DNA of 64,000 nt from Heliocidaris erythrogramma (lineage: Eukaryota > Echinodermata > Echinoidea > Camarodonta > Echinometridae): the NCBI GenBank assembly GCA_025617745.1, contig CM046858.1:46395697-46459696 (forward strand), written 5' to 3'. Numbering within the stretch: position 1 is the stretch's first letter; every line of letters begins with the position of its first letter. Made by a program: the position numbers and the translations under genes. A model generated the notes under the pieces. It saw only the letters and a program-made list of their open reading frames with translations. It ran no database searches and had not been told where the DNA came from. Below, in pieces: positions 1-64,000 of the stretch.

Positions 1-1421
1 GCCTGTGACAAATAGTCTCTTCCCAATATGAGAACGAAAGATGCCGATAACATGTTACACAGATTATGAGAACGGAATAACAATACGCTAGAACCTATTC
101 TCAGGATACAAAAATTCTTTTTTTTTTCTCTCTCTCGTTCGCTCGCTTTGCTCGCTCGTACAATCAAGAAACTAGGCCTAGATTGTTTCTTGCAGCAAGC
201 ACCTCTTACGTCCTGCAGCAACAAGAAGCCCGAATATCATAATATTCGGGCAGTGAGGTATCCCACTATTCTCGAATTCCCCACCCCCCCCCCAAAAAAA
301 AAAAAATGGTTTAATTTACCCGACAGAGTCCACAGACTAAAATCTGCCGCAAGATAGTAGTATGGGTGTAGTCGGTGAACATTCAAAAAAGTATAAAAGC
401 TGATATCATAACTGGTAGGAAAATATCACCTGAAAACCCTAAAAAAAAAAAAAAAAAAACAAACAAAATGGAAACGCCCCCTCCCAAGAAGGTGGTAGGG
501 CCTAATTGAAACAATTTCATTTTTATCGGGCAGAATCTTTTGTTGTCAGAATCTTATCTTTTGTTACATGTAATGAAAATTTAACTATAAAGTGTGCCCC
601 CCCCATAAAATGTCTTTGTTTAAAAAATAACACTTGTGTTTGAAGGGGACGCCCTTTCCTCAGCTTGCTCCACTAGAAAAAAAAATGCTTCGGGCATGAT
701 GGGCCTCGGGGCTTTAGTGTGCACCTTATAATTAGATTTCCATGTTTCAAACAATGGTCAGCGTTCCCCATTGCCAATGCATCGGTTTAGTGGCAAAATT
801 AACGGGGGGGGGGGGGGGGGAGCAGATCTGCATGGGTGGACCACCCCCGCCCCACGGTGATGATGATGATGCTCTGTTAAAAATACTTTTAACATGTTGA
901 AAATGTATAAAACAAAACAAAACTTTAAAATAAGTTCCCCATTTTTTAAAAATTTTTTTTGGAGGGGGGGAGGAGGGTGGGCCTACAGACCTAGTGCATC
1001 GGTTTATTATAATACACATAGAAAAAGATAAGGTATTACCCTTTTCCTTTTATGAGATAAAACCATTAAAAACTTATTGTATTCACTTATTTTACCGTTT
1101 TTACGTTATTGTCGGTCTATCGGACCTTCTAACTATCGGACCCCTACTGAACCTTCGGACTATCGGACCCTTTTGCCGATTCGGTCTATAGAACCTTCTG
1201 TCTATCGGACCTTCTGACTATCGGACCCCGTTGGACATTCGATCTATAGAACCTTCGGACTATCGGACCCTCCGCCGATTCGGTCTATAGAACCTTCTGT
1301 CTATCGGACCTTCTGTCTATTGGACCCTGTCGTACATTCGGTCTATCGAACCTTCTATCTATTGGGTGTCGGTCTATCGGGCCCGCTAACTATCGGACCT
1401 TCTAGCTATAGGGCTGTAACC
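1..1421 (+). mobile_element. Foldback-type element, right part (cut by window edge)
   Basis: This stretch matches 12300-13569 in the same orientation over its whole length with small indels. The last ~300 bases (about 1110-1421) are a minisatellite-like terminal repeat built from variants of CTATCGGACCTTCT and GGTCTATAGAACC. Homology with the second copy ends exactly at GGGCTGTAACC (1421), which fixes the right boundary. The left end lies outside the window. No transposase is visible, so it is probably non-autonomous. Confidence 0.75.
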
Positions 1422-1429
1422 GTTCGAAC

Positions 1430-1748
1430 TCGGCAAGTCGACTTGTTTGGGACAAGAAGACAAGAAGCCGAGTTGTTGAAACTCGGCAAATCGACTTGTT
1501 TGGGACAAGAAGACAATGATGACGAGTTGTTGAAACTCGGCAAGTCGACTTGTTCGGGACGAGAAGACAAGATGACGATTTGTTGAAACTCGGCAAATCG
1601 ACTTGTTTGAGAAAAGAAGACAAGAAGACGAGTTGTTGGACCTCGGCAAGTCAACTTGTTTAAGACGAGAAGACAAGATGACGATTTGTTGGAATTCGGC
1701 AAGTAGACTTGTTTGGGACGAGAAGACAAGATGACGATTTTTGGGCCA
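1430..1748. repeat. Minisatellite, ~54-bp unit, about 6 copies
   Basis: The motif CTCGGCAA(G/A)TCGACTTGTTTG recurs about every 53-54 bases (near 1433, 1482, 1535, 1588, 1642 and 1695), followed each time by GACAAGAAGACAA-like spacer. Open frames on both strands through it are by-products of the unit length and not genes. Confidence 0.85.
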
Positions 1749-1834
1749 CAAAGGAATCGAGGGGGCACACCCCGCCCCTCTCACAACGTTTTATTTTGCT
1801 GTTAGGTAATTCCAAGCATTTTGGAATGACATTC

Positions 1835-2205
1835 ACAAAGAATTGAAAGGCAGTCGGGGCGTCGAACTCTAACTTCCGCCTAAAACATTGCTTCCTATAA
1901 GCTATTATCTTCCCCCCCCCCCCCTCTTTGCACCCATATCTGATACTGTGCAGTATTACGTCCAAATAACTGAAAGCAGTCAGGGTGTCAAACTCTATAA
2001 CTTTCCGCCTAAAACATTGTTTGCTATAAGCTGTTATCTTTCTCTCAAATTTGCTAAAATTTCCCGCACCCACCCCTGTTACATACAATGCAGTATTGCG
2101 TCCAAATAACTGAAAAGCAGCAAGGGCGTCGAACTAACTTTCCGCCTGAAAGTTTGTTTGCTACAAGCCGTTTTCTCTCTCTCAAAGTTGCTAAAATGTC
2201 AGAAC
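1835..2205. repeat. Three diverged tandem copies, ~125-142 bp unit
   Basis: The block GCAGTCGGGGCGTCGAACT..TTCCGCCTAAAACATTG..CTATAAGC recurs at about 1851, 1976 and 2118 with substitutions and C-tract indels. No coding capacity or terminal structure is seen. Confidence 0.7.
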
Positions 2206-2719
2206 TTTCGCGCTTCGCTCGGGATGGGGGATACTAATTTGCTTTGCGTGCTCATCACCAATTTCGCACTCTTCGCCTGCTTACAACCGCCCCCTAAAAT
2301 GAAATCTTGGCTATGCGGTTGGATCCTTCACGTCTGGCCCCCATGGGTGTCGATCCCGGGGGGGGGGGGGGGGGGGTGGCCTGTATTATCATCCCCCCCC
2401 CCCCCAATATAACTAATAATTATCCAAACTCATTATATTTGACCATGAAATACTATCACATTCTTTGATTACTATAAGTAAGGAAATAAGAAATGCCATA
2501 ATTTCAATGCGAAAATATGGAAGAAAATTCGTTCGCTCGCATTGTCATTCCCAATTGAGGGGTTCCGTTCGTTGGCGTAGATCCTTGCATTCCTTTTATT
2601 CATTAAAAAAACATTTTGGGATGCTCTAAAATGGAAGTTTTATAGACAGATTTTCGAAAAAGTCCCCGGGGTGTGCGAGGGGGGTACCCCCTCCCACACC
2701 CCCCCCCGCTCGGTCGCTT

Positions 2720-3470
2720 CGCTCTGTGGCGTATCTAGGGGAGGGGGCAGAAAGAAAAATCATAATCTTTATATATACGGATTACGCACCCCAAAATCCG
2801 CAGAGTTAATGCACTAGAAATCTAGTTTTTGAAGGTTTGAAATGTGAAAATTTTCAAAAGCTCGGTCGCTTTGCTCCCCCGCATAATTATTATCTTTCAG
2901 GATCTCGTAGTTTCGCGCCCCCAGTAGGCCTATATAGTTCTTAAATTGCTTAAAGGGTTCAAAAATTGAAAAAAATAAAGATGTAATTGCTTTGCTCGCT
3001 ATATCATATAAGTTTCTTATGAAAGTATATAAAAGAGCATTTGCAAAGGTTCAACTTATGAAAGATCTCAACTTCAGGTATATAGCCTTGCTGACTTTCT
3101 CGACTCTTTCTCAAGCCTTTCATGGTTTTCGTTAGTTTTGCTCCCAATTGTAGAAGGGAGTGAATAGAAAACCGCTTATCAATGTATAAAATTCGAGTTT
3201 CTCTACCGCTCAATTGCGGCGGTCAATTATTGCAAAATTTCCTGGATAAAATGCACAAAAAAAAAGAAAAATTTTTAGGGTTAAAAATTGAAAAATTTGC
3301 CGCTCAGTCGATTTGCACCTTCACTGACAAAGATAAGTTTGGGCACTCGGGAGGGGGGGGGGGGGGGGGGGGCTTCATTTTTTGGCCTGGGTGCCATAAT
3401 CCCTAGTATCATGAACACGGATCGACACCCCTGTGGCCCCCCTATTGAAAAATCCTGGCTACGCCTGTGG
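2720..3470. mobile_element. Non-autonomous hAT-like element, decayed
   Basis: The left end resembles CTGTGGCGTATCTAGG and the right end CCTGGCTACGCCTGTG, an imperfect terminal inverted repeat of the CAGTGGCG hAT type. The interior (AAAGCTCGGTCGCTTTGCTC, CATAATTAT, TTCAGGATC) is shared with the better preserved copy at 52481-53269. I could not find a clear target duplication, and there is no transposase ORF. Confidence 0.5.
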
Positions 3471-3520
3471 GTGGGTTGATTAACTTTTTACAAAACTGAA
3501 TGTAATGTCATGCATTCCAC

Positions 3521-3875
3521 ACAAAAGGTTTCGGCATGTGACCTACATGAGAGTAGAGAGCAACTATTCAGCTTTCATCTCATATAGGTCATTATTTAGT
3601 TAAAATGTCATACGATAATTTTAAAAGCCCTGAAAGTTAAAAACGCATTTCGTCCATTTCCGTGTGTACTGTGCGGATAGGACCTCCCGTATGCCGTTTT
3701 GAGCCCTGATTTCACTTTAAAACAGTAAGACCCAGACAAAAAATTTCGGCATGTCACCTATATGAGAGTAAAGAGAAACTATTCAGCTTTTATCTCAAAT
3801 AGGTCATGATTTAGTTAAAATGTCGTACGACAGTTTTAAAGCCTTCAAAATTTAAAACAATTTGCGTGCATTTGG
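3521..3875. repeat. Two diverged units related to the 49.7-57.2 kb satellite
   Basis: Two copies (TCGGCATGT at 3531 and 3745, spacing 214) share AACAGTAAGACCCAGACAA, a GTCACCTATAT block and an ATTCAGCTTT block with the satellite units at 55.1-57.2 kb, in the same order. They are much more diverged than the main arrays. Confidence 0.55.
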
Positions 3876-4130
3876 GATGTATGAATCCCCAAAACAATCT
3901 TAAATATTGAAATCGAAAGTTTTCAGCTTTTTAATTCTATCACCTTAAAGGAAATGTTTTCTGCTATAATACGACACAGTTTACCTTCACATCAGACTCA
4001 GAGTGTCGAGTAATATATTTTATTTCAAGTTTATCACCCCTGTCACCCATGTTACACTTTCATTTTCGATTGGAACTTTTGAAGACACCATACCGCCAAA
4101 TCCTATTGTTTTCCGCATAAGCAGACACCT

Positions 4131-4269
4131 GGGGAGCATTTCATCAAGCATTTTGTCAGTGAATTTTAACCGACAACTGTTATAAGCTACTGAAATCCTT
4201 GCATCTGATTGGCTGAGAGCAAATTTGTCAGTAAAAACCACTGACAAAACGCTTGATGAAACGCTCCCC
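4131..4269. mobile_element. Short palindromic MITE, copy 1
   Basis: Terminal inverted repeats GGGGAGC(A/G)TTTCATCAAGC and GCTTGATGAAACGCTCCCC flank a core reading CTGTTATAAGCTACTGAAATCC..TTGGCTGAGAGC. The same element is present at 32996-33133 with near identity. It is non-coding, and the target duplication is not resolved. Confidence 0.8.
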
Positions 4270-4274
4270 GGAAG

Positions 4275-4318
4275 TCTTATTGGTCGCGGACCGGAAGTCT
4301 TATTGGTCGCTATAAGTA
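4275..4318. repeat. Short direct repeat beside the MITE
   Basis: GGAAGTCTTATTGGTCGC occurs twice in a row just after the MITE. Nothing more can be said about it. Confidence 0.5.
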
Positions 4319-4405
4319 GCCCAATCTGGCGCATGTATACCGTACCGGTACATGGTCCAGATCCGGGTGCATACGTATGTACCGCTGCTGCGCGTGCGTA
4401 CCTGG

Positions 4406-4582
4406 AAATATTATCTCATTTTAATGACATAATATGTCGTTAAAACGAGATAATTATCTCATTTTAACGAGATACTATGTCATTAAAATGAGATAATTAT
4501 CTCGTTTTAACGAGATACTATGTCATTAAAATGAGATAATTATCTCGTTTTAACGAGATATATGTCGTTAAAATGAGATAAA
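4406..4582. repeat. Palindromic minisatellite GAGATAATTATCTC
   Basis: About five alternations of GAGATAATTATCTC with TTTTAACGAGATA(C)TATGTC and complementary arms. Almost every unit is self-complementary, so either strand can form a ladder of hairpins. It is non-coding. Confidence 0.85.
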
Positions 4583-5868
4583 AAATATTTCACTATGTCC
4601 CTTCCCGGGCTCCGTAGGATTCCTCACGCACGTACGCTTAAAAACACCAGGAGGGGTTTAAACCATCCTTTGTGAATTCGGGCCAATATCTTGACACAGC
4701 GTGTAACAAAAGTCCTTCAGATTGTTATTCACTTACTCTTAATTCAATTCTTACTCCCTTTCAATGTCAAAGGTGCTGGGTGTTTATGTCGATGCGTGTC
4801 TCGTATTAGGTCATGACCCTCTTTCCAAAAAGAGGGAGTGTTGATCTTGGTCACAAATCATGAATTGCTGTTCTGTCAAAAGATGTGTGTGTGTGTGTGG
4901 GGGGGGGGGGGGGTGTATATTGATCCGTGGCTCGCAAGTCTATATAGGTTGTGACACCCTTTCCAAAATGAGGAAGTTTTTATCCTGCATACTCTAGAAC
5001 CAGAGCTTTATTTTTGTTTCTACATTCTCTGTACGCGTTACCATTCTTATATGCGAGCACTCTGTATCACTTTCACTTTAGTTTAAACGAAAAATTTCTC
5101 TGTCATAAATCATGAATTGCTTTGTGTAGTTCCACTGATAAATTGCAAGCCGTATGGTATGTTTTATACCGCACGGTATGCTCGAACAAGAGCGACTGGC
5201 GGGGAACCCAGATTTATCTTGCTTATTATTGTTTATGGTAAATTGCCATTTAATACCAATGGAAATTTATCCAGTCCTCAGTTCATCACATCCCATCTCG
5301 TATATTCTACATAATTTCTAGTCATCATCGTCTCATCTGTTATTACTTGTGTCTAATTTTGGTTCGTCCAATGCCTGTTGGATCATTATGCTTTTTACAT
5401 ATTCTACTCTGTCTAAATTTCAGTTCATTCAAGAGAAAGAAATATAGAAAGAAAGGAAAAAAAGACGACAGGAAGAACCTAACACCAAATACATAATAAA
5501 CAAAACAAGTTTTTTACTTAATCAGTGATGATTATAAATCTATGGAACTTGGACAAACTGATAATTAGAGCACATGGATTTTAGACCAGAGATAGTAGAC
5601 CATCTTGGTATAGACGAAATAAGATGAGTTGTATGTTAAACAAATGGGCATCAGACCAAATGGCAATAAACCGTCCGAATATGATGCAATAACAGTCTAT
5701 AATATTTTACCTAAATTTTTGTCTGTGTCATTCCTGAAAAGATAGATTTCAATCATTTTTATCTTAACAAACAAATATGTTGACTACGCTATCATAGTAT
5801 AATGCTTCAGATATTTTTTTGTTGTTTTGCCATCGATAACTTGTAAAACAACCGAGTTGGTAATGAAA
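4583..5868. other. No gene seen; loose repeats only
   Basis: Weakly repeated phrases occur (CCCTTTCCAAAA.GAGG near 4810 and 4960; AATCATGAATTGCT near 4857 and 5108), plus a GT/G tract near 4884-4912. No exon with plausible splice sites or recognisable protein similarity was found. Confidence 0.5.
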
Positions 5869-5869
5869 C

Positions 5870-6492
5870 ATCTCAGATAAATTCCTTCAGAGTCAATGTC
5901 AGTGAGGTGGTCTTAATATGGAATATGTATATATCAAAGTTTAGTTCTTGAGAGTCAGCACATTTTTGGATATGAGATCTCAGTACTGTGGGTCTGTGTC
6001 GAAGTGTGTCTCCTGTTTCGCCTATGTATATTGTTCTCCACAGCCATGGCAAATTATACAAGATATGAGATTCTGTGTAGTGCATGTGAAGGGGAATGAT
6101 ATTTGGAACGCTTTATTTTGGTTTTTGAAGATAATATTAATGGTTTCTTTAATATATGGGCAGGCTCTGCATCTTTTATCGGTATATTATTATCTTAACA
6201 CTGTTTTCTACATAGAGTTTTTACTTTAGGGCGGCCCTGGTTGATAATCGTTTCAAATTTGGGCTTTGGCGTTTTCTGAAGATCCATCGCGTTCCTTTAA
6301 AAGTTTGATTTCATTCACTGTTGTTCGACAAGGCGGTTATTGTTTCTTTTATCAATAAGATATGGATTCTACATTTTCATTTTTCGGTTTTCATGATAGT
6401 CGTTCATCTAAAGAGAGTTTTGAATCAGCTTTTTCAATACCATTCTGAATGAGTGTCTTAGGATATTATCTGGCATTTAACATGAGTTTTAA
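5870..6492 (-). pseudogene. Penelope-like element, C-terminal GIY-YIG endonuclease part
   Basis: Read on the minus strand, from high to low coordinates, this gives the thumb region (YPKTLIQNGIEKA), a cysteine motif (CRACPYIKET), then FTCTTQNLISCI, CHGCGEQ, YIGETGDTLRHR and RSHI. That is the expected order for the linker and GIY-YIG nuclease that cut DNA for Penelope-like retroelements. A frameshift separates the cysteine motif from YIGETG, and the thumb part has stops, so the copy is dead. It continues the reverse transcriptase part at 8390-9845; the two are separated by an inserted repeat element. Confidence 0.85.
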
Positions 6493-8360
6493 TTGTATCC
6501 CCCGGCAGTATGCCGGAGGATACTTTGGATTCAGCAGCGTTTCGCCGCCGCCACCGCCGCCGCCGCCGCGTCACATTCTTGTGTGCGCTCTAGCGGTCAC
6601 ATTTCTCGACGAATTTCTTTCAGACTTCCTGTGGACGTGTATCTTGGTAAAATCTGGACCCCTATAGTTTCTGGTGATGCTGCCCCCAGTGTTCCGTCTT
6701 TTATAGGGTAAAAGGCCATATTTTGGGGGATAGTTTGTGTGCGCTCTAGCGGTCACATTTCTCAACGGATTTTGTTCAAATTTTGTATGACGGTGTCTCT
6801 TGGTAAAATCTGGAACCCTATAGATTTTGGTGATGCTGCCCCCAGTGTTCCGTCTTTTATAGGGTCGAATGTCATATTTTGATAGATGTCTTGTGTGTAC
6901 TCTTGTGTGCGCTCTGGCGGTCACATTTCTCAACGGATTTCGTTCAAATTTTGCATGAAGGTGTCTCTTGGTGTAATTTAAAAACCTGTAGTGTTTGGTG
7001 ATGCTGCCACCAGTGTTCCGTCTTTTATAGGGTCAAAGGTCATACTTCAGGGCATGGCGTGAGTGCACTCTACAGGCCACATTTCTCAACGGATTTTGTT
7101 CAAATTTTGTATGGAGATGTATCTTGGTATAATCTACACATGTTTAATTTTTGGTGATGCTGCCCTCATTGTTCCGTCCTTTATAGGGTCAAAGGTCATT
7201 TTTCCATTTCTTGCACACTTACTTCTGCATTTCTCGACGGATTTCGTTCAAATTTTGCATGAAGGTGTCCCTTGGTGTAATCTAAAAACCTGTACTTTTT
7301 GGTGATGCTGCCACCAGTGTCCCATCTTTTATAGGGTCAAAGGTCATACTTCAAGGGATGGCGTGAGTTCACTCTGCAGGCCACATTTCTTGATGGATTT
7401 CTTTCAAATTTTGTATGGAGATGTATCTTGGTATAATCTACACATCTTTACTGTTTGGTGATGCTGCCCTCATTGTTCCGTCCTTTATAGGGTCAAAGCT
7501 CATTTGTCCCTTTTGTGCACTCTTACTTCTGCATTTCTTGACGGATTTCATTCAAATTTTGTATGGAGATGTATCTTGGTATAATCTACACATATTTAAT
7601 TTTTGGTGATGCTGCCCTCATTGTTCCGTCCTTTATAGGGTCAAAGGTCATTTTTTCCATTTCTTGCACTCTTACTTCTGCATTTCTTGACGGATTTCGT
7701 TCAAATTTTGCATGAAGGTGTCTCTTGGTGTAATCTAAAAACCTATAGTTTTTGGTGATGCTGCCACCAGTGTTCCGTCTTTTATAGGGTCAAAGGTCAT
7801 ACTTCAGGGCATGGCGTGAGTGCACTCTGCAGGCCACATTTCTTGATGGATTTCTTTCAAATTTTGTATGGAGATGTGTCTTAGTGAAACCTACACATCT
7901 AAATTGTTTGCTGATGCTACCCCCACTGTACCATTTTTCTATACAGTCAAATGTCATATTCAGGTTGTTGTTAGGGTCAAATGTGATATTTTCGTTGCAT
8001 GCATTCTGGAAGACACATTTGTTAACTCATTTCTTTCAGATTTTGTATGTAGGTCCATTATAGATTACACCTCTACAGTTTTTGGTGATGCTGCCTCTAG
8101 TGTTCCGTCTTTCATAGGATCAAAGGTCATATTTTAGTGGATGGCTTATGTGCGCTCTGAGGTCATATTTCTTCCGAATTTTCTATAAAAATGCATTATA
8201 CTCTAATCTGCACAAATCGTTTTGGTAATACTGCTCCTAATGTTGACAATATTCCGGGCCACTGGCTGCAATTTCTACACCATCCTTTTGTTTGAGGGAG
8301 GGGATGGGGGAGGGTCTTTGTCCCTCCTTCAAATCGCTGCCAGTGCCGGGGGATACATTT
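6493..8360. mobile_element. Tandem-repeat element inserted in the Penelope-like element
   Basis: About ten units of ~150-170 bp, each with GGTGATGCTGCC..CAGTGTTCCGTCTTTTATAGGGTCAAAGGTCAT and CACATTTCTCAACGGATT, run from ~6560 to ~8200. The ends carry GTATCCCCCGGCA (6496) and the complementary TGCCGGGGGATAC (to ~8356), so the array sits between short terminal inverted repeats. A 3-bp ATT duplication is possible, but the right edge may lie nearer 8390. Open frames on both strands come from the array. No transposase is present. Confidence 0.7.
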
Positions 8361-8389
8361 CGCATTGCGCGGCACCAGCAATGCACATT

Positions 8390-9845
8390 TCTAGTTCTTA
8401 AAAACGTTTCCTTTACGAACATTGACATCTGACACTATCGTGCAAATACGTCTGGCTAAATTATAAGGAACAATTGTTTTGCAGTGTCTTGAGTAACATG
8501 ACTTGAAATGTAAGGACTGGTGTGTGTGTCTGTAACCTTATTATAGCAGTTTTTTATTGTGTTTATTTCGTTTATTACCATTATGTTAAAAATAGTTTTG
8601 TTCATTATTAGTTTTAATCTAAAATGTGCATGATAATTGGGTGAAGTTGTTGAAAAATATTGTTGAATGTCACCAAATTTTAATTTCAGATAATAAAACC
8701 GTCATCCAGATATTTGAGCCAATTCTTCTCTATATAGGATTTGATCCCGCTACTAAAGTTGTGTTCTATTTTAGTATATAATTTCATGTCTAGATAGCCC
8801 ATGAAAAAAGTAGCATATATAGGGGCCATTTGTGTACCCATAGCTGTAAATTGTAAATACGATTCATTATTAAAACAGAATGAATTATTTGCTAGGATAA
8901 ATTTTACAGCATAACGTGACTCAACAGAACTGTGAAAAGTTACTCCTTCTATTCCTGCGTTGTGAGGAATATTATAGTATATAAACTCTTCACGTCATAT
9001 GACAAGGATAGGATTATTATCTATTGACTTGGGTAAGTGATTCAGAAAATAGATTGGTAAGCATTTTGCACTTAATATGATGGGGAATATTTTATTTAAT
9101 CCTGTATATCTTTACATTGATGTATTTTTTTGGTAATCCATACAGGTTACTACTCCTAAATTCAAAATTAGTTGAAAAGTCTACCTCGTGTTTAGTTAAG
9201 TAATGTTTGTATTAATTAACCAATTTGTTCATCTTGTTCATAATTTTAGTATTTTTATTCTCTTCTAATTTTAGATATGTTGATTCGTTTTGAAGTTGGT
9301 TCTTCATATTTTAAATGTAAAAATCTTCATTCAACATGTTCATCACAACAAATGCTCCCTCATGTATGCTTGCTTTAAAATTATTCTAGGCTATTTTTTA
9401 GACTTTCAAGGCTTTTCCATTATTTGCTTTGAAATATTACACTTTTGTTTAGCGTCTGCATGGTTTTCAAACTCTACTGCTTTCTTTAAAAATTCAAGAT
9501 GATTATCCAAAGTACGATTTCTATTCTGTTGAGCCTCAAACAAATTTACTTTTATTTCTTTTACTAGACTTTCTAGTTGAAAGAATAAAATTATCATTTT
9601 CTTTATTATCTTTACTGGAATATTCCTTCAGTCTGAGTTTACGGCAAAAAATATGAACATCCTGTTTAAGATCCCTAATATTTCGAGTTGGAGTAGGAGT
9701 GAATTTAGGGCCTTTCATCAACAGTGCTATTTCTTTGTTACTAAAAGTTAACATCAGATATAATTTAGATACAATATATTTCAGCATAAACGGCGGCCAT
9801 ATTTTCTGACTTCTGAGCATAAAGGAGGACATCTTGGATTGTATC
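8390..9845 (-). pseudogene. Penelope-like element, N-terminal and reverse transcriptase part
   Basis: Minus-strand frames give, in order, the N-terminal block NIRDLKQDVHIFCRKLRLKE (near 9650), then ANNSFCFNNESYLQFTAMGT and QMAPIYATFFMGYLD (near 8790-8900), the catalytic KYLDDGFI (near 8695; the family usually has Y-I-D-D), TDTH..SSH (near 8520) and ARRICTIVSD (near 8440). These are characteristic Penelope-like RT motifs and lead into the thumb and GIY-YIG segment at 5870-6492. Stops and frameshifts make it a pseudogene. The clade within the Penelope-like elements cannot be set by eye. Confidence 0.88.
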
Positions 9846-10596
9846 CTGTGAGGGCGTTTACTGATATAAGTTTTAAATTAAGTTTGATTTCTGGTACATG
9901 TGAAAAATGATCTGTGAGCTTTCCCATGTTTTAAATATCAGTTTAGAAGAATATCAATAGATGAAATGGCCCCTCTGATCTTCAAAATAACTTTTATTCG
10001 AAAAATGACGAGAAATACCTGAAAAGTTAAGCATGTGTGTGTGTGTAGTCCATTATACGCATTTCTGTGTGCAAAGCATGTGACTTTTAACAAGATTGAG
10101 TGAATTTCCTAACATTTTGATGATTCCACAAATCTCTCAGTTTACATCAATTCGTATATAGACTACATAATCAACCTTTCCTAATTTCTTTCGGACCAGA
10201 CTTCACTTCATCTTTAATTCCCGTTGTGCTCGCAGCGTACAATGCCATGAATGTTGACAATGTCAAATGTCTGTTTTGTATGGACACTAAATCTTGATTC
10301 ATGTATCTTGAATACTAATATTTATCATTTGTGATTACATTTACAAAGTTACTTGCAAAAAGAAACAACCTCAGTGTATCCAAGACCGATGGATCCGATG
10401 CGTACGTCCCCAGCCATCTGAAAGAAAGAAAGAAAGAAAGAAGAGGAAGAAGAAGAAGCAGAAGAAGAAGAAAAAATTTTTAATGTGTTTATAGCTCACA
10501 AAGATCTCCAGATTCAGCCTTCATCAGGGGAGGGTTCCACCTCCAATTTTCGATATATTACTGATCTTCTATTACATTTGGCCTAATCCTTTATAG
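9846..10596. other. No further exon recognised; purine microsatellite
   Basis: Upstream of the first recognised sphingomyelin synthase exon, so probably intronic. It contains a GAAA/GAAGAA tract at about 10418-10472. I looked for the preceding exon (expected to end in phase 2) and did not find a convincing one. Confidence 0.5.
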
Positions 10597-10714
10597 GTCC
10601 ATTCTCCTACGAAGATTCTGCACTATGATGGCAACAATTTACATCATGCGAATAGCTACCATCTTATGCACAGCACTGCCCGTCTTACCGCCTCCAAGTG
10701 AATGCACTGAGATG
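10597..10714 (+). CDS. sgms-like: Sphingomyelin synthase-like protein, internal exon
   Basis: The exon follows a TTTATAG acceptor and ends at ATG|GTAAGT. After one base completing a split codon it encodes SILLRRFCTMMATIYIMRI and then ATILCTALPVLPPPSECTEM. This matches the ILLRR..transmembrane..LPVP..C segment of sphingomyelin synthases, the multi-pass Golgi and plasma-membrane enzymes that move phosphocholine from phosphatidylcholine onto ceramide. It ends in phase 0, which fits the phase-0 start of the next exon at 14766. The preceding exon, expected to end in an Arg-type split codon, was not found and may lie upstream of the window or have been lost in repeats. Confidence 0.82.
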
Positions 10715-10736
10715 GTAAGTATAATCATAGGCGGCG

Positions 10737-10760
10737 TGGGGGGGGGGGGGGGGGGGGGGG
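10737..10760. repeat. Poly-G tract in intron
   Basis: A near-uninterrupted G run just after the splice donor. Similar runs mark the insides of hAT-like MITEs elsewhere in the window, and GGCGGCGTGG beside it may be a MITE end, but no partner end was found. Confidence 0.5.
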
Positions 10761-11495
10761 TGGCAGGGGATGGTTATCCCCTTTTATTTCTAACCATAGG
10801 CCAAAACTACTGTTTGATTGTCAGAGATTTTTGAGACATATAACACTTCAGAAAAACGTGAAAAACTTTTATTTTTTGCTCACAAAATTTGCAAGTTATG
10901 TCGACCTTTGATTTGAAAAAATCGCACTTATGCTTTTCGTGTTTAACTGTATTTATTTTATTCACAAATCATTTTTTAATGAAATATTTAGGAGATACAC
11001 TCTTAAAAGAGGATACAACGGCGCTCGATATTTTCTAAATGCCAAACTTATAAATTGAAGTGCGGATTAACATTGAAATCTAGCAGTATTACAGAACATG
11101 TACGATTATATCATAAGAAAATGTGATGATCAGATGTAAATATCCATTGATCTGTTTCTTCTGTTGAGTATATTTCCTCGCGAGGTTTCTTGGAAAATCC
11201 ACGGCGCAAAGGGGAATATCGAAAAGGAACACACATGAAAACGTGGGAATGGGCCTGGCCTTTTGATCTAAATGATTTTCCATCTGTTATTTCTTATCAC
11301 TCTACGTACGTTAACGTCGATACAAACCACTTTGAATAAAGAGTTGAATAGGAGCGTCAAAAACAAAAGAGAAGATTAAAATAAGTAAATAAATAAAAGC
11401 TCCCCAATTTGGCCGATTTCAGTTTTTATGCAGAAAATTATTGGGGGGGGGGGGGAGCTGTCACACCCCACCCCTAGCGACACCCCTGATAAAAT

Positions 11496-13569
11496 GGGGT
11501 CATCCCTATAGCTAGAAGGTCCGATAGTTAGTGGGTCCGATAGACCGACACCCAATAGATAGAAGGTTCGATAGACCGAATGTACGAGAGGGTCCAGTAG
11601 ACAGAAGGTTCTATAGACCGAATCGGCAGGAGGGTCCGATAGTCCGAAGGTTCTATAGATCGAATGACCAACAGGTCCGATAGTCAGAAGGTCCGATAGA
11701 TAGAAGGTTCGATAGCCCGAATGTACATGAGGGTCCAATAGACAGAAGGTTCTATAGACCGAATCGGCAAAAGGGTCCGATAGTCCGAAGGTTCAGTAGG
11801 GGTCCGATAGTTAGAAGGTCCGATAGACCGACAATAAATACATAAAAAGGGTAAAATAGTGCATAAAATGATAAGTGGGTAAAAAATAAGTGGTTAAATT
11901 AAGTGGGGGCGTTCCAACCCAAGAAAAAACAAAAAAGGAAGAGGCTGAAAAGGAGAGAAGAAAAGAAAAGAAAAGAAGTGAAAAAAAGAAGAAATCAGAA
12001 AGGAAAGAGAAGAAAACACAAATTCAAAAACTTCGCTCACTAGCATTATTAGGGTTATTTACTAATGCCCATTATATTTTCATCATTGATCTTAGTTATT
12101 AATATAATCGCCATATTTATGTATATAAACCAATGCCAATTATATTAATAAGTCATATTCTTATGGAAGTTATTTGATTTGAATCTCTTGAATCTCTAGC
12201 TAATGTTATGCTATTTTGCTATTCAAAGAATGTTAGCAACATAACTGAAAGGAATCGAGCGGCAAGTTGACCTAAAGGGGCTAAAGAGATGAATTTTCAG
12301 AAATAATGGTCTGTGACCAATAGTCTCTTCCCAATATGAGAACAGAAGAAGACGATAACATGTTACACATATTATGAGAACGGAATAACAATACGCTAGA
12401 ACCTATTCTCAGGATACAAAATTCTTCTTTTTTTCTTTCTCAAGAAACAATCAAGAGACTAGGCCTAGACTGTTTCTTGCAGCAAGCACCTCTTACGTCC
12501 TGCAGCAACAAGAAGCCCGAATATAATAATATTCGGGCAGTGAGGTATCCCGCCAAAAAGAAATGGTGTAATTTACCCGACAGAGTCCACAGACTAAAAT
12601 TTGCCACATAGCTTGTAGGAAAATATCACCTGACAACTGGAAAACAAATGGAAGCGCCCCCTCCCAAGAAGGTGGTAGGGCCTAATTGAAATTCATTTTT
12701 ATCGGTCAGAATCTTTTGTTGTCAGAATCTTATCTTTTGTTACTTTGAATGAAAATTGAACTATAAATTGTGCACCCCATAAGATTTCTTTGTTGAAAAG
12801 ATAACACTTTGGTTAGAAGGGGACGCCCTTTCCTCAGCTTGCTCCACTAGAAAAAAATGCTTCGGGCATGATGGGCCTCGGGGCTTTAGTGTGACCATAT
12901 AATTAGATTAGATTTCCATGTTTAAAAAAATGGTCAGCGTTCCCCATTGCCAATACATCGGTTTAGTGGCAAAATTAACCGGGGGGGGGGGGGGGCTAAG
13001 CTGCATGGGTGGACCTCCCCCGCCACACGGTGATGATGATGATGCTCTGATAAAAATACTTTTGACATGTTGAAAATGTATAAAACAAAACTTTAAAATA
13101 AGTTCCCCATTTAAAAAAAAAAAATTTTGGGAGGGGAGGGTGGGCCTACACACCTAGTGCATCGGTTTATTACAATACACATAGAAGAAGATAAGGCATT
13201 ACCCTTTTCCTTTTATGAGATAAAACTATTAAAAACTTATTGTATCCACTTTACCTTTTTTACGTTATTGTCGGTCTATCGGACCTTCTAACTATCGGAC
13301 CCCTACTGAACCTTCGGACTATCGGACCCTTTTGCCGATTCGGTCTATAGAACCTTCTGTCTATCGGACCTTCTGACTATCGGACCCCATTGAACATTCG
13401 ATCTATAGAACCTTCGGACTATCGGACCCTCCGACGATTCGGTCTATAGAACCGTCTGTCTATTGGACCCTCTCGTACATTCGGTCTATCGAATCTTCTA
13501 TCTATTGGGTGTCGGTCTATCGGGCCCACTACTGTAACTATCGGACCTTCTAGCTATAGGGCTGTAACC
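11496..13569. mobile_element. Complete foldback-type element, 2,074 bp
   Basis: Long terminal inverted repeats (~340 and ~310 bp: 11496-11835 and 13262-13569) consist of the CTATCGGACC minisatellite in opposite orientations, ending in CCCTATAGCTAGAAGG and its complement. GATAAAAT flanks both sides (11488-11495 and 13570-13577), an 8-bp target duplication. The right boundary is confirmed because homology with the copy at 1-1421 stops at the same base. The middle has no transposase; a small AG-rich ORF near 11890-12100 looks fortuitous. It lies in an intron of the sphingomyelin synthase-like gene. The superfamily is uncertain. Confidence 0.85.
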
Positions 13570-13824
13570 GATAAAATATGGTAGTGATATATGCATGTCA
13601 ATATCTGAAAGGGAGGTAATCTAACAAATTATGTATATGGGGCTTACCCGTTTATATTTGGACTTTAGTCGAGTAATTTATGACAACCAGCCTGCACCGT
13701 TTTCTAAGCAATAGTCAACAGCAAGATTTGCTCTACATTAAATGATCTATATGAACGGATGATTCAAATTTACCTAGAAAAAAGAGAATTCTCTGAAGGC
13801 TTTAATCAAAGGACTTTGAGTGGG

Positions 13825-14283
13825 GTAACCTCGCTAGCCATAAGGACCGCTATTCATAAGGACCACTTATTCATAAGGACCGCTATCCATAACGAGTGAG
13901 TGTGTAATTGTGTGTGTGTAATTGGGTTTTTACAGACGTGTATCAATCAGATATGATTATTTACGTCTGGGATCGACCTTTAACGTCACCATCCGAAAGA
14001 CGTGACTCAGTCTCGAACCTGGGTCCGCTGAATCAGTTTATAACTTCCACTGGTAGCTGGATTACAGGCGCACGCCACAACGCCCAGTTAACGAGTGACT
14101 AAATGAATAGCGATTTTGAATGAATAGCTGTCCTTCTAAATAGCGAGCAAACCATAGACAAATTACCTCGCTATTCATAAGGACCTCAATTCATAAGGAC
14201 CACTATTTATAACTATTCATAAGGACAACTATTCATAACGCGTGTTAAATTAATAGCAGCCCTTATGAATAGCGAGCGGACCC
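13825..14283. repeat. Hairpin-type element (TCGCTATTCATAAGGACC), copy 1, split by a SINE
   Basis: Alternating forward and reverse copies of CTCGCTATTCATAAGGACC and AATAGCGGT-type arms make an internally self-complementary element. The SINE at 13900-14088 sits inside it, flanked by TAACGAGTGA on both sides. A related copy without the SINE is at 30662-30903. Confidence 0.75.
13900..14088 (-). mobile_element. 7SL-like SINE, copy 1 (complete, with 10-bp target duplication)
   Basis: On the minus strand the 189-bp element starts ACTGGGCGTTGTGGCGTGCG, continues CCTGTAATCCAGCTACCAG and later has GGACCCAGGTTCGAGACTGA. The first block resembles the 5' domain of 7SL RNA/Alu (GGGCG.GGTGGCGCG..CCTGTAGTCCCAGCTAC); the second resembles the Alu B-box region (GAGCCCAGGAGTTCGAGAC). 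The 3' body (GTCCCAGACGTAAATAATC..ACCCAATT) is not 7SL-like and ends in an AC-rich microsatellite, as expected of a LINE-derived tail. Target duplications TAACGAGTGA lie at 13890-13899 and 14089-14098. The 7SL origin is inferred by eye. Confidence 0.72.
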
Positions 14284-14765
14284 CCTTTGAGTAATGATTA
14301 AGGATTCTACCCGAAAAATAAATGTCTTTTTTTGTTTCACACACACTGTCGGAGAAGATATCTATTTATCTTAAACAATATGACCCATAGCTTGGAGGCC
14401 TTTGATGGATCTTGAGACACAGGTTCTCCAAAACTCTCTGTCTTAAGCTGTTCTAGAAGATAGAGTGCATTAATTAATGATGCCATTTGCTTTCAGCAAT
14501 ATCTTGCCAAAGATATAGGGTTGGGAGATTTGGGTTATGTTTAAGAGTACAACATACTGCGATTTATAATCTTCGGTCGAAATATGCCAATGGTGAATTT
14601 ATGATTTTGGCTAGTAAAATATTGACCGCGGAGAAATTATGACCGAAGAATGTGTCATCATACATTCCGCGTATACGGTACTCAAAAATTTACCATCTCC
14701 CCCTCCCCCCCCCCCCCAAAAAAAGAAGATAGATGAATGAATTTCTATTTCTTATATCCATATAG
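14284..14765. other. Intronic sequence before the next exon
   Basis: No further feature recognised apart from a C-tract and A-rich run at 14700-14725 upstream of the acceptor. The part up to 14434 is duplicated at 20913-21258. Confidence 0.5.
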
Positions 14766-14916
14766 GACATGGATACCCGATCTCAGAGATTGAGTATCGC
14801 CTTTTCAGTGTGGATGAAATCAGGATCTCGTTTAAGTGGAATCAAAATGTGTGGAGATTACATGTTTAGTGGACATATAACGTCTCTTACGCTGGAGAAT
14901 CTCTTCATCATGGAAT
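14766..14916 (+). CDS. sgms-like: Sphingomyelin synthase-like protein, exon with first catalytic His
   Basis: The exon is bounded by a TCCATATAG acceptor and a GAAT|GTGAGT donor. It encodes DMDTRSQRLSIAFS.., then GSRLSGIKMCGDYMFSGHI and TSLTLENLFIME. The M-C-G-D-Y-x-x-S-G-H motif is the family signature carrying the first histidine of the catalytic triad. The usual GHT is GHI here, the only visible departure from the motif. It starts in phase 0, matching the exon at 10597-10714, and leaves one base (T) that joins AT of the exon at 17148 to give TAT, a Tyr, as in the family's E-Y-(T/S)-P-R. The intron before it is 4.05 kb and contains a foldback element and the 7SL-like SINE. Confidence 0.9.
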
Positions 14917-15129
14917 GTGAGTAGATTGAGAAACCTAGTCAAATAGTATGCAGAAAATAATAATTATAACAATAATTAGGATAATAATAATAATAATAAT
15001 AATAATGATGATGATTATAATATAATTTACCTATCTGCGACTTAAGGCGAAACCTAACAATAGGTTTATTCCGTCACAATAGAAATTGGACGTTAGGGCG
15101 AAACGAACGTGGGTTAGGGCGAATCCTAA

Positions 15130-15313
15130 CAATAGGATGAGATATTCCATTCTTCACGTGATATAATTGTTATTGTTTAGATTTGACATGTATAATATAT
15201 TGCTTTATATTTATGTGTTACGATGTCATATTTATTTGTTTTGCCTTTTCAAAGTTTGTATTCATTTGTATTATGTTGAAGAATGAAATAAAAATGAATT
15301 GAATTGAATTGAA
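15130..15313 (+). mobile_element. LINE 3' end with GAATT-repeat tail
   Basis: AT-rich 3'-UTR-like sequence ends in AAATGAATTGAATTGAATTG, the same tail type that ends the LINE at 23995. No coding part remains. It lies in an intron of the sphingomyelin synthase-like gene. Confidence 0.55.
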
Positions 15314-15339
15314 AAGGTTTGGCCTTAAGTTGCAGTTAG

Positions 15340-15809
15340 AGTTATAATAATAATAATGACAATAATAATAGTAATAGTAATAGTAATAATGATAATAATA
15401 ATAAAAGTATAATAATGATAATGATAATAATGATAATGATAATGATAATAATAAAACAATAATAATGATAACGATTATGATAATAATAAAACGATAATAA
15501 TGATAATAATAATAAATCGTTACAAAAGTAATAATGATAAGAAGAAATAGAAGAAGATGAAGAAAAAGAAAGAGAAGAAGAAGAAGAGGGGGAATCATCA
15601 TCATCATCATGACAACAACAATACAACTCTTACCATTACTACTACTACTACTAGGCCTACTACTACTACTACTACTACTAATAATAATATACTACATGTG
15701 CTACTACTACTAATACTACTACTACTACTACTAATATACTACTACCACTACTACTACTATACTACATGTACTACTACTACTACTACTACTACTACTAATA
15801 TACTCCATG

Positions 15810-15844
<35 letters not shown>

Positions 15845-16021
15845 TATACTACTACTACTACTACTATACTACTACTAATATACTCCATGTACTACCACTA
15901 CTACTACTACTACTACTATACTACTACTACTACTACTAATATACTACATGTACTACTACTACTACTACTACTACTATACTACATGTACTACTACTACTAC
16001 CACTACTACTACTACTACCAT
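15340..16021. repeat. Microsatellites: AAT/GAT-rich then (CTA)n
   Basis: 15340-15600 is AATAATGATAAT-type repeat followed by a GAA-rich stretch; 15640-16021 is almost pure CTA repeat broken by ATACTACATGTA phrases. Long poly-Thr/Leu/Tyr and poly-Ile/Leu frames across it are microsatellite translations. It lies inside the 2.23-kb intron. Confidence 0.9.
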
Positions 16022-17147
16022 TCCGGGAATTTATAGAGCCCCCATATATAGTATACGAGATGGGTATAAATCAGGATTTTCTCAGCAAGATTTATCGTCT
16101 GCTAGCGATACCAGGGGGCTGCCATTTTCTTAATGATATTTTAATCCGAACGCAAGATTGTCTTTCTTCCTGATACAAAATTCCATTTGAGATTTAAAAT
16201 ATTTAACAGATATATACATATATTCTAAGAACGAAAATGTGTTTTATATTTCTTTGAAAATTACGATTTTAGTAAATATCAATCTATTTTCTTGATACTA
16301 TGACGTACGTGACGGAGCGAATTAATTCAAATTTATGGATGATGACTTTCCAGAGCTTTAATAGTGACAACATATGCATTCACATGCTTTGAGATAATGG
16401 ACTTCAAAAGTCAGAATGCGTGTTGTATAAATATATGTTCTGCTCTGCCAGGCAAGACCAAGATATTGATTTCTAGTTAGAAACACAGGAGAATTTAAAA
16501 AGAAATCTACTTTTAAAATAAATGTATACACCTGTTATTGTATTTTCCATCATATATGGGGCTTTTTTATATAATGAATAGAAGGAATTTAGTTCGTGGA
16601 TTAAAAATATCTTCCTTGCCGGAACGGTCTCCCATGGTTCATGTACAACTCCATGTCATCAAGAAAATGGCAACCCCCATGAAATGTTAGCAGATGATAC
16701 CGTGTACTAGAATGTCTTGATTTAAACCCTTTTCTGATATTTTATTTCTAAAGTGATACAGGTCAATGATTAAGAATATATTACACCTTTGAACATAAGT
16801 ACATTTATATTCTAGTGTTAATTCTCCTTTAAAGTTAGGCAGAACGATCTATCACCAAGCACTGGGCCAGCAGAGCACATGGTCTCTCGGGCAGATATTT
16901 ACCTGCTTTCCGCAAATTCGCACGAGGCTTAAAGAGTGTAAGCATGTCTGTGATGTACATGTACACAGGAGCAGATCCATGCATTGTTTTCCATGTTAAT
17001 AGAATAATAAGGTGGGCTGTACTTCAAGTACACACTACCTTATATTTTTTCTACGAATTGGGGTCTTTGTTATTATTATTATTAAAATCAAAATAGATTT
17101 TATACTTTCTGATATAGGCCTATGCCTATTTCTTTTTATCTCTTCAG

Positions 17148-17446
17148 ATACACCGAGGAAATTCTTTATCATACGTCTCATGACTATCGCTATCAACATC
17201 CTAGGTTCTATTGTGATTATCATCGGCAGGGGACATTACACAGTCGATGTCGTCGTCGCCATCATCATCGTTTTCGTAGTCTTTCATTATTATCATGCAC
17301 TCACGAGCCTTTACGTCTTAACAAATAGCAGCGATAAACTGCGTTGGTTTCCGTTCTTTTGGTATTTTGAGCGCAATGTTTGCCATACTGTGCCAAATGA
17401 GTACGAAATCCCTCGTCTCTTGAATGTGCTTACCAGAAAAGATTGA
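17148..17446 (+). CDS. sgms-like: Sphingomyelin synthase-like protein, last exon
   Basis: It follows the acceptor TTTTTATCTCTTCAG. The exon encodes (Y)TPRKFFIIRLMTIAI.., a membrane segment, GRGHYTVDVVVAII with the second His and the Asp of the catalytic triad, another membrane segment ending FHYYHAL, then RWFPFFWYFERNVCHTVPNEY and a TGA stop. The H-Y-T-x-D-V motif and the aromatic Y-F-E-(R/K)-N-V..VP tail are diagnostic of sphingomyelin synthases and the related SAMD8 ethanolamine-phosphoceramide synthase; these cannot be separated here. The longer open frame running upstream to 17012 is intronic. The three exons give ~188 residues, about the C-terminal half of the protein. Confidence 0.92.
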
Positions 17447-18781
17447 AAAACTTACTCTCAATTTTCATTTAACATTAGATTGGGTTCATGTACACTAAGA
17501 TCTAATTATTGGCATTTGGTATATCATCGCGATGTTACGGTGGAAGTTGCTAAACAACAAAGCCCGTCCAATCACAATGTTAGTAAAAATCACTAAGCTG
17601 GGATCGTAATATGACTGACCTACTATGTACACTTGACTTTCCTGAAATTCATGGAAAACTATATTTTTTCAGGCCTTTCTCATTTCGGGGAGGACATTAC
17701 GAGGACCAAGATGACCTAGAATCAGAAGTAGTATAATATGCCTATATGGCAAAAACCTTAAAGATTCTTTTTTTTTATCAATGAAAATATAAAATATTTA
17801 ATGAAATATAAATTATTATTAGAAGAAGGCGAGAATCAGCTGCCCCTCCATGAAACCATGCAGCCCAAACATTCACCGGATAATTTTCCATTATCATATT
17901 CAGTCCTTAAATTCCCTTAAAATCTTCAACAGTTCAACTGTTCAATATCGATAGTTGTGTTGCGTGTTTGATCTTTCGTGGCCAATGCTGGCTCTTCAGT
18001 TGTTCAAAAATTTCTTTGATAGTGATACCCCAAAAACTTCATGGCGTTAACTTTTACCATAGGGCCGCGATATTGAAACTCAGCGATCTTTTTCTTCCTT
18101 GTTGATGGGGGAGGGGAGGGTTAACAGATCACAATAGGTGATATCGAATCTCCTTCAAATTCTAAAACATTAATAAAGGTAACTGGCCTGGAAGCGCAGA
18201 AAATAGGGTTTCCTGATAAATAAACAGTTGCCTTCAAAATAATGCTAAAAAGTGCATGTTTTATCATTTTACTTTTCCCTTGTTTTCTCGTTATGTAGTG
18301 TTGTCAATGGCTTTGAAATAACTTCCTTTTCTGGAAATATGGGCGCATTTTGACATCGAAAAAGAGTCCTGTGTTACATCTTCGTAATACAGAGTGGGGT
18401 GAAATTGATAACAGTACTAGTAACTGATACATGTACATGATGTGCTATGTCTGAAATTTCTAATAAATTATTTTAGTGCCTTGATACTTAGTGCTTTTGT
18501 TCACGTGTTTATATGATTTGAGGAATGTTGATAATAATAACAAAATATATTATGTTTAAATATATATGTCAAACATTGTACATATCTAAGTTAGCCTTCT
18601 GGATATGGGTAAGAATTAAATGAATGTTTATTTACTTACTATTATGATTTTCAAATGTCTTTTGATTGGTGTTTGTATTTTTGTATTTTCTTTATTTCTC
18701 CTTGCAAAATTAAAGGTGCAGTGAATTCACTATCATCTTGTTTTAAGCATAAAAGGATGATACTAAGAACTAGGGGTTTAG
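17447..18781. other. 3' flank of the gene; no further gene seen
   Basis: AT-rich sequence that should contain the 3' UTR. No repeat with clear boundaries and no coding exon was recognised, and I could not pick a polyadenylation site with confidence. Confidence 0.5.
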
Positions 18782-19353
18782 AATTAAAATTCCTCCCATC
18801 AAGCTTCTTCGTTTACTAACCATTGTCTACGGCGGACCGTTTGAATATTAATGAGTCAGAAAGAAGAGGATCTTGGGTATTTGATTCCAGTTCGTCGTGA
18901 CTTGGCCGTGAACCAGAATAGCCTGGTGGTTATGTCGCTGCCCGGCAAGCAGTAGATGACAGGTTCGAATCCCGCTGGTTCCAATTTTTTCTGACTTGTG
19001 TTTTCCATTACAGATCGAGCATACGATCTTTAACACTGGGAGTAAAATGCCTAAAAATTTGTTTACAAATTAAAATTCCTCCCATCAAGCTTCTTCGTTT
19101 ACTAACCATTGTCTAATGCGAACCGTTTGAATATTAATGAGTCACAAAGAAGAGGATCTTGGGTATTTGATTCCAGTTCATCGTGACTTGGCCGTGAACC
19201 AGAATAGCCTGGTGGTTATGTCGCTGCCCGGCAAGCAGTAGATGACAGGTTCGAATCCCGCTGGTTCCAATTTTTTCTGACTTGTGTTTTTCATTACAGA
19301 TCGAGCATACGATCTTTAACACTGGGAGTAAAATGCCTAAAAATTTGTTTACA
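18782..19353 (+). repeat. Tandemly duplicated 286-bp unit containing a tRNA-like SINE head
   Basis: Two nearly identical 286-bp units (18782-19067 and 19068-19353) each hold a 72-nt tRNA-like segment (18910-18981 and 19196-19267). That segment has an A-box-like TAGCCTGGTGG, a B box GGTTCGAATCC and perfectly complementary 7-bp ends GAACCAG/CTGGTTC. The anticodon-position loop reads CCGGCAA, and the T stem is poor. It is a tRNA-derived SINE or pseudo-tRNA rather than a working tRNA. Confidence 0.75.
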
Positions 19354-20170
19354 AATTTCAAGTACTTTAGAATGTAATTGTTAAATGTCAACAGATTCTC
19401 AAAAGATCGGTAATGCCGTTAATTATTTTTGTTGGTGTAAATATTGGTTCTAGTTCAAATAATCTCGGACCCCAAAGCAATATCAACTCCAGACAGTATC
19501 TACTTGAACGAAACCCAAACTCGTTTTTTATGTATCCTGTTACGGATAATAAAATATGTAATATTGTAAAAACCTTTAAATTAACAAGGCCCCTGGATTA
19601 GACGAATGCTCCCCAGATTTTTAAAAGTTGTTATTGATCTAATATGTAAAACCACTGTGTAAAACCACGTATTTAATTTATCACTTAATACCGGTAAATT
19701 CCCAGAAAAAATGAAATTAGCAAGGGTTACCCCCATTTTCAAAAGTGGAGTCAAAGAACAAGTTAACAATTACAGACCTATTTCAGTACTCTCTGTTTTT
19801 TCTGAGATTTTGGAACGTATAACTTACATCAGAACATATAATTTCATAAATCAATTTGGCATCCGAAATGACCACTCAACACAACTTTCACTTTTGGAAC
19901 TTACCAACAAAATAACTGATGCGTTTGAAGACAATTCAATCGCAACGGTGTGTATTTATTGATCTGTCAAAGGCCTTTGACACTATTAACCACAACATTT
20001 TACTGTCTAAACTTAATTATTATGTGGGACTGCATAGTCGTCATCAGTGTACCATTTATAATTCTTCTCACTCAGACTTTGTGCCTCAGAGCTGTCTGTT
20101 AGACCTCCTTCTTTGAATTTGTTTGTAAATGACATTTACCGATCATCCGATCTACTATCTTTCATTCTTT
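19354..20170 (+). pseudogene. LINE (CR1/L2-like group) reverse transcriptase, 5' part
   Basis: Frames give APGLDECSPRFLK, KLARVTPIFKSGVKEQVNNY, RPISVLSVFSEILERI, then FIDLSKAFDTINHNILLSKL (RT motif A) and the start of the Y-A-D-D motif near 20165. The order is that of a non-LTR retrotransposon RT. Stops and frameshifts (for example near 19955) show decay. The YADD codons are split by the hAT element at 20179 and the frame resumes at 22150. Confidence 0.88.
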
Positions 20171-20383
20171 ACGCTGATCAGGCGCCTGGGAACGATTTTG
20201 TTACACACAGAGAAATTTTTACAAAAATTATGTAAAAAGTTATGTTAAATAGGAACTCCATAACCTTTTTTGTAAAATTTACATAACAAAATGTTTTACA
20301 AAAATTATGTAAATTGTTTTGTTAAATAGGAACTTGTGTAAATTTTAGCTAACAAAATATTCGACGATAATTATGTAAAATGT

Positions 20384-20651
20384 CATGTTAAATATAGATA
20401 CTTAAAATTCATGTGTAAATTTTACCTAACACATGGTTGGGCAAATTCAGTTGTCCAACCTAGGTTAAAAAAAATTAAACCTGCTTGTTATGTCTTTTTG
20501 GGTCTTAAATTATCATTCATGTTAAATATAGATACTTAAAATTCATGTGTAAATTTTACCTAACACATGGTTGGGCAAATTCAGTTGTCCAACCTAGGTT
20601 AAAAAAAATTAAACCTGCTTGTTATGTCTTTTTGGGTCTTAAATTATCATT
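20384..20651. repeat. Perfect 134-bp tandem duplication
   Basis: CATGTTAAATATAGATACTT..TTAAATTATCATT occurs twice back to back, at 20384 and 20518, without visible differences. This implies a recent event. Confidence 0.9.
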
Positions 20652-20726
20652 CATAATTCATAACATATCCTAATATCCTAATCCTAATTTAATTTATCCT
20701 ATATCTTAACCTATCATATCTAGTTG

Positions 20727-20912
20727 GTGTGTGTGTTTGTAATTGGGTTTTTACAGACGTGTATCAATCAGATATGATTATTTAACGGGTCTGGGACCGA
20801 CCTTTAACGTCACCATCCGAAAGACGTGACTCAGTCTCGAACCTGGGTCCGCTGAATCAGTTTATAACTTCCACTGGTAGCTGGATTACAGGCGCACGCC
20901 ACAACGCCCAGT
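20727..20912 (-). mobile_element. 7SL-like SINE, copy 2, with co-copied 5' flank
   Basis: Near-identical to the SINE at 13900-14088, but followed at its 7SL-like end by 346 bases (20913-21258) that also follow copy 1 at that locus. After 21258 comes GCCCAGT, the same 7 bases as the SINE head, then CTAGTG, which resembles the CTAGTTG preceding the element at 20720-20726. The arrangement suggests that flank and SINE moved together. Confidence 0.72.
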
Positions 20913-21258
20913 TAACGAGTGACTAAATGAATAGCGATTTTGAATGAATAGCTGTCCTTCTAAATAGCGAGCAAACCATAGACAAATTACCTCGCTATTC
21001 ATAAGGACCTCAATTCATAAGGACCACTATTTATAACTATTCATAAGGACAACTATTCATAACGCGTGTTAAATTAATAGCAGCCCTTATGAATAGCGAG
21101 CGGACCCCCTTTGAGTAATGATTAAGGATTCTACCCGAAAAATAAATGTCTTTTTTTGTTTCACACACACTGTCGGAGAAGATATCTATTTATCTTAAAC
21201 AATATGACCCATAGCTTGGAGGCCTTTGATGGATCTTGAGACACAGGTTCTCCAAAAC
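20913..21258. repeat. Copy of 14089-14434 (flank of SINE copy 1)
   Basis: It begins with the TAACGAGTGA duplication that belongs to SINE copy 1 and runs through the hairpin-type repeat to GGTTCTCCAAAAC, where homology stops. Since TAACGAGTGA is a target duplication of copy 1, the sequence moved from the 13.9-kb locus (or a sister copy of it) to here. Confidence 0.8.
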
Positions 21259-22149
21259 GCCCAGTCTAGTGCAAGCTTTTATATACCCCTTATACTTTTT
21301 TATGCATTTGGTGACAGTTAGTGAAATCGGGCCACCCCAAACCATACGCTACTAAAAATTCATGAATATTCATATAAGTGTTTTCCCCAATATTGGGGGG
21401 AAAGTACGAAAATGCATATTTTACAAAACCATTTGCAAAACATTTTACTTAATGACGACAAATTACATTGTGCATGTTAAATAAACTTAACGAAATTGGC
21501 AATATTGCAAAATCTTTATGAAGAAATATCTTACAGCGTTATTTTGCAAGATTTTTTCAGTCAGTTTTACATAACTGTGTATCAAAATCATGTTAATGTC
21601 AACTGACATTCGTAAAATGTATTTTATACACAATAGTTTACAAAACATTTCACTTAATGATGGCTTTCAACATCTGCATGATAATATTCCCTTTAAAAAC
21701 ACTTGTACTTAACACATTTTACATAATAGGAATTTCTTTTGCAAAATGAATTTTACTTAAATAGTGCTAAGTAAATGTTACATAAAATTTCACATTTTGC
21801 ATGACACATAATATGCGAAATGTAATTCATTACAAATATTTAGTAAAATACTACATAAAAACATTCATTTCAGACAATTTTACATGTATTAAGTAAAAAT
21901 TTTACAAAAGGAAGTTTACGTAATGAAATATTAAGTAAATATTTCTCTGTGTGTACTGGAGGTGCTGTGAGCCAAAAAAATTAGGTCCTCAGCATTTTAG
22001 TGTCTCCTCTTCTGTCCAAAATTCTCTGACAAGCAAAAAAAAAAAAGAAGAAAAAAGGTCCTCAGCGTTTTAGGGTCTCTTTTTAACTACTTAAAAAAAA
22101 ATTGCAAGGGATGCTGTAGCACCCCGCACCCCCGGCTCCCAGGCACCTG

Positions 22150-22870
22150 ACGCTGATGATACAAATTTACTATATTCTCATAAAAATCTTGATGTTTTAA
22201 TAAGTTTTATGTAAAACTATAAACACTGATTTATTGAAAGTTTGCGATTGGTTTGCTGCTAATATTAGTTAACAATCGGCTACGAGAAATGTAACTACAA
22301 CATGATATTCTGCAACTCTCCAAAGCCTCCAGATTTTAGCTCTGTACAAATCATACTAAATAATCACATTTTACCTGGTGTTTAATCTACTAAATTTCTT
22401 GGTGTTTTATAGACAGTATTAACATGGAAAATCATATAAATGAACTTGAAAACAAAATAGCTGAAAAAATTGATGTTATTTACCGCCTCGGTATATGTTT
22501 CTGCCCCAAAAGATATTGCAGTACTTCATCTGTACTTATCTTATTGTAATGTAATAGGAGCAATTATATCGAACTAATGTTACGAAGCTATGTACACTGC
22601 AAAACAAGGTTTTACGTATCATATCAGACTCTCATCCTCGCTCGAGTAGCGATCCTTTACCCAAATCACTTAAATTGCTTCGCATTCAAGATATAAATAA
22701 ACTTCAACAGTGTACCTTGTTATATAAATGTCTAAACTCACAATTATCTTCTCAGTTATATTGCCTTTTCCAACGTGTTTCAGATATTCATAAGTATGGT
22801 ACCAGATCAAATAATGAAATCTATATTCCCAAACACTGTAAACTTATTTTTCAACATGATATCAGTTTCA
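22150..22870 (+). pseudogene. Same LINE, 3' half of the RT region
   Basis: It resumes after the hAT element with D-T-N-L-L-Y-S-H and continues with weakly open frames. LLRIQDINKLQQCTLLYKCL and GTRSNNEIYIP match the conserved C-terminal region of CR1/L2-type ORF2. Many stops are present. It is interrupted near 22871 by another LINE 3' end. Confidence 0.75.
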
Positions 22871-23432
22871 CCTCCCCCCCCCCCCCCTTCCTCACCCCCT
22901 GTCACTTTGTCCTTCTTCTTCTGTTTTTGTAAAATTTACTCCTTTTCACTGTTACTATTCCCAGCTTTATTATTTTTCAATGCTTTCTTATCGATATAAA
23001 GTGTGTTATGCTTATGATTTGTTTGCTTTCCATGGCCATGTATCTGTCTTCTTCTTTTTTCCCTTTTATTGGGAATTTTATGCTTAGTTGCCCAGTCTAG
23101 TTTTTATGTACTGTATTCATGATTTATCTTTTGCCAGGGACCAGCGCTTCTACAAGCTATGCTTCTATGTTGGTCTCTGTTTTCATTATCATTTTCATAA
23201 AATGAATCTAATGTAGTCTTCATTACTGTTACTTTTTTTTCTCACAACTCAAACTTTAATGCACATTATTTTGCTTGTAATGATCAAAAACGTTTCTGCA
23301 CTAAGTTGTGTTGTCAATTAAATTTATATATTGTATACTGTTGATTGCATAATACATATTGTTATATACATGTACTTTGAAAAATGAAAGTGTAATGAAA
23401 TAAAATCTACATCTGAAATCTGAATCTGAATC
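22871..23432 (+). mobile_element. Truncated LINE 3' end inserted in the LINE
   Basis: It begins with a C-tract and ends with AATAAAATCTACATCTG followed by AATCTGAATCTGAATC, a TCTGAA-type 3' tail. The host LINE's coding frame resumes straight after it (KLWNDLPAPMRNSVSLLRF at 23434), so it inserted into the LINE's C-terminal region. Confidence 0.65.
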
Positions 23433-23995
23433 TAAGCTTTGGAACGATTTACCTGCACCAATGAGAAATTCGGTGTCTCTGTTAAGGTTCTCATGGAAGC
23501 TTAAAAAAAGTTTATGATATCGGATTATAGTTCATGGTGCCTGCTTGATTATTATGGTCAATTACTATCATCCTAATCTGTTTCCAGTATCTTTATATGT
23601 AAGAATGCCTGTGAATATTTCGATATTTTACTCTCACCGTATATCTTGCCACATCCATGCACGTCATACAACTCCATTATGATTATTACTGTTGCAACCC
23701 TCTTCCTTTCTCTCTATACTCCAAGGTCCCTATCCTCTTCTCTCCCCTCTCTTAGTATGTCACTTTCTTCTTTTCTTTTAATAATTTATACTGTACATAT
23801 TTGTGTATTCAGGCGTTCCCGCTATAAGGTCTGCTTATTGGGATCGCACCTTCTTACTTGCATTGCAAGTTCTTGATTATACTAATATTACTTTATATAC
23901 ATGTAAATTGTACTATTTGAACAGATGTCGAATGTTGTCAAAATCAGTGGAAGAAAATAAATGTTAATTTGAATTGAATTGAATTGAATTGATAA
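23433..23995 (+). pseudogene. Same LINE, C-terminus, 3' UTR and GAATT tail
   Basis: KLWNDLPAPMRNSVSLLRF and WKLKKSL then a stop, followed by ~470 bases of 3' UTR ending in GAATTGAATTGAATTG. This closes the LINE that started upstream of 19711. Confidence 0.75.
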
Positions 23996-23999
23996 TGTG

Positions 24000-24681
24000 A
24001 GGATAGCCGAAAGTCAATTCATTGACTATTTTTGTCATTGACCTATACAAGAATGTATGCGAACAGTGCAAAATGATAGGAACGCGCTTTAAGGAGTGGA
24101 GATGGTGCACACTTTTGTGCGGGCTTGAAATCCAATGGCCAGTGGTAATAATGAATGACAATGTAAAGCGCATCGAAGTATTCACGTAATGTGGTACATA
24201 AATGTAACATATGTTGTTTAGCCTCAAGAGAAAAGGAAATAATAAAAGACAACCATATTGTAACAAACGGAAATTTGTTATCTTCATGTGTCTCCATTTT
24301 CCTTCTCACTTTCTTCTAGCTATACTATCCGATCTTCATTCAGAGGAGTAGAAATCTAGTAGGGATCATTTACTCAAAGAGTGGATTTCCACTCCCTCAC
24401 GAAGCGATCGTGAACATGACTCCTCAAAGAGTGGATTTCCATTCCCAAACGAAGTGATCAACAATATGACTCCTCAAAGAGTTCACTAATATGACGGCAT
24501 AGCAGTGCTGGTCTTCGGCCACATGTACAAACTCAGCGATCCTATCCAGCGTCCCACGCCTCCATGCAATCCGGTCAAAAACCAGCGCAGCGATATCAGA
24601 CCAAGGAGTTATCTCCTTGATCAGACACTGACATCGACATCGCAATACATACGGAGCTATTGAGCGTGACTCTTACACTTA
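24000..24681. other. Unassigned; short direct repeats
   Basis: CTCAAAGAGTGGATTTCCA occurs twice (24373 and 24423), with a third CTCAAAGAGTT at 24473. A minus-strand open frame at 24424-24645 contains EITPWSDIAALVFDRIAWRR but resembles nothing I know; it could be an exon or chance. Confidence 0.5.
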
Positions 24682-25221
24682 TGCCTAGTTTACATTTGCT
24701 ACGGTCATCGTACGATGGATTAGTCCACGATTTTCCTTGCGATTTGGGGGACATCGTAGGTGGCTACGGGCTACGATTTTTATGTTTACATTATTTACGG
24801 TCATCGTGCGATTTCATGTACTGGGCATCGTAGAGGGGCCAAAGACAAAGCCGTACAGAGGCTGTACGGAGATCGTACAGACATTGTACGGAGGTCGTAG
24901 GGAGATCGTGCGATTTCTGCACGATGCTTTTTTGCTCCCCTGTTGAAAAAAAATCGTACGCTCTCTGCATGATCAGCGCAAGGCCTCCGCACAATGACCC
25001 TGCGCTGATCGTACGATGCCACCTACGATGTTTTTAAGGCTACGATCCTACGATTTTGTATAACTCCGCGCTAAACAAAATCGTAGAGGCTACGGAGACC
25101 CTGAATCCGTACGAAAATCGTACGATCGTCGTATGCCACCCCAGGGAGATCGTGCGATTAGAGGGATACGATCAGTTTACGGTCACCCTACGATGATCGT
25201 AGACCAAATGTAAATGGGGCA
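24682..25221. mobile_element. PIF/Harbinger-type MITE, 540 bp
   Basis: Inverted ends TGCCTAGTTTACATTTG and CAAATGTAAATGGGGCA are flanked by TTA at 24679-24681 and 25222-25224, a 3-bp duplication typical of PIF/Harbinger. The interior is crowded with short palindromes (ATCGTACGAT, CTACGAT, CGTAG) in both directions. Non-coding. Confidence 0.8.
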
Positions 25222-25515
25222 TTACTGTTGAGTAACGCAACGTTCGAACGGAAAAATGCGCTTCAGACACACGAAATAATCCCGATCTAAAAACTGAAAA
25301 AACTCTTGACATACAGCTTAGTTTTTTTTAAAACAATATCGCCTTACGGACAAACTTATTCTACTTTTGAGTAATCATTGTAGCTTTAGGAGAAATGGTT
25401 TGGTTTTTCGACAATTTTCATATGGAAAGAAATTCTGAAGTACGGATTTAAGGGCCAGAAACGATTCACAAATTAATACAAAATTAAGTTAAGTCTATAT
25501 TCTATACGTAGAGAT

Positions 25516-25797
25516 GTCGTGGTCTAGTGGATACGTCACGGGACTGGATCACATGGTTTGCGGTTCAAGTCCCGCCGCGGCACTAATGTCCTTTGGCAAG
25601 TTATTAATCTACATTTGCCACTCTCCACCCAGGTGTAGTAAATGGGTACCTGGTATGAATTTATTCCTTGAATGCTTTTAGCGCCTTAGGGCAGCTCGGC
25701 TAAAACCAGGGTAATAGTAGTACTTCCGCGCCTAGGAATAGGTTACCTAGATAGGTGGCGCGTTATAAATGTCTATTATTATTATTTTGCATAGGCG
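25516..25797 (+). mobile_element. tRNA-derived SINE with ATT-repeat tail
   Basis: The head 25516-25581 has an A-box-like TGGTCTAGTGG, a B box GGTTCAAGTCC and pairing ends GTCGTGG/CCGCGGC. The body follows (GCAGCTCGGCTAAAACCAGG, GGTGGCGCGTTATAAATG) and it ends in TATTATTATTATTTT. This is the layout of tRNA-SINEs common in marine deuterostomes. Confidence 0.85.
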
Positions 25798-26027
25798 TAC
25801 GGGCATATTTTCGCGAGGGGGCTGACGCCTCTTGCTCGAATATCAACTTTTCAAAATACTTCATTATAGTAAGAATATTATTTCGTCATCAAAATATACT
25901 AGATAAGATATAAAGATGAGGTATTCGGCCACCTCGCTGTATATATTTTAGGAACTTTGAAAATCCTCAGGGAAATAGACCTGCGCCCTGCACCCCCCCC
26001 CCCCCCCACCATGCGCCTATGCTCTAT
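25793..26027. mobile_element. Possible hAT-like MITE
   Basis: CATAGGCGTACGGGC at the left and GCGCCTATG at the right form a short inverted repeat around a C-tract-rich interior. No target duplication resolved. Confidence 0.5.
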
Positions 26028-26069
26028 TGGTGCTTTACAGCATTCACACATGCGATACTATTATGTCAT

Positions 26070-26770
26070 CGTAAATTCGGGGGCTACTCGTTTTTCCGAA
26101 GGTTCCTAATTCCGAAACACAAATTTCCCATAGAAGGGGGTTCATAACTCCGAAAATGAAATAGGGTTCATAATTCTGAACATTTGATTCATTTCTCCGA
26201 AGGTTCGTAATTCCAAATATGAAATAGAGTTCATAATTCCGAAGCTTCGTAATTCCGACAATAAAATAGGGTTCGTAATTCCGACAATAAAAAAGGGTTC
26301 TTAATTCCGAAAACGAAATAGGGTTCATAATTCCGAAAATGAAAAAGGGTTCATAATTCCGAAAATGCCATAGAGTCCTATACTTTTCGCAATTACGAAC
26401 CTTCGGAAATATGAACCCTATTTCATTATCGGAATTACGAACCCTATTTCATTTTCGAAATTACGAACCCTATTTCATTTTCGAAATTATGAACCCTTTT
26501 TCAATTTCGGAATTATGAACCGTCGGAGTGTGTGTGTAAGTGTATGTGTGTGTAATTGGGTTTTTACAGACGTGTATCAATCAGATATGATTATTTACGT
26601 CTGGGACCGACCTTTAACGTCACCATCCGAAAGACGTGACTCAGTCTCGAACCTGGGTCCGCTGAATCAGTTTATAACTTCCACTGGTAGCTGGATTACA
26701 GGCGCACGCCACAACGCCCAGTTGAGTAACGAACCTTCGGAATTATGAACCTTTCTGAAAAACGACATGT
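26070..26770. repeat. Inverted minisatellite (GGTTCATAATTCCGAAAATGAAA), with a SINE in one arm
   Basis: About ten ~25-bp units read GGTTCATAATTCCGAAAATG on one side (26080-26370). The complement, CATTTTCGGAATTATGAACC, follows from 26385, so the whole can fold back on itself. The right arm is cut by the SINE at 26527-26722 and resumes with GAACCTTCGGAATTATGAAC. Confidence 0.8.
26527..26722 (-). mobile_element. 7SL-like SINE, copy 3
   Basis: Same head-to-tail sequence as the copy at 13900-14088, minus strand, with the AC-type tail (GT-rich on +) at 26527-26560 and the 7SL-like start ending at 26722. Target duplication not certain because the surrounding minisatellite is repetitive. Confidence 0.72.
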
Positions 26771-27797
26771 ATGTGGTGTCACATATCAATGTAATATTGA
26801 TTTAATTTTTAGTAGTGTGCAGAAATTTACACATTAAATAATGATCATAGAGAGGGATAGACATTTCATTGAAGATTACTTATAAGGCAGTCCTAAGACT
26901 GAATCGACATGGATTAGAATTAAAAATATAAACATACAAATTGACCACAAAAAAAACCCCCAAAATACGATGTGATAGCAAAGATGTAAAAAAAGAGTAA
27001 AAAAATAGCGAACTTCAGAAATTAAAATCTGCATTATACTTCAAGTTCATCTCCTAATGAAAACTGTAATCACCGACTTTTATTACTGTTTGCAGATTAT
27101 TTTAATACTTTTGCGTTCATGCACAAACTAAAATGCCCCTTCAAAACTTCATGATATTCTGAAAATCATTGCACAGGGAAGGCCTACTGAGAGTTGCTAT
27201 ACTAGATACATTGTTTCCTGAGTGGTTTCTAGAGTCTATCACACCGGAGATGGGCTATAACGTTGTATATCGTTTATATTCCCCGATGATGCAATCGTAT
27301 AGTGAGTTTGCAATTCTCTTTTCCAGGAAGTCACATTTATTTGGTTCTGAGGGGTATTTCCATTTCAAATATTAGATATGTCATGTCTACCGTTAATTCC
27401 ATGTAAACCACCAAGTAACATTTACAAGGAATGCCCCTATTTATCATGTAGTCGCAACGTGTTTGTTCAATAAGCAATCTTTTCTCTTCTTGACGACAAA
27501 TGAACATAACATATTAGACCTATCTGATTTAGTCTGATAAAGGAAGTAAAATACAGCTCATATATATCTACGAAAACACAGGAATATGTATAACACCTTG
27601 CCCCGATTTTGTTTTTTTGTCCTGGCTGAACTACAGTTCCTTTCACAGTGACTGCTATGGTTGGTTGGTTGGTTTTTGATATGATGGCGCTCTCAATCTC
27701 TTCAGATTATTTGCGCCAGTCACTTTTAGTAGGTTTTGGCGTAGGCTTCGGAAAGCTCACGAGCGACTTTTTTTTGTGGTGAAAATGGTGCTATTAA
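26771..27797. other. No assigned gene
   Basis: An open frame at 27169-27375 (starting MHREGLLRVAILDTLFPEW) follows an acceptor-like ATTGCACAG, but I recognise no family. The remainder is AT-rich with nothing distinctive. Confidence 0.5.
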
Positions 27798-27997
27798 CAG
27801 TGGCGGCACCAAGGGGGGGGGGGGGGGGCATGGGGGCATTTGCCCCCCCCCCAGTTGCCCCCCAATAATTTTCGGAGTGAAAAAAAATAAAAGGGTGGAC
27901 AATTTTTTTGTCCGCCCTTACCCCCCCCTAACATTTTCTTTTGCCCCCCATTTGCCCCCCCCCCCCCCCCAATTTAAAAATCCTGGTGCCGCCACTG
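27798..27997. mobile_element. hAT MITE, 200 bp
   Basis: Ends CAGTGGCGGCACCA and TGGTGCCGCCACTG with flanking GCTATTAA/GTTATTAA (7 of 8 match). The interior is G-tract then C-tracts, so it is itself palindromic. Confidence 0.88.
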
Positions 27998-28131
27998 GTT
28001 ATTAATGGTCATCATTAGTATGCTAAGATGTTACTATCCTATCTCCTAAGTTAAAAAGATGTAGATTGTGATTATTCGTAAATATTCGCTATAATACGCC
28101 AGGATACGCCAGCAATCAATCAGAATTAACA

Positions 28132-28169
<38 letters not shown>

Positions 28170-28216
28170 GTAAATTCCAATTGTTCATGGAAAACATACA
28201 TATATATATATATATA
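28132..28216. repeat. Poly-G tract and TA microsatellite
   Basis: An approximately 35-base G run at 28133-28168 and a TATATA tract at 28198-28216. Long G runs are prone to assembly length error. Confidence 0.85.
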
Positions 28217-28829
28217 TACATACACACATACACGCACATACAAGAACTGTACTTGGACGTAGCTGGTATACATACACGTTTTAATCGAGCTTTCGGCTAT
28301 TTAGGCTTTCTCTCAGGATCTAATGGCTCGTGATGAGTTATTGATGTTGTTGCTGCTCTGTATATATATATATTTTTTTTTTTACTCTTTACCAAATCGC
28401 TTCAAGATCAGTTATATAACAGGATCAATGATAGCTTAACGGGCTATCTAAAACGATTGGTATCATATATATAAAACCCAATAATTCACGAGTGAAAATT
28501 GATGGCATTGGCAGGCTTGGTGGCAGGTTTGGTGATGCCTATCCAAGCACACTTTTGGCTCAAAGTGAGGGCACCCTTTGCATATATTACTTTAAAAATC
28601 ATTTATTGTCCCTATAGACCGGATTTTTATTTTCTAATATAAAAAGGAACGTGCTATGATCTCAATAATTTTCATTTCACAACAAATTATGCATCCTATG
28701 AAATGATTTAACCCGAAAATTTTGTTTTTATTGTACTGGATGGCAGCCATTTTGGCTTTTTGCATTTGACATTCGTAGTACCTTTAAAAAATCGAGAGTG
28801 CTCCTCGACTAATATTATAGGCGTATCCG

Positions 28830-29130
28830 GACAACTAACCCCTGGGCAATTACCCGCCTCGGACAACTATACTCTCTAACAACTACCCCTAGACAACTAT
28901 ACCCCTAGGACAATTACCCCCCTGGATAACTACGCCCAGGACGATTACTTCCGGGAAAACTACCCCTGGACAATTACCCCCAGATTCTTGGGTAGTTGTC
29001 CGGGGGGGGGGGGGGGGTATGGGTGTAATTTCTTCCGGGGGGATTGTCCGGGGGTGATTGTCCTGGGGGTAGTTGAGGGGGGGGGGGGGTTTGTCCTGGC
29101 GGGTAATTGTCCTATGGGGGTACTTGTCCA
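28830..29130. repeat. Palindromic minisatellite, GGACAACTACCCC family, locus 1
   Basis: Units of GGACAA(C/T)TACCCCC run up to a centre at CCAGATTCTTGGG (28980-28993). After it the complement, GGGTAGTTGTCC, runs the other way to 29130, so the locus is a perfect fold-back design. Related arrays are at 30447, 31303, 52440 and 53270. Confidence 0.85.
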
Positions 29131-29189
29131 GCCTACCTCAGCCCGAAGACTGTTCTTCCGTAGGTCTGCATGTGCATACATAAATAACA

Positions 29190-30446
29190 TACAACGTTAT
29201 ATACACAAAAATACAACATAATTATTTACAAATACACACAAAAAAATGATAATGAATAGATTGTATAAAAGAGAGTAGAGAATAATAACAATACATATAT
29301 ACAAGTTAAAACAAACAAAAGCAAAAAAAAATAAAAATGTGTATATATATTTTCACCTTTTAATCTCTCTTGTTTCGATGTACTTATTCAGTTTACGCTT
29401 GAAATTCACATAAGCTGATTCACCTTTGAGTTCTTGCGTGATTGAGTTCCAACATTTAGCACCGAAATAATTTTTTTTTTTCTTAAAATATGTTCTTAAT
29501 TTTGGCAATGAAAATTTGTTAGTTACGTTTTTTATGTTATTGTTCGACCATTTGATTTCAAATGTATTTAACAAATACTTTGGATAATTACGATTTCCGA
29601 TTTTTGTACATCGTATAAGCGTATGGTTATTTCTGCTTATATTTAACGAATCAACTTTCAGCTGTTGGTACAGAAGATTTGAAGAATACCTAGAGTCAAC
29701 TTGCAGTATATAGTTCGAAGGGCTCTATTTTGAAGTACCTGAAGCTTCTTTACAGAACTTTTTTATATTTCTCCAGACCACGTCGCAATAGTCTAATTTA
29801 CTTTGAAATATTGTTTTATAAAACAAGAGTGCAATATTCTGAGATATATATTTCCTTATCCTTTGAGGAGGTACAGTTTTTTTAAAATAACATCCTTTCT
29901 GAAACATGTTTGTCAAAATATCAATATGCTCATCCCAATCAAGACATTGATCAATATATACTTAAAATATTTGCAATGGTTTATCTGTTTGAGTTTTACG
30001 TCATTGAAATATACCTTAAGTGTTCTATATTTCACTTTAGCCTTTGATCCAATGAGCATGACTTCAGATGTAATAGCATTTTAAACATAATCTGTTGGCA
30101 TTGACACATTTGGAAAAACGTACAAGATCTGCATTAATTACATTCTCAATAACTTCTGTGGCTTTACTGAGGTAATAAATACAGGTGTCGTCTGCATATA
30201 ACGATATACTACACTTTTTTATACAATTTGTTAGATCATTTACATAAATGACAAAAAGGAGGGGGCCTAAATTGGCTTTCTGTGAAATTCCACGAGTTAT
30301 ATTTAATTCATTTGATCTTACACCATGTACAACCGCGTATTGTCTTCTATCAGTCAGGTAGTTGAGAAACCACGCACAGGCACTTTTATCGAGTCCAATC
30401 AATTTAAGCTTATTAAGGAGGATAGCATGATCAACCGTATCAACCG
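29190..30446 (-). pseudogene. LINE reverse transcriptase remnant, 5'-truncated
   Basis: The minus strand gives SACAWFLNYLTDRRQYAVV, LGPLLFVIYVNDL, SLYADDTCIYY (RT catalytic motif), then SKLDYCDVVWRNI and KNYFGAKCWNSITQELKGE towards the C-terminus. Frameshifts separate the pieces. The 5' end stops at the minisatellite at 30447. The group resembles CR1/L2-type LINEs. Confidence 0.85.
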
Positions 30447-30505
30447 TTGTCCGGGGGGTAGTTGTCCAGGAGTAGGTTTCCAGGGGGTAGTTGTCCTAGA
30501 ATCTT
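30447..30505. repeat. GGGTAGTTGTCC minisatellite, locus 2
   Basis: Three to four reversed units ending in GTAGTTGTCCTAGAATC, the complement of GATTCTAGGACAACTAT that starts the array at 31303. Flanks a LINE remnant on one side. Confidence 0.7.
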
Positions 30506-30661
30506 ATTTAGGCCATGACGAGCGTTCATGCCAAATTTGGTGCTTTTGTCCGTTCTGTCTTTATCTGTCTTTGTCCTTCACCCACCCCGTCTATTTAGCA
30601 CGGCTACGGGGATGTTTATTCCTGTCGGACGGCGGCCCGGGAACCCATTTACTTCTGGGTA

Positions 30662-30903
30662 ACCTCGCTCGTCATTAGGACCACTTATTTATACGAACCG
30701 CTATCAATAACGCATGACTAAATGAATAGCGGTTTTGTATGAATAGCGGTCCTTCTAAATAGCGAGCAAACCATAGATAAATTACCTCGCTATTCATAAG
30801 GACCTCCATTCATAAGGATCACTATTCATAATTATTCATAAGAACCGCTATTCATAACGCGTGTTAAATGAATAGCGGTTTTCTATGAATAGCTAGCAGA
30901 CCC
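30662..30903. repeat. Hairpin-type element (TCGCTATTCATAAGGACC), SINE-free copy
   Basis: Related to 13825-14283 and without the SINE. At the homologous point it reads AATAACGCATGACTAAATG, so it gives the empty-site version for the SINE's target duplication. Confidence 0.8.
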
Positions 30904-31302
30904 TTTTACTTCGCATATCATTGTCGTATACTCTTGTATTGCTTTATTTCCAAGGACAAGTATTGTTCCTCTATTGTTCCTCCGTCCTCGGACAGTCGAC
31001 GGAATAAGGCACAAATTCATTGTTCGACGTTCGAAGACTATTGTCCGGCTTCCGAGGACCATTGTTCTCATGATTTTTTTTTTGTTCTCTGTCCGAAAAT
31101 GTTCTCGGACATACGGTTAAACACGCCCACGCACACACACACACATACACGCACCCTCACACATATAGCGTGGGGTGCAAGTGTGTAAGCATGTGGTTTT
31201 TCTCTTTATATGTCCAAAATATATCATGCTTTGCAGGTATATGATTTGAATATTGAGCAAGCGAGCGAACAATGTTCAAATTTGTGAGGTCGCAATTACA
31301 TT

Positions 31303-31392
31303 GTCATGATTCTAGGACAACTATACCACCTGGACAACTACCCCCAAGAACAATTACCCCCAGGACAACTACCCCCAGGACAATTGCCCCCC
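31303..31392. repeat. GGACAACTACCCC minisatellite, locus 3
   Basis: Starts GATTCTAGGACAACTATACC and continues with four to five units in forward orientation, ending in a C tract. Opposed to the array at 30447-30505. Confidence 0.75.
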
Positions 31393-31624
31393 CCCTACTT
31401 TCTAGTAGTGTAAATATATATCGGGAAAATCAGAAGCAACGACATAAATATTAATAAATTCATATAAATCTATAAATAATATCTCTTTTGAAATAAAGAA
31501 TATATAAATTTGAATAATATAAACAAATATAATATATCAAATTATATCTATCTACAACATATAAATGAAATTTATATTTTACCCACCATTTTTTTTTTTT
31601 TTGGGGGGGGGGGGGGAGTGTTTG

Positions 31625-32392
31625 TACACACCATCAGCTAAGCATATGAAATGTCGAGCGAACTTTTATTAAACTTTCTTTCAGGACTTCATTTTGAGTT
31701 GTGCGAAGCTCCATTAGGCGCAATGTTGTTGATGCGGAGCGAATATTATTGGTGTAGGTCGCGTCTTGAAGTTAAAAATGTAAGATCTACAACTGGTTCC
31801 GCATAACGACCATATATCATGTAAAAGCTCAGTATCTCTTCTTTTTCATGGTGTAATCAGCTAAGCATATGAAATGTCGAGCGAACTTTTATTAAACTTT
31901 TCTTTCAGGACTTCATTTTGAGTTGTGCGAAGCTCCAATAGGCGCGCTATTGTTGATGCGGAACGTACCGGTATATTATTGGGGGTAGGACGCGTCTTGA
32001 AGTTAAAACAGTAAGATCCAGGCAACTAGTTCCGCATAACGACCATATATCATGTAAAAGCTGAGTATCTCTTCTTTTTCATGGTGTAATCAGCTAAGCA
32101 TATGAAATGTCGAGCGAACTTTTATTTGAGGACTTCATTCTGATTTTCGCGAAGTACTGCGCTTCAGAACGCTGCTCGCGAATCTATTCATGAAAGCAAT
32201 ACATTTTTCATAATTAGTGTAAAATATTATTGCCTTGCCCTTTAGACTTCAAGACGAACGAAATAATCCATTAAGACCTTTTTTATACCTCCATAAATTA
32301 CTCAACCAGGAAGTAAATTCTGTTAAACCATGTTTTTCATTTTGAAAACTTTTTCCTTTTTCGATTGGACGTTTGGGCGACACCCTAATTGG
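31625..32392. repeat. Satellite-related units and terminal segment, locus at 31.6 kb
   Basis: CAGCTAAGCATATGAAATGTCGAGCGAACTT recurs with ~222-231-bp spacing, a diverged form of the 55.1-57.2 kb unit. A ~290-bp segment follows, ending GGACGTTTGGGCGACACC then CTAATTGG. The same terminal segment closes the array at 57.46 kb, so this looks like the end of one element family. Confidence 0.7.
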
Positions 32393-32875
32393 ACACCCTA
32401 ATTCTTCTACAAAGAAGATGCTAGACTCAGTGCAATATCAAGCACTTAGGATATGCGCTGGTGGTCTGCCTTTAACATTACTAGCTTCACTGCAGGTGGA
32501 AATGGGAGAACTCCCACTAGATTTAAGAAGACAGATATTATCAAACAAGTATAGACAAAACACTGAAAGACACACCAATCATCCATTGATAAAACATATT
32601 GAACCATGCTGGCAATTTGAATATCTTAAAGGTAAGAATGTAAGTAAACCTTTCGGATATAGGCTCCAGTGCAAGATAGGGAAAGAAAGTATGGAAAAGA
32701 TAAGTCCTCCAGCTTTTCCACCATGGTTATTCTGCCCACCAATAATATCTACCTTATTAAGCTCACAAATAAAGAAATCAGATCACCCAATTCAATTACA
32801 ACAATATAGTTTAGAATTGATACACACAAAGTGGTCAAACCAACTTCACATATACACTGATGGATCCAAAGTACC
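32393..32875 (+). pseudogene. RNase-H LINE (I-like), copy on +, first part
   Basis: This ~160-residue open frame matches the same region of the LINE at 43828-47405: MLDSVQYQALRICAGG, MGELPLDLRRQ, HIEPCWQFEYLKGK and LHIYTDGSK, the start of RNase H with its first Asp. The reading is cut after DGSK by an insertion and resumes at about 34003. Confidence 0.88.
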
Positions 32876-34002
32876 CCATATGAATTTCTCACCCCCTGAT
32901 TTGTTCACATAATTTGAAGCTTTAATTCTGCTTCAGTCAGCTGTGCGCACATACAAACGCGACTCGAGTACGCGCTCGATCAGCTGGGTGGTCCTGGGGA
33001 GCGTTTCATCAAGCATTTTGTCAGTGATTTTTATCGACAACTGTTATAAGCTACTGAAATCCTTGCATCTGATTGGCTGAGAGCAAATTTGTCAGTAAAA
33101 ATCACTGACAAAATGCTTGATGAAACGCTCCCCAGGTCATTGCTCTGTATAAATCGGTGTTTTGTTCGCGGCTGTTCTATTATAGCAATGGGGGGCAACG
33201 GAGAAGGGAGGGACAGAAGAGCTGCTATTTACGAATCTCACTCCGAGTACACAACAGTGCATACGCGGGAAGGAAGAATTTTACACTTTCTCATTCGACA
33301 TGATTCATCCATTTCATCCACGGTATGCAACATATCACTCCACAGCTGTAACGACTGCTCAATTCGCATTCACGGTCGTTCAACACACACATTGGATTGA
33401 TGCACCCCGTTTTACAATGGTACAGTCCAAATCGAGCCTATATACGCAGCATTACATACTGTACGTGCTTTATATACATGACATCTTTTTTGCTATGTTT
33501 CTTTTTAATTATGCAAAATAGACGGCGGGTTTTTTCGACCAATCAGGACGAACCTGATATCACAAGAAAGAGTAACATCTTGGCTATTTGCTAGTCTTTG
33601 CCCCCATACATTTTGACACGTAAGTCAGAAGCTATAGGAGGAATAAGAGAGCAATGAGTGCAAAAAAGTGCTTCTCCTCACACAAAAAGCATGAAACCAT
33701 GCATTTTCAGTCGAAAATAGACGGCGGTTTTTTTCATTCAATTAAAAAATAACTGATATCATGAGATGTAGAATTAATCAAAGTTTTATAAACCGTTTGC
33801 CCCCATGAAAAATCTTGCGCGGTTCTCGAGATATGAGTTAAAATGTGCCGAAAAGGACGTGTTTTCGCCAAATTTCTGTCGAAAGATCGGGGATCACTAT
33901 CGGTTCGCGTTAAGTGAACATGACAAATTCATATGGAAAAGGGAATCAGTTCAGCTGCTTTTTATGTACCGTATTTCTCGATATACCAAGGAAAAAGATT
34001 AT
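32876..34002. mobile_element. ~1.1-kb insertion in the LINE's RNase H domain
   Basis: Inserted between DGSK and NFTSSY of RNase H. It contains the short palindromic MITE (32996-33133) and two diverged copies of an AATAGACGGCGG..GATATCA..TTTGCCCCCAT block (33520 and 33716). Its outer ends are not resolved and it has no recognisable protein. Confidence 0.55.
32996..33133. mobile_element. Short palindromic MITE, copy 2
   Basis: Inverted ends GGGGAGCGTTTCATCAAGC and GCTTGATGAAACGCTCCCC; the same family as 4131-4269, with better preserved ends. CCT lies before and AGG after, so the palindrome extends slightly beyond. Confidence 0.85.
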
Positions 34003-34570
34003 CTAACTTTACCTCTTCTTATAGGGCAGAATTGGCAGCGATTGTTCTTGCACTGGAATGGGTAGAAGATATAAACATATACACAGGTGTTGTCATATTC
34101 AGTGACTAACTAGGTGCACTTTTATCCTTATATCGACAAAATAACGAACCCATTATTACAGAAATTCTAACTATTATTACTAGGCTTAAATATAAAGGAA
34201 TTGACATGTATTTTGAATGGATCCCAGGACACTGGAATATTAGGAAATGAAATAGCAGACTCCTGTGCAAAAGCAGCTTTATCAAATAGAATAGAAATGC
34301 ATAATAAATTAACATTATCAGAAATTAAGCAACTAATATTACAAAGTTCCAAGATACTTTGGCAAGAAAGGTGGAATGAAACAAAGTCAGCCTTGATCGG
34401 AGTCCCCATATATATGTAATCTGGGAAGACAAGAAACTAGTACACTCCATCGTCTCCGCGTAGGAGTTATCGGTCTTAATCAAGATAGATTGGGTATATT
34501 CATCTGACAGGTTTTTGTGACAGATGCCCTGAGGTAGAAACAGTCAGACATTTCCTTATACTACATACTC
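34003..34570 (+). pseudogene. RNase-H LINE (I-like), copy on +, second part
   Basis: NFTSSYRAELAAIVLALEWV and IYTGVVIFSD with a stop, then further RNase H pieces (WIPGH-like, SCAKAALSN), then LGRQ..LHRLRVGVIGLNQD and the start of the C-terminal cysteine region. It ends near 34570, before the region would be complete. Confidence 0.82.
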
Positions 34571-34652
34571 TATATAGATACGAATAAGTGATTGGTCTAA
34601 ATGCTATCACGTGACTAGAGCTGCAAGGATCGCCAACGTTATATTTTGGTTT

Positions 34653-34702
34653 TGACGTCATCTTGGTCAATATAACGCGTTATATTGACCGAGGTGACGT
34701 CA
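34653..34702. promoter_or_regulatory. 50-bp near-perfect palindrome with TGACGTCA at both ends
   Basis: TGACGTCA(T/C)CT(T/C)GGTCAATATAACG is followed directly by its complement, about 200 bp upstream of the Crypton start codon. TGACGTCA is the consensus CRE/ATF site. It could be a promoter element of the Crypton gene or a recombination-related structure; neither is shown by the sequence. Confidence 0.5.
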
Positions 34703-34901
34703 CTATAGTGTGCAGCGCTAGCCTAGCCTACAGTGTATATGTACTGTAGCTAGCGCTGTAATTTTTTTTTACAGCGCGCAGCGCAGCGCAGACGTCGAGC
34801 TAGCTAGCTAGCTCGAGTATTAATTGTAGTCGCGATTTAATCAATCTCGCCCGCGAATTTAAAACTTTATTAGTTCGAACTATAGAGTATAGTCTACAGT
34901 C

Positions 34902-35992
34902 ATGGCGGCTTCCCCCGCTAGTCGGTTTCAGTCCCTCGACGAGGAGGAATTGGATAGAATAATCGACGAGAAGGACTCCCGTTGTACAAAAGCAGTAGTG
35001 AATTCATCCGTTAAAATATTTCGCCAGTATTGCGAGGCAAAGGGATCATCAATTACAGATATTGAAGATTTTACAGCACCGGAGCTCAACAAGTTTCTTC
35101 GCACATTCTACGCCGAGGTAAGGAGAACGAACGGTGAACTTTACGCTAAAAGATCGATGATAACGCTGCGATACGGACTCCAAAAACATTTCAACAAAGT
35201 TAGGTCATTTGACATTGTGAATAATGCACAATTTAAACAAGCTAATGAAATGTTTCATGCTATGCTAGTGCAACTAAAACTAGCTGGCAAGGGATCTGTC
35301 ACTCACAAAGATCCCATTTCTAGGGAAGACTTTGTGAAAATAAAATCCTCTTCAGTGTTAGATGTGAACACACCGCAGGGACTTCAAAACAAAGTCTTTG
35401 TTGACATCATGCTTCATCTATGCAATAGAGGCAGGGAAAATTTGCGCAACCTCGCTAAAACAGACTTTGCAATTAGTTCAGATTCTTCAAATCAGAGGTT
35501 CGTCTACTTTGCTTGTGATAAACTAACGAAAAATCATCGTGGAGAGTCCCTTGATGACTCGCGTAGTCAGTCCGGAAGAATGTATGAAACTCAACGAGCA
35601 GATTGCCCTGTAGCATCATACTGTAAGTACATTTCTCATCTCAATCCCGCTAATGATGCATTTTGGCAGCGTCCTAAGACAGTTGCTCAAGGTGATGAAC
35701 AGGTGTGGTACAATAATGTACCTGTAGGGAAAAATACGCTTGGAACAAAAATGCAGGTAATCTCTCGAGAGGCAAAAACATCGAGAATCTACACCAATCA
35801 CTGTCTTAGGGCTAGGCCTACTACAATTCATACTCTTGACGAGGAAGGATTTGCAGCAAGACACATCATGACTGTTTCAGGGCATAAGTCAGAGAGCAGT
35901 ATCAAGCACTACGCCCATGTTGAAGAGTCAAAAAAACGAAAAATGAGTCTGTGCCTGTCGGATAAATTCAAAACAGATGAAAGTAGCAGTAA
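34902..35992 (+). CDS. Crypton tyrosine recombinase (KIAA1958-like family), main part, interrupted
   Basis: The first 363 codons form one unbroken exon-less frame from MAASPASRFQSLDEEELDRI. The N-terminal SAM-like DNA-binding half (FRQYC..ITDIEDFTAPELNKFL) precedes the catalytic half: LCNRGRENL with the first Arg, ACDKLTKNHRG with a likely Lys, YTNHCLRA as HxxR, TVSGHKS as the second His, and IKHYAHVEE with the Tyr nucleophile. All core residues are present. Cryptons move by tyrosine-recombinase chemistry through a circular intermediate, and related proteins were domesticated in vertebrates. At 35993 the frame enters another element, so the last ~35 residues of the uninterrupted ORF (36001-36098) are not native. 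The true C-terminus is at 42060-42321. Confidence 0.9.
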
Positions 35993-36464
35993 AGGCGGAT
36001 TCACACCAAACACGACACACGACAAACGACACGACAGCACGACATGCTACACGATAAACGGCAAAAAAACAGTGCACACCACTCACGACATTCGCTAAAA
36101 CGTCGTGCTGGAGAGAAGGTGATGTCGTCTTCGATGATGAGAATGTCGTGATAGAATTCATTTCAAATTCATCATTAAAAAATTTTAAAGATAAGACGGA
36201 AGTTTTATATTTTGAAATCTTGAAATCATTTATTCTTTATTTGGATGTTCTAAAAGTTGTTAAATTGGTCATGTGACTATGTTGAAGAATTACAAAAGTG
36301 ATATTTGCTGTTATTCGGAATAATCACAGCTAGGTTTTCTTTCTTCATTAATAGGCCTACATAAAATTGATGATCTTTGTTGTCTATTCGGAATAATTCA
36401 AGCAATTTTGCGGGGGGGGGGGGGGTGGAACTAAAAAACAATTATTTTTTTTTGCCATACCTAC

Positions 36465-36614
36465 AACATTCGCTCAGTGGGGGCGGCGAAGGGGGGTCCA
36501 GTTCCCCTCCATAATTCTCTGACAAGCAAAGGGGGGGGGGGGGGCACAATACATATTTTTCTTCCAAAAGAGGGGGCACGGGCCGAATGTGCCCCTCCCC
36601 TAAATCCGCCACTG
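36465..36614. mobile_element. hAT MITE fragment
   Basis: Right end CCTAAATCCGCCACTG and the interior phrase AATTCTCTGACAAGCAAA match the hAT MITE at 39707-39884. The left end (CTCAGTGGGGGCGGC) is degenerate or internal; no duplication found. Confidence 0.55.
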
Positions 36615-36649
36615 CTTTGGAACATAAATTTGGTGTGAAAATGGTGGTA

Positions 36650-39600
36650 TTCTCCGCGGCACACACCCATCGCACACTATATGGGGAGGGGGCAGTTTTG
36701 TCTTATACATTCACTCTTTACCATATTTTATGCACAAAATGACCAGAAAAATATATATATAACTGAAAATAGTTGTGCAGGCTTATGTATTTTATATGGA
36801 TTTTGGGTACCTCCAAACATTAGGAAAGTACTTGAATTTCTTGGTGGACTAACGGAAACTTTTGTTTTCTTTTTCTATAATTATAAGTTATCTCAAACTC
36901 ATGGTCGCTTCCTATGTGTTTATATTTTAAATATTTCAGTGTATGACGGAACAACTTTTTATTGTAAAAATCCAACTGTGTTAAACCTTTTACGTGGTTG
37001 CAATAAATAAATAAATAAATAAAAAAATTTAAAAATCTGCTGATATTTTCTCAACAAAGCAAAAGCTTTACCCCATATTACGGTACATCTTAAAATGACT
37101 CAAAAGAACCTATTTTCAGAGTTTCATAAAAAAAAAAACACAACATACTTTTAAATGTAATTCCCCATTTCTTCTCCCTCTCTCTCTCTCTTTCTCTCTA
37201 CCCCACCCCCCCCCTCTCTCTCTCCATGTCCCTGCCCCTCTCTCTTTCAAAATTGTTAACAAGTTCAGTGCCTATTGTATTCTGTTTGAGAGCTGAAAAA
37301 ACTGTAATTGGACGATACAAACAATACAAAAACCAATATTTAAAAGACTAAAAAAAGGGATTTAATACTGTAATTCAAATCTTTAATGGGATAAATTACA
37401 AGCACCTTTAACAAATAGACCAATATGGATTTCCCTTAAAATAGTACATTAAAAAAATCATGCAAATATGAAACCAAATAAACTAAATATCTTATCAATT
37501 ATGGTATTGTAAGGTATGTAAACAAAGTTCAAGCTCCATTAGAGTGCAAATTAAATTCATCCCCCAAGAATGTATGATGTAGTAAGCAAATACAATTTGC
37601 TCTGACACCCACTCCCCTCTAAAATACTTGGGACATGCTGCAAAATGCACCTCTGTCCCGATATTAAAGCTACAATGGCCTAATGATTATGTAAGGGGGG
37701 AGAGGGGCGGACGTAACTTGATATTCTACGACATTAACCACAGTTAGATTTTGAAATAGAGATTTGGCAAAAGTTTAAATGTCCCCACTAAAGAAATTAC
37801 TTATTGCAGACGAATAACAATCTAACCGGTGGTAATGCATAACATGTAGCAAATTAAGGAAGAGAAGTAACGTACATGTAGTTGTAGGGGCTATAAAAAG
37901 ACTCTTATTCAGAAACTGAAATGAATGGATTCTGTCAACTTCATTTTGTTATGCCTTTGGTGTGTCCTTGCACACTCCATTGTGAGATCATTTGTGGACT
38001 GAGATGGGGGGGGGGGGGGCAGGGGGTACTGGGGTCCTAGGATGGGTGTGGTGACACAGGGAGTATTGATATTAGCAGCCGATGGACTGGGGGAGACACT
38101 GCTATTTGAGAATGATGAATGGCTTAAAGTTCATTCCCTTCGACCTCTCTTGTCCTTGAGAGCATCCTTTCAGCTACCAGGTACAATCTCTGGTAGATGT
38201 GTTCCCTACAAAATGAAAAAGGAATTAAACAATGATATAGCCTTCCTAACATCATTACATCATAGCTACAAAGTGACTAGTACAATTGTATAACATTTTT
38301 TTTTCTTCACAAAACACATGCATCAAAGTAACTAAACATTTACTTGAATGAACAGAACTATAATAAGATGAGAAAACAGCACTTAACATAGCAAGGGACT
38401 ATAACACAAGTATGCATGATCAGTGTTTATGTATTAAATGTTATGGGTGTGTAGGACCATGACAAAGCTTATGTTAGTAAATAGAAGATCAGGGTATAAA
38501 TTATTTCCCTATTAAAACGAAGCAGATCAACTATTTGACACGACTTTGAATGAACACCCATCCCCAATTTCCATGAATTCATGCACTGGGAAACAATTGG
38601 ATTGTTACATGTATTGTACTATAAATAAAATTGTACTTACTCTCTAGGTAAGGATGTGAAATCAACAATACTAGTACGTTAGTAAGTGTTTTCCCTTGAT
38701 GACGGGAATCGGGAGTGTGATGACCTGAAATGATGATGCACCAGTTCCACTTCTCTTCCCTTGTTCTTCCTCATGTTCTTGGACTGCATGAAACAAGCCT
38801 ATACATGTATGTTGACCAAACGACATTCAGCACTTTCTCCTGTAAATTTAGTGAGAAAGGAAATTAGATCATTATTGTATTTTTGCCAGGATAAGAAATA
38901 ACAAAGCAAAATGAAAATAATAATAATTTTCTTTAAAAGACAAAATAACAATGCTGACAATAATAATGATTTTAAAAATTAAAACAGTAAAGAAATAATT
39001 TGACCGGGTGAATTCCGACGTGCTTTATGTGTTAATTATAATAACATAATTGATGGGGATGTACTGTATGTAAAGTATCTAGATATAAAAACAACTTAGT
39101 AGTTTCCATCTCCAAACGAATCTTTAACTTCATTTTAGAGTTGAATGAAACAAAATAATTACCAGATCTTTCAAGCTTGCTGGCAATCTTTCAGCAAAAG
39201 TGTCTCGCCTTTAATATCCTCGTCTTTGTACAGCGATTTGCCTGGGTTTCCAGAAGTTCATCATGGCCCATTCTTTTATGCTGCAAAAAAATAGAGGAAG
39301 AAAATAACAAAAAATAAGGCTACAAATAAACGGGTTCATAAATATGTAAGGTTCTTTAATGTTTCTTCATGGAATGGACTTTTATTTCATCTTAGAAATC
39401 CACATGTAGTCTCATATAGAATGGGTGGTCTTGTGATGTAAATTTATATAATTATTCAACTTGAAAAAAAAAAAGTGAAACATAAAATTTGACCTATTTC
39501 AATCTATCAAAAGTTTATTTAGTGATATGGCAAAAGATAAATCATAATAAAGACACTAGTGATATATAATTGGATTCATAACTTGCTATGCTCCCAACAA

Positions 39601-39706
39601 GTGATGGGATTCGTACCTTTTTCATAATGTAGACTTACGGGTTTATGAACAGCAAGTAGAATGTACATAATACATATACATTGTAGATCTACATCAACTC
39701 TAGATC
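36650..39706. other. Interior of the 6-kb element: no recognised gene
   Basis: AT-rich with a TCTCTC tract. An open frame at 38042-38293 (GLGETLLFENDEWLKVHSLR) is unrecognised. On the minus strand 39164-39282 has a TTTTTTGCAG acceptor and an ATCTG|GTAATT donor, but all frames close early, so a coding exon is not supported. Confidence 0.5.
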
Positions 39707-39884
39707 CAGGGGTGGATCCAGGAATCAGGATTTTGTCAAGGGGGGAGGGGGGGGGGGGGATATCTCAAAAAACTTTCTGACAAGCAAAGAAGAAAAAAAA
39801 AAGGTTATCAGATTTTTTTTGATCCAGTTTCCCTTCAAATTCTCTGACAATCAAAAAGGGCATGCCTCCCTAAATCTGCCACTG
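39707..39884. mobile_element. hAT MITE nested in the 6-kb element
   Basis: Ends CAGGGGTGGATCCAGG and CCTAAATCTGCCACTG, with CTAGATC directly on both sides (39700-39706 and 39885-39891). That is seven matching bases rather than the usual eight. The interior has CTGACAAGCAAAGAAG and a G tract. Confidence 0.75.
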
Positions 39885-41545
39885 CTAGATCTTTGACATC
39901 CCTATTGCAGATTTATAGCCCTACTGAAAAAAAAAATCTCCCTGAAAATTTTAGTTTTATTGCCTTATGTAAAATTGATCTAATGATTATTTTCTTCCTC
40001 CTTCTTTATTGTTATTGTCCTGTAACTTAGACTGCTTCTAGATCTACTGAAAATGCTTTGATTAAAACAAAAAGAAACAAAACTACCTAAAACAAACAAA
40101 TAACAAAACAAAAAATATGGAGGAGTCTAACAGTTAGACTAAAAAATGAAGCCTAAAAAAATGAAGTTGATTGATTGATTGATTGATTTATTGATTTTAT
40201 TCGTCAGGTATATTGCAATACAAACATAACCAGGTACCATGACAGGATAGCCCATGAAAGCCGAAATGGCTTATTTCCAATGGGGTCCTCTCTAGACTCT
40301 ACACTGTACGCATCATTCTTTTTTATACTAAACAATGACAAAGAAAAAGAAACACTAGGCCTATACAAATAAGAAAAAAGGGCAGCCTCTGACTTAGATC
40401 TAAGTTAAATCAACATAGTCTAGACTCTAATTAGATATGTTACCTAGTCAGGGACATGTAAATTGATAATAGGCCTAGGCCTAGATACAAATATTTTAAA
40501 TTCAGAGTAGGCCCTAGGCCTATAGAGACTAGACGCTTGCCTAACTTAGACCGAAAGCTTCAGTCTGAGTCTCTGTTCGTCGGGTGTTCCGCTGGACTAC
40601 GTCTTGCTTCACTAGGAGAAGGTAAAAAATTTTAAAAAATGTTAAAGACTCCTCCGAACAGACAGTTTTCAGCTCTCTAGCCTTACTTAGAATCTAGACC
40701 AATATTATTTGGCCTAGGCTCTAGATGTGGACCTATTAAATACCAGCTTAGTAAAGTACAAGCCCCCGTCCCCAACCCCCCTCCCCGAGGCCAAAGTAGG
40801 CCTAGCCTAGGCTTTTCATAACAAATTAAGAACTAACAATAGTGTGACTAGGCCTATGTCAATTTGATGGTCTACGTTAAAATTCAGTGACAGGTTCGAA
40901 ATTTGCAGTGTTTTTGTTTTGTTTTGTTTTGTTACGTTTGTTTTGGGGTTTTGGGTTGTTTTTTGTTTGTTTGTTTTGAGGGAGGGGGTCTCTCTCTATC
41001 ACTCTCTCTGTAGATTTTACAGGCACTAGGCCTAGGCCTAGACCGTCATATCCAGACCATAGTTAGGTCTGACTTTAAACGGATTGATGGCCATATATAT
41101 GCCCCCTCCGCTTGTCAGGCCAGATACACTGCCTGGACTCCTGGACCTGGAAATGGTCTTGGGACCGGGCTTGAGTTAAGCTTTAGGCCTAGGCCTAGAT
41201 CAAGTTTAGTTTAGTTTAGTTTTTATATGTTAATGTTAGGAATTTTATAATATCTAGAGTAGAGAGCTGGATCTATTCTAAGTTAGATCTGGAGCCAGGG
41301 ATATAGTCTTTATAGATCTAGATCTACTCATTGAATTTGCTCATAACCTAGCCTAGGCTAGGGCTAAGTAAAGTTTGGTTTAGCCACCATTTATTCAGTC
41401 TGCAGTCTTAGTTAGATCTATAGGCCTAGGCCTACTGTATTGTTTGTTAACGTTGGTTTTGGTCTTTGTAAAGTTGGTCAAACATTGGCCTTTGATAAGT
41501 TGGTCAAACATTTAATATACAGACCTCTCATCAAATTAGGCTTAG
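39885..41545. other. Interior of the 6-kb element: AGGCCTA-rich, no gene recognised
   Basis: Contains a GATT-repeat (40165-40200) that may be the 3' tail of a minus-strand retroelement, and many CCTAGGCCTAG phrases. No protein similarity seen. Confidence 0.5.
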
Positions 41546-41551
41546 TTTTAC

Positions 41552-41782
41552 TTACCGAAGATAAATTTTCAGCAACCTTTCAACCAAAGGATCAATCAGA
41601 CAAGTATGTATAACATGGAAATCTCGTTTTGGTTGGACTCGACGAAACATAACCAGTGCCGGAACCAGTGCTGTGTTTTTGTGTATAGCTCTATGGTACA
41701 TTTTGTGCGGTGCGATAAAATAATTTACACGTAAAATCCCATAGAGATATGAGCTGGAGAAATGAAAAGTTTCTGCCATCAA
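41552..41782 (-). CDS. Possible first exon of the insertion's own gene, unrecognised
   Basis: Just inside the right terminal repeat, a minus-strand frame starts MMAETFHFSSSYLYGILRVN and stays open to a good donor (ATCTTCG|GTAAGT, exon end near 41555). Position and orientation would suit the 5' exon of an element-encoded gene. I recognise no family, and no convincing second exon was found downstream (lower coordinates), so this may be a relic or chance. Confidence 0.5.
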   Translation of the reverse strand: MMAETFHFSSSYLYGILRVNYFIAPHKMYHRAIHKNTALVPALVMFRRVQPKRDFHVIHTCLIDPLVERLLKIYLR

Positions 41783-42059
41783 TTAGCAGCCTTGGATAGA
41801 TATGACGTCACTGCAAATCCTCCACGCTAATTGGTTGGTGGCCAAAATGTCGTTTTGTCGTGCTGGGAAAATCGCTCGCTGAGCGATTTTCTGAAACGAC
41901 TAAAAACCCCTAAAAACGTCGTGCACGACGTTTCGGAAAATGTCGTGGCAGTGTGCACGGTGTCATAGGGTTTGCATTAGAGCGATTTTTCAGAAAGTCG
42001 TTCATGTCGTGCTGTCGTGTCGTTTGTCGTTTGTCGTGTTCGGTGTGAATCCGCCTTAA

Positions 42060-42321
42060 CACTGCAGCTACTAGTACTACTAGGCCTACACGTACGCCTA
42101 TGACCACATGCAGTTCGGCTATGCCTAGACCTGCTACAGTTATGCCTCTTGTCTGCGCTAGTCCAGGTCCAGATCCAGGACCCAGTTCTTCTCAGTCGGC
42201 TTCACCTCATCAGTCACCGCAAAGTCAGACTCTAAATGTTGTATCGAACAAACTGGACGTTGACAGGAGCAAGAAACATGTGTACAATTTCCACAATTGT
42301 ACTGTCAACATTTATAATTAG
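42060..42321 (+). CDS. Crypton tyrosine recombinase, displaced C-terminal part
   Basis: After the insertion's TAA, the base at 42060 completes the codon begun at 35991-35992 and the frame stays open for 86 more codons: a Thr/Pro/Ser-rich linker (PMTTCSSAMPRPATVMP..), then LNVVSNKLDVDRSKKHVYNF and HNCTVNIYN before TAG. A short C-terminal YNFHNCTVNI-type strand is common in this recombinase family. Total native length would be about 450 residues. The ATG at 42100 is internal and not a real start. Confidence 0.85.
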
Positions 42322-42619
42322 CCTAAATACCAACAATCCAACCGAACTAGGCTATGTACATATGTTCTCCTTGTGGACTAATTATAGCATTATTTGTTTC
42401 AACGGTTTCAAGTTTTCAAGTTGTAACTTTAGTTTGAAGTTTTGAACATGACGTTTCAAGTGTGTTGTTGCATCTACTTTGATAAGCAGGAGTCTCTTCT
42501 CAGTTTATCAAGAATATTAAGAGGTAAGTAAATTTCAGTATTTCGATAAAGATTAGATCTAGATCTAGATCTACAGATCTAGATATTCTGATGGTGTATC
42601 TATATAGACTATGTAATAT

Positions 42620-42808
42620 AACAGATATTGCCTGGTGTATCGCTTTAATATAACACTTCACCTCCCCTCCGAAGTTATATTTTCCCCTCGGGACAATATT
42701 TTCCCTCAGCGCTGCGCGCTTCGGGGAAAATATAATCCCTTGGGGAAAATATAACTTCGTCGGGGAAATGAAATGTTATATTAAACCTCTAGGCAGGCAA
42801 TATCTGTA
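42620..42808. mobile_element. Palindromic MITE, ~190 bp
   Basis: ACAGATATTGCCTG at the left and CAGGCAATATCTGT at the right, followed inward by imperfect complementary arms (TTAATATAACA.TTCA, GAAGTTATATTTTCCCC) around a centre near CAGCGCTGCGCG. It lies ~300 bp downstream of the Crypton stop codon. Confidence 0.8.
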
Positions 42809-43204
42809 TAATATTATGTCCGATATATATTATAGAGAGAGGAATGCTTCTATCAGAATTAAATGAATCTCAATCAGGGCAAATTATGGAGTATTTAAAA
42901 AAAGAGACCCAGGTCAGGAATACAAATAACTATACTACGTTTCATTTCCAGAACGAAACGTTTCAGTAAAGAATAGGTAATCTACCAATATTGTATGTGT
43001 ATGTGTGTAGGTATGTGCAGTAGGTATGTTTAAAAATATTTTGTGTGAATTAAAAAAAAAAAAAAATTGATTAAATTTCTATATTCCTATGTATGAATAC
43101 GTATGAAAGTATATAGGTTTATCTTATAGAAGAATATTAGAGAAAGATTTATTTATAGCTATAAGATGCACATGTTGTTTACTAACCAAGCCCACAAGTG
43201 TTTT

Positions 43205-43827
43205 CGCCTTGTTGATAAAATATTGTAAAACTTGTAAAATACATTTAAATATGTACAAACCCATCTATACGCACAGGTACACGAGCGCCCCCTCGCCCAT
43301 GCTTGAGTTACCTAGGCTTGACCGAAAAATTGGCGCAACGTACTGCGCCGACCCGGTAAGATTGCATCTTGGAAAGGGCAGGGCAAGTGCCGTTGGAACT
43401 GTGCTGAAGATAGCGGTTGTTTTTTCGGGGTTTTCAATGTAAAATCTAGCGAGAAAAAATATTTTAGCAGGAAAAAAAAACCCAAAACAAATAAAGATAA
43501 AATTATAGAAAGTATATGTAAATAATATCCTTATAATAGAGAGAAGGGGGAAAAAAGTCATTGGCGACAATAGTCAAATAATGACTGATTGCCAATTAAC
43601 ATTAACGAAAGAAGAAGAAGAAGAAGAAGCCGAATTAGATTGCATCTGTGAAGGGCTAGGCAAGCGCTAGTTGGAACTGAGCTGAAGCATGTGGTGTTTT
43701 GTTATTAATTTTTCTTATTATGCTTTAAATACAGATGCATATACAGTATTAAATGTTTTCTTGATTCTAAATGTAAATTAAAAGAGAGAAGGAGTCAGAA
43801 ATACTGAATTTGAATTATATGTATAAC
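43205..43827 (+). mobile_element. Diverged plus-strand copies of the RNase-H LINE 3' UTR
   Basis: 43205-43440 and 43636-43827 match, in inverse orientation, the 3' UTR at 43828-44230 (AAGATTGCATCT, GGGCTAGGCAAGCGCTAG, GAGTCAGAAATACTGAATTTG). A tail-like ACGAAAGAAGAAGAAGAAG at 43605 separates them. The second piece abuts the minus-strand LINE tail at 43828, forming an inverted junction. Confidence 0.7.
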
Positions 43828-46800
43828 TTCTTCTTCTTCTTCTTCTTTCGTTGTATGGTATCGGCAATCAGTCAAATTTGACTATTGTTGCCAATGACGT
43901 TATATATGTAATTCAAATTCAGTATTTCTGACTCCTTCTCTCTTTTAATTTACATTTAGAATCAAGTAAACATTTAATACTGTATGTACATCTGTATTTA
44001 AAACTTAATAAGAAAATAACAAAACACCACATGCTTCAGCTCAGTTCCAACTAGCGCTTGCCTAGCCCTTTCATAGATGCAATCTTACCGATACGGAGCG
44101 GTACTTTGCGCCGTTTTTTCGGACATGCCTTGGTAACTCATGCATAGACATAGGGGCGCTGTTGTACCTGTGCTTACTGATGGGTTGAAAATGTATTTTG
44201 GATAATTATCAATTAAAGAGATGAAAACACTTGTGGGATAAGTTAGTAGAAAATGGGGCTTCTAAATGCACATAATTGTGTGCATCATTAAGACATAACT
44301 TTTATAATATACACAAAGGAAGAAAATACATTTTGCATGAAACTCAGACCTACATAAAATACAAAATACTAGTATCCCTCACTACGAACACGATAACAAA
44401 AGAGAGCGGACAAAATACACAGCCCCCACCGCACCCCACAACCGCTCCGGCAGACAAAAGAACACCCCCACCGCCATTATGCAAAATAAGCAGAACAGGT
44501 GAAAATGCATGTGGCTCCTGTTCCACATAAAAAATTATATTCACATTACAGCAACGAAGGGACGCTCCCCCGTCCACCAGAGAAAATGCAGGAAGCACAG
44601 TGAGGAGCCGTATACCCCGTCCGCCCCCTTGCCTGCCATGTTCATGTAGTGCCTAGTTCTTCTTTACTGAGAAAGGAGGGTTAAAGCCTACCTTCCCCGA
44701 AAAACGCTTCGTTCGCAGAACGAAACGTGTAATAGCCCTTTGTATTTGGGGATCACTACTTTTCAAATACTCAATTATTTTTCTTTCATTGGTTTCATTC
44801 AGTTCAGACAGGAGCATCGCTCTCTCGATAATATATTTTGGGCAATCTATAAGGTAATGGCCGACAGTTTCAACCTGTTGACATCTGTCACAGAAACCAG
44901 TTGGATGAATACCTAGTCTTAATAGATCATGGTTGAGACCTATCACTCCAACTCGAAGACGATGGAGTATAATTTCTTGTTGTCTACCTAGGTTACAAGT
45001 GTAAGTGGATGTAATTGATGACTGCAGCTCTTTTAAACTGGAATTTGATTGATTCCATCTTTCTTGCCAGAGTACTTTGGAACTCTGAACTATAAGTTGT
45101 TTTATTTCTGTTATAGTGTTATTTTTGTTATATATTTCAATATTTTTGGATAGAGCAGCTTTTGCACACGAGTCTTGTACTATTTCATTGCCCGTGATTC
45201 CGCAGTGTCCTGGGATCCATTCCAAATATATATCTATTCCTTTGTACTTAAGCCTCGTACTAGTCGTTAGAATTTCATTAATAGTTGGTTCATTATTTTG
45301 GTTTTGTATGGATAAAAGAGCACTAAGTGAATCACTAAATATAACAATACCCGTGTAAATGTCCATATTTTCTACCCATTCGAGGGCTAGAAGAATAGCA
45401 ATCAATTCAGCCTTGTAAGACGAAGTGAAATTAGTCAATCTCTTCCCTCGATGTATTGAAAAGTATGGTACATAAAAGGCAGATGAACTTACTCCTTTAT
45501 CAGGTGATTTGGATCCGTCAGTGTATATGTGCAATTGACTTATCCATTTGGTGTGTATTAATTCAAGGCTCTGTTGTTGTAATTGCATGGGATGGTCTGT
45601 TTTCTTTAATTCTAAGTTTAATTCAGTAGATATGATTGGTGGACAGAATAACCATGGGGGAAACGGAAGGACTAAGTTTTTCGATAATTTCTTGTCCCAT
45701 CTTACACTGTAACCTGTATCCAAAAGGTTTACAAACACATTTGCCTTTTAGGTATTCAAATTGCCAGCATGGTTCTATATGACTTACCAGTGGGTGATTA
45801 AAATTTCTCTCAATACTTTGTCTGTACTTGCTAGATAACAATTGTCTTCTTAGGTCTAGAGGTAGTTCCCCCATTTCAACCTGTAAAGAACTCAAAGAGG
45901 TTAACGGGAGACACCCCGCACATATCCTAAGAGCTTGATATTGCACAGAATCTAAGATCTTTTTGGTAGTTTCAGCTGCACTATCATATGCTTGGCAACC
46001 GTAGTCCAGAAGAGATCTAATAAGTGCTCGATAAACAATTAGAAGGGATTTTGATGAACTTCCCCATTTTGTTCCTGTCAAACTACGTAATATGTTTAGT
46101 TTTCGTTTACATCTTGTAGCTACATTTTCTATATGAGAGTGCCAGGTCAATTTGCTATCAAATAAAATTCCTAAAAAACGGTGAGACGGTTTATATGTTA
46201 AAATATTCCCTTCCAAGTTCAATACTGGTTGAGGAATGTTTGAACTTTTCGTGAATAATACAGGTACAGTTTTCTCATTTGAGAGTTTAAAACCCCAGTC
46301 TTTGAACCAAGAGGATAATCTATCCAAATAAGATTGGATTTTCAATCCAATTATATCAACATGTTTACCAGACGTCCATACTGCACAGTCGTCTGCATAC
46401 ATAGATATTGTTACGTCTGGGTCTGTTGGAAAGTCCCTCATCATCACATTATAGAGGAGGGGGCTCAAAACACTACCTTGAGGTAAACCGTTATGCATTT
46501 TGTATGTGCTTGATTCTGTATCTCAGATTCTTACTTGAAAAGTACGTTCTGTTAGGTATTCACGTAAATAATTGTACATCCTTCCTTGTATACCACAATG
46601 AAATAGTTTAAATAAAATTCCTTCGACCCACAGGCTATCGTAGGCCTTTTCAACATCCAAAAAGACTACCAACGTATGCTCACAACAATTAATACTCTTT
46701 TGAATGTCATTCTCCAGGAGAACAATATTGTCAGTGGAACTACGCCCTTTTCTAAACCCACTCAAGAAATTAGGCAATAAATTATTCTTTTCTATGTACC

Positions 46801-47405
46801 ATTGTAATCTGACATTGATCATACGCTCAATAATTTTTGCAAAACATGACAGGAGAGATATCGGTCTTTAAGAAGTTAAATTTTTAGAATCCTTACCAGT
46901 TTTAAGAATTGGAACCAATATGGAATGTTTTAGAGGACGTGGAATATTTCCAGTTTCCCATATTTCATTAATAATTTGTAGCATAGTGTTGTTAGCTCTC
47001 TCGGGCATATTTCCATAGACAATATATGGAATATTGTCCTTTCCTGGCACCGTGGTGCGTTTGGAGGTTTTAACAGCCTTTTCGAGTTCATACATCGAAA
47101 ATTTTTCGTTAATCACATGTATGGTCTCTTAAGAAAGGACAATTTTCCGTTCTTGTCAGGATTGTTTTAAGGGTTGCTTCTTTATTTCTCAGTCCCAAAG
47201 ATTGGAAAAATTTACCCAGGGCTTCTGTTTTCTCTTGCGTTGATATAATGTCCTGTCCGTTTTCAACCAATATAGACATATTTTTAGATTCCTTTGTTGA
47301 TACTCCATTTAAGCGTTAAGCCCAAATTTTTGACTCCGGCATATACCTGTCAAGTCTTTTGCAAAAAGCCTGCCAGTATTCCCTTTCCGCTAGACGGAGG
47401 ACTCG
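43828..47405 (-). pseudogene. RNase-H-bearing LINE (I-like clade), 5'-truncated, copy A
   Basis: Minus strand, in order: VPGKDNIPYIVYGNMPERAN, SGFRKGRSSTDNIVLLEND, VVFLDVEKAYDSLW (RT motif A), NGLPQGSVLSPLLYNVMM (B), ISMYADDCAVW (C), then RNase H with HIYTDGSKS, AELIAILLALEW, IFSDSLSALLSI and EWIPGHCGITGNEI, then FCDRCQQVETVGHYLIDC, a C-terminal zinc-knuckle-like motif. The 3' UTR runs to a GAA-repeat tail at 43828. A stop near 46510 and frame changes near 45700 and 46845 make it inactive. The endonuclease domain is absent, so it is 5'-truncated near 47405. Confidence 0.92.
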
Positions 47406-47410
47406 TCATA

Positions 47411-49018
47411 GGCTTCTTCTTCTTCTTTCGTTGTATGGTATCGGCAATCAGTCAAATTTGACTATTGTTGCCAATGACGTTATACATGTAATTCAAATTC
47501 AGTATTTCTGACTCCTTCTCACTTTTAATTTACATTTAGAATCAAGTAAACATTTAATACTGTATATGCATCTGTATTTAAAACTTAATAAGAAAATAAC
47601 AAAACACCACATATGCTTCAGCTCAGTTCCAACTAGCGCTTGCCTAGCCCTTTCATAGATGCAATCTTACCGATACGGAGCGGTACTTTGCGCCGTTTTT
47701 TCGGACATGCCTAGGTAACTCATGCATAGACATAGGGGCGCTGTTGTACCTGTGCTTACTGATGGGTTGAACATGTATTTTGGATAATTATCAATTAATG
47801 AGATGAAAACACTTGTGGGCTAAGTTAGTAGAAAATGGGGCTTCTAAATGCACATAATTGTGTGCGTGCATCATTTATACATTAAGATATAACTTTTATA
47901 ATATACACAAAGGAAGAAACTACATTTAGAATTGAAACTCAGACCTACATAAAATACACAATACTAGTATCCCTCATTATGAACACGATAACAAAAGAGA
48001 GCGGACAAAATACACAGCCCCCCCACAACCGCTCCGGCAGACAAAAGAACACCCCCACCGCCATTATGCAAAATAAGCAGAACAGGTGAAAATGCATGTG
48101 GCTCCTGTTCCACATAAAAATTATATTCACATTACAGCAACGAAGGGACACTCCCCCGTCCACCAGAGAAAATGCGGGAGGCACAGTGAGGAGCCGTGTA
48201 CCCCGTCCGCCCCTTTGCCTGCCATGTTCATGTAGTGCCTAGTTCTTCTTTACTGAGAAGGGAGGGTTATAAAAGCCTACCTTCCCCGAAAACGCTTCGT
48301 TCGCAGAACGAAACGTGTAATAGCCCTTTGTATTTGGGGATCACTACTTTTCAAATACTCAATTATTTTTCTTTCATTGGTTTCATTCAGTTCAGACAGG
48401 AGCATCGCTCTCTCGATAATATATTTTGGGCAATCTATAAGGTAATGGCCGACAGTTTCAACCTGTTGACATCTGTCACAGAAACCAGTTGGATGAATAC
48501 CTAGTCTTAATAGATCATGGTTGAGCGCTATCCCTCCAACTCGAAGACGATGGAGTATAATTTCTTGTTGTCTATATACCTATGTTACAAGTGTAAGTGG
48601 ATGTAATTGATGACTGCAGCTCTTCTATAAACTGGAATTTGATTGATTCCATCTTTCTTGCCAGAGTAAGTAACTATAAGTTGTTTTATTTCTGTTATAG
48701 TGTTATTTTTGTTATATATTTCAATATTTTTGGATAGAGCAGCTTTTGCACACGAGTCTAAGTACTATTTCATTGCCCGTGATTCCGCAGTGTCCTGGGA
48801 TCCATTCCAAATATATATCTATTCCTTTGTACTTAAGCCTCGTACTAATCATTAGAATTTCATTAATAGTTGGTTCATTATTTTGGTTTTGTATGGATAA
48901 AAGAGCACTAAGTGAATCACCAAATATAACAACACCCGTGTAAATGTCCATATTCTCTACCCATTCGAGGGCTAGAAGAATAGCAATCAATTCAGCCCTG
49001 TAAGACGAAGTGAAATTA
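47411..49018 (-). pseudogene. Same LINE, 5'-truncated copy B
   Basis: Near-identical to 43828-45440 over the RNase H C-terminal half, zinc-knuckle region and 3' UTR. It has indels (frameshifts near 48550, 48630 and 48760) and ends in a GAA-repeat tail at 47411. Its tail touches the truncated 5' end of copy A, so the two stand in tandem. Confidence 0.88.
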
Positions 49019-49075
49019 GACAACAATAGTCAAATTTGACTGATTGCCGATACCATACAACGAAAGAAGAAGAGG
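49019..49075 (+). repeat. Inverted 3'-end fragment of the LINE
   Basis: CAACAATAGTCAAATTTGAC..CGATACCATACAACG with GAAGAAG is the LINE's last ~57 bases in the opposite orientation to copy B. It directly abuts copy B's truncated 5' end. Confidence 0.8.
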
Positions 49076-49258
49076 AAGCTGAACTTAACGTGGCCGCCAG
49101 AAGCGCTAGCCTTTGTTTATTGAGCTACCTTTGGCGACCACTCCAGCGACCACTCGGGGGCACCGAAGCGTGACGCGGCCGAGAACAATAGAAAATCGCT
49201 CTACGGTGTCCTCAAAAGAGACAAAACAAAACGAAAACAATATTGACACTGTAAATCC

Positions 49259-49494
49259 ATTGGCGGATCCAGGGGGGGGGGGGGCACAGCCGGCCCGTGC
49301 CCCCCTTTTGGAAGAGAAGTATGAATTTTTACCATAGACGGTCCGCCATTTTCGCGATTGTGCCCCCCTTTTAGACTGATGACCTTTTTTTTTTTTTTTT
49401 TTTGCTTGTCAGGGAATTATGGAGGGAAACTGGACCCCATAACCCCTTACTAAGCGATTTTTGAAGGTTTGGCGAAAAAAAAATTTTCGTCACT

Positions 49495-49530
<36 letters not shown>

Positions 49531-49639
49531 ACTGAGCGACTTTTCGAGAAGCTGACGAGACCAAAAAAATACGGGTCTACCTTTTTACAAACTTTCAATT
49601 TTGTGCCCCCTCTTTTACTAAATCCTGGATCCGCCCCTG
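49259..49639. mobile_element. hAT MITE, 381 bp
   Basis: Ends TTGGCGGATCCAGG and CCTGGATCCGCC with the exact 8-bp duplication GTAAATCC (49251-49258 and 49640-49647). The interior includes a G tract, a poly-T run and a ~30-base C tract. Confidence 0.9.
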
Positions 49640-49734
49640 GTAAATCCGTTTTGTTACCGGTCGGAAACTTCAATTCAGGCAGTAGGCTTTAGTCAGGCGA
49701 TGCAGAATTGTACTCCAGGATTAATGAGCGTGTG

Positions 49735-52022
49735 AAATATTCAGCTTTATGATGGTAAATGCCACATACCGGGGCAAGATGTCTGGATCTTACTATTTTA
49801 ACTTAGTCCTTTAGACACCCCCTAAATAACCCGGCTTCCAACGAAGAGTCAGTCGGCATAATGATTGCAAAATACAGTGGTTAAATAAAAGCTCTCTCAA
49901 ATTTCCATCGACATTTTTTATTCTTGAGCTGATTAGCATTCTGGTATATATATGCGACATACCGGGGCAAGATGTCCGGATCTTACTCTTTAAACTTCAA
50001 CACGGCACATATTCTCAAAATATTACACTTCGTATGAACAATAGCGCCAGTGCGGTATTACGGGGCTTCACGTTACTCAATAATGAGGTTCGGAAGAAAA
50101 AGTGTTATAAATGTTCGCAAGACATTTCATATTTTTAACTGATTACACCATGAAAAAGGGGAGATATTCAGCTTTATTATGGTATAGGTCACTATGCTTA
50201 GCAAGTTGTGTGGATCTTACTGTTTAAACTTCACCACGGCACATATTCTCGAAATATTACACTTCGTATGAACATTAGCGCCAGTGCGGTATTACATGCG
50301 GCTTCACGTTACTCAATAATGAAGTTCTGCAGAAAAAGTGTTATAAATGTTCGCAAGACATTTCATATTCTTAGCTGTTTACAGCATGAAAAAGAGGAGA
50401 TATTCAGCTTCATCATGGTATAGGTCACTATGGTTAGCAAGTTGTCTGGATCTTACTGTTTAAACTTCAACAAGGCACATATTCTCGATATTATTACGCT
50501 TCACATGAACAATAGCGCCAGTGCGTTATTACGGGGCTTCCCGTTACTCAATAATGAAGTTCGGAAGAAAAAGTGTTATAAACATTCGCAAGACATTTCA
50601 TATTCTTAGCTGATTACACCATGAAATAGGGGAGATATTCAGCTTTATCATGGTATAGGTCACTATGCTTAGCAAGTTGTCTGGATCTTGCTGTTTAAAC
50701 TTCAACACGTCACATATTCTCGAAATATGACACTCAGCATTAGAGCGCTCGTATTGTTGAGCTTCGTATAACTCAATGTTGAAGTTCTGAAGAAAATGTG
50801 TTATAAATGTTCGCAAGACATTTCATATTCTTAGCTGATTACACCATGAGATAGAGGAGATATTCAGCTTTATCATGGTATAGGTCACTATGCTTAGCAA
50901 GTTGTCTGGATCTTACTGTTTAAACCTGAACACGGCACATATTCTCCAAATATGACACTTCGTATGAACAATAGCGCCAGTACGTGCGGTATTATGGGGC
51001 TTCGAGTTACTCAATGTTGAAGTTCTGAAGAAAATGTGTTATAAATGTTCGCAAGACATTTCATATTCTTAGCTGATTACACCATGAAATAGAGGAGATA
51101 TTCAGCTTTATCATGGTATAGGTCACTATGCTTAGCAAGTTGTCTGGATCTTACTGTTTAAACCTGAACACGGCACATATTCTCCAAATATGACACTTCG
51201 TATGAACAATAGCGCCAGTACGTGCGGTATTATGGGGCTTCGAGTTACTCAATGTTGAAGTTCTGAAGAAAATGTGTTATAAATGTTCGCAAGACATTTC
51301 ATATTCTTAGCTGATTACACCATGAGATAGAGGAGATATTCAGCTTTATTACGGTATAGGTCACTATGCTTAGCAAGTTGTCTGGATCTTACTGTTTAAA
51401 CTTCAACACGGCACATATTCTCCAAATATTACACTCCGCATTAAAGTGCTCGTATTGTATTATGGAGCTTCGTAACTCAATAATGAAGTTCTGAAGAAAA
51501 AGTGTTATAAATGTTCGCAAGACATTTCATATTCTTAGCTGATTACACCATGAAATAGAGGAGATATTCAGCTTTATCATGGTATAGGTCACTATTCTTA
51601 GCAAGTTGTGAGGATCTTACTGTTTAAACTTCAACAAGGCACATATTCTCGATATTATACGCATCACAATCATGAACAATAGCGCCAGTGCGGTATTACG
51701 GGGCTTCACGTTACTCAATAATGAAGTGCTGAAGAAAAAGTGTTATAAATGTTCGCAAGACATTTTATATTCTTAGCTGATTACACCATGAAATAGAGGG
51801 GATATTCAGCTTTATCATGGTATAGGTCACTATGCTTAGCAAGTTGTGTGGATCTTACTGTTTAAACTTCAACACGGCACATATTCTCGACATCTTACAC
51901 TCCGCGTTAAAGCGCTCGTATTGTATTATGGAGCTTCGTGTAACTCAATAATGAAGTGCTGAAGAAAAAGTTTTATAAATGTTCGCAAGACATTTCATAT
52001 TCTGATTACACAATGAAATAGA
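49735..52022 (+). repeat. Satellite array, 225-238-bp unit, ~9 copies, forward arm
   Basis: GCAAGACATTTCATATTCTTAG recurs at about 50117, 50353, 50588, 50813, 51051, 51289, 51517, 51755 and 51985. Each unit also has TATTCAGCTTTATCATGG and TGGATCTTACTGTTTAAAC. Units come in a longer type (TATGAACAATAGCGCCAGT) and a shorter type (GCATTAAAG.GCTCGTATTG). The first units at the left edge are degenerate. No gene. Confidence 0.92.
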
Positions 52023-52480
52023 AGAGAGGCGGTGGAACGTCAGGCTCGGACAATGGAAGTGGTGGTGATGGAGGGGGCGCGGCGGGGTGGGGGTGTAGAG
52101 CCCAGAAATGTAAAAATCTACCATAAATGTAAGAATAACCACGGTTTCCTGACCATTAAAATCCCTAAAATATCGAAAGATCCTAAATTCACCAAAAATG
52201 TAAAAACATGTCAACTGCAAATGTAAAAATTAAACTTAGTGGTTTACTATTGTTTTCCCTTCAAACGATCAGTTTACTGTTTACAGGGGCGGGGGAGGGG
52301 GTGGGGTCGAGGAGCTGACCATAAACTTCAACGGCAGGACAAATCACATATAGTCGCAATAGAACAACAATTTTAAAAATTGTATCAGTCTCAAGATGGT
52401 GCTTCATATATAACTAAAATTTGAACGGAATTTCTACTCTTGATTCTAGGACAAGTACCCCCTGGAAAACTACCCCGCAC

Positions 52481-53269
52481 CAGTGGCGTATCTACCGGGG
52501 GGCAGAGGGGGCACGTTACCCAGGCGGCACTTGAAGGGGGCGCAAAAAACGCAAAAGAGGGAAAGAAATGGGAGAAAAAATAATACAAAAAAGTATGGTC
52601 TTTGAGGGTTATTTGCGCCGCGGTCAATAACAAAATGCGTAAGATATGGTGTTTTATAGGGTTTGAAATGCAAAAATTTTCTAAAGCTCGGTCCCTTTGT
52701 TCCCTCGCATAATTATGTTCAGGATCCTGCCATTTAGCCCCCCCCCCCCAATGGCGTTTTAAAAGTGTTAACCATTAATTGAGTCTAGTTGCTTTGCCCC
52801 CCCCCCCCCCCTCCGCATAAGGCAGGAGCTTGTTAAATTGCGGGCCCCCAGATGGGATATAAGTGAATAAAAAGCACTTTCAAAGTATAGAACATTCGAA
52901 AGAAATCGTAATTTTGCCTTCCTATTGCCTTGCTATATTCCTCAAACATATTTCTTCAGGATTTTCATTGATTTTGAGCCCCCAAAAAGGAATATTCAAA
53001 ATTTAACAAAAAAATCTATAGTTCGGTTGATGTATTCCCTTGGACTTTTTTATCTAAGGTTAAAATACATAAGAAATGTCAATTTAAGGGGTAAAAAAAA
53101 GAACTATAACAACCCCGGGTTATGTCCACCAAAACTCATTTTCACGTAGTACCATCTCTAACCTAATAACGCTCATCAATCTGAGTTTGGGCATGGGTGG
53201 GGGGGGGGGGGGGGGGTGTGCAGATTTGACTGTTTGCCCCGGGCGCAGGAAGACCTGGATACGCCACTG
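52481..53269. mobile_element. Non-autonomous hAT-like element, 789 bp
   Basis: CAGTGGCGTATCTA and ATACGCCACTG ends, flanked by CCCCGCAC (52473-52480) and CCCCGGAC (53270-53277), 7 of 8 matching. The target was the GGACAACTACCCC minisatellite. Interior shared with 2720-3470. No transposase. Confidence 0.8.
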
Positions 53270-53552
53270 CCCCGGACAACTACCCCCAGGACAGCTACCC
53301 CAGGACAATTACCCCCCCTCCCCCCGGACAATTACCCCCAGGAAAAATTACACCCCATAAAATGACAATTACCCCGATACCCCCCCCCGATAACTACCCC
53401 CTGGACAATTATCCCCCCGGACAACTACAACCTGGACAATTATTCCCCCGGGACAACCCCAGAATCCGGGGGGTAGTTGTCCTGGGGTAATTGTCCTAAG
53501 GGGGTAGTTGTCCAGGGGAAGTTGTCCGGGGGTAGTTGTCCGGGGGTATTTA
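53270..53552. repeat. GGACAACTACCCC palindromic minisatellite, locus 4
   Basis: Continues the short array at 52440-52480 beyond the hAT-like element. Forward units run to a centre at CCCCAGAATCCGGGG (~53448-53462), then GGGTAGTTGTCC units run the other way to 53552. Confidence 0.85.
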
Positions 53553-54082
53553 TTTACGCGACTTTTAATGATTAAATATTTAATGGTTGCAGTAAAATTA
53601 AATGCCTGAAACCTGCATGTTATCGTTTCAATGTAGTGGTAATCAAAGAAAACACATAACTACACTATATACGGTGCAAGTATAAAATAATAAAAGAAAT
53701 TAAAATGGAATAAAAATATAAAATGAAATGAAATGATATAAAATACAATAAAGCAACATCCGAAATCCGAAATCCGAGGGGTGTGGATTGTAAATATATT
53801 TTCAGCAGAACAAACAAACAATTTTTAAACACTTTCTAAAAATGACCCAGAACAAAATGAACAATGTTCGTCATTTTTTTTTGTGACTGTGGTGTGGGTC
53901 AATTTTAGCGGTTTTATCAGTCACAAAAGTGACAGAATAGTGCCTTAAGTTCGATTTCAATTCGACAAATAACACACATTATGTGGGGGTATAGGGTGCG
54001 TCATTACCATTGGCACGTATAATTTTCTAGTAACAAAAGGTGCCCCTCCCCACTTCCATTGTCCGAGCCCGACGTTCCGCCG

Positions 54083-54336
54083 CAGTGGCGTATCCAGGGG
54101 GTGGCGCAACAGGCGCGCGCCCCCCTATTGGCCGTCGTAAAAAAAAAAAACTATCAAAAAAACAAAAAGTTCCCCATTAAATAGGCTTCAAAATTGGTCA
54201 CATATAGGATTATTTTGCATCTCAGCCCTTCTTCAGAAGCAAAAATTTTCCAAAGGGGAGGGGGCACCCCCTCCCCCAGGACGGCGATCAATAATGCCTG
54301 GCGCCCCCCTGTTGGGAAATCCTGGATATGCCCCTG
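54083..54336. mobile_element. hAT-like MITE
   Basis: CAGTGGCGTATCCAGGGGG at the left and TCCTGGATATGCCCCTG at the right. A clean 8-bp duplication is not visible (TTCCGCCG versus CGCCGCAT). Confidence 0.7.
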
Positions 54337-55079
54337 CGCCGCATTTGTATGCATGAAAATAAAATCTGAAATATCTTCAAATATACAAATCAATATAGTT
54401 TATGCATGAACTATGAAGCATTAACCTGTCTAAAAAAAAAGATAACCACTTTCAATCAAAATGCAAAGAGGGAAAACACTTCCGACGCGAAGTGGGACCT
54501 GCAAAACGATTTTTCTGGATATCACCATTGGTTCGATAGCCTTTGCCCCCCCCCCAAGCAAAGGTGAAAATAAATCACTGTGTGTCTGTATCTGTGTGTG
54601 AGGGGGTGTAACTAGACTATGTGATCCTGTGATTTTGTGTGTCATCCTCCCTGTGCCCCCCTTTTTCAACAAGCCTGGCTACGCCAGTGGCAGTTAGGCG
54701 CTACGTATCTCAGGATTGTACAGATCATGTCTACCTGTGGCGATGAAAGCGTGTAGGTAGATTTTTCCCTTTATCAACGGAGAGGGGGGTTGTTTTTGCC
54801 CCCCCCCCCCAACACCACCTTTGCAAAAAAATAACTAACGGCTTTCTCGTGACGTAAAATGCAAAACGCAATGATATAAATTGTCTTCCTTGCAATACTA
54901 TAGAGTAGCGTTTGAGGTCGGGATCCCTACAGGCTATCTGTTTGAGGATGGGGCCCTCAGAGCGTCCCCCCAAAATAAAATAAATAAATAAAATAAATAA
55001 TAATAATAAATAAATTACTTAATTAAATAAAATAAATAATAAAAAATTAACACTATAAGCGCACCTGACTCCGCACTTC
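54337..55079. other. Spacer before the second satellite arm
   Basis: Contains another hAT-like right end (CCTGGCTACGCCAGTGG near 54675), C tracts, and an AAATAAATAA microsatellite at 54970-55045. No gene. Confidence 0.5.
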
Positions 55080-57468
55080 ATTTTCCATTCAGGACTTCAT
55101 TATTGAGTCACCCGAAGCTTCATATAATACCATATGGGTGCTAATGTTCATACGAAGTGTATAATATTTCGGGAATATGTGCCGTGTTAAAGTTTAAACA
55201 GTAAGATCCACACAACTTGCTAAGCATAGTGACCTATACCATGATAAAGCTGAATATCTCCTCTATCTCATGGTGTAATCAGCTAAGAATATGAAATGTC
55301 TTGCGAACATTTATAACACATTTTCTTCAGAACTTCAACATTGAGTAACTCGAAGCCCCATAATACCGCACGTACTGGCGCTATTGTTCATACGAAGTGT
55401 CATATTTGGAGAATATGTGCCGTGTTCAGGTTTAAACAGTAAGATCCAGACAACTTGCTAAGCATAGTGACCTATACCATGATAAAGCTGAATATCTCCT
55501 CTATTTCATGGTGTAATCAGCTAAGAATATGAAATGTCTTGCGAACATTTATGACACTTTTTCTTCAGCACTTCATTATTGAGTTACGAAGCTCCATAAT
55601 ACAATACAGCGCTTTAATGCGGAGTGTAATATGTCGAGAATATGTACCGTGTTGAAGTTTAAACAGTAAGATCCAGACAACTTGCTAAGCATAGCGACCT
55701 ATACCATGATAAAGCTGAATATCTCCTCTTTTTCATGGTGTAATCAGCTAAGAATATGAAATGTCTTGCGAACATTTATAACACTTTTTTTCTGCAGAAC
55801 TTCATTATTGAGTTACGCGAAGCTGCATAGAATATTGCACTGGCGCTAATGTTCATACGAAGTGTAATATTTCGAGAATATGTGCCCTGTTGAAGTTTAA
55901 ACAGTAAGATCCAGACAACTTGCTAAGCATAGTGACCTATACCATGATAAAGCTGAATATCTCCTCTTTGTCATGCTGTAAACAGCTAAGGATATGAAAT
56001 GTCTTGCGAACATTTATAACACTTTTTCTTCAGCACTTCATTATTGAGTAACGTGAAGCCGCATGTAATACCGCACTGGCGCTAATGTTCATACGAAGTG
56101 TAATATTTCGAGAATATGTGCCGTGTTAAAGTTTAAGCAGTCAGATCCACACAACTTGCTAAGCATAGTGACCTATACCATGATAAAGCTGAATATCTCC
56201 TCTATTTCATGGAGTAATCAGCTAAGAATATAAAATGTCTTGCGAACATTTATAAAACTTTTTCTGCAGAACTTCATTATTGAGTTACGAAGCTCCATAA
56301 TACAATACAGCGCTTTAATGCGGAGTGTAATATGTCGAGAATATGTACCGTGTTGAAGTTTAAACAGTAAGATCCAGACAACTTGCTAAGCATAGCGACC
56401 TATACCATGATAAAGCTGAATATCTCCTCTTTTTCATGCTGTAAACAGCTAAGAATATGAAATGTCTTGCGAACATTTATAACACTTTTTCTTCAGCACT
56501 TCATTATTGAGTTACGCGAAGCTGCATAGAATATTGCACTGGCGCTAATGTTCATACGAAGTGTAATATTTCGAGAATATGTACCGTGTTGAAGTTTAAA
56601 CAGTAAGATCCAGACAACTTGCTAAGCATAGCGACCTATACCATGATAAAGCTGAATATCTCCTCTTTTTCATGCTGTAAACAGCTAAGAATATGAAATG
56701 TCTTGCGAACATTTATAACACTTTTTCTTCAGCACTTCATTATTGAGTTACGCGAAGCTGCATAGAATATTGCACTGGCACTAATGTTCATACGAAGTGT
56801 AATATTTCGAGAATATGTGCCCTGTTGAAGTTTAAACAGTAAGATCCAGACAACTTGCTAAGCATAGTGACCTATACCATGATAAAGCCGAATAGATCCT
56901 CTTTTTCATGGTGTAATCAGCTAAGAATATGAAATGTCTTGCGAACATTTATAACACTTTTTCTTCAGCACTTCATTATTGAGTTACGTGAAGCCGCATG
57001 TAATACCGCACTGGCGTTAATGTTCATACGAAGTGTATAATATTTCGGGAATATGTGCCGTGTTAAAGTTTAAACAGTAAGATCCACACAACTTGCTAAG
57101 CATAGTGACCTATACCATGATAAAGCTGAATATCTCCTCTGTTTCATGGTGTAAACAGCTAAGAATATGAAATGTCTTGCGAACATCTGTAACACTTGTA
57201 ATACTAGCTTGATTCATTTTGAATTGAGCGATGTTCTTCGCCGGAAGAACGGTATTCGAATTTTCTTATGAAAGCAATAAATTCCGAATTATTGGTTTGA
57301 AATTTTAATAGTTTGGCCCATGCTATTTAAGATGCAACGATGACTATTTTTAGACCAATTTTCACTCCCTACAGATTCCAAATTTAGTAAATGAATGGTA
57401 TTACATTATCTTTTTAATTTAGAAATATTTTTCTGTTTTCTGTTGGACGTTTCGGCAACACCCTAATT
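55080..57468 (-). repeat. Satellite array, reverse arm, ~9 copies, plus terminal segment
   Basis: The same unit as 49735-52022 in the opposite orientation (CTTGCGAACATTTAT at about 55302, 55540, 55766, 56004, 56238, 56467, 56702, 56938 and 57177). Long and short unit types are interspersed. After the last unit, 57190-57468 is a terminal segment ending GGACGTTTCGGCAACACC then CTAATTGG, homologous to 32140-32392. Confidence 0.92.
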
Positions 57469-57479
57469 GGTCGCTGAAC

Positions 57480-58125
57480 TTGTGGTCGCGGTTGTGGGGG
57501 TGCGGTGGGGGGTTGTCTATTTTGCCCGCTCTCTTTTGTTGTCGTGTACATAGTGAGGAATACTAGTATTTTGTATTTCATGTAGGTCTGAGTTTCAATG
57601 CTAAATGTATTTTCTTCCTTTGTGTATATTATAAAAGTTATGTCTTAATGTATAAATGATGCACGCACACAATTATGTGCATTTAGAAGCCCCATTTTCT
57701 ACTAACTTAGCCCACAAGTGTTTTCATCTCATTACTTGATAATTATCCAAAATACATGTTCAACCCATCAGTAAGCACAGGTACAACAGCGCCCCTATGT
57801 CTATGCATGAGTTACCTAGGCATGTCCGAAAAAACGGCGCAAAGTACCGCTCCGTATCGGTAAGATTGCATCTATGAAAGGGCTAGGCAAGCGCTCGTTG
57901 GAACTGAGCTGAAGCATGTGGTGTTTTTTTTTAAATTTTCTTATTAAGCTTTAAATACAGATTAAATACAGTATTAAATGTTTACTTGATTCTAAATGTA
58001 AATTAAAAGAGAGAAGGAGTCAGAAATACTGAATTTGAATTACATGTATAACGTCATTGGCAACAATAGTCAAATTTGACTGATTGCCGATACCATACAA
58101 CGAAAGAAGAAGAAGAAAGAAGCCA
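57480..58125 (+). mobile_element. RNase-H LINE 3' UTR, strongly 5'-truncated copy
   Basis: Reverse-oriented match to 43828-44430, ending AACGAAAGAAGAAGAAG. No coding part. It starts directly after the CTAATTGG terminal segment. Confidence 0.85.
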
Positions 58126-58697
58126 GATTCAAGGAGCGCCTTTGTTTGTGGTCGCCAGATTCAAAGGGTTCTTCAGCTCAAGTCATAAATGAAGGAACGG
58201 AAACCATGGCTATAAACAGCCAATCTACCAAAATAAAAAATGGTGAGTGCCGGTGCCATTAATTGTAACTTCACCAAAGTTAGATTTAGACAATCACGCT
58301 CGTCGCGCTCATGACATGACAGACACACTGACAGCCATGACAGCAGTTCTTTGAATTTGCTGGACCCACTTACTGCGGCAGCCCGAACTGCGATCGGTTG
58401 GGTGCCTCTTAATCATGTAGGCCTATAGGGACGTCAACCCAAAAATTCAAATGATCTAAATTATTTAGGTATTAAAGTAGCTATCCAAAGAAAATCACAA
58501 ATATGGCAATTAATGTATCACTAGAAACTGGGAAGCTTACAGATGGCAATCCTATGATGATTATAAAAACAACACAAATATTGGAAATATTAAAAAGCTC
58601 TTCCACGTCTTCTCACTTTTAATTGAATTTTAATTGAATCTCAGCATCTGGAATATCCGAGGATTCGCCAGAAATATAGCGAAGTTTTGATATCGTC
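58126..58697. other. No gene seen
   Basis: No repeat with clear ends or exon recognised. Confidence 0.5.
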
Positions 58698-60322
58698 ACA
58701 CTTGGGACCAATCCTGCTTAAGCAGACGACGTCCTATAATGAATAAACGTAACTGCAATGCAATTATTTATCAAATTATAATAAAGATTCAAAACATGTA
58801 TATTGTAGGATGCGCGCCCCGGTATTCGGTCATATTCCAGAATTCGGTCACGCAGCTCTTTGAACAGCTGTGAAGAATTTTTGAGGCTCGAAACCTGTAC
58901 ATAACAGACACATGAACAAGGTACATGTACATGTACCTTTAATGTTGAAAGCAATTCAGGTCGGACACCCTGGAAAAGATCTCCAAATACCCTTGAAACT
59001 GGTCAGTGTTACCCAAGTTTCCGCACTTCCGGGTTCCGTTAGCGCGTGAATTAACACGCATAGCCATATGTCCCCATAGACGCCTATGGTGAAATAACTA
59101 TGTGTGCAGGTGCAATGAATTTAGTATGTGTGTGAAGAGGGTCTTCCCTCTATCGCAGCGAATTTGCAAATGGCGATCTCAGCGATGAGCAAGAGAATAT
59201 ATACCTCACCCCTGCCAGTGAGATGGCGCTCTTCCAGTATTCGGTCAGGCAACATTGAGTGCCTTGCGCCAACGTGCTTTGTGTGCAACTTGTCGCTTTG
59301 CGCTTCGCCGACGCGCTTTGCTCTTTTTAGAAATACATTTCGTTCATTATTTCTGACCCTAGATCTTCGATTTGTGGATTTTAATGGATAAAAAATCTCA
59401 TACATATATAGAAGCCACAGAAAATGCCTAAAAACGCAGAAATGTGACAAAAATGGTTATATAACTCTCCCGAGATGCAGCGCACTATCGCGTGACCGAA
59501 TTGTGGGCGGCGCCGACCGAATACTGGGCGGAAAACTTCTCCTTCTTCTGTCGGCGATATTTTTTGGGGTAAGTTTCCATGTTTTAAATTATTTTGATAA
59601 TTATTTGAAGGACAATTTTGCGGTTCTTTTGATGGTATATTGTCAATTTAAAGAGATAGGTATTCATATTAGCGGCGATTTCTTTTTAAGTGACCGAATA
59701 CCGGGGCGCACACCTACAGCGGTGTCCTTAATAGCGCTGCCGAATCGGTCGCTGAAGCAGCACCGATTCGGCAGCGCTATTAAGGACACCGCTGTACATG
59801 TTTTGAATCTTTCCGATTACAAGCTCTCCGAAATTATAAAGAGTTTGGTACATTTAAACATGAACTTATTTCACACCATTCTAAAAGGGAAAGTGAACTG
59901 ATTCTGATAACTAAAACCGTTTGATAGTACATACACAGGAGAAGGGTCAATGATCAATGAAATAAACCCCACTTTCAAATTGAAAAGCCCTCCGAATAAT
60001 ATCACAGATTGTATTCGTTCCCTCTTGAAACGCCGAACATGCCCCGGTGCAAGCAGCTGAAAATACAATGGCGTCTTATTTTGTTTACAAGTGACTGATT
60101 CCTTTATTTACAAGTGACTGATTCCTTTATTTTTTTAACGCTGCATTTTTTCATCAAAATAATACCATACACGAAGTTAAGAGTGAGGCAACAGACTAAC
60201 ATTAAGACTGACACTAGTCAAGTAAGAGAAATAAGTGAAGAGGAGATGACAAAACAGGCACTGAAAAATGTGTAAGATGTTATGGGACATCGTCTGCTTA
60301 GACAGGACTGGTCCTTCGTGTG
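58698..60322. mobile_element. Nested inverted-repeat element, ~1.6 kb
   Basis: Outer arms: GGACCAATCCTGCTTAAGCA and GACGACGTCCTATAA at 58705-58740 against their imperfect complement at 60279-60322. Inner arms: GCGCCCCGGTATTCGGTCA (58804-58832) and TGACCGAATACCGGGGCGC (59691-59709). GACCGAAT recurs between them. AAGATTCAAAACATGTA (58786) also has its complement at ~59795-59811. Either one element has rearranged or two are nested. No coding region was identified. Confidence 0.6.
59715..59796. repeat. Perfect 35-bp hairpin with 12-base loop
   Basis: TACAGCGGTGTCCTTAATAG.. (59715-59749) is exactly complementary to 59762-59796 around the loop CGCTGAAGCAGC. It interrupts the right inner arm of the surrounding inverted-repeat element. 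Confidence 0.92.
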
Positions 60323-60879
60323 TTGTCACACATCTCAGCAGGGTTCAAGGAGCTCTTCAGCTGCTATATCGGGGGCTGTATTTTACCGCTTTATAATTGA
60401 TAATAATCATTAATTCAAATGTTTCCAAGCGTTGAATTTGGATAACCTTGTATAATTTATGCCGTCTATGCAATAATAAGTATTAAGCCAATATTTATTT
60501 TGATGGAATTTTCTTGCAATGTGATCTTTAAAGATGTCCAGTTGAAAGGTCTTTGGAAATGATTTAATATGACACCAAGATGATCAAAATCGGACCAGCG
60601 GTTGCCAAGATACGGCCGATTCAAATTTCCAGAAAAGGCAGATTTTCTGCCAAAAAGTGGTCAAAATGGCAAAAACGTATTTTTTTGCCGTTTTAAAAAG
60701 TGCCTATTTTAAAACTTGATCAAGTGTCAAGTTTGGTCTTCCTTGGTGCACCTAACATGTCAACCTCCAACAAGTACCTCAAAAATTGGGTACCAAATAC
60801 TTTTCGTTTTCATGTTATTTCAGTGCGAAATATGCGAAAAACACAAATTTTCACCTTTGGACCAAGAGAAAATTGGGAA
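60323..60879. other. No gene seen
   Basis: AT-rich sequence leading into a tandem repeat; an open frame at 60700-60888 resembles nothing known to me. Confidence 0.5.
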
Positions 60880-61460
60880 AAAATATAGCTAATTTATATG
60901 CAAAAATGGCATAACTTGAAACTGGATGGGTAAATAATCACCAAATTTCACAAAGATGTAGTGTTTTTTAGTTTATTTCATATCTGTCATTCTCGAGAAC
61001 ATAATTATAATATTATGCAAATTAGGTAATAAATAAATATTCATTTGTACATAACGAATGGACAATTCACCTAATTAATATGCGAAAATGTAATAACTTG
61101 AGATTTAATGGGTCAATAACCTCAAAACTTGACACACACCATGAAAATTGTTCCTGTCATTAATCTTACAATTCTCATCAGTATTCCTGGAAATATATGC
61201 AAATAAGACACTAATTAGGAATTCATATGGACAATATGAATGGCAAATAGTACCTAATTAATATGCGAAAATGTAATAACTTGAGATTTAATTGGTCAAT
61301 AAATACAAAACGTGACACACACCATGAAAGTTGTTCCTGTCAGTAATCTTATACTTCTCATCAGTATTCTTGTAAATATATGCAATTAGACTAATTAGAT
61401 ATTCATATGTACAATAAGAATGGCATATATTAACTAATTAATATGCAAAAATCCCAATAA
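60880..61460. repeat. Tandem repeat, ~180-bp unit, ~3 copies
   Basis: ATTAATATGCGAAAATGTAATAACTTGAG recurs at about 61075 and 61257, with a more diverged form near 60892 and a partial one at 61437. Each is followed by CACACACCATGAAA and TCTCATCAGTATTC. Confidence 0.8.
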
Positions 61461-61544
61461 TAAGGTTAATTATCACCAGACTTAAATCAACTTTATAGTT
61501 TATAACTGTTATTCATTTGTCATTTTCATGTGTTTACTTTCAAC

Positions 61545-61695
61545 TAATAAAAGATTTAATAATGGCAGATTTAAAAAAAAATCAAATACAAGTGGAACTG
61601 AAAGTGGTATTAAAACTAATAAAAGATTTAATAACAAATCATAAAAAAAATCAAATACAAGTGGAACTGAAAATGGTATCAAAAACTAATAACAG
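61545..61695. repeat. 72-bp tandem duplication
   Basis: CTAATAAAAGATTTAATAA..AATCAAATACAAGTGGAACTG occurs twice in a row (61545 and 61617) with minor differences. Confidence 0.85.
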
Positions 61696-61699
61696 ATAA

Positions 61700-64000
61700 C
61701 AGATTTTGAAGTATTAATAGATCTACCTGGAACTTCCTTGTGGACGATCAAATTCTCCAGCTCCTCTCCAGACGGAGAGCCAGATGATTTCACTACCCAT
61801 TTTGCATCACTTCAAGCTCCTAAATGGAAGCAGCAAAAACGATGTAAAGAGAGTGGTAATTTCCAAATAGAATATTTGAAAATAAGTCATTATTTCAGCA
61901 AACTTGCTAGGACAAATCAAAATAATAAAGACTAGGAAAATGTTATTATTTGTTTTGTTTATGAAATCTCATATTGTTGAGCTTGCTCTGTATTTGCTTA
62001 CCCCCTCCCCTCCCCCACCTTAATGGCTAAAGGGGAATAATCCTGGTTATGCCACTGTTGGAACAAGGTTTAAAAATAAAGAATAACAGAATAACAGAAT
62101 AAAAAAAACTGCCCCTCAAATCTTCTTTCAAAAATTCAATGCATCTTCCTCAAGCCTAAGGAGAGGTAGAGTGCATTAATTTAGATTTCAATAAAAACTT
62201 TTTCAATGTCTGCAGATAAGGAAGACATAAACTCCCAGGGTGTAAATCCAATACATAGATCGGCACATTAACAGAAGTGCGCATGCGCAATAGAAAACCC
62301 TTCGAGCTGGGGTCCAGTTTAGCGTGTATAACGTACAGTGTAATGTACATCACACATACCCCCCGGAAAGCTAATTACTTTTCTCAGATTAAATCAAATA
62401 TAATCAAAAAGCTGACATCAACAAAAGTAACTGACTGTCTAAGTAATAAGAATATGCGATAATGAACACCCATGAATAGTCAAAGAGTATAAAATTATAG
62501 GACAAATTCAACTCGTAAACATTGCTCAACACTCGTATACAACGTCACCATAGAAACACACAGCATGCGCAAGGCAAACCGCTGCTAAAACGAAATCGCT
62601 GTTTTTGCAATAAGCGAGGTCAAATTCATCGGGAAAATGCGATTTAATATCGTATGATTTTTTAACAAAACATGATTTGAGTCTATTCAAAAGTAGTTAA
62701 ATTATCTAGTTTCATAAAATAAATCGGAAAATGTAGGGTGCAAATATTTACTTACCAGTGAAATTGTACGGGGAAACGTCAGAGCAACTTCTACAACTGC
62801 AGGAATCCAAAATGTCGGTCGCGGGAGTTATCAGAAAAGTGTTATTTCAGGGCATTTTCCAGTCCTGCTAACCCGTGCGCAATTAGATTACTGGGGAAGA
62901 ACGCCTGGCTTCGTGATGTAGTTAGCCAATTTTTTTTTTTTTACATTCACGAAGCCAATCCTGGCTAATCGCAAGCGCACATCGATCTTTACGATCGCGC
63001 ACACAGAAAATCAGGACTTTTCCGTGTACACCATAGGGACCGAATTTTCAAGGACAGAACTCTTTTGGGGAGATGTCAGCGCCCGCGGCGACCAGGAAAT
63101 GTACACAATGACTCCGATAGCTCGTTTCGCGAGAATCAACAGTAAATTACGGATTTCATTTTTGGAAATATCTTTTCCAACATCGGTGAGTTGAATTTAT
63201 TGTATTTCTTGGATATTTTGGGGTCGGTTTTTGTAAATTAAATGCCGATTTTGAGTGAATGTTGGTGACTTTTGTGCAGTGGTGTTTTAAAAAGTTGAGG
63301 TGTATGACTGCCTACATTCTACACACGAAGTATAGGAATGTAGCTCTATGAGTGATGAGGAAGAGCTGGTCTGCGGACGGTCTATTTAGGTTAGTGGCAT
63401 TGCATATGATATATGATACATGTACTTTAAGTTTAAGTTCAATTTAAAAAATATGTACCTACAGCACAACTATACATCTTCATTTGCCCATGTAAACTGT
63501 GAGACCCACGGAATAAGTAGTAGTTTCACTCAGGACGCTGCCACTTTGTGGCAGTGTCCCGGGGCTACTACTACTAGACCCACATGACCCTAGCCAGACC
63601 AGACGAGTGCTTTGCACGGCGTCTGACAAGGACACATAGACTTTCATTGCGACACCCCTCAATGTCACTAAAAATAATGTATGGTGGTGTGACCTTATTT
63701 CGCGCGTGTCTTTACTTCGCGCACCAACACTTAATAATACGCTTCAACAGGGGAACGGTACGCAATGTATATGTGGGACTGAGTCACCGTAATCTTCGAA
63801 CAAGATCAATCATCTAAATGCCAAAAATGCATCAAAAAAACGTAAGTATGCTACAAAATATGGAATTTTATGAATTAAAATTTCTATTTTAAAAGAATGA
63901 ACACATATAAGTGTGAAAGTGAGAGAAAGATGGAAGGGGCATACCGTAGGTTTTGTGAAGGAAGAGGGGATGGGGTGGAGAGAGAATACTAGGCGAGATA
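61700..64000. other. No confident gene; one hairpin
   Basis: An open frame at 61738-61935 (starts MWTIKFSSSSPDGEPDDFTT) is unrecognised. GGCTTCGTGATGTA and TACATTCACGAAGCC form an imperfect hairpin at 62908-62960. 62860-63250 is more GC- and CG-rich than its surroundings and could be a promoter region, but no start exon was identified. Confidence 0.5.

Follow-up and report, generated by a model that had tools for sequence, protein, structure and literature searches.

SINEs whose head derives from 7SL RNA (SINE1) have been reported in primates, rodents and hagfishes according to the excerpt of PMC10886601, and the hagfish family is presented in the excerpt of PMC7245038 as the first evident SINE1 outside the Euarchontoglires. 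The preliminary description of the DNA studied here had placed such elements in Euarchontoglires and hagfish only, which agrees with both sources as far as their excerpts go (PMC7245038; PMC10886601). The hagfish element SINE1-1_EBu of Eptatretus burgeri resembles the element described below in its 7SL head, unrelated body, LINE-type tail (putative here), microsatellite end and occurrence outside mammals, and Alu, B1 and FLAM share with it the 7SL 5' domain at the 5' end as well as the A and B boxes (PMC7245038, excerpt). An invertebrate 7SL SINE was not among the literature matches listed, judged by title and start of abstract, and an entry held only in Repbase or Dfam is possible; the sequence letters of the SINE gave no literature match.

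The window (the whole stretch of DNA analysed, 64,000 nucleotides) contains three copies of a SINE, as the preliminary description had reported. All three lie on the minus strand, and copies 2 and 3 are 97% identical to copy 1. Copy 2 is no independent insertion, since its 5' flank and its duplication site are those of copy 1; it is therefore a duplicate or converted copy. The family to which these copies belong is called family A here, and its parts are the following:

13900-14088, minus strand: SINE copy 1, with a 10-bp duplication at both ends
14089-14098, no strand: 5' target-site duplication TCACTCGTTA
13890-13899, no strand: 3' target-site duplication TCACTCGTTA
14043-14088, minus strand: 7SL-derived head of copy 1 (36/36, two extra letters, TGGAAGT 7/7; Rfam RF00017)
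13999-14042, minus strand: hairpin segment 3' of the 7SL head (element nt 47-90), its fold compared with shuffles
14009-14019, minus strand: B box GGTTCGAGACT, tRNA-like, in the segment without a 7SL match
13970-14008, minus strand: body common to families A and B
13933-13969, minus strand: predicted 3' stem-loop CAGACGU...ACGUCUG (outer-stem pair probabilities 0.82-0.87)
13900-13932, minus strand: 3' end with (AC)n tail
20912 to ~20728, minus strand: copy 2, with the 5' flank of copy 1 and another 3' flank
26722 to ~26526, minus strand: copy 3, with unrelated flanks, beside a 26-bp tandem repeat

The head of copy 1 is 46 nt long and consists of 7SL nt 1-44 plus a 2-nt insertion; it covers the H2-H3-H4 5' domain of the SRP Alu domain and includes the 7SL A box. 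By the appearance of 20730-21275 (minus strand), copy 2 looks like the product of conversion or template switching. At ~21265, ten SINE letters (ACTGGGCGTT) precede ~345 bases matching the locus at 14.09-14.43 kb, which are followed by copy 2, and the flank after copy 2 resembles the flanks of SINE copies L005, L066 and L067 elsewhere in the genome. The insertion site of copy 1 lies within CTATTCATAAGGACC repeats, which occur in both orientations at 13800-14300 and 20990-21100, around copies 1 and 2. Elsewhere in the window, two arrays of a ~236/466-bp satellite were noted at 49967-52003 and 55088-57197, the listed units being mutual reverse complements by eye, and 44653-46522 on the minus strand holds a broken LINE whose reading frames resemble RT and RNase H (also by eye).

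The genome analysed comprises 1.06 Gb in 26 contigs. Contig C24 (12,905 bases) is mitochondrial, and its COX1 is open with TGA as Trp and sensible only with AAA as Asn, ATA as Ile, AGA as Ser and TGA as Trp; three of the four AAA codons in COX1 stand at what we take to be positions with a conserved Asn. The gene order on this contig is COX1, trnR(tcg), ND4L, COX2. The genome had been called echinoderm-like, and this is upheld by the mitochondrial code and the COX1-trnR-ND4L-COX2 order, both of which we take to be of the echinoderm type; by look, COX1 is presumably closest to that of sea urchins. At least 18 host 7SL genes score above the RF00017 cut-off (248-278 bits; 12 on C16, five on C4 and one on C1), a count that is a lower bound with 26 of 11,405 first-look candidates scored. 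Nine of these genes are identical. They form part of a cluster of 12 7SL genes at C16:41246598-41716167, and diverged 7SL genes with CCAGTTGC or CCAGTTAC are located on C4 and C1.

The cmscan analysis of the whole window against 4,227 Rfam families (E<=1) assigned Metazoa_SRP matches to the three SINE copies only. Each copy reached 34.3 bits (E 3.3e-5), which falls under the gathering score of 70 for this family. In a search of 271 bases, the Metazoa_SRP match had an E value of 1.4e-7, and there were zero tRNA or 5S matches in Rfam at E<=10. Nucleotides 1-36 of the SINE are identical to nt 1-36 of the commonest host 7SL (36/36); two extra letters follow, and then TGGAAGT, which again agrees with the host 7SL (7/7). 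At five positions (nt 1, 3, 9, 10 and 17) the host 7SL has a letter other than that of the Rfam consensus, and the SINE carries the host letter at each of them. It had been set beforehand that the host 7SL should be closer to the head than tRNA or 5S RNA, and this is what was found (36/36 against no tRNA/5S match at E<=10); a tRNA or 5S head was rejected on the same figures. Derivation of the head from the host 7SL RNA can be regarded as practically certain.

The similarity ends at 7SL nt 44, which leaves 44 of its 298 nt recognisable. Helix H2 is closed by nt 42-44 in the Rfam structure, and thus the retained piece of 7SL is one closed domain. Four stretches of the SINE past this point matched the host 7SL no better than 199, 471, 428 and 246 of 500 letter shuffles, respectively. 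Two parts of the minus strand had been likened to 7SL in the preliminary description: the likeness of the start stands (36/36 to the host 7SL), and that of the GGACCCAGGTTCGAGACTGA B-box block does not, as the three stretches over this block were equalled by 199, 428 and 471 of 500 letter shuffles. Its further statement, that the body is unrelated to 7SL and the element ends in an AC repeat, fits the end of 7SL similarity at nt 44 and the observed (AC)n tail. The RF00017 model end was placed by cmscan in the 3' part of family A with low posterior, and no 3' part of 7SL above chance was detected in this family (199/500 shuffles). The SINE thus has the 7SL-derived 5' part of a SINE1 (36/36; RF00017 matches) and lacks the central S domain, as a SINE1 does. 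Box A of the SINE is GGCGTTGTGG, while box A of 7SL is given as GGCGCAGTGG in hagfish and GGCGCGGTGG in human in the excerpt of PMC7245038. These differences, together with the host-specific letters, favour capture within the host lineage. We consider it highly likely that the element is a chimera (7SL head, non-7SL hairpin with the B box, body, predicted stem-loop and (AC)n) that arose by local capture. Internal A and B boxes are present and, judging from sequence, would allow transcription by pol III. Contamination with vertebrate DNA was rejected because there are thousands of copies in the genome, with local duplications and host-specific 7SL letters. The head pattern had 0 matches in a collection of viral contigs and 0 in a collection of genome contigs.

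A second family, family B, has a 7SL start and a body as in family A, and its 3' end is (ATTC)n. In its copies an exact 7SL start is followed by a diverged remainder of the 5' domain, then by the B box, the body and (ATTC)n. The search with copy L101, which adjoins an RT locus, returned 699 candidates and at least 40 scored matches, 39 of them besides L101 at 96-98%. The reading of L101 as an old decayed relative was given up, because L101 proved to be a single mutated member of a family with little divergence. None of 2000 shuffles was as good as the L101 head against 7SL; the Rfam search on this single copy gave no match at E<=10. Among 12 of these family B matches, 7SL nt 2-27 are exact in 12/12 copies and nt 1-27 in 10/12, and copies L149 and L158 were aligned by cmscan with model positions 1-44 and no others (E 2.6e-4 and 2.9e-4). 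By eye, the same two copies have the duplications TTCCCATCCTTTATC and CAATGAG. The flanks of the 12 copies fall into 6 distinct kinds, with one shared by six copies and another by two, so part of family B rides in other repeats. The occurrence of one head start with two tails in two families suggests that the head is a constant module and the tail exchangeable.

The B box is GGTTCGAGACT in family A and GGTTCGAGCCC in family B. Both fit what we take to be the tRNA-type consensus better than that of 7SL, family B being the more tRNA-like. A tRNA origin of the B-box part gained no match to a tRNA model in Rfam at E<=10 in either family; the tRNA-derived head of a SINE2 was not found, nor did ARAGORN report any tRNA in the L101 copy. 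The motif CTTTCGGATGGTGACGTTAAAGG presumably recalls one common in invertebrate SINEs. As to structure, the hairpin at nt 47-90 folds as well in only 4/500 letter shuffles in family A and 20/500 in family B, and in the modelled fold it would occupy the place of H5 of Alu RNA, with other sequence. Folding of the head, suggested earlier as a test for the 7SL Alu-domain structure, gave no support to that structure: the 94-nt head region is no more stable than its shuffles (z -0.55; 50/200 fold as well), and the 7SL helices are absent from the minimum-energy folds of the family A and B heads. Ensemble folding of the whole element gave the H4 pairs probabilities of 0.50-0.73, and all H2 and H3 pairs stayed at or below 0.5. 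Among nine hand-picked aligned rows of the 5' domain, 0 pairs are changed on both sides; 80.6% of the cells pair, against 34-54% in slid versions, a value expected from sequences close to 7SL. It is therefore sequence identity with 7SL that argues for a 7SL fold of the head.

The pattern of 44 nt across the 7SL/non-7SL junction (<=3 mismatches) has 3,979 matches in the genome, and the 35-nt tail pattern has 4,912, with 0 matches for the reversed control in both cases; 490 matches were obtained with the exact pattern of the CTAAC-type subfamily. That the copies belong to a dispersed family is confirmed by the 3,979 junction matches and by target-site duplications, and dispersed copies with such duplications are what is generally understood as a SINE. 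Outside the search patterns, divergence is 0.8% for the CTACC type (37/38 loci scored), 3.1% for the CTAAC type (19/20) and 0.3% for family B (12/12); the two subfamilies differ (p=0.002), and their ages are biased young, unequally, because the exact patterns used to select the loci differed in length. The first 15.65 Mb of C1 contain 38 exact tails, 28 of them without an exact head. The inspection of 22 of these 28 (20 loci) revealed 16 with a 7SL head, 4 truncated at the 5' end and 2 in satellite, and an alternative head in 0/22; the remaining six, which were left out, belong to two tandem groups. We conclude that family A is a young echinoderm SINE family with a head captured from the 7SL RNA of its own host.

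The 5' end lies within 3 nt of the 7SL start in 60/65 copies. Target-site duplications of 10-16 bp were found in 6/35 distinct flanks (200 shuffles gave a mean of 0.23 and a maximum of 2) when at least 8 letters with a slack of 2 nt were scored and copies flanked by SINE sequence were excluded, and 29/35 flanks have no duplication of at least 8 letters. With a looser criterion, duplications were scored in 7 of 53 copies, two of these being simple-repeat matches, against a shuffled mean of 0.96 and a maximum of 3. Retroposition of the SINE, as the source of at least part of the copies, is in our opinion established with hardly any doubt. Because flanks recur among several copies, tandem arrays and carriage within other repeats account for part of the copy number. 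Copies L005, L038, L066, L067 and L150 have a common flank like CTATAAGGTGCATATAAAAGATTG, and a larger repeat bearing this flank carries the SINE and probably spreads it. In L150, family B is followed by family A within the larger repeat, and L077 and L078 have common flanks. In L052 (C1:35967500-35969700) and L071 (C10:41563500-41564900), SINE units follow one another head to tail in tandem arrays and are joined at the (AC)n tail.

Two 3' ends of the SINE type occur, CACGTCTGTAAAAACCCAATTACAC and CACGTCTTAAAACCTAACT(ATTC)n. The predicted stem-loop CAGACGU/ACGUCUG is likely the element recognised by a LINE reverse transcriptase. The SINE tail was not found outside SINE copies in 190 kb of sequence, and it was absent from 30 RT loci (30 of 150 listed RT matches), apart from L101 and L106. 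Five stretches behind ORFs of four LINE families had no shared tail, and some of these stretches may stop before the LINE ends. At L106 (1306-1338), an inverted ACACATCTGTAAAAACCCATTACAC(AC)n, similar to the SINE tail, coincides exactly with the 5' junction of a truncated LINE that we take to be Tx1/L1-like. This inverted tail is possibly a product of twin priming or template switching, and another element with such an end may exist.

The history that best joins these results would begin with an existing tRNA-type SINE whose 5' half was replaced by the 7SL 5' domain, probably through template switching during reverse transcription. The chimera would be transcribed by pol III from the 7SL A box and the B box, its 5' domain would bind SRP9/14 and dock the RNA on ribosomes close to LINE reverse transcriptase as it is being synthesised, and this enzyme would recognise the predicted 3' stem-loop. 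Docking through SRP9/14 has, in our estimation, about an even chance of being correct; SRP9/14 has reportedly been crystallised on the isolated 5' domain, and the 44-nt 7SL 5' domain is, to our knowledge, the smallest piece expected to bind it. We propose more tentatively, with somewhat less than even credence, that invertebrates evolved Alu-type parasites of their own. These would form a superfamily of echinoderm SINEs whose constant ribosome-docking module would be the 44-nt 7SL 5' domain alone; a tRNA-type B-box hairpin would replace H5, at least two LINE tails would be used, and the younger subfamily would have moved back toward the host 7SL.

The tRNA-like B box, more pronounced in family B, and the tRNA heads of three S. 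purpuratus SINE entries in the excerpt of PMC3747384 would also suit an ordinary tRNA-derived SINE (SINE2) with a 7SL-like head acquired by chance or convergence. However, the identity to the host 7SL from base 1 (36/36), the Metazoa_SRP match (E 1.4e-7) without any tRNA match at E<=10 and the 7SL-like head of family B (0/2000 shuffles, L101 copy) leave this explanation very improbable. A tRNA-derived SINE is refuted as the source of the head and possible as that of the B-box half. The multiplication of 7SL retrocopies in marsupials and guinea pig, noted in the excerpt of PMC7245038, raises the thought of a group of 7SL retropseudogenes without any SINE. This has a negligible probability given thousands of matches to the junction and the non-7SL tail and only 44/298 nt of 7SL recognisable, and such a group was ruled out by the uniform chimeric structure.

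Two further explanations accept the chimera and concern its history. The head of an older SINE could have been restored to the exact 7SL sequence through template switching or conversion, with 7SL RNA or 7SL genes as the source. In favour of this, the more diverged subfamily has GCTAAC, the less diverged one has GCTACC and so agrees with the host 7SL at nt 36, and the exact 7SL length differs between families (36 nt in family A, 27 nt in family B). A change of one letter may nevertheless occur by chance, exact identity needs no refreshing because 7SL is conserved, and the ages of the subfamily samples are biased by their selection with exact patterns of unequal length; we therefore regard a refreshed head as unlikely. 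A mode of spread in which most copies are carried along by other transposons or arise in tandem arrays, rather than by retroposition, would account for the flanks common to L005, L038, L066, L067 and L150 and to 6 + 2 of the 12 family B copies, for the arrays in L052 and L071 and for the 29/35 flanks without a clear duplication. It is less easily reconciled with duplications of 10-16 bp at unrelated sites, the sharp 5' end at the 7SL start, the 5'-truncated copies and the microsatellite 3' ends, and we judge it quite improbable.

The requirement of a tRNA-related head for the acceptance of SINEs, stated in the excerpt on a large bivalve survey (PMC10294476), is a blind spot, as it would, in the form given there, discard families with a 7SL head. 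The echinoderm SINEs SURF1/SINE2-4c_SP, SINE2-3_SP and SINE2-8_SP are similar to the present element in their host group; they are listed with CR1/L2 LINE partners and with tRNA-derived heads, the latter a distinction drawn from the table description in the excerpt of PMC3747384. A sea-urchin SINE2 of this kind could have supplied the B-box half, the body or the tail. The Tu type SINEs of tree shrews and GarnAlu are, by description, likewise fusions of 7SL-derived and tRNA-type parts, but they are descendants of the mammalian lineage (excerpt of PMC7245038). According to the same excerpt, Alu and B1 are made up of 7SL sequence, have a poly-A end and rely on L1, whereas the SINE studied here has 44 nt of 7SL, its own body and (AC)n (PMC7245038). 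Hagfish SINE1-1_EBu retains 5' and 3' parts of 7SL (~140 nt) and has an RTE tail and AAC repeats (PMC7245038, excerpt), in contrast to 7SL nt 1-44 only, a tRNA-like B box and (AC)n or (ATTC)n here. Of the two strands of the 7SL Alu domain, 5' and 3', that are kept in the Alu/B1 and hagfish lineages, the 3' one is not retained in this element, the non-7SL hairpin standing in its place, and neither are the whole 7SL Alu domain and poly-A expected of descent from FLAM/PB1, the body being different and the end (AC)n. As only the 7SL 5' domain is kept and the body and tail differ, the element is a SINE1 by its head that stands outside the described Alu/B1 and hagfish lineages. Its body, its tail, the length of 7SL kept and the host-specific letters of the head indicate that it probably had an independent origin in an echinoderm. 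If so, the echinoderm case would show which part an Alu-type head requires, the 5' domain that binds SRP9/14, and which parts are dispensable, namely the S domain, the 3' strand of the Alu domain and L1.
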